Part shown: positions 1 through 39,678 of the stretch, one piece after another | How the letters are laid out: each line of letters begins with the position of its first letter | How positions within the stretch are numbered: the stretch's first letter is position 1 | Assembly: GCA_902521955.1 (NCBI GenBank) | Contig: CABYTP010000009.1 | Span: forward strand, 1 to 39,678 | Length of the DNA: 39,678 nucleotides | Reading direction: 5' to 3' | Source of the DNA: an uncultured Candidatus Actinomarina sp. | GTDB lineage: Bacteria > Actinomycetota > Acidimicrobiia > Actinomarinales > Actinomarinaceae | Made by a program: the position numbers and the translations under genes | The notes under the pieces: model-generated | Databases searched by the model: none | What the model saw: the letters and a program-made list of their open reading frames with translations, nothing else | What the model was told of the DNA's origin: nothing

Positions 1-2
1 AT

Positions 3-776
3 TTTAAATTTATCATTTATGAAAAACATGGTGCTGCAAGATTTATACAAAAATTTTCAATTTCAAAATTAAAGAAAGATAAAAAATCATTTTTAATTGG
101 TGTTACTAAAAAATCCATACAAGAACTTAACGGATCCATCAACAATCCTTTATATCTTCCTAACGGCGTAGATGAAAAATTGTTTTTTCCAGAATCAAGA
201 AATAATGACTCTTTAACTATTGGTTATGTGGGATTTCTAGAAACTTACGGGGTGGATAAGGGTGTACTAAATGCAGTAAATGAAATAATAGAAATAAATA
301 AACACTCAAATACTAGAACGTTTATTGTAGGTGGCCCAGAATCTAAATTAGAGAAAATAAGAGAGCACGTCAAAGCAAAAAAACAGGAAGATAATTTTCA
401 AATTTTAAACTTCATGTCCCATCAAAAAGTTGCAGAATTAATGAAAAGTTTAGATATAGGAATAGTTCCTTATCCCAAAGATGGTCACATGAATCTATAC
501 GCATCGCCATTAAAAATTTTCGAGCTTGCGGCTTCTGGAGTACCAATACTTGCATCTAATATAGATTCTCATCTTGAGTTAGAAGATTTAAATCTTGGTA
601 TACATTATTTTGAACACAATAATTTTGATGACTTCAGAGAAAAGCTTGATGAACTTATTGATAACAGTGAATTGAGAGAATCTCTATCAAATAAGTCACT
701 TGAAAATATCCAAAAATTGTTTTGGGTAAATAGAACAAAAAATATTTTACAAAGCGTCCGTAGCTCAACTGGATAG
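3..776 (+). CDS. Glycosyltransferase, GT4-like, C-terminal part (5'-truncated by window edge)
   Basis: The ORF track starts at an internal TTG (180), but the frame is open back to the left edge and reads ...FLIGVTKKSIQELNGSINNPLYLPNGVDEKLFFPES..., then GYVGFLETYGVDKGV...LYASPLKIFELAASGVPILASN, typical of GT-B/GT4 enzymes. Stop lies inside the following tRNA. Confidence 0.85.
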   Translation, partial: FKFIIYEKHGAARFIQKFSISKLKKDKKSFLIGVTKKSIQELNGSINNPLYLPNGVDEKLFFPESRNNDSLTIGYVGFLETYGVDKGVLNAVNEIIEINKHSNTRTFIVGGPESKLEKIREHVKAKKQEDNFQILNFMSHQKVAELMKSLDIGIVPYPKDGHMNLYASPLKIFELAASGVPILASNIDSHLELEDLNLGIHYFEHNNFDDFREKLDELIDNSELRESLSNKSLENIQKLFWVNRTKNILQSVRSSTG

Positions 777-826
777 AGCACCTGACTTCGGATCAGGGGG
801 TTGGGGGTTCGAGTCCCTCCGGACGT
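754..826 (+). tRNA. tRNA-Arg (anticodon TCG)
   Basis: GCGTCCG acceptor / CGGACGT (terminal G-T wobble), D-arm GCTC-AACTGGAT-AGAGC, anticodon arm CCTGA-CTTCGGA-TCAGG (TCG), T-arm GGGGG-TTCGAGT-CCCTC. CCA is not encoded. Confidence 0.95.
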
Positions 827-854
827 GCTACCACTTAAGCTAGTAATTTAAATA

Positions 855-1559
855 CTAGTAAGAATCTACTATGTAATTATCTATTGCTTCATTTAGTTCA
901 TCAGGATCACAATTTATTATGTCCTTTATTACTGCTAGTCTCCCTATTCTCTCATCAACCATAAAAAATTTAGAAATAATTTTATACTCTTCTCTTGAAA
1001 AATAATCATCAAACAAGACCTGCCATCCTGAATAGGATTTCAGAACGTCATACATTCTAAGCAGGGTTACTGCCCTGAATCGACCATCAATCATAATTAG
1101 ATCAGGTTTGTCTCTCATAACAAATTCTGGATCTGAATAGTTCTTAAACTTTGTAAGTAAAGATTGTCTACTAGTCTTAGGAAATAAAGGGTGTCCCCAC
1201 CTTGAAGTAAGACCAATGTTTCTGTATAAATATATCTGTTTTGATAAATTTCTATGTCCAACCTTTTTGACCTTGTGCTTTACAGAATTAAGAAAAAGTA
1301 GGTCTGTTTCTATTGTTATATAATCTATACCTAGCTTCGAGGCCAACACGGTTGAGCCACCGGAACCATATTCAAGATAAAATTTTGACTCTTTTAATGC
1401 ATTGGTTAAGAATTTGTTTGACAATTCTTCTAATGACGGATTCTCTTCTATTTTGTAAAACAAACTCCCTATTGGAAAAAGATAGCTTACAAAACCCAAT
1501 ATATAAAGAAGACAACGATAGGTAGTTTTAATCATGTTTCTCATTATTGTAAAAAACAA
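855..1559 (-). CDS. Class I SAM-dependent methyltransferase-like protein
   Basis: FYLEYGSGGSTVLASKLGIDYITIETD resembles the SAM motif I region; later PDLIMIDGRFRAVTLLRMYDVL. Confidence 0.6.
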   Translation of the reverse strand: MFFTIMRNMIKTTYRCLLYILGFVSYLFPIGSLFYKIEENPSLEELSNKFLTNALKESKFYLEYGSGGSTVLASKLGIDYITIETDLLFLNSVKHKVKKVGHRNLSKQIYLYRNIGLTSRWGHPLFPKTSRQSLLTKFKNYSDPEFVMRDKPDLIMIDGRFRAVTLLRMYDVLKSYSGWQVLFDDYFSREEYKIISKFFMVDERIGRLAVIKDIINCDPDELNEAIDNYIVDSY

Positions 1560-2692
1560 AAATTACTTATCTTGGCTGCTCTTGCTTCAAGTGATAGTTC
1601 TTTTATTTCACTTTCTTCCAAAAACGATATGTCCTCATTAGTTGATATTTCTAAAGCATTGATAAGGCTTTCTCTTGATTCCAAATCAAAGAAAGCTATC
1701 TTATCTGAAAACATTAAAGACTTATGTGATGGGAAATCAACAGCAACAACTTTTAGTTTGCCACGTAAGTATTCATAATATTTTAATGGAGAAGTATATA
1801 GTTCAGAGTGCTTGTTGCCTTTTTCATTTATTAAAATTCCTATGTCGGAATTCTCTATTATGTTTAAAGCATCTCTTCTATTTTGTTGACCAACAACTGA
1901 GATTGAATTTGCAAGTTTACGTTTTTCAATCTCATCTTTAAGTTCTTTAGCAACATTGTTTGGACCCCCAACTATTGTTAATTCAAATCTCTCATATATA
2001 CTTTTAGATTCATATATATCTATTATGTTGTTTAAGCCTCTAGATTTACCAAACCTTTTTAGATTTCCGACAAAGACTACTCGTTTCTTTTTGTTTAATT
2101 TTTTTTCTTTAGAATAATCTCTTTCAAAGAAGTCTTCATCATAACCATTTGGAATAATTTTAATTTTACTATCGTACAGTTGTGGAATCCTTAAATCATC
2201 GGCGATAGCTTGATTTAGACAAATTAATTTTGATTTATCTCTTTTTATCGATCTATTTACAAGTAGTTTTCTGAGGTAAGTTAACTGGTGACATTCAAAA
2301 ACAACATGTTGATTACTTAAAGAAAGGAAGTAATAAACCCAATCAGACCTAGTAAAAAAAACATCAGGTGTAGAGTGTTCTCTCAATAATTCTTTTACTG
2401 CTCTTCTTGACCAAACTAAGTGGCTATACAGATATGCGAGTTTATTAAAGTACTTAACTTTACCAAAAGGTAGCTTGTGCTCAAGACATTCTGCATGAAA
2501 ATCTTCTTTAAAATCATAGTGATTTTTTAGCACACTCATATCGTCGTTACTTTGTTTTTCTCGTTCGGGATAGAAAAGTTTTACGCTAACTCCACTACGA
2601 ACTAAATATTTAATATTTGATATAGACTGAATGCTATTAGCCGTATTCGCTGGAAAGGTTTGATAGGTAATATAATGGATAGTTTTGTTCAT
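1544..2692 (-). CDS. Glycosyltransferase, GT4-like
   Basis: IPNGYDEDFFERD, RVVFVGNLKRFGKSRGLNNIIDIYE, YTSPLKYYEYLRGKLKVVAVDFPSH: GT-B donor-site pattern. Confidence 0.85.
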   Translation of the reverse strand: MNKTIHYITYQTFPANTANSIQSISNIKYLVRSGVSVKLFYPEREKQSNDDMSVLKNHYDFKEDFHAECLEHKLPFGKVKYFNKLAYLYSHLVWSRRAVKELLREHSTPDVFFTRSDWVYYFLSLSNQHVVFECHQLTYLRKLLVNRSIKRDKSKLICLNQAIADDLRIPQLYDSKIKIIPNGYDEDFFERDYSKEKKLNKKKRVVFVGNLKRFGKSRGLNNIIDIYESKSIYERFELTIVGGPNNVAKELKDEIEKRKLANSISVVGQQNRRDALNIIENSDIGILINEKGNKHSELYTSPLKYYEYLRGKLKVVAVDFPSHKSLMFSDKIAFFDLESRESLINALEISTNEDISFLEESEIKELSLEARAAKISNFCFLQ

Positions 2693-2776
2693 AAATTATC
2701 TCAATAAAGTATAAGTTTAATTATTAATTCAAACTAATAGTTTTTTATATTTCACAAGTTTGATAGAATTTTCTCT

Positions 2777-3619
2777 ATGAAATCAGATCCTGGTTATTTT
2801 GGACCAAAATCAATGATGTGGACAGTTAATAAAGAAATTACTGTTTTGTTTGGAGGAGCGAGAGCTTTACTTATGCATGCTGCTCATCCGCTTATTGCTG
2901 CAGGAGCAAGACAAACTTCTTTTTACCAAAGAGACCCATGGAAAAGACTAATTAGAACTCTTTCGTTGCAAAATTCAGTTACGTTTGGGACTAAACAAGA
3001 AGCAGATGAAAGTGCACATCGTATAAATAAATTACATGAAGTAATTAAGGGTGAAGATGAAGTAACTGGTGGTTTTTATGATGCTCTTGATCATGAACAA
3101 CTGCTTTGGGTACATGCATGTTTGCAAATATCATCAATATATTTTTATGAAAAAACAGTAAAAAAATTAACAGATTTAGAAAAGAACCAATACCATCTTG
3201 AGAATATGAAGTCCGCAGATTTAGTGTTAGTTGATATTGAAAAAATGCCTAAGACCCACGATGGTCTAAAGGAGTGGGTAGTTAAAAAATCCCGAGAAAA
3301 AGATTACTTGCTTTATACAGATGTAGCAAAAGATGTTCAAGATATAATTGCAGGAGGTCCAGTGCCAAAACATATAAAACCAATTTGGCCTTTTATAGCA
3401 TTTACAGCTTTTAATACATTGCCAAAAGAATTTAAAAACATATACGGGATCAAAGATACAAAATTTAAAACTATTGTCTTAGAATTTAATCTGAAGTTTT
3501 TAAAATATTCAAGACCATTTCTACCACCTTTCTTTAGATTGATAGCTCCTGCTCGTTGGGCAAAACAGCGAATTACTAAAAAACCCGATCTTAGATTTAG
3601 CGACAAAGCAAAATTTTAA
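2777..3619 (+). CDS. DUF2236 / MpaB-family oxygenase-like protein
   Basis: LFGGARALLMHAAHPLIAAGARQTSFYQRDPWKRLIRTLS is characteristic of DUF2236 proteins. Confidence 0.8.
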   Translation: MKSDPGYFGPKSMMWTVNKEITVLFGGARALLMHAAHPLIAAGARQTSFYQRDPWKRLIRTLSLQNSVTFGTKQEADESAHRINKLHEVIKGEDEVTGGFYDALDHEQLLWVHACLQISSIYFYEKTVKKLTDLEKNQYHLENMKSADLVLVDIEKMPKTHDGLKEWVVKKSREKDYLLYTDVAKDVQDIIAGGPVPKHIKPIWPFIAFTAFNTLPKEFKNIYGIKDTKFKTIVLEFNLKFLKYSRPFLPPFFRLIAPARWAKQRITKKPDLRFSDKAKF

Positions 3620-3636
3620 AACATTATAATTAAAAT

Positions 3637-3951
3637 ATGACAGATAAAAATAATTGGTCTGAGATAAATAATAATATCTCAGAAATTAAAGATAAAATAA
3701 AAAATAGCATCAATGAAAATGATCTAACCTCTGACTTAAAAGCGTCATTAAAAAATACGGTTGCATCAGCTAGTGCGACTTTAAATGAGTTGAAAAGAAA
3801 TATTGAAAAAACTGTGACAGATGAGGAGATTAAAGAAGAAGCAAAAACCATAATTAGTAAAATTGCTTCTGAATTAGAAGAAAATTTACATGAATTAACA
3901 TCAACGGTTTCTGATTATTTTGATAATAAATCAAGTTATGAAGAAGAGTAA
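3637..3951 (+). CDS. Small amphipathic helical hypothetical protein
   Basis: 104 aa, charged heptad-like composition with no Cys; directly downstream of the DUF2236 gene on the same strand; tail overlaps the convergent gene by 16 nt. Confidence 0.6.
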   Translation: MTDKNNWSEINNNISEIKDKIKNSINENDLTSDLKASLKNTVASASATLNELKRNIEKTVTDEEIKEEAKTIISKIASELEENLHELTSTVSDYFDNKSSYEEE

Positions 3952-5036
3952 TAATCATAATTATTAAAAAAGTTGTTTACCTCGTTAGAAACATACTTAA
4001 TATCTTCGTTGGTTAAATTTGTTGATGATGGAAGCCAAAGAATGGAGTCTGATATCTCTTCAGAGAAACTTAATTTAGTTTTCTTTGTTTCTTGTAAGTA
4101 AGATTGGCTACTTAAAGCTGGATAAGAGTATCTAGTTTCAATATTTTTTGAACTTAAATACAATTTAAGTTCTTCTCTTTGTGTATGATCATCACAATAT
4201 AAATCAATAAACCAAGGTGTTTCAATATTTTTAAATTGTTTAAGATATTTTCTATCTATAAATTTTGAATATTCATTATGTAGCTTCTTTTTTATGTCAA
4301 TGAATTCTTCTAGCTTGTTAAATTGTGATAATCCTAGTGCTGCTTGTAGGTCTGTAATTTTAAAATTTAAGCCAAAACCTTTATGAACATCACTTTTGTC
4401 TTTTTCTCTATTGAAGGTTTTTAAGTCTATTAGGTTTAGATAGACATCATCATCATCTAGTAAAACCATTCCTCCCTGTCCCATAGTAATAATTTTATGC
4501 GGGGTAAAAGAAAGAATACTTATATTGCCTAATGAACCACATTTTTGATTTATGTAGGATGATCCTAATGCATGAGCAGAATCCTCAATTAATATAATAT
4601 TATTTTTTTTACAGTAGTCTTGAATTTCTATTCCTGAGCCAGTTCTTCCGTTTAAAGGAACAAAAATAACTGCATCAATATCTGAGACTGACTTCAGAGA
4701 TTCTACAGACATGCATAAACTATTATCAGTATCAATAATTACCGGTTGGGCACCTGCCCAGATTATTGCATTAATTGTGGCAATCATAGTAATATTTGGG
4801 ACTGCTACTTTATGCCCTTCCTTTATACCAGATGCTAATAGGCCAAGATATATGGCTATCGTTCCGTTTGGTACTGCTACAGAATATTTTCTATTTAAAT
4901 AGCTTGCGATGTTTTCTTCTAATTTTTTTGTAACTTTATGTTCAGTAATCCACGATCCAGATGCCATGTATTCTGTAACATTCTGAACGTCCTCATTTGA
5001 AATATTTGGCTCTACTTGACTAATCATTTTTAACAT
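3936..5036 (-). CDS. DegT/DnrJ/EryC1/StrS-family PLP aminotransferase (sugar aminotransferase)
   Basis: VAVPNGTIAIYLGLLASGIKEGHKVAVPNITMIATINAI, LIEDSAHALGSSY, SILSFTPHKIITMGQGGMVLLDD (PLP lysine region). Confidence 0.92.
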   Translation of the reverse strand: MLKMISQVEPNISNEDVQNVTEYMASGSWITEHKVTKKLEENIASYLNRKYSVAVPNGTIAIYLGLLASGIKEGHKVAVPNITMIATINAIIWAGAQPVIIDTDNSLCMSVESLKSVSDIDAVIFVPLNGRTGSGIEIQDYCKKNNIILIEDSAHALGSSYINQKCGSLGNISILSFTPHKIITMGQGGMVLLDDDDVYLNLIDLKTFNREKDKSDVHKGFGLNFKITDLQAALGLSQFNKLEEFIDIKKKLHNEYSKFIDRKYLKQFKNIETPWFIDLYCDDHTQREELKLYLSSKNIETRYSYPALSSQSYLQETKKTKLSFSEEISDSILWLPSSTNLTNEDIKYVSNEVNNFFNNYDYYSSS

Positions 5037-5454
5037 TTATTCTTGTTCTATCTTTTTCTGGTCCAAAATAGGGCCCATTTTTTATTTCTAGGACTTTACT
5101 ATCTTTTTTAATTTCATATTCGTGGATTCCTTGGAACTGAACAATTAGCTGCCCTTGGTTTATTTCTTCACTGGATATGAACTCGCCCTGTACTGTATAA
5201 AGATTGCAAACTATGCTTCCTTCTAAAACGAGGACTACTTCTTGAGTTATATATGATTTTCTCTCAAAGGTGTTGTGGTAATGTGCATCAAGTATTTTTC
5301 CTTCTTGATAATTCCATGTTCCAACTTGGATAAATGCATCATCAGAAGTAAAAAAATCTAAACCTTCTTTTATATTTTTTAAATCGAAAATGCTTGAATA
5401 CAGTTTGTCATTAAAAATGATTTGTTTAACATTTTCATTAACCATGATGCTCAA
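5020..5454 (-). CDS. Cupin-fold protein
   Basis: DAHYHNTFERKSYITQEVVLVLEGSIVCNLYT...GQLIVQFQGIHEYEI: two cupin-like motifs; sits between fcl-like and degT-like genes. Confidence 0.65.
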   Translation of the reverse strand: MSIMVNENVKQIIFNDKLYSSIFDLKNIKEGLDFFTSDDAFIQVGTWNYQEGKILDAHYHNTFERKSYITQEVVLVLEGSIVCNLYTVQGEFISSEEINQGQLIVQFQGIHEYEIKKDSKVLEIKNGPYFGPEKDRTRINVKND

Positions 5455-6358
5455 TATACCAATCTACAGTTTGTTGAATTCCGTCATTTAAATTTGTTTC
5501 TGGTTTCCAATCTAATTTTATTTGACCTAGATTTCCATCTACTTTTTTTTCATGTACACCATCAGGTCTTGAAGTATCTAGCTCAAACTCTCCATTCCAA
5601 CCAAATTTTTCTTTTATAGTCTCTGCAAGTTCAATTACTGAAATCCCTTTTTCCACTCCAACATTAAAAAAATGATGTCCTGAATCTAAATTTATGGACC
5701 TAACAAGAGCCTCGGCTCCGTCTTTAACGTAAAGCCACTCTCTAATCGGTTTCCCTGTACCCCAGATTTCAACTTTATTGATATTTTCTTTTTTTGCATC
5801 ATGTACTTTTTTTATAATTGCACCTAAAGCATGTGATCTTTCAATATCAAAATGATCATGAGGACCATACATATTCGAAATTACTACATTCACTGAAGAA
5901 AAATTGTTTTCGTCAAAGAAACTATTTCCAAGCTGCACATACAGTCTCTTAGAAATTCCATAATTATAAACTGACTTATCGGGGGGGCCATCAAAAAATT
6001 GTTCTTCTTTGTAAGTTGTTAAGTTACCAGGATACGCACAGTTTGAAATTGGATTAATCAATTTTTCAACATTGTGCTCTAAAGATAGCTTATAAAGATT
6101 AATAGCCATTGTGGAGTTTTCACTTAACATTTTTCCAGGATATTTATACCCATAAGAGATTCCTCCAACAAAAGCAGCACAGTTAATAATTACTTCGGGT
6201 TTAAATTTTGACATATAGTTATCCAAAGAAATTTGTTGTGTTATATCAACATGTTCTTTACCTGTTATTTCCAGTACATTGTATTTATTCTCTTTATCAA
6301 GAATGGCTTTTACATGCTTACCCAAAAAACCATTAGAACCTATAACCAATACTTTCAT
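5438..6358 (-). CDS. fcl: NAD-dependent epimerase/dehydratase, GDP-L-fucose synthase-like
   Basis: MKVLVIGSNGFLGKHV Rossmann motif, FVGGISYGYKYPGKMLSENSTMAINLYKLSLEHNVEKLINPISNCAYPG, YNYGISKR (YxxxK). Directly downstream of gmd. Start set at the internal ATG (6358) rather than the ORF-track start 6385. Confidence 0.85.
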   Translation of the reverse strand: MKVLVIGSNGFLGKHVKAILDKENKYNVLEITGKEHVDITQQISLDNYMSKFKPEVIINCAAFVGGISYGYKYPGKMLSENSTMAINLYKLSLEHNVEKLINPISNCAYPGNLTTYKEEQFFDGPPDKSVYNYGISKRLYVQLGNSFFDENNFSSVNVVISNMYGPHDHFDIERSHALGAIIKKVHDAKKENINKVEIWGTGKPIREWLYVKDGAEALVRSINLDSGHHFFNVGVEKGISVIELAETIKEKFGWNGEFELDTSRPDGVHEKKVDGNLGQIKLDWKPETNLNDGIQQTVDWYIEHHG

Positions 6359-6363
6359 AATCT

Positions 6364-7395
6364 CTACAGTTTTGGATATTCCCAAGTTGGTGAAATTAAA
6401 TTATCTTTTAATAAAGTAAAATCTTTTTTAGCTTCATTTATATCATGTTCAACCATTATTTTTACTAGGCCTTTGAAGTCGACACTTGGTTTCCAATTTA
6501 ATAGTTCTCTTGCTTTTGAAGAATCTCCTAACAAATAGTCAACTTCATTTGGTCTAAAATATTTTTCCGAGGTAATGACATAATCTTCCCAGTTCAAATT
6601 TACATGCTTAAATGCTTCTTCAGCAAAATCTCTTACAGTTTTAGTAACTCCAGTAGCTAGTACCCAGTCTTCTGGATAATCATATTGCATCATAAGCCAC
6701 ATTCCTTCAATATAATCTTTTGCATACCCCCAATCTCTACTTGCATCTAAATTACCTAAAGTTAATTTTGACTGGATTCCCGCTGCTATTCTGCCAACAG
6801 CTTTAGAAATTTTTCTAGTAACAAAAGTTTCACCTCGAAGTGGGGATTCATGATTAAAAAGTATGCCATTTACTCCAAAGACATTGTATGATTCTCTATA
6901 AATTTTTGTTATCTCGTGAGCAAAAACCTTTGATGCACCGTATGGGCTTTTTGGATCAAAAAGTGAATTTTCATCAAGCAATTCTTTAGATATTCCTCCG
7001 AACATTTCTGAGGATGATGCCTGGTAAAATTTTACCTTTTTATCTAGGTGTTTTATTGTTTCTAAAATAGTGATCGATCCGAGTGTTCCTAGTTGAGTAG
7101 TAAGAATAGGATTTTGAAATGAAACTGCGACGTGGGATTGAGCAGCTAAATTATAAATTTCATCTGGTTGTATATTGTTAATTAAGTTGGTTATAGATGA
7201 TGAATCTAATAAGTCAGAGTAGTAAAGTTGTAACTTGTCATCTGATGCATGTTTAGAAATTAGGTGATCAATTCTGCCTGTATTAAATGAAGACGACCTT
7301 CTTACTATTCCGTGAACCTCATAATTTTTAGAAAGTAGAAATTCTGATAGATAAGCCCCGTCTTGTCCTGTAATTCCGGTAATTAAAGCTTTCAT
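6364..7395 (-). CDS. gmd: GDP-mannose 4,6-dehydratase
   Basis: MKALITGITGQDGAYLSEFLLSKNYEVHGIVRRSSSFNTGRIDHL...SPYGASKVFAH...NHESPLRGETFVTRKI: Gmd signatures. Confidence 0.96.
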   Translation of the reverse strand: MKALITGITGQDGAYLSEFLLSKNYEVHGIVRRSSSFNTGRIDHLISKHASDDKLQLYYSDLLDSSSITNLINNIQPDEIYNLAAQSHVAVSFQNPILTTQLGTLGSITILETIKHLDKKVKFYQASSSEMFGGISKELLDENSLFDPKSPYGASKVFAHEITKIYRESYNVFGVNGILFNHESPLRGETFVTRKISKAVGRIAAGIQSKLTLGNLDASRDWGYAKDYIEGMWLMMQYDYPEDWVLATGVTKTVRDFAEEAFKHVNLNWEDYVITSEKYFRPNEVDYLLGDSSKARELLNWKPSVDFKGLVKIMVEHDINEAKKDFTLLKDNLISPTWEYPKL

Positions 7396-7448
7396 TTCAT
7401 TAAATATTGTACTTTGTAGAAAAAGATTCTTCTCAGTTTATATCTAAA

Positions 7449-9458
7449 TTAATAAGAATATTTACTAGTTTTATCGTTGATCTTTAGTAGTAAAGATATA
7501 TTTAATAAATTAAAAAGAAATATTATAACTCCATCAGCCAACATTAGCGAGTCTGTTTTAAGTTCTAGACTAAACAAGAGTGACGCTAATAAAAATATTA
7601 TAATTCTTAAGTTTGTTTCAACATTAAAAATTCTTGAAAGTAGCAATTTCAGAATAGAATAAGTTAACAATACTAGGCCAAAAATACCAAACTTATTTAA
7701 TACTTGTAAAAGAACTGAATGGGGTCCAGATGCTAAGTCGCGCTCTGTAAATTTTATTATATTTAGATAAGCACCTGTGCCATGTCCAAATAATAAATCT
7801 ATGACACTTGGTTTATAGCCTGAGGCAAACATGGCCCAAGGTAAAGTTCTATTAAGCCTGTCACTTATAAATTCAAAACCATACTCACTTTTGTTTACAT
7901 TCTCTCCAAGAATAACTTCCGAAGAAGCGTCTTTGTCAATAAAGAAAGATTCGTCTCTATCAAATGTGGGAATAGTTTGAAAAATGACTGAGGTTATTAA
8001 AATAATTACTACCAATTCCTTTGTGTAGGATTTATAAAAAATGATCACGACAATAAAAAGTAAAATTAATAACACTAGGGTATTGAACCTTGATTGTGAA
8101 AGTAGAGTTGAAGTGATTGAAAAAATTATATATAAATAATTCTTGGAAGATCGATTAAAATAATAATTTAACAAAAAGAAGCATAGACTAAAAAGTTGCA
8201 AATTTCCAAACACTTCGTAATGCGTATTTAATCCCCTCCAGGTTTGTATCTCTCCAAAATTTAATAACTCTGCTCGTCTAGTTAAAAAAAATATCAACTC
8301 AGAAAATGAGTTAAAAAAATTACTTATTCCCAAAAAAATTGACAGTATTGGATAAAAAATTAAAATATTTGAGCTTCTGTTGAGTTCTGTTTTTAATTCC
8401 TTAATGTTGGATGACTTAATAGAATAAAAAACTTCGAAAAATAAAAATACGGATACCAAGTACCACAATGCACTTGGAATATGATATTTAATATCTGGTA
8501 AATAAGACACCATGATATTCCATCTATTCGGATAATCAACGTCCTTCAAATTTTTTGAAAGATTTATTACAGTAGATTTGACTTCTAAACTATTAAGATC
8601 GTTGATGTTTTCTTTTAAATATCTAATATCTTTACGTTCTAAATAAGTTTTTCTATAATTTTCGAAATTAACATTATCAACAATATTTTCGAACTCTGAT
8701 GGGTTATTAATGATACTGGTTTCTAAACTTGGAGAATTTAAATTTGGTGATATGAAGCTAAGACTTAAAGAACAACAAAATAGTATAAAAACAAAATTTC
8801 TTTTATAGAATTTGTGTTTTTTAAAGTAGTTAAAAAGAAAATAATATAGTAAAAAGTCAAAAAACCATGGAATGCCATATCCAGTACTAAAAAATGGAAA
8901 TAGACATAGAATAAATAATTTTAAATGAAATGAATAATTGGCTGAGTAGCTATATATGATAAAAGATTTCAAAATAGAGAAAGCAATAAACACATAGATA
9001 TAAATATTTTCTTCAAAGTTTACATAAATTGAAACAACAAAATAACTAACAAGAGCACCGAAACATGTAATTAATATAAATTGATTGTTTAATCTTTTTA
9101 AGATACTTTTAATATCTAATTGACCTATTAATACATAAGAAAAAAATAAGAATAGCAAGACCTGTTGTAGAATTACCCTACTAATTCGAGGTAAATATAT
9201 TTTGAATAACTCAGGATCTCCAGACTGATTTGCAATAACTTCAGACACTGTTAGATAACAGAATAAATTTTGATTAGTATTAGTCACAAATTGCGTTTTG
9301 ATTTTTAAGACATTAAAGCTCTCAATATTAGATATCTTTACTTTAAAATATTCAAAAAATACAAAATTATTACAATCAGAAAAAATATAGAAAATAGTCA
9401 CTAAGGCAACAAAAGCAAGTATTTTGTTTGATACTAAAAGTTTAAACTTTTTTTTCAT
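7449..9458 (-). CDS. Multi-pass membrane protein, O-antigen ligase/polymerase (Wzy)-like
   Basis: Many hydrophobic segments; GHGTGAYLNIIKFTERDLASGPHSVLLQVLNKFGIFGLVLL resembles the Wzy/WaaL C-terminal loop region. Confidence 0.7.
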   Translation of the reverse strand: MKKKFKLLVSNKILAFVALVTIFYIFSDCNNFVFFEYFKVKISNIESFNVLKIKTQFVTNTNQNLFCYLTVSEVIANQSGDPELFKIYLPRISRVILQQVLLFLFFSYVLIGQLDIKSILKRLNNQFILITCFGALVSYFVVSIYVNFEENIYIYVFIAFSILKSFIIYSYSANYSFHLKLFILCLFPFFSTGYGIPWFFDFLLYYFLFNYFKKHKFYKRNFVFILFCCSLSLSFISPNLNSPSLETSIINNPSEFENIVDNVNFENYRKTYLERKDIRYLKENINDLNSLEVKSTVINLSKNLKDVDYPNRWNIMVSYLPDIKYHIPSALWYLVSVFLFFEVFYSIKSSNIKELKTELNRSSNILIFYPILSIFLGISNFFNSFSELIFFLTRRAELLNFGEIQTWRGLNTHYEVFGNLQLFSLCFFLLNYYFNRSSKNYLYIIFSITSTLLSQSRFNTLVLLILLFIVVIIFYKSYTKELVVIILITSVIFQTIPTFDRDESFFIDKDASSEVILGENVNKSEYGFEFISDRLNRTLPWAMFASGYKPSVIDLLFGHGTGAYLNIIKFTERDLASGPHSVLLQVLNKFGIFGLVLLTYSILKLLLSRIFNVETNLRIIIFLLASLLFSLELKTDSLMLADGVIIFLFNLLNISLLLKINDKTSKYSY

Positions 9459-9483
9459 TAGTTAAATAAAATATTAATACACA

Positions 9484-11721
9484 TTAATGAACAGTATTCT
9501 TGCTATTTAGATTAATCAAAATTGTAGAAGCGATCATAAATAGATATCCTTGAATAATATGTCTTGGAAAATATGTATGTACTTGGTAAAAAAGATGGGG
9601 TCCTAAAAAAGCAAACGGAATAATAAAATACAAAAAGTTAGTCAGGTTTTTGTCTCTTTTAGCAAAAACAAAAAGAAATTGCAGAATTATCAGGCTTACA
9701 GTAATTGGAAATATTTTACCTGACATTAGCCTCACACCGTCGTTTAATGGATTTGCTATAAGATAATTCAACTGAAATAAAAATTTTTCATATACTGCTG
9801 AAAAATTTAGTAATAAATCTATAGGTGATAAATAAAAAACGTCACTTCTAAATATATTTTTTTCCAAAACAAACTCTCCACCATAAATAAAGTTATGTAA
9901 AAAAGGAAGAAGGAGAAAAAATGTAAAAATAGCTAGAGGTTTGAAAAATATCTTTTTATTTTTTGATAAAAGAAAAATTAAGAAAACTAAGTAAATTATG
10001 CCTGGAAATTGATTTTCACGAATAAAAAAACAAGCACCTAAAAGAAAATACATAGCGTAAAGATTTTTTGAACTAAATTCCAATTTTAAAAAAATATTTA
10101 AAAATATAAGTCCTAAAATCCAAGTAGGCCATTCTGATAAAGATGAGAACAAATTTAGTTTAGAACTATAAGTGGAAAGAAATATATAAGTTAATAGAAA
10201 ATTAAAACCTAGGAAATATACTTGTTCATTATATTTTTTAAAAAGTTTTAAAAATATTGAAAATAACAAAAAAACTATTATAAATCTAAAAAATATAACT
10301 ATCGACAAATGACTGTCCCCAAAAAATAAATGGAATACGGATAACAGGTATCTGTATCCAGGCTGATAGAGGTAGATGTCTTCGCCACCTTGTAATGATT
10401 GTAAAAAAACTATCTGTTGAGACCAACTTTCGTATTTAAGTGGATCCGATCCTCCAAGAGAATATAGAACGTTGTTATTCAAATTCAAGTTTTTTACTGA
10501 CGAAATAGAGATTATTAATATGGATGAAAGAAAGTTTTGAACTTTATACTCCTGTTTAATTGCAATAAAGGTGATAACAGATAAAATTACTAAAATTTCT
10601 ATGATGTCTGCATATGAATTAGATAAAAACTCTAAAAATAAAATTCCAACAAGTCCAATAATAAAGTTAAGACCTAGGATTCTATTTTTTGAATATATAA
10701 AATAGAAAATCAAAAGAATAATTGATAGAAAAATAAATGAAGAGATAAGCTCAAATATTCTTGAAGTGTTAGATTCGTAAATATTAATATAATTGTCATC
10801 TAAATCAGTTAGATTAAAAGAGGCATATGGAATACTGGGGATACTATTAATTAGTCCATTGAACCGATAAAAATAATCAAATTCAACTTCTGCTCCGACA
10901 GGTACAAGTAAAATATGGCTTTTTGATTTTGTATAAGAGGGTTCTAAATTTATTTCTTCACCATTAACAGTAACCGTAACTTCTCCAACATAAGAAATTT
11001 TCATTTGTTCTCTATATTTGTTATAACTTTCAGAAGACCAATTTACCCCAAAAGAAAGCCAGCTTCTAGAGGGCTCTATAGGAAGAATCAAATTAGTAAA
11101 TCCATATTCATATTCTCGAACTTCCTCTATCTTTTTAATTTCAACATATTCGTTGTAGGTGACTCTCGAGTACTTATCATCTTTTGATATCCAATGAATA
11201 GGTATATCTAAATCATTACTTCCCCCGTAGAAACTCTTTTCATAAAAATTAAATCCAGTTTGATTTAAAAAATATAAATTCCAATTTGTATATTCAATAC
11301 TTTTATTATTTTCGGGGTTTTGATTAAAATTTAAAAAATAATCATTACGCGTAATACTTTTATCAAAGGGCTTGTCAAAACTAAATTGACAACTGTCTGC
11401 AGTGTTAAAATTCATTTCAAAATTGGATGTGGGAGTAAATTCTGTTTTGTAACAAGCGTTATAATCATCATTATTTGAAAACATTTGTATTAAAAGAAAT
11501 ATGAATGTAAGAAGGATAATTAAGCGAAAATATTTTTCAGCATTTAAGTCTGATTGTTTTATCAAAAATGGTAAACATAAACAAATGATAAAGAGTACAA
11601 CTTCTAACTTGCCTTCAAATGGAAATCCATTTAGCCCATATTTTTTGTTTATTGGAAAGAAAATTAAAAATAATGGAACAAAGTAGACTAATGTTTTTTT
11701 ATTTGTTAAAAACACACTCAT
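9484..11721 (-). CDS. Large multi-pass membrane protein, possible GT-C-type glycosyltransferase
   Basis: Multiple TM segments flanking an approximately 200-aa polar N-terminal region; GGSDPLKYESWSQQIV and YLYQPGYRYLLSVFHLFFGDSH resemble ArnT/PMT-like loops. Confidence 0.5.
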   Translation of the reverse strand: MSVFLTNKKTLVYFVPLFLIFFPINKKYGLNGFPFEGKLEVVLFIICLCLPFLIKQSDLNAEKYFRLIILLTFIFLLIQMFSNNDDYNACYKTEFTPTSNFEMNFNTADSCQFSFDKPFDKSITRNDYFLNFNQNPENNKSIEYTNWNLYFLNQTGFNFYEKSFYGGSNDLDIPIHWISKDDKYSRVTYNEYVEIKKIEEVREYEYGFTNLILPIEPSRSWLSFGVNWSSESYNKYREQMKISYVGEVTVTVNGEEINLEPSYTKSKSHILLVPVGAEVEFDYFYRFNGLINSIPSIPYASFNLTDLDDNYINIYESNTSRIFELISSFIFLSIILLIFYFIYSKNRILGLNFIIGLVGILFLEFLSNSYADIIEILVILSVITFIAIKQEYKVQNFLSSILIISISSVKNLNLNNNVLYSLGGSDPLKYESWSQQIVFLQSLQGGEDIYLYQPGYRYLLSVFHLFFGDSHLSIVIFFRFIIVFLLFSIFLKLFKKYNEQVYFLGFNFLLTYIFLSTYSSKLNLFSSLSEWPTWILGLIFLNIFLKLEFSSKNLYAMYFLLGACFFIRENQFPGIIYLVFLIFLLSKNKKIFFKPLAIFTFFLLLPFLHNFIYGGEFVLEKNIFRSDVFYLSPIDLLLNFSAVYEKFLFQLNYLIANPLNDGVRLMSGKIFPITVSLIILQFLFVFAKRDKNLTNFLYFIIPFAFLGPHLFYQVHTYFPRHIIQGYLFMIASTILINLNSKNTVH

Positions 11722-11725
11722 TTTT

Positions 11726-12436
11726 TTATTTGGTTGGAAGCTTACTTAAAACTCCATTATCAACTGTAATGCTTGACCCATGCAAAATTTTTGCATGTTG
11801 GTTTAGTAAGTCAATTATAAAGTTTGCTACCTCAACTGGTTCCAATATTTTTTTTGATGGTAGTTCATTTTTTAGGTTTTGAATTTCTTTTTTATCAAGA
11901 TTCTCTGTCAGCATTGGAGAATCCATTGCACCAAGAATTAACTCAAAAATTGACATCTTTTCATTTTTTTCTATTGTAAGTCCATTAACCAATCCTTGTA
12001 TTGCAGACTTACTAGACGCATAAAGTGTATTGTTTTCGGTTGTAGCTTTTGCATGAACGGAAGAGACTATACATAGTTTAGAAAAATCACTAAATTCATT
12101 TTCTAAAGTCTTTACTAAAAGATAAATTGATTTTACATTAACTGAAAAAACTTCGTCAAATGTTGCTGAAATATCGTCAATATCATTACTTGAATTTTTT
12201 TGAACTGCTGCACAATGCACTATTGAATCAATTTTTTTGCTATTTAAAGAATTTTTTATTTCCAATATATTTTCATTTGAGATACTGGATAAATCAATAT
12301 TAATGTCAGTATGTATTCCCGCTGTTTTATCTATTCCTAAAGTGTTAAAACCACTTTGTTTTAATTGTTTAGAAAGAGCGTCGCCAAGTCCAGAACTTGA
12401 TCCTGTTATTAAATAGTAATTTTCAGTTTTACTCAC
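11726..12436 (-). CDS. SDR-family oxidoreductase
   Basis: YLITGSSSGLGDALSKQL (TGxxxGxG) and LYASSKSAIQGL (YxxxK), VDNGVLS near the C-terminus. Confidence 0.85.
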   Translation of the reverse strand: MSKTENYYLITGSSSGLGDALSKQLKQSGFNTLGIDKTAGIHTDINIDLSSISNENILEIKNSLNSKKIDSIVHCAAVQKNSSNDIDDISATFDEVFSVNVKSIYLLVKTLENEFSDFSKLCIVSSVHAKATTENNTLYASSKSAIQGLVNGLTIEKNEKMSIFELILGAMDSPMLTENLDKKEIQNLKNELPSKKILEPVEVANFIIDLLNQHAKILHGSSITVDNGVLSKLPTK

Positions 12437-13346
12437 TAATCCATTTTAATAAAGTATCAGTAACTTGCTGGTTAACTGAGTTATTTGCTTCAAGTGTATT
12501 GGAAGCATTGTGAGTTGAAAATATTACATTATTATAATCTTTAAGTGGATTTCCATCTATTACTGGTTCTTTTTCGAATACATCTAGGGCACAACCTGAA
12601 ATTAAATCTTTATCAAGGGCATAAATCAAATCTTTTTCATTTATAATCTGCCCTCTTGAAACATTTACTATATATGGTTTTTTTTCTAAATTATTAAAAA
12701 AATGTTTGTTAACTAAATGCCTTGTTTCCTTTGTTAAAGAAGCAGTGACTACTAAAATATCACTGGTTTTTTGTAAAAATTCAAGATCCTTCTTTAGTGC
12801 TATAGAGTTGTCTGCTTTATCAGAATATGGATCATAATAAAATATATTTACTCCAAATGGTTTTAACAATTTAGCTGTATATTGTCCAATACTGCCAAAT
12901 CCAATAAAACCTAAATTTTTATTCATCAATCTTGTACCAATTGGTTTATTCCATTCGGTACTCATTAACAGTTCTTTATGAATATATGGTATTTGTTTTA
13001 AAAGTGAACCGATTAAATATATAACATGCTCTGCTACATCAATATATATGTCACTGGGTGTATTTAATATTTTTGGAAAATTTGTTGAAATATTTATGTT
13101 GTCAGTCCCAACACCCCATTTAATAATGAGCTCTAATTTTGGACAACTATTGATTACATCATCATTAATTTCGTCATCACCGATAACTGCTATTTTTGAA
13201 TTTTGCAAATTTTTTATCATTTCTTTAGCATCAAACCCCTGTCCTTTAGGCGTTACTAGTTCAACTGAATACTCTTTGTTTATCATTAATTCATTTAAAT
13301 TTTCTACTTCAGAAAAATATCGGGGACAGGTAATAACAATACTCAT
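12429..13346 (-). CDS. D-isomer-specific 2-hydroxyacid dehydrogenase (phosphoglycerate dehydrogenase-like)
   Basis: NLGFIGFGSIGQYTAKLLKPFGVNIFYYDPY, YIVNVSRGQIINEKDLIYAL, CALDVFEKEP. Confidence 0.93.
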   Translation of the reverse strand: MSIVITCPRYFSEVENLNELMINKEYSVELVTPKGQGFDAKEMIKNLQNSKIAVIGDDEINDDVINSCPKLELIIKWGVGTDNINISTNFPKILNTPSDIYIDVAEHVIYLIGSLLKQIPYIHKELLMSTEWNKPIGTRLMNKNLGFIGFGSIGQYTAKLLKPFGVNIFYYDPYSDKADNSIALKKDLEFLQKTSDILVVTASLTKETRHLVNKHFFNNLEKKPYIVNVSRGQIINEKDLIYALDKDLISGCALDVFEKEPVIDGNPLKDYNNVIFSTHNASNTLEANNSVNQQVTDTLLKWISE

Positions 13347-13993
13347 AAATTTTCCTTAAGAAGTATTTCTGCTATTTTAAAATCACTCTCATTATCAATA
13401 TCAATATTTTCAGGAAATTTTGTTTCAAAGAATATCGAGTTAGAGGAAATTCTATTTTTTCTAATATTAAAATTATCTTTTGAAAAAATATAAAATCCTG
13501 AATTTTCAATGTATAAAGGGTCAAGATCTTGAGTTTGAATTAATTCACTAATATCATGATTTATAGGATTTGCATCTCCATCAAAAAGCCTATCCTGTAA
13601 CTTAGTCACAGAGAAATAGTCCTTTTTAGTTTTATTATGTTTTTCTATGGCTGAATTAATAGTTTTTACAGTTAGCAAAGGATTCGTTGTGTGTGTTTGA
13701 AGAATAGATTCATTTTTACATTCACTTAGAGTAGATGCAATAATTTTGTTCATAGAAATTTCATTTCCAATTAGATTTTTGGGGCGATATACAAACTTTA
13801 AAAAATCAAAGTACTCCAACATTTTTTCTTGAACAAAGCTTTCGTCACAGTTAATTACAATCTCATCAATATAATTTGATGCATTTAAAGAAGAGATTAT
13901 CCAAAAAAAAAGAGGTTTTCCGTTTATCATTTTAAAATTTTTATTTGGAACTCTCTGAGATTCTTTCTTAATTGGAACTATTGCAGAAATCAT
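13343..13993 (-). CDS. Acylneuraminate cytidylyltransferase-like (CMP-sugar synthetase family)
   Basis: MISAIVPIKKESQRVPNKNFKMINGKPLFFWIISSL, ILQTHTTNPLLTVKTI; NeuA/KdsB-like N-terminus. Confidence 0.85.
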   Translation of the reverse strand: MISAIVPIKKESQRVPNKNFKMINGKPLFFWIISSLNASNYIDEIVINCDESFVQEKMLEYFDFLKFVYRPKNLIGNEISMNKIIASTLSECKNESILQTHTTNPLLTVKTINSAIEKHNKTKKDYFSVTKLQDRLFDGDANPINHDISELIQTQDLDPLYIENSGFYIFSKDNFNIRKNRISSNSIFFETKFPENIDIDNESDFKIAEILLKENL

Positions 13994-14928
13994 GACTTTG
14001 GTGGATAAAAATATAGATCAGTTGTTTTGTTTTTACTCATATTGTTTTTGTATCCTCTATATGTTCCTAGATACTGACAAAATCTGTACTTTAATATACT
14101 AATAATATCACTGCCTGGTTGAAGAGTTTCTTTTGAAGTTTTTAGGTCATATATTACTCCTCTTAAAAAACCTCTAAAACAGTAAAAAAAAGTATTTCTA
14201 ATTACTTCCGAGTCGAATTTGTCTATTTCATCAATTACTTTGAGTGCTTCCGCTTCTCTTCTGTATCTATTTGAAATTGTCTTATAGTTTTCTCTGTGCA
14301 AATGTTCAACATCTGCTTCTGAGCAATAATAGATTCCCCATCCATCAGTTTTTGCTTTTTTCCCAAAAGCAATATCTTCAAGACCTGTGAGTTTTTCATC
14401 AAACTTGTATTTTTTCCATAACTCATTTCTGTATGCTGCATTTCCATTATTTAAAAAAACTTCTGTAATAATTTTAGATTCTCCACTAAACCATGTTTTT
14501 TGGACTGATGCTTCAGAATGCTTAGTTTCGGGATGTGGTGACTGACAGCCATAAACTATTCCTATATTTTTATTAGAAAAAGATTCAACCACATTTTTTA
14601 GCCAATAACGATTTTTTGGAAAACAGTGAGCACTTAAAGATACAATTATTTCACCTTCAGAATGTGTAAAACCTATATTGAGTGATTTTCCGAAAGTAAA
14701 CTCATTTTTATTGATATGATATAAAGAAATATTATTATTCTTACTCATATAATATGAAATAGTTTCTAATGTACCATCATCGCTACCAGAATCTACAAAT
14801 ACTATTTCAAAGTCTTTAATAGTTTGATTAAAGAGGATGGGTAGCAAGATTTTTAAATTTTCATTTTCATTTAAACATCTGATTACAATTGAAACTTTTT
14901 TGCTCAACTTACCTCGATTGTATACCAC
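13990..14928 (-). CDS. Glycosyltransferase family 2
   Basis: KVSIVIRCLNENENLKILLPILFNQTIKDFEIVFVDSGSDDGTLETI; later LTGLEDIAFGKKAKTDGW. Confidence 0.92.
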   Translation of the reverse strand: MVYNRGKLSKKVSIVIRCLNENENLKILLPILFNQTIKDFEIVFVDSGSDDGTLETISYYMSKNNNISLYHINKNEFTFGKSLNIGFTHSEGEIIVSLSAHCFPKNRYWLKNVVESFSNKNIGIVYGCQSPHPETKHSEASVQKTWFSGESKIITEVFLNNGNAAYRNELWKKYKFDEKLTGLEDIAFGKKAKTDGWGIYYCSEADVEHLHRENYKTISNRYRREAEALKVIDEIDKFDSEVIRNTFFYCFRGFLRGVIYDLKTSKETLQPGSDIISILKYRFCQYLGTYRGYKNNMSKNKTTDLYFYPPKS

Positions 14929-15740
14929 GTCTTATAATTTTGAGATTTAGGCAAAAATATCTTATTTTGTTTAATAGCTTCCTCTAAGTCTTTCATTCCA
15001 GAATTACAAGGTTCAAGAACATTTACATTTAAATTATTCCATCCACCCCTTGATTGAAAGATCCAAAAATAAGGAAGTGTTGATTTGTCATACTCAAAAA
15101 CACACATATCATTATTTTCATTAGTCACCTTTATTTTTCCATCAACTCCATAAAAATAAACAAAATCGTTTCTATTTTGATTGGGTTTTACAGACGATAA
15201 GAAATCATTTAACTTATCGCTAGAAACAATATTCCCAAAATTTTTGTCAACTTTTTTAAAATAGTCATATTTAAAAATAACTTTATGATTGCTAATTGGC
15301 AAAGCTAAGTGAAGCTTAAATAAGAAATAATCTAAATTGATTTCATTGATGTCATAATTTACTGTTACTTTATTTTGATCTATACTAATTGTTTTTTTTA
15401 CTTTAGAATTTGAAAAGTATCCTTTGCAAGCTAGGTCAACGCTGTATTTGGATTTATCAACTATGTCCCACTCAGAAGTCCATAACTCACCATGGTCAGG
15501 TGCAATTTTATCATTAATTGTTTCAATCTTATCATTTGGAAAAAGTTCTTCATATCCGCCTATCCATTGAGAATCATAATCAGAAAATTGTATGGGTTTG
15601 AATTTAGAATACTTGTCAGAATCAAACCAAACCCAATTAACATTGTTCTTCTTATCAACAATTTCGACTATTTTTCCACCAAATAAAGTATCGACTTTTA
15701 TTTTTAAATATTCATTTTCAAAGCCCAAAAAGTTATTCAT
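14904..15740 (-). CDS. Aldose-epimerase/galactose-mutarotase-like protein
   Basis: NEYLKIKVDTLFGGKIVEIVDKKNNVNWVWF...QWIGGYEELFPN...DHGELWTSEW: mutarotase-like beta pattern; no definitive catalytic assignment by eye. Confidence 0.5.
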   Translation of the reverse strand: MNNFLGFENEYLKIKVDTLFGGKIVEIVDKKNNVNWVWFDSDKYSKFKPIQFSDYDSQWIGGYEELFPNDKIETINDKIAPDHGELWTSEWDIVDKSKYSVDLACKGYFSNSKVKKTISIDQNKVTVNYDINEINLDYFLFKLHLALPISNHKVIFKYDYFKKVDKNFGNIVSSDKLNDFLSSVKPNQNRNDFVYFYGVDGKIKVTNENNDMCVFEYDKSTLPYFWIFQSRGGWNNLNVNVLEPCNSGMKDLEEAIKQNKIFLPKSQNYKTWYTIEVS

Positions 15741-16845
15741 TAATACTTCTTTCTTTTAAAATATCAATATTTGAAGCCGTAACATTAAAGATTTTATAAC
15801 CCTCTTTCTCAAGTTCTTTTATTTGTTTACTTAGAATTAAAATGTGTGATTTGTAATACTTGTTAATATTACGATCATCAAAAAAACTGGGATGGTTCTC
15901 TTTATGTTCGTCTAAAGTTTGTTGTGTGTTTTTTGAATACTGCCAAAAATTTTTTTCATCTTTTTCTCTTCCATCAAATCCTCCTAAATAAATATTTTGA
16001 GCAAGTAAAGATGCAATTGGAAGCATAAATTCTGTTAAAACATTGCTTGAATTTTGTGAAAATAAATTTTTATTGCTACCAATTTTTAAATTATTTTCAG
16101 ATGGTTGTAAACCAATTATAAAATTTTGATCTATCTTCCAATCATTTACCAAAATAGGAAAAGCGACAATTGGACAAACTATATAAAATTTTTGATTGTT
16201 AAATCTATTAATAACTTCCTTTTTAAATCTTTGTGCTTCTGTACTATTTCCAAAATGAAAAACAGGATCTCCAAAACAAATTATCCTACAACCACTATTC
16301 CAAAGTTGTTCATCATATATTCCTGAGTTGCAAGAAACTACTTCTAAATTTTTTTCTTGATAATAATCCCTTGCTTTGTCAAAAGATGGGCCTGTTCCTA
16401 ATAGTGCAATATTTTCTAAGTTTGTATTTTTTTTTAAAATTTTAAAATTTTCTATTGATTTATTTATATAACTTGCTCTTTCTGAAACAGTTGAAAAGTC
16501 GTAGTAATACAACCTAAGCCGTGTTGAAGCTTCTGAACTTAAATAAAAGTTTTTATCAATCAATCTAACTTTTCTTAAAAAGAAAAAGTACTTAACAAAC
16601 AAAAAAATTTTAAATTTACCTATAAGAATCAGCGTGTCATTTTCTATATTTTTTGAAACATGTATGTTGTCTGGAATCAACAGATCAGAGAAATTATTTT
16701 TATCAAAATCATGTAAAAATATATTTTTATATTTTTTGTTATTCTTTAATTGAAAGCCCCTAAGTAAATACCATATAAATGCTTTAAATAAAACTAATGG
16801 ATTAATGAATTTAGTTTGTGTGAAACTAATTGGTAACATCATCAT
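15733..16845 (-). CDS. DUF115 / MptE-like or sialyltransferase-like protein
   Basis: NIALLGTGPSFDKARDYYQEKNLEVVSCNSGIYDEQLWNSGCRIICFGDPVFHFG: GxGPS motif followed by nucleotide-fold-like region. Confidence 0.5.
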   Translation of the reverse strand: MMMLPISFTQTKFINPLVLFKAFIWYLLRGFQLKNNKKYKNIFLHDFDKNNFSDLLIPDNIHVSKNIENDTLILIGKFKIFLFVKYFFFLRKVRLIDKNFYLSSEASTRLRLYYYDFSTVSERASYINKSIENFKILKKNTNLENIALLGTGPSFDKARDYYQEKNLEVVSCNSGIYDEQLWNSGCRIICFGDPVFHFGNSTEAQRFKKEVINRFNNQKFYIVCPIVAFPILVNDWKIDQNFIIGLQPSENNLKIGSNKNLFSQNSSNVLTEFMLPIASLLAQNIYLGGFDGREKDEKNFWQYSKNTQQTLDEHKENHPSFFDDRNINKYYKSHILILSKQIKELEKEGYKIFNVTASNIDILKERSINE

Positions 16846-16875
16846 ATTATAAATTGATTTGTTAGGTAAAGAATG

Positions 16876-17628
16876 TCAATAATTCTTAAAAATAAAATTG
16901 TTAGTATTTTTCATAGCAAATTTAATGTCTTCTTCATTAGAAAGTTTCTTTAAGACTTTATTCTCTAAGTAATAAATATCGAAATTAAGGTTATTTAACT
17001 TATCAAAAATGTAAAAATAATTTTTATTATGGCGTTCTTCCACCTCAATTAGAAGAAGTGAATCAAAATTTGAGAGCATATTTACAGCACCATCAAGAAC
17101 TTTATTTTCATGACCCTCTACATCTATCTTTATAAATAATTTACTGGGTTTATGTGATTTAACATTGCTAAATAAAGAATCGATGGGTATACACTTAATA
17201 ACCCTTTTCTCAAATTCTTCAAATTTATTCTCTATGGATGATTTTCCAAATATTTTTATTGAATTAATTTTTGGTATATTTAAATTGATCTCTTGGTGTT
17301 GATTTGAAGCAGCTTTATTAATTAAAGTTGAATTTTTGTATCTATAGCCTGCTTCAATATATGATAGACATTCTTCTATGGGTTCAAATACAAAACTATG
17401 TTGTGAGTTTTTACCAAATAAAAATGTATAAATTCCATAATTTGCACCAATATCAAAAAAAATATATTTATTATTATCTTGCTTTAGTATTTTTTTTAAT
17501 ACAGGAATTTCTTTTTCACCATAAAAAAAATTGTAAAAACCTCGAAGTGGCCCTGTAATTTTTGGAAATTTTAAAAGTAAGTCTCTCAAAAGCTTTCTTT
17601 CAAAACGTAAATTTTTTTGTTGATTCAA
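16876..17628 (-). CDS. FkbM-family methyltransferase
   Basis: YIFFDIGANYGIYTFLFGKNSQHSFVFEP and LFIKIDVEGHENKVLDGAVNML are FkbM signatures. Confidence 0.92.
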   Translation of the reverse strand: MNQQKNLRFERKLLRDLLLKFPKITGPLRGFYNFFYGEKEIPVLKKILKQDNNKYIFFDIGANYGIYTFLFGKNSQHSFVFEPIEECLSYIEAGYRYKNSTLINKAASNQHQEINLNIPKINSIKIFGKSSIENKFEEFEKRVIKCIPIDSLFSNVKSHKPSKLFIKIDVEGHENKVLDGAVNMLSNFDSLLLIEVEERHNKNYFYIFDKLNNLNFDIYYLENKVLKKLSNEEDIKFAMKNTNNFIFKNY

Positions 17629-17649
17629 TCCACATACTAGAATGTTATT

Positions 17650-19206
17650 ATGAAAAATTTAATAGCTGAGTTAAAAATGCTATTAAAAAATGTTAACAAC
17701 TACCTAAACAACAGATACAAAGGGACATTTCATAATATTTATTATTTTTTGAAAAATTTTTCCAAAATAAAAATTCAAGATTATGAGAAAAATAATGATA
17801 TAAAAAGTGATATTTGGATATTTGATAGTTCATCAAAGCTAACAAGATACTCTTTGTATTCAGCATTTTGTTTTTTTCTGACAAATCAACTAGACAATAG
17901 AAAATTAGACTATGCAGTACTTATTTGTGCTTCGGGTCCTGGCTTTTGCCAAGTTGGAGCTTCTCCAAAAAATCCAAACAATCCAATGCCCTGTAGTAGT
18001 TGTATTGAAACTAATATAAATTTATATAAAAATTCTAAAAAAATATTTTTTACAAAAAAATATAATTTCAAAAATGAAAATGAAAACAATAAAAAAATAA
18101 ATGAACTAATACAGCCATCAAAAAAATGGCTAGCAAGAGAAAATAAAAATGCTAAAACTCTTCATACGATAGAGAAAAAACTTCAGTCGGCAGGTGAGAT
18201 GTGGATAAAATATCTTGACCAAATTAGTAAAAGTGAATTACCCAAAGTTGCAATTATATTTAATGGGTATTCATTTCCAGAATCAGTTATCAAGCATTAC
18301 TTGGATGAGCATGGAGTAAAAACATATACTTTTGAGATGGGCTTCAAAGAAGATTCTATATTTATATCGGACAATTTTGCACCAGATTATTTCTTTGAAT
18401 ATGATGAAAAATTTTTGACACATAGTGAAAGTGAAAAATTAAATAAATACATGAATAGGAGAAGCAAAGGAAACTTTAGTAGAGGAGGTATTAATTTTTG
18501 GAATACAATGCATGATATTAATACTTCATTAACAGAAAAAATTGATAGACACAAAAAGGTTATAACAATATTTTTAAATGTTCCTTATGATACTTCTCAG
18601 GCATTAGCCTCAAAACTATTCCACGATACTTATGATTGGGTAGATTTTTTATCAATATATGTAAAGCAAAATAATGACTATTTATTTATTTTTAGAAGTC
18701 ACCCAGATGAAATAAGAGCAGATAAAAAAACAAACTACCCATTGTCAAAGCACCTTATGGAAATAAAGCTTAATACTTTGAGCAATGTGGTGATTATCCC
18801 AGCTCATGAGCCAACTGATTCATATGCATTGATAAAAAAATCTGACTTGGTCCTTACTTATAATTCAACAATTACAATCGAGTCTCTTTATTTCGGTACA
18901 AATGCTATCAATGCTGGTTATGCACATTTTTCAAGGATTGATTATTTTAAAATAGCTAAAAGCAAAGAGGAATATCTAAATAAAATTGAAAATTTTTTAG
19001 AAAACAGGACTGTTGGCAGCGAAACTATGGATGTTGTAACAAGTTATTTATATCAACTTATATTTAATTCTTCTATAGATTTATCATCTCAAGTAAACAG
19101 TTTGGATAAATATGAATATTATATTAAAAAAGATAAATTTGAAAACAACGGTATAGAATCTTTTGTTAAGCAACTGGAAGATAGTATTAAAAAGCGGGAT
19201 ATTTAA
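17650..19206 (+). CDS. Capsule polysaccharide biosynthesis-type glycosyltransferase with N-terminal Cys motif
   Basis: FRSHPDEIR, SDLVLTYNSTITIESLYFGTNAINAG (Capsule_synth / GT-B-like C-terminal half); N-terminal CASGPGFCQVGASPKNPNNPMPCSSC. Confidence 0.65.
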   Translation: MKNLIAELKMLLKNVNNYLNNRYKGTFHNIYYFLKNFSKIKIQDYEKNNDIKSDIWIFDSSSKLTRYSLYSAFCFFLTNQLDNRKLDYAVLICASGPGFCQVGASPKNPNNPMPCSSCIETNINLYKNSKKIFFTKKYNFKNENENNKKINELIQPSKKWLARENKNAKTLHTIEKKLQSAGEMWIKYLDQISKSELPKVAIIFNGYSFPESVIKHYLDEHGVKTYTFEMGFKEDSIFISDNFAPDYFFEYDEKFLTHSESEKLNKYMNRRSKGNFSRGGINFWNTMHDINTSLTEKIDRHKKVITIFLNVPYDTSQALASKLFHDTYDWVDFLSIYVKQNNDYLFIFRSHPDEIRADKKTNYPLSKHLMEIKLNTLSNVVIIPAHEPTDSYALIKKSDLVLTYNSTITIESLYFGTNAINAGYAHFSRIDYFKIAKSKEEYLNKIENFLENRTVGSETMDVVTSYLYQLIFNSSIDLSSQVNSLDKYEYYIKKDKFENNGIESFVKQLEDSIKKRDI

Positions 19207-19218
19207 AAACAAAAATTT

Positions 19219-20958
19219 ATGAAATTAAAAAAAATACTAAATTTAAAAAATCGAATTAATTCTTATTACTTGATTCTAAATGTATTAAAAAAGAAAAAAA
19301 GATTCTTAATCCCGATATTAATTTTTTCAATACTTAGTTCAATATTTAGTGGTTTAAGCATTGGACTTATAATCCCACTTCTAGAGGGGAATGATAGAAA
19401 TATTTTTTCTGATACTTATTTTAAATTTTTAGATGATTTTTTACAATTTGGCTTTGGGACTAGCTTTCAAGATAAAATTATTCAAATTTCATTTCTAATT
19501 ATGATTTTGAGCTTATTTGAATTTTTATTTACTTCATTAATCATAAAATTATCAGTAAAAGTTCAATACATAATTGAAACAGAATTTTTAAATAAAATTT
19601 TCGAAAAAATTTCAAGAATGAAATATTCAAAATTTTTCTCCTATAAAGATGGTGAAATTTTTACAGTAATCACCACAGATATTTACAACGTAAGCAATGT
19701 TGTAATTAGATTATTACTATCCATACAATCATTTATACTAATCTTCATTTACTTTACAATTATGTTTTCGGTGTCTCCTTGGCTGACTTTCATCTCTATC
19801 ATATTTTTTGTATTTATTTCAATTATTGTTGCAGGTCTAATTGGTAGAAAAACAAAAATTATAAATACTAAGGTTGCGGAACTTTTTTTGAAAATAAATT
19901 CGGATCTTTCTTACTTTATTGAAAATTATAAAAAAGTCATTGGTTTAGGAGTTGAAGATAAGTTTTCTAAGGATTTAAAGAATTCTTACAAAGAGTTTAT
20001 AAATGAAAGAACTAAATACTCAAAATTTGTTTCTTACACACTGCCCTTAAACAACCTTGTAAATACATTGTCAATTGCTGCACTGTTGTTGGCAGGTTCA
20101 TTTTTATTTGCTAATCAATCTAATACTTGGACTGTTATGCTTATCCCTTTTTTAGTTTTATTATTCAAAATTTTACCTATGGTAGCTTCTTTAAATGGTT
20201 TAAGAGTTGCAATTGAGTCAAATAAGCCCTTCATTGAAAGATTAGAAAATTTTATCTCTGAAAATAATGACTCAGAAGAAAAAAATAAGTCAAATTATCA
20301 ATTTGCAAATTGTATCGAATTTGATGATGTTAGCTTTAATTTTGAAAATAAAATAGTTTTAGAAAAAGCAACTTTAAGTATCGAAAAAGATAAAATTACC
20401 TCAATAGTTGGACCAAGTGGAGTTGGAAAAACTACAGTAATTGACCTAATTTTAAAAATTTTCACTCCTGATTCAGGCGATATTTTTATTGATGGAATTA
20501 ATATAGATAAAATTTCAACAAATTCATTAAGAGAAAGTATTTCATTTCTACCTCAAGATTTATTAATGGTTAACTCAAGCATAATTAATAATGTTAATCT
20601 TTTTAAGAAAAATGTTTCGCCAGAGACAATTATAAGTAATATAGATAAATTAAATTTTAGTTCCGAATCTTCAAAACTAATTATGGATAAAAACATAGGA
20701 TTAGGTGGGATAAATCTATCTGGTGGTCAAAAACAAAAAATAAACATTATCAGAACAATTTTGAAGGATTCTCAGTTTATTATTTTTGATGAGCCAACCA
20801 ATAATTTGGACTCCCATAGTATTAAATTATTTGTTGACGAGATTAAAAATATTAAAAATAAAAAAACAATTTTATTTGTTACCCATGAAGAAGCGTTAAT
20901 TCAAATTTCAGATAACGTTTTTGAATTGAACCAAAATACAATTAAAAAACATAATTAA
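19219..20958 (+). CDS. ABC transporter, fused permease/ATPase (MsbA/PglK-like polysaccharide or lipid-linked glycan flippase)
   Basis: N-terminal TM region; Walker A GPSGVGKTT, signature LSGGQKQ, Walker B QFIIFDEPTNNLD. Confidence 0.92.
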   Translation: MKLKKILNLKNRINSYYLILNVLKKKKRFLIPILIFSILSSIFSGLSIGLIIPLLEGNDRNIFSDTYFKFLDDFLQFGFGTSFQDKIIQISFLIMILSLFEFLFTSLIIKLSVKVQYIIETEFLNKIFEKISRMKYSKFFSYKDGEIFTVITTDIYNVSNVVIRLLLSIQSFILIFIYFTIMFSVSPWLTFISIIFFVFISIIVAGLIGRKTKIINTKVAELFLKINSDLSYFIENYKKVIGLGVEDKFSKDLKNSYKEFINERTKYSKFVSYTLPLNNLVNTLSIAALLLAGSFLFANQSNTWTVMLIPFLVLLFKILPMVASLNGLRVAIESNKPFIERLENFISENNDSEEKNKSNYQFANCIEFDDVSFNFENKIVLEKATLSIEKDKITSIVGPSGVGKTTVIDLILKIFTPDSGDIFIDGINIDKISTNSLRESISFLPQDLLMVNSSIINNVNLFKKNVSPETIISNIDKLNFSSESSKLIMDKNIGLGGINLSGGQKQKINIIRTILKDSQFIIFDEPTNNLDSHSIKLFVDEIKNIKNKKTILFVTHEEALIQISDNVFELNQNTIKKHN

Positions 20959-21069
20959 ATATCCAAGTTGAGCTAAATCAATCTAATTGAAGTATAGGTT
21001 TTATTTTTATGAACTAGATATCTTCCTAGATATAAAATATAGTTTAAATCTCTTATTGGGTTGTCTAAA

Positions 21070-21101
21070 ATAAGCAAAAATTGTTCATTTTAATTGCTTA
21101 T
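21070..21101. terminator. Possible stem-loop between convergent genes (weak, AT-rich)
   Basis: ATAAGCAA (21070-21077) and TTGCTTAT (21094-21101) form an 8-bp inverted repeat with a 16-nt loop in the convergent gap between 20958 and 21098. Confidence 0.3.
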
Positions 21102-21799
21102 ATTTGAATACCTAAATCTCTAATTTCAGATCTCCATTCTTCTAAAAATGTATGCGAGAGTAATCTAACAACATCTAAGTCAATTGATGTGTCAACATCA
21201 ATTGACTCTTCATCTTCTGTGACAACTCCCTCTGTTTTACCAGATAGCCTCAAGCCGGTACTTTTATATTGAGCATAAGTTGTTACATAAATAGAACCTG
21301 TTTCGCAGAATTCATCTTCCATATCTTGTCTTCGTGGTCTATCGGTATAAAGGGGAATAAAACTATTGTGTACTTTTTTCCATCTAAATAAATGGATTTT
21401 TTTAACTGTCAAAGATGAGTCAAAACCGTTATTTTTAATAGATTGAATACACCTATTAAGTGTTGATTTGTATCTCAAGGGACTAGTGGGTTGTAGTAAA
21501 ACAATTATATCGTCGTTGTTTAAAGCATATTTGCTTAAGGCATGGTCCATTACCGGTTCAGTGAAAACAGCGTCTCCAGATAGTTCTTCCGGTCGAATTA
21601 ATGTTTGAGCACCAAATTTAGATGCTTCATCAAGAATCTCCGAAGAATCTGAAGAGACTATAACTTGATCTCCTTTACCAGAAATATATTTACCATGAAT
21701 TACAGACCAACCTACTAGGGATATTCCAGAAACTCTTTTAAGGTTCTTATTAGGAATGCCTTTACTTCCTCCTCTTGCTGGAATTATTATGTATTTCAC
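21098..21799 (-). CDS. Acylneuraminate cytidylyltransferase-like (CMP-sugar synthetase)
   Basis: MKYIIIPARGGSKGIPNKNLKRVSGISLVGWSV, VSSDSSEILDEA, IIVLLQPTSPLR: NeuA-family signatures. Confidence 0.92.
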   Translation of the reverse strand: MKYIIIPARGGSKGIPNKNLKRVSGISLVGWSVIHGKYISGKGDQVIVSSDSSEILDEASKFGAQTLIRPEELSGDAVFTEPVMDHALSKYALNNDDIIVLLQPTSPLRYKSTLNRCIQSIKNNGFDSSLTVKKIHLFRWKKVHNSFIPLYTDRPRRQDMEDEFCETGSIYVTTYAQYKSTGLRLSGKTEGVVTEDEESIDVDTSIDLDVVRLLSHTFLEEWRSEIRDLGIQI

Positions 21800-21885
21800 T
21801 TACCCAAGAATAATTGATTTTGTCTATTTTTAAATACATAATTTATTAATAATAAGAAATAAAAATATTTTATTTTAATAAGATA

Positions 21886-22203
21886 ATGCATATGAAAACT
21901 TTTTGTATTGATATTGATGGAACAATTTGTTCAATAAATACTGATGACTATTCTAAAGCTACACCTCATATCAGTAGGATTGAGCAAATTAATTCTCTTT
22001 ATGACGAAGGTCATAAAATTATTTTTTTTACAGCTAGAGGTAGCAAGACTGAAATAGACCATACTGCATTAACAAAAAACCAATTAAACACATGGGGAGT
22101 TAAGTATCATGACCTCATAATGGGTAAGCCATATGCAGATTATTACATAGATGATAAAAGCATTGATTATTTTAGTTGGTTTCAGCAAAACACCATAAAC
22201 TGA
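21886..22203 (+). CDS. HAD-superfamily phosphatase, capsular biosynthesis type
   Basis: FCIDIDGTIC (DxDGT), IIFFTARGS, YADYYIDDKSI. Confidence 0.85.
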   Translation: MHMKTFCIDIDGTICSINTDDYSKATPHISRIEQINSLYDEGHKIIFFTARGSKTEIDHTALTKNQLNTWGVKYHDLIMGKPYADYYIDDKSIDYFSWFQQNTIN

Positions 22204-22217
22204 ATATAATTATCTAG

Positions 22218-23741
22218 ATGTTGTCAAAATATTTTCAAAGTAACAAACAACTTATTGTTCTAGAAATAGCAAATAACCATCAAGGAGACCTTGAACACGG
22301 TTTAAAAATAATTAAATTATTTTCTGAGATTAATAATAAATATATAAATGATTTCAATTTTGCATTTAAATTTCAATATAGAGATTTGGAAACATTCATT
22401 CATAAAGATTATAAAAATTCTGACATAAAATATGTAAGAAGATTTCTTGATACTCAATTAAACGATAAAGAGTGGGGCTCTTTGATTGATGCAGTAAAAG
22501 ATGCGGGTTTTTATACAATGTGTACACCATTTGATGAAGCTTCTGTTAACAAGGTTGTACAAGATAATTTTGATATTTTAAAAATTGCTAGTGCCTCAAT
22601 AGATGATTGGCCATTAATTGAAAAAATTGGCGACTCAAATAAAAAAGAAATTATTGCATCTATTGGTGGCGCTTCAATGGAAAAAGTTAAAAGGTTTTTT
22701 TCATATATGAACAACAAAGGTAAGGATATTGCTTTAAATTATTGTGTAAGTTTATACCCAACTAATCAAGATAAACTAAATATTTCTTATGTAAAAGAGC
22801 TGAAAAGAACATTTCCTGATATACCAATAGGCTTCTCTACTCACGAGAATGGTTCAGTAGATAATACTGCCGGCCTCGCTCTTGCTGCGGGTGCCGTAAT
22901 TTTTGAGAAACATGTAGCGTTAGAGAATAATAATAAAAATTACACTATTAATGACTACTCTGTTGATACAAAACAATACGAAAATTGGATATGTAATCTT
23001 TTAGAATCAAAAGCAATACTTGGTTCAGTTGAAAATAGAAATTTCAATTTAAATTTAGAGCTCGATGCTCTTAGAGACCTAAAACGAGGGATTTTTGTAG
23101 ATAAAGATTTATCAAAAAATAAATTAGATAATAAAGATGTTTATTTTGCAATTCCCTCAAAACAGAATCAATTGCTATCCAACGATTTATCAAAGTTTAA
23201 TGGCATTGAATTAAAAAGTGACATTAAGGTTGATCAACCAGTTTTATACGATCAAGTAAATATATCAAACACAAGACCAGAGGTCGAAAAGATACGTGAT
23301 TTTATAAGAGATGAGCTCAGGCAATATAATATTTCAATACCTCAATCTATTGATTTAGAAATTTCTCATCATTACGGAATCGAAAAATTTCATGAGTTTG
23401 GTACTTGTATGCTTACTCTGGTTAACAAAGATTACTGTAAAAAAATACTCTATCAATACCCAAACCAAAAACACCCTGAACATTTTCATAAAATAAAAGA
23501 AGAAACTTTTATTTTGCTAGAAGGTTCCTTGGACGTTTATCTAGAAAACGATAAACATAGATTAAAAAAAGGTGATATTTTAACAATAGAAAGAGGAGTA
23601 AAGCATAGTTTTGAGTCAACTACTGGAGCAATTTTTGAAGAAATTTCAACTGAACATTTGAGTGATGACTCGTATTATACGGATGATTCAATAAATAACA
23701 ATGCAAATAGAAAGTCTAAAATTATGCTTTTTAATAATTGA
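22218..23741 (+). CDS. N-acetylneuraminate synthase (NeuB)-family protein with SAF-like region and C-terminal cupin
   Basis: LEIANNHQGDLEHGLKI, FAFKFQYRDLETFI, GFYTMCTPFDEASV, IGFSTHENG, GAVIFEKHVAL; C-terminal cupin HPEHFHKIKEETFILLEGSLDVYLENDKHRLKKGDILTIERGVKHSFES. Confidence 0.92.
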   Translation: MLSKYFQSNKQLIVLEIANNHQGDLEHGLKIIKLFSEINNKYINDFNFAFKFQYRDLETFIHKDYKNSDIKYVRRFLDTQLNDKEWGSLIDAVKDAGFYTMCTPFDEASVNKVVQDNFDILKIASASIDDWPLIEKIGDSNKKEIIASIGGASMEKVKRFFSYMNNKGKDIALNYCVSLYPTNQDKLNISYVKELKRTFPDIPIGFSTHENGSVDNTAGLALAAGAVIFEKHVALENNNKNYTINDYSVDTKQYENWICNLLESKAILGSVENRNFNLNLELDALRDLKRGIFVDKDLSKNKLDNKDVYFAIPSKQNQLLSNDLSKFNGIELKSDIKVDQPVLYDQVNISNTRPEVEKIRDFIRDELRQYNISIPQSIDLEISHHYGIEKFHEFGTCMLTLVNKDYCKKILYQYPNQKHPEHFHKIKEETFILLEGSLDVYLENDKHRLKKGDILTIERGVKHSFESTTGAIFEEISTEHLSDDSYYTDDSINNNANRKSKIMLFNN

Positions 23742-25290
23742 ATCTATTTGTAATTTCTACAACTTCATTAAATCTTGGATCAACTGGCACATAAAATGAT
23801 TTTACTTTTTTATTATCAATTGGCTCATTGGATAGGCAATTAAAAATTTGTAAGAAAGTATTAATTTGCCCATAGTCCTGAGAGAGAGTTTGGTTACATT
23901 CTTTTGAAAGTTTAATTGAGGAAAAGATTCTATATCTGCTTAGTATTTCTTCGTCCGTTAGTTGTTCATAGTTTCTAGCATAATTATAGTGAGGCCCGTG
24001 ATCGGATTGAAGAATTACTATTGAATTTTCATCAATGCTGTCTAAAAATCCTGTCAATTCTTTTTCAAGACATTTTATAGAATCTATATAAGGCTTACTC
24101 ATTTCAAACGCATTACTGTTATAACTTATGTGCTTTAAAGAATTGCACTTTTCATCAACATAAAATGGTCCGTGCGTATTTTTAAGATGAAAAAAATAAA
24201 AAACTGGTTTTCTTTCTTCATTGCGATTCAATTCATTATGAAAAATTTCCATGATTGTTTGTAGTTTTAAATCACCACAATTTTCACTACAATCAAGACC
24301 TAAAATATCTAGTATTTCAAAATAAAAAGGGATACTTTGTTGATTGTTTTCTATAATTTGAAAAGGGGTTCTAATTAGAAGTTCATAAAATATTTGTTTT
24401 GAATTTTTTCTGCCTAAACATACAATATTCTCATTTAAACTGTCTTCACAATTAAATTCTTTACTGTAAGCTGCAATATCGTACCCATTAGATTCTAAAG
24501 TCCTTATTACCTGCGAATTCATAATATTAAGTTCTCTTAAAATATGTCTATTCTTAGTTTTATAATTTTCACCATCTTCAACTGCATAATTAGTCGAGAA
24601 TATTGTATTAAGAGACATAGATGTAATTCCATAACTAGATATTGCGTTGTTCGCAATATAAAAATTATTGTTACTAAGAATAGACTTTAAATTTTTAGCA
24701 TCAAATCCATAAAAGTTTTCAAGAGTCTCGAAACTTGCAAGGCCGTCATATAGAAAAAAATAAATATCGGGTTTGTCAACAAATACAACTTCTTCAAAAT
24801 TATTTACAATTTTTGGGGTGTTTGTTTGAAGATTTTGACTGAAATAATTTGCAAGAAAAATGCTTACTGGTGAAGAAATAAGTAAAACTACCCAAATAGA
24901 TAAAAAAAGTTGAAAAAAATATTTATCATATATAAAAATTATGATGAGTACCCCAAAAAATAAAACTGTAAGCCATATAAGGAATGAATAGTTATTAATC
25001 TGAGTTATCCATCCTTGTGCCCTGTAGCCATAAAAAGTAGTCCAACTTCTATAGTTTAAAAAGACAAAGCCGATCCATGCTGTGATATACAAAATTTTTA
25101 AATAATTTTGAGATTTAAATATTTTCTTTAGGACAAAAAAGAAAATATAAAATACCACAAGATAGCCTAATGTAAATGAAAGAAAAAGGTTTATTTCACC
25201 TTCCTCAAAAATAAAGATGCTCCCGAAAAAAGAATTTACAAGGGGAAGAAGAATTAGTAATGGAGGAACATATCTTATTTTTTGTTTCAC
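23731..25290 (-). CDS. Membrane-anchored alkaline-phosphatase/sulfatase-superfamily protein
   Basis: N-terminal TM segments, DIYFFLYDGLAS, ITSMSLNTIF, ENSIVILQSDHGPHY (DHG metal-binding motif), KPVFYFFHLKNTHGPF. Confidence 0.8.
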   Translation of the reverse strand: MKQKIRYVPPLLILLPLVNSFFGSIFIFEEGEINLFLSFTLGYLVVFYIFFFVLKKIFKSQNYLKILYITAWIGFVFLNYRSWTTFYGYRAQGWITQINNYSFLIWLTVLFFGVLIIIFIYDKYFFQLFLSIWVVLLISSPVSIFLANYFSQNLQTNTPKIVNNFEEVVFVDKPDIYFFLYDGLASFETLENFYGFDAKNLKSILSNNNFYIANNAISSYGITSMSLNTIFSTNYAVEDGENYKTKNRHILRELNIMNSQVIRTLESNGYDIAAYSKEFNCEDSLNENIVCLGRKNSKQIFYELLIRTPFQIIENNQQSIPFYFEILDILGLDCSENCGDLKLQTIMEIFHNELNRNEERKPVFYFFHLKNTHGPFYVDEKCNSLKHISYNSNAFEMSKPYIDSIKCLEKELTGFLDSIDENSIVILQSDHGPHYNYARNYEQLTDEEILSRYRIFSSIKLSKECNQTLSQDYGQINTFLQIFNCLSNEPIDNKKVKSFYVPVDPRFNEVVEITNRFNY

Positions 25291-25325
25291 CTACATTATT
25301 ATATAGTAGAGTTATTGTAAGCAAT

Positions 25326-25496
25326 ATGTTTGAAATAATACTTTATACAGAAAATTTTTATTACATTGATCCAGGAACAACTTCCTATATATTTCAAGCC
25401 ATCTTAGCTGCAGGAATAACAGTTGGTGTTTTTTTTAGAAATATTAAATTTGGGTTGATAAGTATACTTAGCAAGTTTAAAAAGAAATCAAAATGA
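25326..25496 (+). CDS. Tiny membrane protein with YIDPGT motif
   Basis: MFEIILYTENFYYIDPGTTSYIFQAILAAGITVGVFFRNIKFGLIS...KKKSK: YIDPGTxSY followed by one TM helix and a basic tail. ATG at 25326 preferred over ORF-track start 25260, which would overlap the divergent gene. Confidence 0.65.
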   Translation: MFEIILYTENFYYIDPGTTSYIFQAILAAGITVGVFFRNIKFGLISILSKFKKKSK

Positions 25497-26570
25497 TGCT
25501 CTTAATATTTCTTTAATAGTTTCTTTATCGATATTTCCACTAAAAGTTCTTACTCGATCTTTTGTTATCATTTTGTCAATAAGTTCCAGAGATTGGTTGA
25601 GGCTTAAATAATTATTTAGCTCTTTATTAAGACTTAATTTTTTTAAATTTTTAAGAGAATTTCTAATCATGGTGTTTAATTTTTCAGAATTATCTATATT
25701 TATTTCACAAATTTTATATATAGCGTCTAATGTAAAACTACATGCCAATCCGTGTGGAACACCATATTTTAAAGTTAGAGGATAGCTTATTGAATGCGCA
25801 ACAGATGTTCTAGTAATATTTATAGCTTTTCCACTGTAATAGCTTGCTTTAAATAAAGATTTAAATGTTGAAAATTCTTTTGCATTTAAATCTAAATTTT
25901 TATATATAAATGAATTTTGAATAGATTTTGAGGAAAACTCAAGAGAATCTTTTGTAGCATTTATATTCCAAATTGATTCTAAAGAGTGAGAGAGAGTATC
26001 GAGAGCTGTAAATAGTAAAGTTTTGTATGAGCTAGTAAATAATAGTTCAGGGACAAAATAAACTGAATCAGGTAAAAGATTGGGGTGATCTAGTGAATAT
26101 TTTTTATTGTTTTCCCTATCCCAAATTGTTGCGAATTGAGTAGCTTCTGCTCCAGTGCCTGCAGTTGTAGGTATTACTATAAGATGTGGTTTTTTAATAT
26201 TTGAACTAAGAATATCTGTTGAACCAATTGTATTTTTTAAACTCATTGGATTATTGACTCCAATAAATGAAGTCAAAATTTTTGCAGTGTCGATTACACT
26301 TCCACCACCAACTGCAATAACATTAGTAAACATATTAGAGGAATTATTTGAGATCAATTCTTCTAAGTTCTTTAATGAAGGGTAGCTGTTTACAAAAATA
26401 TCCTGGGTCTTGTTTAATTTTGTATTTGTCAAAGACTCAAGAATATCTTTATATCCTCTTTCCTTTCCGCCTTGGGACATTATTACCAGTGTTTTGTTAC
26501 CATTTTCAATCTCCAAGGAGTTGATAATCTTTATCTCAGAAAATTTGGAATCAAGTAATTTAAGTTTCAT
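25488..26570 (-). CDS. phpC: Iron-containing alcohol dehydrogenase, probable phosphonoacetaldehyde reductase
   Basis: VIAVGGGSVIDTAKILTSF, VIPTTAGTGAEATQFATIW, GVPHGLACSF: Fe-ADH family; overlaps the ppd gene by 11 nt in one operon. Confidence 0.85.
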   Translation of the reverse strand: MKLKLLDSKFSEIKIINSLEIENGNKTLVIMSQGGKERGYKDILESLTNTKLNKTQDIFVNSYPSLKNLEELISNNSSNMFTNVIAVGGGSVIDTAKILTSFIGVNNPMSLKNTIGSTDILSSNIKKPHLIVIPTTAGTGAEATQFATIWDRENNKKYSLDHPNLLPDSVYFVPELLFTSSYKTLLFTALDTLSHSLESIWNINATKDSLEFSSKSIQNSFIYKNLDLNAKEFSTFKSLFKASYYSGKAINITRTSVAHSISYPLTLKYGVPHGLACSFTLDAIYKICEINIDNSEKLNTMIRNSLKNLKKLSLNKELNNYLSLNQSLELIDKMITKDRVRTFSGNIDKETIKEILRASF

Positions 26571-27675
26571 CTGTCATAAGCTTCATAAAAATATCCTTAT
26601 TTTGAGCAGGAGATTCATGTGGTCTTCCTAATTGAGGATCAGATTTTTGATTAATAACTATTTCAATTAAGACTGGGCCTTTTTTTGAATAATTACTTGT
26701 CAAAAATTGTTCAAGTTTATCTATATCGTCAAATTTAAAATAATCTTTGTAATTAGATCCTTTTGATATTGCTTCAAGATCTAGTTGACTTCCAACTGTT
26801 GGTTGATTTCCAACTGATTCATGAGAAGAATTATTAAAAACAAAATGGTAAAAATTTTCTAAAGGCTGACTACCTATAATTGGCAATATTCCCATGTGCA
26901 TCAATAATGATCCGTCACCATCAAGTAGTATAGTTTTATTTTTTTTATGAGAAAGGCTTATGCCAGCTGCTATTGAGCTAGCATGTCCCATTCCTCCAAT
27001 TGTGTAAAATATTTTTGCATTTTTGTTAGAACTTTTGTTAACAAAATATAATTCTCTAGAAGTTTTTCCGGTTGTAGAAATAAAAATTCCATCATTACAG
27101 TAGATTGAATAAATTTTTTCTATAAAATCTTTCCTGTTTTTATAACTTGATCTTTTTTCTAGTGAACGATTATCGTTTTTGAAAAAGTTTTTTTGAAATA
27201 CATATGCAAATTGTTTGTTTTGTGAAATGCTTTCTTCTAACAAATCTAATTTTGGCAAATTTTCTTCATTTACTATTTGATACTCTATTTCTAAAAGGTC
27301 TAATTGTTGAATTGTTATACGACCCTGAAAAGTATGCTGGGGTTCGTCTTTAACACCAGGCTGTCCTCTCCAGCCAACTAAAAAGATTATTGGGATGTTG
27401 TATACATCTCTTGTAGCTAAAGAAGTAATTGGGTTTATTATATTGCCTAATCCAGAATTCTGAAGATATACAATCCCTGGTTTTCCAGAACCTAAATAAT
27501 GACCAATTGCCATTCCTACAGCAGCCCCCTCATTTTGGGTAATAATGTGTTGAGTTTTTTTAGAAAAGTCAAGCTCTAAGCTTTTACTTAATCCTGATAG
27601 TAAAGAATCTGGAACTCCAAAATAATGATCATGCCCTCTATCTATCAAGCTCTGGAGGAACTCTTTAGCTGTCAC
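26560..27675 (-). CDS. ppd: Phosphonopyruvate decarboxylase
   Basis: FGVPDSLLSGL, NEGAAVGMAIGHYLGSGKPGIVYLQNSGLGNIINPITSLA, FLVGWRGQPGVKDEPQHTFQG, LLDGDGSLLMHMG: ThDP-dependent Ppd signatures. Confidence 0.95.
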   Translation of the reverse strand: MTAKEFLQSLIDRGHDHYFGVPDSLLSGLSKSLELDFSKKTQHIITQNEGAAVGMAIGHYLGSGKPGIVYLQNSGLGNIINPITSLATRDVYNIPIIFLVGWRGQPGVKDEPQHTFQGRITIQQLDLLEIEYQIVNEENLPKLDLLEESISQNKQFAYVFQKNFFKNDNRSLEKRSSYKNRKDFIEKIYSIYCNDGIFISTTGKTSRELYFVNKSSNKNAKIFYTIGGMGHASSIAAGISLSHKKNKTILLDGDGSLLMHMGILPIIGSQPLENFYHFVFNNSSHESVGNQPTVGSQLDLEAISKGSNYKDYFKFDDIDKLEQFLTSNYSKKGPVLIEIVINQKSDPQLGRPHESPAQNKDIFMKLMTDET

Positions 27676-27677
27676 AA

Positions 27678-28982
27678 TTATGTTCCTGGAATTAAGTTTA
27701 AGATTTCTTTTATAGAAATTAAATGATCATCAGCTTCTAAGCTTCGCTTGTTTGTTAATATCATTTCTGCTGTTTGTACCATGGATGGGTAAGCTGCTCT
27801 CAATAAATGGTTCGCATAAATAATAATCGAAACGCCATTTTGAGATAATTCTTTTTCATACACATGATTATAAGATGTTGGCACAACAACTAGAGGTCGT
27901 TGTTTCTTAAACTTTTTGTATTCCTTGCAGAATTCGAAAATTTCAGATGCAGATTCTTTCCTACTATGGATAAGTATTCCATCTGCATTTGCATCTATAT
28001 ACGCGTTTGCTCTATTGAGTGCATCGTCAAGACCTTTGTCTAAAATAAGACTTTCAATTCTTGCAATTATCATAAAATCATCTGTTGACGCTGAATCTTT
28101 ACCTATTGATATTTTATTGCTAAAATTTTCAATAGAATCTTGTGTTTGATCTACATCAGTTCCATGTAGAGAATTTCTTTTTAATCCAGTTTTATCCTCA
28201 ATTACAACCGCTGAGACTCCTGCTCTTTCCAAATTTCTTACTGTAAATGAAAAGTGTTCGGGAAGCCCTCCTGTGTCAGCGTCATAAATAATAGGCTTTG
28301 TCGTAACTTCTAATACTTCATTAAGTGATATAAATCTTGAGGAAAAATCTACTGCTTCAATATCTGGTTTACCTCTAGATGTAGAATCAGTTAGGCTGCT
28401 TGCCCACATTCCATCAAATTCAGAATATCCAAGATCGTTTGAAATTTTTGTATTCTCTATAACAAGAGCACTTAATGGATTGTGTATATCCGCAAAGGTT
28501 AGATAATCTTTAATATCTAGACTGTTTTTCAATGATGTTCTTCTTAGATCAGGAGTAATTCCATTTCTTTTAATTTGGTTTTTAATTTCTGTAGAAGAGA
28601 TTCCTTCAGTATATGGTACTTCCAATAACTCGCCATTCCATTCTTTTAGTACTTCAATAACCTTATTTCTAACATTTTTTTGAACACCTGTTTTCCAATC
28701 ATCACCATGGACAACAATTTTAGGTTTGATCTCTTTTAAGTTATTGGTGTAATCAAGGGTTTCTTGCTTCACCACTTCATCAACATAGCTTAAATTTTCT
28801 ATAACAATTCTTCTATCATCCCATCTCATTGTTGGAGCTTTTTTATAGCTTGCTATTGCTTCATCTGTTAAAAGACCTACTACGACTCTTCCTTTTTCAG
28901 CTGCAATTTTTAGTATGTTTATATGTCCAGGATGTAAAAGATCAGCGCTCATAGCAACATAAACTGTAAGTGGTCTTTTCAT
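27678..28982 (-). CDS. pepM: Bifunctional cytidylyltransferase / phosphoenolpyruvate phosphomutase
   Basis: N-term [17 protein letters not shown] (HxGH nucleotidyltransferase) and ISSTEI; C-term [43 protein letters not shown] containing the PEP mutase EDKxxxKxNS motif. Confidence 0.95.
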
Positions 28983-29028
28983 ACAACTATATTATCGTAA
29001 ACTAATTTTTTCCTGTTAGTTTTATTAT

Positions 29029-30039
29029 ATGGAGATAGTTTTTTTTTCGGAAGGCAACCAACATACAAGATTTTTTAAACCCTTGTTAGATTATTTAATT
29101 AAAAATAAACAAAATAAAATTACGTTAATTACATTAGACGAAACCGATGAATTGATAAAAGATAGTAGAATTTCAAGAAAATTAGTTCCAAAAAACAACA
29201 TTGAAAAAATTAAAATACTTAAAAATATTGAGGCTGATTATTTTATTACCACTACACCGGGAATCGGTCATAGCTACTTTCCAAAGTCTAAAATTGTGCC
29301 ATCAAATAGGCGGCCAAAATATGTTTATATATTTCATTCCTTAGTTAGCCCAAATGAAATGTATTTAAAAAATTCATTTAAAAATTATGATTTAATTTTT
29401 GCTCCATCTGAAAAAATAAAAACACAACTTAGTGATTTAGTTTCAAAAAATACAAAAATTTTAGTTTCAGGATATTTTCTATTTGATAGCCAATCAAGCC
29501 ATCAAAATACTATTGGTAATTCAAAAAATATTTTAATTGCTCCAACATGGGGAAATGATGGACTAATTACAAATTTAGATAAACTAGAAGCTTTAAGTAT
29601 TTTACATGCACAACATAAATATCAATTAACAATTAGGCCTCATCCTATGACATTTTTAGATAAAATTTTAATTAGAAAATTAGAAAAATTTAACCTTGAT
29701 ACTAGTAATGAAGTTAAAAATTTTGGAATTTATGATTTTTTAATAACTGATTTTTCTGGAATTGCATTGGAGTTTTATTTTTTTACTAGAAAACCAACAT
29801 TATTTATAGAATCAAACAAAAAAATAAAAAGGAAAATAAAGAAGGCGGAGTTAAAACTTTCTTTAATAGAAAACGAAATGCAAGAAATCATTGGAAGTAA
29901 ATTCAAAATTGATAAAGATTATAACAAATATGTTTACCCAACAATTTTTGATTCAGAAAAAGCAGACTCGTTTATAGAAACTTTTCAAAGCAAAAAATCT
30001 TCTGTGAAATATGTTGGGGAATTCTTATTAGAAAATTAG
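29029..30039 (+). CDS. CDP-glycerol:poly(glycerophosphate) glycerophosphotransferase (TagF)-like protein
   Basis: KYVYIFHSLVSPNEMYLKNSFKNYDLIFAPSEK, LIAPTWGNDG, LTIRPHPMTF, FLITDFSGIALEFYFFTRKPTLFIES: Glyphos_transf pattern. Confidence 0.82.
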   Translation: MEIVFFSEGNQHTRFFKPLLDYLIKNKQNKITLITLDETDELIKDSRISRKLVPKNNIEKIKILKNIEADYFITTTPGIGHSYFPKSKIVPSNRRPKYVYIFHSLVSPNEMYLKNSFKNYDLIFAPSEKIKTQLSDLVSKNTKILVSGYFLFDSQSSHQNTIGNSKNILIAPTWGNDGLITNLDKLEALSILHAQHKYQLTIRPHPMTFLDKILIRKLEKFNLDTSNEVKNFGIYDFLITDFSGIALEFYFFTRKPTLFIESNKKIKRKIKKAELKLSLIENEMQEIIGSKFKIDKDYNKYVYPTIFDSEKADSFIETFQSKKSSVKYVGEFLLEN

Positions 30040-30665
30040 ATATTATGTAATTTATTTAAAATATATTCTAAAAAACTTAGTCCAACATTTCCACTTTTTT
30101 CTGGATGAAATTGGCAACCTACATATCGACCAATTTTATTATTGTCACTTGATACGATTGCAGTAACTTCGTTGCCTTCCAGTTTTGTTGTTCCTAATAT
30201 ATTTTCTTTTATTTTTGGAAATGCTGAGTAACTGTGAACAAAATAAAAATATTCTCCAGCAAACTGCTCTAATTCATTATTTTCAAAAGATACTTTTCTC
30301 CACCCAATGTTTGGAATTTTATCAATTCCGTATTTATCAAGCTTTTTTACGGATCCTGGAATTAAATCAAGTCCGTTTTTATTTCCTTCTTCTGAGAAAG
30401 AGAATAGCAATTGCATACCTAAACATATTCCAAGTATTTTTAAATTTTTTTCTTCTGCAATTTCTTTAAAATCAACAAAGTTAGGTTTCAAATTCTCCAT
30501 TGCCTGTCCGTAATGACCAACACCTGGGATTATTACAATATCCTCAGAATGAAAATTTTCAACATTTGAAACACTTTTTGTGTTATACCCTAAATTTTCT
30601 ACAGCATATTTAATGCTTTGTAAGTTTGATAAATTTGTATTTAAAATTTTTAAAGTATTAGTCAT
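30036..30665 (-). CDS. HisH-like glutamine amidotransferase (probable acetamidino-sugar pathway subunit)
   Basis: IIPGVGHYGQAMENL, LGICLGMQLLFSFSEEG (nucleophile Cys), CQFHPEKSG. Clusters with WbpG/PseA-like protein rather than his genes. Confidence 0.93.
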   Translation of the reverse strand: MTNTLKILNTNLSNLQSIKYAVENLGYNTKSVSNVENFHSEDIVIIPGVGHYGQAMENLKPNFVDFKEIAEEKNLKILGICLGMQLLFSFSEEGNKNGLDLIPGSVKKLDKYGIDKIPNIGWRKVSFENNELEQFAGEYFYFVHSYSAFPKIKENILGTTKLEGNEVTAIVSSDNNKIGRYVGCQFHPEKSGNVGLSFLEYILNKLHNI

Positions 30666-30686
30666 CGTCTTATATCAAAACCAAGT

Positions 30687-31424
30687 TCATTCTTTAAATG
30701 AAGACAAATTAGTATATTTTATCAGCTCAAGTTGATTTTTAATTTTAATAACTGCTCTTAATGAATCAATGAATGAAATAAAAGATAGAATTAACAAAAT
30801 TACTACAAGCTCGTAAATGTATCCCAGAGATACAAAAATTAAAACTATTATAATGTGCGAGCTTTGTATAGATTCTAAGCAAGATCTTATGAATATCTTA
30901 ATATTCTTGTCAATACTATTAGCATTACTCTTTTTTTCTGAAACTTTAGATAATTTTCTATATAAAGAAAGCTTGAGTTCTATAATCACGCTAAGAAAAT
31001 ATAAGATCAACATAGCAAATAATAAATAACTGATAGTGTTGTTTAAATCAAAATTATTGACATAAAAACTTAAATAAATATAAGACAATGGAATAATAAC
31101 ATCACCTAAACCATCAATTAACTTACCATAAAGATTATTAATATTGTAAATTCTTGCAAGGTTCCCATCACAAAAATCAAGTATCTGAATAAATAAAATA
31201 AAAACAAAAAATGTAAATATTTCAATTTCTAGATTAAACATTGGATGAAACATTAACACTAGAAATATTAGAATTCTTGAGTATGTAATTTGATTTGGCA
31301 AAAGCTTAAACTTATAGAAAATAAAAGTTGGAAGAATAGAAATTGGTCTAAAAAAATAAATAAAACTATAATTTCTAATTTTTGATTGTCTATCGATATC
31401 TAAAATTTCTGATTTATTAAACAT
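30687..31424 (-). CDS. CDP-alcohol phosphatidyltransferase family membrane protein
   Basis: CDGNLARIYNINNLYGKLIDGLGD matches DGx2ARx8Gx3Dx3D exactly; several TM helices. Confidence 0.92.
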   Translation of the reverse strand: MFNKSEILDIDRQSKIRNYSFIYFFRPISILPTFIFYKFKLLPNQITYSRILIFLVLMFHPMFNLEIEIFTFFVFILFIQILDFCDGNLARIYNINNLYGKLIDGLGDVIIPLSYIYLSFYVNNFDLNNTISYLLFAMLILYFLSVIIELKLSLYRKLSKVSEKKSNANSIDKNIKIFIRSCLESIQSSHIIIVLIFVSLGYIYELVVILLILSFISFIDSLRAVIKIKNQLELIKYTNLSSFKE

Positions 31425-31648
31425 ATTTAAATCTTATCATTTATATTTATAACTTGTTTTTAATTGGCTACAGGCAAAATCTAACTTCAAACTTTTAGTG
31501 TTGAAAATAAAAGCTACCATTTTAACCTTTCTTTATTTTACATTATTTAAAGTTACTTATTCTTCTTTAATTCAATTCAAATGTTCGAATGAATTAGATA
31601 TGTGGATTTATAAGATATATTATTTTGATAAACGCCAATTTTTATTAA

Positions 31649-32392
31649 TTAATTCCTTATTTCAAAATCAAGGGTTCTTAAATATTTTTTAATTGAATTT
31701 ATATCTAATTTTTTATAATGAAGGGCTGAACCAATCAAAATCCCGGATAAAGATTTATCAAGTTTATCCAAATGTTCTAACTTTCCAAAACCACCTCCTA
31801 CAATCAAAGGAACAGAGCAAGATTCTAATGCACATTCAATCATTTCATAGTCAAATCCATTTAAGTATCCATCATTATCTATTGAAGTCACAGATATTTC
31901 GCCAACTCCACGATCCACAACTTCAGAAATCCAATTCTTTAGATCTTTTTTTGAGTCATCTCTTCCGGTAGAGGTAAATACATTCCAACTATTCTTATCG
32001 GTTTTTTTTGCTTCAATAGATAAAGAAACGTTTGCAGAACCAAAACTTTTTACAAGTTCATCAATTAATTCAGGCCTTTCAACTGCAGCAGTGTTTACGG
32101 ATACTTTATCTGCACCATATTTAAAATACTCTAAGGCGTCTTCTACGTTTTTGATTGCTCCACTAACTGTAACCGGCACAAATATGTTTTTTACAGTAAA
32201 AGTTAATATTTCATAAAGTCCTTCTCTGCTGTACAAACTAGCAACAGAATCTATATACATAATTTCATCGATATTTTCTTCAAAATATTGTTTTGCAAAG
32301 TCTTCAGCATCACCTAACTGTCTTAAGCCCTCAAAACTTAAACCCTTTATAAGTGCAGAATTTTTTATATCAAGTCTTGAAATTATTCTCAT
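31649..32392 (-). CDS. HisF-like cyclase subunit (acetamidino-sugar pathway type)
   Basis: MRIISRLDIKNSALIKGLSFEGLRQLGDAEDFA, PVTVSGAIKNVEDA, GADKVSVNTAAVERPELI, LIVGGGFGKLEHL. Confidence 0.92.
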   Translation of the reverse strand: MRIISRLDIKNSALIKGLSFEGLRQLGDAEDFAKQYFEENIDEIMYIDSVASLYSREGLYEILTFTVKNIFVPVTVSGAIKNVEDALEYFKYGADKVSVNTAAVERPELIDELVKSFGSANVSLSIEAKKTDKNSWNVFTSTGRDDSKKDLKNWISEVVDRGVGEISVTSIDNDGYLNGFDYEMIECALESCSVPLIVGGGFGKLEHLDKLDKSLSGILIGSALHYKKLDINSIKKYLRTLDFEIRN

Positions 32393-32416
32393 ATAAAAAT
32401 ATTGTATACTGGGGAT

Positions 32417-33601
32417 TTAGGTTACTTGAGTTTTTAGTAACCATCTATTATTTTTTTTCAACCATATTTCTGGTGACCTAAATTTATCAATAATTTCCCA
32501 CAATTTTTTTTCGTCTAAATCCAAATATTCTAAAAAATCTGGTAAATACTTATCAGGAAATTCATGATCATATTTTTGTACTAATGCCACTCCTTCTTCT
32601 CTTGTAATTTTATTATTTCTAATTTCTTGTGAAGCATCATAAGTAGCTCTTCCAATTCCAAATTTAATAAAAATCATGTAAAAATGTAGCCATTCTAATA
32701 TATCGTCTATTCCTGCATATTTACTGTATGAGCCTTGAGATCTTTCATTATTGGGCCTAAAGCCAGTATTTTCAGCTGCATAATAAAACATTTCTTGAGG
32801 GTCCCATTTGACGTAATAACTCAAGTAATGGACTTGAGTTTTTTTCTGTTTCAGAATATTAAAATCTATTGGATTATACATATTAAAGTCTGAAGTTTTA
32901 AATCCATAATCTTTAATCAGATTGCTTTTGGGAATGCCTCCAATCGTCAAATCTTCAGCTTTGGATTCGGAAAAAAAAGATAAGTCCATTGTTGGTCGAT
33001 GATTATCTTCAATTTTGTTTCCATATTCAGCTTGATTTTCTCCATAAAAAACTAATGGAATGTCATACATAATAGATGTCCTTGGTCCTATGAGTTTCTG
33101 GCCAATTATAAACGGTTGAAATGGATGACCTAAGTTTTCAAAAGCCAATTTAGTCAATTTTCTATGTACATTACCACTAGGGTGAATCAAAATATTATCA
33201 AAACCCCCAATTTGAATCCAAGACTGAAAATTTTGCCATCCAATATCAGTATATTTATGAGGAGCCCAAGTGACTGTTAGTGGATTCATTCCAAATTCTT
33301 TTTTTAAATAATGTGATGCAAATGCACTATCTTTTCCACCCGAACCAGGAACAACACAGTCATATGACCCGTCCTTGCTTCTGAACTTATCACATAGTTC
33401 TTGTAGCTCGCTTCTTCTGTCTTTCCAGTTTATTTTTTCTTTCTCTAAAGACCAAAGGCACGCGCTACAGACTCCTTCGATAAAATTAATTTTAGGTTTA
33501 ATGTCTTCTGATTTATTTTTAAATTCAACAACACTGCTGGGTCTTTGATTAGAAATAACACATTTGGTACAGTACTGAACATTGTTTTCCTTTGAATCCA
33601 T
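32417..33601 (-). CDS. N-acetyl sugar amidotransferase (WbpG/PseA-like)
   Basis: YCTKCVISNQRPS, GVCSACLW, YDCVVPGSGGKDSAFASHYLKKEFGMNPLTVTWAPHKYTDIGWQNF (PP-loop SGGKDS), FYGENQAEYGN. Confidence 0.94.
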   Translation of the reverse strand: MDSKENNVQYCTKCVISNQRPSSVVEFKNKSEDIKPKINFIEGVCSACLWSLEKEKINWKDRRSELQELCDKFRSKDGSYDCVVPGSGGKDSAFASHYLKKEFGMNPLTVTWAPHKYTDIGWQNFQSWIQIGGFDNILIHPSGNVHRKLTKLAFENLGHPFQPFIIGQKLIGPRTSIMYDIPLVFYGENQAEYGNKIEDNHRPTMDLSFFSESKAEDLTIGGIPKSNLIKDYGFKTSDFNMYNPIDFNILKQKKTQVHYLSYYVKWDPQEMFYYAAENTGFRPNNERSQGSYSKYAGIDDILEWLHFYMIFIKFGIGRATYDASQEIRNNKITREEGVALVQKYDHEFPDKYLPDFLEYLDLDEKKLWEIIDKFRSPEIWLKKNNRWLLKTQVT

Positions 33602-33658
33602 GTAAACTACTATACTATAGTTGCTACAGATAATTTATGGTGGAAATAATGGTCAATA

Positions 33659-34390
33659 ATGACACAGAATAGAGATCACGATTATTTATATCTTGAAGAA
33701 GAAAAATATTTAACTAATCCCAAACACACTACATTAATTTTTGAAAAGCTGTTAAAAGAGATATCTTTTGGTGATAAATACTTAAGCTTGTGGGACATAG
33801 GTTGTAGTAATGGTTCAATGCTCAACTACTTGGTCAAACAATTCCCGAATTGTAATTTTTTTGGAAGCGATATAATTCCGGAAAGCATTGAACTTGCAAA
33901 ACAAAAAACAAACAAAGTTATTAATTATTTTAGCGACGATATTACTCAAAAGAATATTACATCACTAAATTGTGATGTAATAATTTCGGTCGGTGTATTG
34001 CAAATTTATGACAACATTAAAGATATAATTGAAAACTATATTTCAAGAACAGCAGATGAAGGGTATATATTCCTTGAAGGACCTTTTGGAAAATATGATG
34101 TTGATGTAAAAATATCGTACAGAGATAATAAAAATACAAAAACATCAAAAATAGACCAAGGTGGTTGGAACGTCTGGTCTATCAATTATCTTCAAGAAGA
34201 ATTAAGCAAGATAAAATATATAAAAAACTTTGATTTTATTCCTATAAATTTTCCAAAAAATCTAAATATAAAACAAAATGAAGAAGATTCTTTGAGAAGC
34301 TGGACTGTAAATGTTGATGGACAAAATAAATTTTTAAATGCATTAATTTTACAAGATCACTTTGTCTTGAAATTAAAAATAAATAAGTAG
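33659..34390 (+). CDS. Class I SAM-dependent methyltransferase
   Basis: LSLWDIGCSNGSMLNYLVKQFPNCNFFGSDIIPESIELAKQ; CDVIISVGVLQIYDN. Confidence 0.88.
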   Translation: MTQNRDHDYLYLEEEKYLTNPKHTTLIFEKLLKEISFGDKYLSLWDIGCSNGSMLNYLVKQFPNCNFFGSDIIPESIELAKQKTNKVINYFSDDITQKNITSLNCDVIISVGVLQIYDNIKDIIENYISRTADEGYIFLEGPFGKYDVDVKISYRDNKNTKTSKIDQGGWNVWSINYLQEELSKIKYIKNFDFIPINFPKNLNIKQNEEDSLRSWTVNVDGQNKFLNALILQDHFVLKLKINK

Positions 34391-34403
34391 GGTTGATATT
34401 CAA

Positions 34404-35330
34404 GTGAACAATCATTCATTAATGTTTCATGATTTCAAACTTGATAATACTATTGGTACTCAGGGAGCGATATCTCAAACTGATTTTAAGAAGCTATTAA
34501 GACCAAATGAAAAAAATTATTTTTCAGATCCTTTAGAAATTCAAAACAGAAGTAATAAAAATTTAGAATCAAATTCATTTATAACATTTGATGATGGACT
34601 ATTAAGTCAATATGAAATTGCAATTGAATGCTTGAAAGATACTGAAATAAAGGGAGTATTTTTTGTTCATTCAAAGCCATTGATAGGCGAGTATGATATT
34701 CACCAAGTTATAAGATCATTTAAGAATTCATCAATATTTAAGAATGTAGATGACTTTAATCAACAATTGATAGATATTCTAGTTTCTAATTTTGGAATAA
34801 AAGAAAAAGAAAAATTAGAAACTAACTTTATAAATAGTGATTACTTGTCTGAGTTTAATTTTTATTCAAATCTCGACAGAAAATTAAGATATTTAAGAGA
34901 TTATGTTATCAGTTTAAATCATTATGAAGATGGAATTAAAGAACTCCTTAATCAAAAAAATGTTAATGTAGATGATTTAGTCAAAAATACTTATATTGGT
35001 AGAAAAAAATTAAATGAAATAAATGAATTAGGACATATCATTGGGCTCCATTCACATTCGCACCCTACAAATTTAGGCAAACTAGATGAGACAAAACAAA
35101 GATATGAAATAGAAACTAATTTTGAAATATTAAAAGACCTTCTAGATTATGAACCAAATTCAATCTCTTACCCATCAAATTCCTATAACAATGAAACACT
35201 TAAAATACTTCAAGACTTAAAAATATCATATGGGTTTAGAGCTGATAATAAAATTAATTCAAGCCCTTTTGAACTATCAAGAATAGATGCAACTATAGCT
35301 TTAAATAGCATTAATAAGTCTTCATTATGA
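34404..35330 (+). CDS. Polysaccharide deacetylase (NodB)-like protein
   Basis: NSFITFDDGLLSQYEIAIECL (TFDDG), HIIGLHSHSHPTNLG (HSHSH), SISYPSNSYNNETLKIL. Confidence 0.88.
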   Translation: MNNHSLMFHDFKLDNTIGTQGAISQTDFKKLLRPNEKNYFSDPLEIQNRSNKNLESNSFITFDDGLLSQYEIAIECLKDTEIKGVFFVHSKPLIGEYDIHQVIRSFKNSSIFKNVDDFNQQLIDILVSNFGIKEKEKLETNFINSDYLSEFNFYSNLDRKLRYLRDYVISLNHYEDGIKELLNQKNVNVDDLVKNTYIGRKKLNEINELGHIIGLHSHSHPTNLGKLDETKQRYEIETNFEILKDLLDYEPNSISYPSNSYNNETLKILQDLKISYGFRADNKINSSPFELSRIDATIALNSINKSSL

Positions 35331-36073
35331 AATTAGGATTAATTACAGGAAATTCATTAAGACACAATTATTTGGGTACATACCTTAGTCAAAACTTCGA
35401 AACGATTCATTATATCGAAACCTCAGCGGTTAAACACAATACAAAAAGTACGATTATGAAGGATTATTTTCTAAAAGTACAAAATAGCGAGAATGTAATT
35501 TTTGAAAAAGCTAATTCATTAAATAGTAAAGCAGATAAGATTTTTTTACCGAAGGGTCAAGTTAATAACTTGGAAGTTAAATCAAATAAGCTTTTGGACT
35601 GTGATTGCATTATTGTATTTGGATCTTCTATTATAAAAGATCCTTTGTTTTCAGAAATTTCAGATAAAAAATTGATCAATTTACACATGGGAATTTCACC
35701 ATACTATTTAGGTTCTGCTTGTAATTTTTGGGCAATGTATGATGATAATATTCAATATGTTGGTGGAACTATCCAAACCCTATCAAGAGCACTTGATATG
35801 GGCAATACTTTAAAATACTGCTACCCCAATTTTAATAAAGACTCTTTTAACCCTTTTGATTTTTCAATGGAAGCAGTTATGGAGACGATTAATAATTTGC
35901 CCGAAGTAATTAATAATATTGATAAGTATTTATCCAACACGGCAAAACCTGATAGTGCAAAATTGATAAGACACTCAAAAATTATTGACTTCAGTGATGA
36001 AATTGTTAAAGATTTTTACAAAAAAGAATTAAATTTAAAAAATATTACAAAAAGATTAATCAATAAGAATTAA
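35327..36073 (+). CDS. Formyltransferase-family protein (probable sugar N-formyltransferase or related acyltransferase)
   Basis: CIIVFGSSIIKDPLFSEISDKKLINLHMGISPYYLGSACNFWAMYDDNIQYVGGTIQ: N-HxGxSPxYxG formyltransferase motif; ATGA overlap with upstream gene. Confidence 0.8.
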   Translation: MKLGLITGNSLRHNYLGTYLSQNFETIHYIETSAVKHNTKSTIMKDYFLKVQNSENVIFEKANSLNSKADKIFLPKGQVNNLEVKSNKLLDCDCIIVFGSSIIKDPLFSEISDKKLINLHMGISPYYLGSACNFWAMYDDNIQYVGGTIQTLSRALDMGNTLKYCYPNFNKDSFNPFDFSMEAVMETINNLPEVINNIDKYLSNTAKPDSAKLIRHSKIIDFSDEIVKDFYKKELNLKNITKRLINKN

Positions 36074-37107
36074 AGCATATCGAGTTTTGACAATTCTTCT
36101 TGGCTGCCTACATCTAACCATCTCTCGGTTATGTAATAGGGATGAACATGATATTTACTAATTGATTGTTCAATAAGCTCACTCATGTCTAAGTAGTGTT
36201 TATTTTTAATATTTGAAATAATGTTTTTGCTAATGATATTTATTCCTGCACTAACCCAATCTTGGTACATTGGCTTTTCATCAAATCCAGTAACTTTTTT
36301 ATTCTCTACTTTTATTACGCCGTAAGGAATAAATGTATTAAAAGGTCTCACCCCCACTAAAACATCAGCTTCTTTTTCATCAAAAGTAGATAACATTTCT
36401 CTAAAATTTGTTTCAGTTATTACATCACAATTTACTGTTAAAACAGGCATAGGTTCTTCTTGAAGATAATATAGAGCACCAGCAGTACCAAGAGGTTCTT
36501 CTTCAATAATAAAGTCTATCTCAATATTGTCGATTTCAAACTCTGATACTTTTTCAATTATTTGATTTGCCATGTGATGTAAAGATATGTAAATTTTTCG
36601 AAACCCATATTTTTCAATTTTTTTAAGCTGATATTCCAACAGGGTAACTCCTTTAATATCAACGAGTGGTTTTGGCTTATCTCTTGTTATTTCACCTAAC
36701 CTAGACCCTTTGCCTCCAGCCATTAAAAGTACTGGATTTTTCAATTCATTTTTAATTTCATAAGGAACATATAACAATTTTTTTATTGACATATTTTTAT
36801 CAAGAATAGGAATATAGGGGTTTAGGTTTTTATTAAATAATTTTTTTGCTGATTCTTCAGTGTAGTTTTCTTCTAAATAGTCAAAATCATAATTAATTAT
36901 GTTTTGAATTGTATCTTTTAATGATCGACTTTCTAATAAGCCTCTTCTGAGATCGCCATTTGAAATTAAACCAATTAACTTATCATTTTTTAAAACAAGA
37001 AGGATTTTGTGAAAGCACTCTTCTATTTTTTGTAAAGCGCTTAAAAAATTTTCATCTTCATTAATGGTATTTTCTTGTAAATTTTTTATAATTTGTATCT
37101 TTGTCAT
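36070..37107 (-). CDS. CBS-domain plus sugar-1-phosphate nucleotidyltransferase fusion (PtmE-like)
   Basis: N-term CBS-like ...LIGLISNGDLRRGLLE...YIPILDKNMSIKKLLYVP; C-term VLLMAGGKGSRLGEITRDKPKPLVDIKGVTLLEYQLKKIEKYGF (GGxGxRL...KP). Confidence 0.9.
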   Translation of the reverse strand: MTKIQIIKNLQENTINEDENFLSALQKIEECFHKILLVLKNDKLIGLISNGDLRRGLLESRSLKDTIQNIINYDFDYLEENYTEESAKKLFNKNLNPYIPILDKNMSIKKLLYVPYEIKNELKNPVLLMAGGKGSRLGEITRDKPKPLVDIKGVTLLEYQLKKIEKYGFRKIYISLHHMANQIIEKVSEFEIDNIEIDFIIEEEPLGTAGALYYLQEEPMPVLTVNCDVITETNFREMLSTFDEKEADVLVGVRPFNTFIPYGVIKVENKKVTGFDEKPMYQDWVSAGINIISKNIISNIKNKHYLDMSELIEQSISKYHVHPYYITERWLDVGSQEELSKLDML

Positions 37108-37163
37108 TAAATTTAATGATAATAAACATCACTAATAGTCAATAAGGTATTTAGAATATTTTT

Positions 37164-38456
37164 GTGAAAAAAGTTGCTCTAATTCTAGACCACCCATCAA
37201 GAGATTTGGACTATATATCTGATATTGGCTTTCATTTGGTCAAAAATGGTATAAAAACTTTTATAGTTCCGTCAAACATGAGGCACAGAGAGTTATTCCT
37301 CTTAAAGCCCGATTACATACTGTATCCTAATCATAGAGATACAAATGATAGTGAGATTAGTATTCTAGAAAAAGCTAATATTTCAATAGGGGTTCTAGAA
37401 ACTGAGCAATGTGTAAATGAGGTTTTTTTTGAAAAATATCAAATACCAAAAAAATTATCCTCAAGAAATGATATCGAAAATTTTTTTGTTTGGGGGGAAT
37501 ACTTCTTAAAGCTGTGTCTTGATAGAAATTGGTATAGTAATAAACAAGTAAAGGTTATTGGCAGTCCTAAACATGATAGATATTTTTCAAGCCAGAAGTT
37601 TGATAGAAATAAAATTTATGACTTACTAATTGCGACTTCATTCCCAAACTCTAATCCATTGTTTGGTGAGAGAGAAAGTCGTAAAATGTATCAAAATCTA
37701 GGAATGAAAAATTCAGAAATCGATGAATTCATAAATCTTCATAAAGTAAATGTACAAAATATGATTCAATTTATAAATAAGAATTTATCTGATACCAAAT
37801 TAAATATTTTGCTTAGGGTTCATCCTTATGAGCAGAATTTTGAATTTTATAAAAATAGTATTAAAGGTGCAAACATTGAGATTGATGATGGGAGAAATAC
37901 AATTTATGAGTCTTTAAATAAATCTAAGATGTTAATTCATTTTAATTCGACCTCTTGTGTTGATGCTCAAGCATTGGGTATCCCAAGTATCAATATGTCA
38001 TGGATGCCCCAATTAGATGTATTTCATGAATCTACAGAAGTAATGTCTCTGGTTAGTTATCTTCCAAAAACTGAATCGGAGTGCATGCAATTAATATCAG
38101 ATATTCTTAACAAAAAAATTGAATTAAAAATACAAAATGATTCTCAAGAACTTGCGGAATATATTTTTAAATTCGATGGACTTGCTGCAATTCGATGTGC
38201 CGAAATCATTAAGAACTCTTTATATTTAAAAAATAAAGAAGTGAGTTTCAACTTAAACCAAAAAACATTTGTAGAAAATTTTAATTTAAGAAACTTAATA
38301 ATAAGTTCAATACTTAAGAATCGGTGGAAAAAATCCAGAAAATATTTTAACAAAAGTCAAGTGGAAGAATCGTTAAAGAGATCTGGCAAAATAATAAATT
38401 CTACAAATGCAAATGTAGGCCGGATAGATTTAAGCAGTGTTGAGTTATTAGAGTAG
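37164..38456 (+). CDS. Surface carbohydrate biosynthesis protein (GT-B-like)
   Basis: LILDHPSRDLDYISDIGFHLVKNGIKTFIVPSNMRHRELFLLKPDYILYPNHRDTN, IGSPKHDRYFS, NKSKMLIHFNSTSCVDAQALGIPSINM; GTG start. Confidence 0.78.
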   Translation: MKKVALILDHPSRDLDYISDIGFHLVKNGIKTFIVPSNMRHRELFLLKPDYILYPNHRDTNDSEISILEKANISIGVLETEQCVNEVFFEKYQIPKKLSSRNDIENFFVWGEYFLKLCLDRNWYSNKQVKVIGSPKHDRYFSSQKFDRNKIYDLLIATSFPNSNPLFGERESRKMYQNLGMKNSEIDEFINLHKVNVQNMIQFINKNLSDTKLNILLRVHPYEQNFEFYKNSIKGANIEIDDGRNTIYESLNKSKMLIHFNSTSCVDAQALGIPSINMSWMPQLDVFHESTEVMSLVSYLPKTESECMQLISDILNKKIELKIQNDSQELAEYIFKFDGLAAIRCAEIIKNSLYLKNKEVSFNLNQKTFVENFNLRNLIISSILKNRWKKSRKYFNKSQVEESLKRSGKIINSTNANVGRIDLSSVELLE

Positions 38457-38488
38457 TAATATAGAAAGGTAATATCAAAGGATTAAAA

Positions 38489-39517
38489 ATGATAGAATTT
38501 TCAAATATAACTGTATCAGATAATCATGAACCATTTGTAATAGCTGAAGCGGGAATTAATCATGATGGAGATTTTGCTAAAGCCATTGAATTAGTAGACA
38601 TTGCATATGAGTCGGGAGCTTCGGCTGTTAAATTTCAAACTCATATTACTGATAAAGAAATGATTCCTACAGATATGAAACCAGGAAATATTAGTGATGA
38701 GTCATTGTGGGATATTATTGAAAGATGTGTTCTTTCTAAAGAACAAGAAGAAGAATTGTTTACTTACTCAAAAGAGAAAGGGATACTTTTTTTCTCGACA
38801 CCTTTCAGTAGGGAGGGAGCAGATAGGCTAAACGAATTAGGAATTGAAATATTTAAGATAGGGTCTGGAGAATGTAACAACCTTCCACTAATCAAACATA
38901 TTGCAAAATTTAAAAAACCAATCATTTTGTCAACAGGCATGAATGATATAGAGTCTGTAAAAATTTCAGCAGAAACGATCCTTGAAGAAAATTCAAATTT
39001 GTCAATTTTACACTGTACAAGTATTTATCCAGCTCCTCCAGAAACAATGAGGCTAGGAGCTATTACTCATTTGAAAAATACTTTCCCAAATTTAGAAATT
39101 GGTCTTTCAGATCATTCATTAGGAATATCTGTTTCTCTTGGTGCAGTTGCTGTAGGAGCCAATATTATTGAAAAACATTTTACAAAATCTAGAAAATGGC
39201 CTGGACCAGACAATCCTTTTTCAATTGAACCAGACGAATTAACAAACCTAGTTAATTCATCTAAAGAAATATGGAAGGCTAGAGGTGGAAAGAAAGATAT
39301 CTTGGATGACGAAAAACCCGTGATTGACTTTGCATATGCCTGTGTAGTTGCGAATAAAAATATCAACAAAGGAGAAATATTGTCACTTGACAATATTTGG
39401 GTAAAAAGACCGGGGACTGGAGAAATTTTTGCAAAGGATTTTGAAAATGTCCTAGGAAAAGTGGCAACCATTGACATATCAGAAAATACACAGCTATCAC
39501 AGTCAATGTTTAAATAA
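38489..39517 (+). CDS. NeuB-family nonulosonate synthase (legionaminate/N-acetylneuraminate synthase-like)
   Basis: FVIAEAGINHDGDFAKAIELVDIAYESGASAVKFQTH, GILFFSTPFSREGADRL, ILSTGMNDI, LHCTSIYPAPPE, IGLSDHSLGI, EKHFTKSRKWPGPD. Confidence 0.95.
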   Translation: MIEFSNITVSDNHEPFVIAEAGINHDGDFAKAIELVDIAYESGASAVKFQTHITDKEMIPTDMKPGNISDESLWDIIERCVLSKEQEEELFTYSKEKGILFFSTPFSREGADRLNELGIEIFKIGSGECNNLPLIKHIAKFKKPIILSTGMNDIESVKISAETILEENSNLSILHCTSIYPAPPETMRLGAITHLKNTFPNLEIGLSDHSLGISVSLGAVAVGANIIEKHFTKSRKWPGPDNPFSIEPDELTNLVNSSKEIWKARGGKKDILDDEKPVIDFAYACVVANKNINKGEILSLDNIWVKRPGTGEIFAKDFENVLGKVATIDISENTQLSQSMFK

Positions 39518-39519
39518 AT

Positions 39520-39678
39520 ATGAATAACTTATCTGACGAAAGAGATTATCTAGCTACAAGAAGAAAATCATTACTGACTGAAACAGATTTAAACAATCAT
39601 TATGAAGTAATAAAACAAAGGTACCAAGGTAAAAAGCTCTTAGTAATTGGAGGAGCTGGTTCAATAGGTTCTTCATTT
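39520..39678 (+). CDS. Polysaccharide biosynthesis nucleotide-sugar dehydratase, N-terminal fragment (runs off right edge)
   Basis: MNNLSDERDYLATRRKSLLTETDLNNHYEVIKQRYQGKKLLVIGGAGSIGSSF...: GGAGSIGSS Rossmann motif; open to the edge (53 codons). Confidence 0.8.
   Translation, partial: MNNLSDERDYLATRRKSLLTETDLNNHYEVIKQRYQGKKLLVIGGAGSIGSSF

Follow-up and report, generated by a model that had tools for sequence, protein, structure and literature searches.

The Pnt pathways with PntC and Ppm (Rice et al. 2019, PMC6697681) resemble the locus described here in having a PEP mutase-cytidylyltransferase fusion, a phosphonopyruvate decarboxylase (Ppd) and surface-glycan genes nearby, with CMP-phosphonate as the presumed donor and LicD among the named neighbours. 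Fusions to PF01467 make up 23.6% of the Ppm proteins in that study, which calls the steps that put phosphonates on cell surfaces unknown, and in whose main text neither a glycerophosphotransferase nor a phosphatidyltransferase occurs. The 39,678 nucleotides of an uncultured Candidatus Actinomarina that we analysed (the window) differ from these pathways in having an iron-type alcohol dehydrogenase (ADH) where Pnt has an AEP transaminase, i.e., HEP (2-hydroxyethylphosphonate) versus AEP, and the slot next to such genes in the loci studied here holds a TagF-like protein, LicD, or a CDP-alcohol phosphotransferase (CDP-AP).

Each of these proteins has described relatives. The TagF wall teichoic acid polymerase (PDB 3L7I) and TagF-like capsule polymerases (8QOY) have in common with our TagF-like protein the PF04464 catalytic domain, the GT-B fold, and the histidines H444 and H584, whereas the latter protein has no N-terminal half, is linked to phosphonate genes, and has neither a TagB partner nor a PF01467-type TagD in the assembled genome. 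The CDP-APs AF2299, PgsA, and CHPT1/CEPT1 share with ours a complete catalytic motif and a PF01066 score above the cut-off; ours differs in lying far under the pgsA equivalog cut-off and in being an extra copy in a variable island. LicD proteins are phosphocholine transferases of a different protein family that occupy the same slot after pepM-ppd-ADH.

Phosphonate genes within envelope-glycan islands of marine plankton, which the locus also resembles, were described by Acker et al. 2022 (PMC8931226) and in a 2022 ISME survey (PMC9381506); the available text of the two papers names no TagF-like or CDP-AP candidate, unlike here, and that of the second gives an LPS choline phosphotransferase and an arylsulfatase as neighbours and already records Actinomarinaceae as phosphonate producers. 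According to the survey, polysaccharide esters of HEP and methylphosphonate account for much of the high-molecular-weight dissolved organic phosphorus in the sea and fuel methane production. The only order-wide flexible island of the Ca. Actinomarinales is one for sugar decoration of the envelope (PMC7771536). In full-text searches of the open-access literature, no paper came up that connects PF04464 with pepM clusters; priority is not certain.

The cassette and its island

The features of the locus are listed in Table 1. Four genes run on the minus strand, encoding the PntC-PepM fusion, Ppd, ADH, and a membrane protein of the AlkP/sulfatase superfamily, and the cassette ORFs are real genes, far beyond chance. 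The TagF-like gene is divergent from that of the fusion across a gap of 46 nt; the original prediction had placed it in this way, and the coordinates agree. Beyond it, again on the minus strand, lie HisH, CDP-AP, HisF, and WbuX. CDP-AP, previously put at about 650 nt further on with a perfect motif, is found 647 nt beyond the end of the TagF-like gene, and its catalytic motif is complete. It had also been stated that two transferases flank the cassette; this describes the TagF-like gene, which adjoins pepM, but hisH intervenes before CDP-AP, which thus is no direct flank and looks like a member of a WbuX-HisF-(CDP-AP)-HisH run. We therefore dropped that wording for CDP-AP. The remainder of the window is an envelope-polysaccharide island with two NeuB-type genes, NeuA-type genes, an O-antigen ligase domain, an ABC exporter, glycosyltransferases, and the WbuX amidotransferase.

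Table 1. Positions of the cassette genes, their neighbours, and the replaced block in the window
Feature	Position	Strand	Basis
AlkP/sulfatase-superfamily membrane protein, 519 aa, first gene after ADH	23731..25290	-	PF00884 47 bits
Block of ~7.85 kb, present in the window and absent from the syntenic island of same-genus G022	23754..31605	.	blastn
Iron-type alcohol dehydrogenase (ADH), PhpC-like position	25488..26570	-	PF00465 93 bits
Phosphonopyruvate decarboxylase (Ppd)	26560..27675	-	TIGR03297 382 bits, above cut-off
Cytidylyltransferase-PEP mutase fusion (PntC-PepM)	27678..28982	-	TIGR02320 389 bits, above cut-off
TagF-like (PF04464), candidate CMP-phosphonate:glycan transferase, 336 aa	29029..30039	+	PF04464 34.4 bits
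HisH-type glutamine amidotransferase subunit, sugar acetamidino pathway, divergent copy	30036..30665	-	TIGR01855 176 bits
CDP-alcohol phosphotransferase, candidate phosphonolipid or carrier synthase, 245 aa	30687..31424	-	PF01066 45.2 bits

The fusion protein matches PEP_mutase at 180 bits and, in its N-terminal part, PF01467 at 54 bits, and the PEP mutase motif EDKxxxxxNS is complete. Two marks of a Pnt pathway, a PEP mutase fused to a cytidylyltransferase and a Ppd, are therefore present, the relevant TIGR02320 and TIGR03297 scores both lying above their cut-offs. The best NCBIfam match of ADH is TIGR03405, with 217 bits under a cut-off of 423; the enzyme would turn phosphonoacetaldehyde into HEP, and it is because of this ADH, itself under its NCBIfam cut-off, that HEP is proposed rather than AEP. 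The fusion should make phosphonopyruvate and, by analogy, the CMP-phosphonate donor.

Taken together, the block can be read as a phosphonyl-tailoring cassette inside an island for envelope polysaccharide (nonulosonic acid), the host being a streamlined marine actinobacterium. Judged by gene content, PEP mutase, Ppd, and ADH would make HEP, and the fused cytidylyltransferase would activate it as CMP-HEP, following PntC and the Fom1 cytidylyltransferase domain cited in PMC6697681. On the cytoplasmic side, the TagF-like protein would then take HEP from CMP and attach it to a hydroxyl group of a lipid-linked glycan of the envelope, in the way that TagF uses CDP-glycerol. Two further roles are conjecture: CDP-AP may serve a lipid or a carrier from this same donor, and the product may be acted on by the AlkP-type protein once it is outside the membrane.

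Alignment by blastn with the syntenic island of G022, a genome of the same genus, allowed the limits of the block to be drawn. Window positions 22245-23753 and 31606-39598 match G022 at about 73% identity; in the interval that they enclose, part of hisH is the only match, and the phosphonate block stands in place of a 4.8-kb block of the G022 island. Compared with G022, the window has its NeuA and HAD genes in other positions. In G022, hisH directly adjoins hisF and CDP-AP is missing, and the homologous block ends just past hisF. HisH of the window is only 41% identical to its G022 counterpart, against 81% for HisF and 85% for WbuX, and hisH thus seems to have come with the block. By this synteny, CDP-AP and the divergent hisH belong to the same replaced block as the phosphonate, TagF-like, and AlkP genes, and the block may have moved as a single unit.

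The assembly comprises 942 kb in 30 contigs, is 90% complete, and has two WhiB genes. Of 14 control genomes, only Corynebacterium gave a WhiB match, so that an actinobacterial host is most likely; the genome size, the low GC, an order whose 42 genomes form one genus, and the glycan island are in keeping with Ca. Actinomarinales. A PEP mutase above the cut-off was found in two of 42 genomes of the order, the second being that of G016, of the same genus, whose PepM cassette is sister to that of the window on the pepM tree (SH-aLRT 98). After its ADH, G016 carries LicD (L004:7652-8383), the only LicD among the 42 genomes, and no PF04464; the two pepM cassettes of the genus therefore bear different candidate CMP-donor transferases. 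LicD transfers phosphocholine from CDP-choline, and its occurrence in the same slot makes the slot look like one for a CMP-donor transferase.

Genes following pepM-ppd-ADH in other bacteria

A scan of genome contigs with the TagF-like protein as the sole query found no relatives, and pepM was consequently taken as bait. The PntC-PepM fusion, used without reference to TagF, yielded 80 loci with proteins 58-65% identical; the bait loci, the loci from genome searches, and the window made up the 83 fusion loci analysed. Ppd is next to pepM in 76 of these, and ADH is the second gene after pepM in 71, across many phyla. In the slot after pepM-ppd-ADH, a TagF-like protein was found in 27/69 cases, LicD in 7/69, and CDP-AP in 3/69, against 13/788, 19/788, and 8/788, respectively, elsewhere in the same loci (Fisher p of 7e-23, 0.003, and 0.05, relatedness being ignored). 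Because the loci were collected by pepM alone, the TagF enrichment is not a selection effect. Six phyla are represented among the slot TagFs, and the smallest p value overstates independence, since 17 of the 27 are from Bacteroidota. On the pepM tree, the TagF label nevertheless requires 15 changes, at least eight of them forced by well-supported branches, and the association is thus not that of one inherited operon. A Pfam check of 23 other slot proteins found LicD in six.

The original prediction had proposed such a neighbourhood survey for both transferases. The TagF-like protein does recur beside pepM-ppd-ADH; CDP-AP follows ADH in its three loci, with position statistics that are marginal. 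Recurrence in a fixed place beside phosphonate genes in many phyla makes the TagF-like protein a candidate that can be tested for the attachment step. The conserved slot thereby names concrete candidates for phosphonate attachment, namely, the TagF-like protein, LicD, and, less surely, CDP-AP, and as these are present in cultured bacteria (TagF-like in Daejeonella lutea, CDP-AP in Desulfuromusa kysingii, and LicD in Alteromonas), the step is directly testable. CDP-AP as the attachment enzyme is much less certain than the TagF-like protein.

Some loci showed other arrangements. Slots without TagF, LicD, or CDP-AP (L010:13501-14466, L015:8501-9460, and L024:13595-14212) include sulfotransferase-like proteins and APS kinase. 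Ignavibacteria-type operons (L049, L064, L073, and L076) have a WbuX-type amidotransferase gene four or five genes upstream of pepM, an echo of the amidino-sugar genes of the window. In two relatives from the class (G235 and G242, loci L131 and L134), a TagF-like and a CDP-AP gene lie close together with a nucleotidyltransferase and no adjacent pepM; this set is perhaps a polyol-phosphate pathway.

The TagF-like protein

The protein scores above the curated PF04464 cut-off of 22.1 bits, all 32 TagF-like proteins scanned belong to this family, and a profile of the set matches TagF (3L7I) with E=1e-29. In the printed alignment columns, the TagF catalytic histidines H444 and H584 are kept as H103 and H205 of the window protein. 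Its identity to the operon TagFs is only about 20-25%, and it groups with them weakly on the TagF tree (support 81/72); its firm sister (100/99) comes from same-genus G035, a genome 82% complete in which no pepM was found. The predicted model has a GT-B fold (pLDDT 79), and its many GT-B matches from Foldseek include TagF and a capsule polymerase with bound CMP. Foldseek was set aside as proof of TagF function, as such generic matches neither set TagF apart from other GT-B enzymes nor tell a transferase from UDP-GlcNAc epimerases.

From its position, family, and catalytic residues, we consider that the TagF-like protein probably moves HEP from CMP to an envelope glycan; against this, the gene in the window is divergent and lies outside the operon. 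An ordinary polyol-phosphate (teichoic-acid-like) transferase of a surface polysaccharide, for which adjacency to pepM is incidental, would be a quite unlikely alternative. Structures solved for the family are those of teichoic and capsule polymerases (TagF, TarL, and Cps3D), and members of the clade do occur in genomes without pepM: among 297 genomes of the phylum there were six strong TagF-like matches, two of them beside pepM, two in genomes where pepM lies at another place (G495 and G553), and two in genomes without pepM (G307 and G544). Among 296 genomes of the class, PF04464 was found in eight, a true PEP mutase in eight, and both in three; the gene order in one genome, G052, is pepM-ppd-ADH-TagF. 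The clade is thus not confined to genomes in which pepM was found. A classic teichoic pathway, however, is not visible in the 90%-complete assembly: the TagF-like protein is the sole PF04464 match, leaving no second one as the TagB primer enzyme, and a PF01467 search, outside which TarI/IspD-type synthases fall, found no TagD-type gene, its matches being CoaD-, NadD-, and PanC-like proteins and the PepM fusion, and nothing else. It had been set down beforehand that a TagD-type synthase elsewhere in the genome would speak against a phosphonate role, as would clades found mainly without pepM; judged by these conditions, the outcome is mixed to favourable. The slot enrichment in pepM loci and the exchange for LicD within the genus also argue against a polyol-phosphate transferase.

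Bacterial sialyltransferases have the GT-B fold and an HP motif in common with this protein, and NeuA- and NeuB-type genes occur within the window. A GT-B transferase using CMP-nonulosonate from those genes would also be in keeping with the many unrelated GT-B matches from Foldseek. We regard it as highly improbable: where TagF fills the slot, NeuA/NeuB accompany it in only one locus out of 27, which speaks against a transferase for CMP-sialate; the best sequence matches are PF04464 and TagF structures; and a family search of the window shows, at 37164-38456, a further surface-carbohydrate protein belonging to a transferase-like family. Phosphonate transfer by the TagF-like protein, as originally interpreted, accordingly retains the support of position, catalytic residues, and the LicD exchange, whereas the evidence for the same interpretation of CDP-AP is thin. 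A split in which one of the two enzymes serves a glycan and the other a lipid, as the original prediction proposed, is conjectural.

CDP-AP and the AlkP-superfamily protein

The 45.2 bits of CDP-AP exceed the PF01066 cut-off of 22, and its motif, DFCDGNLARIYNINNLYGKLIDGLGD, reads as a complete D(x2)DG(x2)AR(x8)G(x3)D(x3)D. Tested as PgsA with TIGR00560, it scored 34.2 bits, under the equivalog cut-off of 109.1. Across 42 genomes of the order, there are one to three PF01066 proteins each, of housekeeping size, and a fourth copy only in the genome of the window. In the class sample there was no close relative of CDP-AP, the best match being 28.7 bits and 24% identity.

It is possible, if somewhat doubtful, that CDP-AP combines CMP-phosphonate with diacylglycerol (or a carrier) into a phosphonolipid, in parallel to the glycan modification or as a donor for it. 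CDP-AP directly follows ADH in L018, L061, and L080; L080 has both a TagF-like and a CDP-AP gene beside pepM, as in the window, and L018 (9080-14360, from D. kysingii) has CDP-AP on both sides of pepM-ppd-ADH, its second copy directly before pepM. The fourth copy is missing from 41 relatives, and the replaced block that contains it also contains the phosphonate genes; this synteny with G022 is the best argument tying CDP-AP to phosphonate. The profile matches choline/ethanolamine phosphotransferases as well, both CDP-DAG-dependent and CDP-choline-dependent enzymes being among its matches, but those to CDP-DAG-dependent synthases are equal or better. Also against a phosphonolipid synthase are the marginal slot enrichment, CDP-AP sequences that are only about 20% identical, and a gene that reads with hisF/hisH and not with the phosphonate operon. 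The structure model (pLDDT 65; best Foldseek E 0.012) was too poor to serve as a basis for inference.

Lying between hisF and hisH on the same strand, CDP-AP might instead be part of an acetamidino-sugar (WbuX-HisF-HisH) operon unrelated to phosphonate. We find this doubtful, as hisF and hisH of G022 are adjacent without CDP-AP and homology ends just past hisF, the window hisH is itself divergent, and genomes with WbuX have at most three PF01066 copies, of housekeeping size.

The AlkP gene was absent from the original prediction. Its product keeps the YDG, T, THGPF, and SDHG motifs, and a phmmer search with it against the PDB gave no match. After removal of plain YidC proteins from the set, related AlkP domains were counted in 12 of the 37 fusion loci that have TagF and in 2 of the 46 that lack it (p=9e-4), in most cases immediately following TagF; in the window, the TagF and AlkP genes are on opposite sides of pepM-ppd-ADH. 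The AlkP protein is, by conjecture, a candidate third partner acting as an extracytoplasmic transferase or hydrolase. Domain fusion suggests that TagF-like and AlkP proteins act jointly, and, rather tentatively, the two, often with a YidC-type domain, may constitute a phosphonate transfer system in which TagF loads from CMP in the cytoplasm and AlkP transfers outside; no published description of a TagF-AlkP phosphonate transfer system was found in the literature. The fusions take varied forms: Bacteroidales have TagF followed by a YidC-AlkP fusion, two relatives from the phylum have a YidC-TagF protein followed by an AlkP protein, and G495/G553 have the YidC, TagF-like, and AlkP domains in one 1377-aa protein, with TagF and AlkP Pfam scores near the cut-offs. 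Varied combinations of the YidC-type, TagF-like, and AlkP domains are found at L193:6461-10594, L191:2149-4077, L192:8825-10993, and L023:14870-17911.
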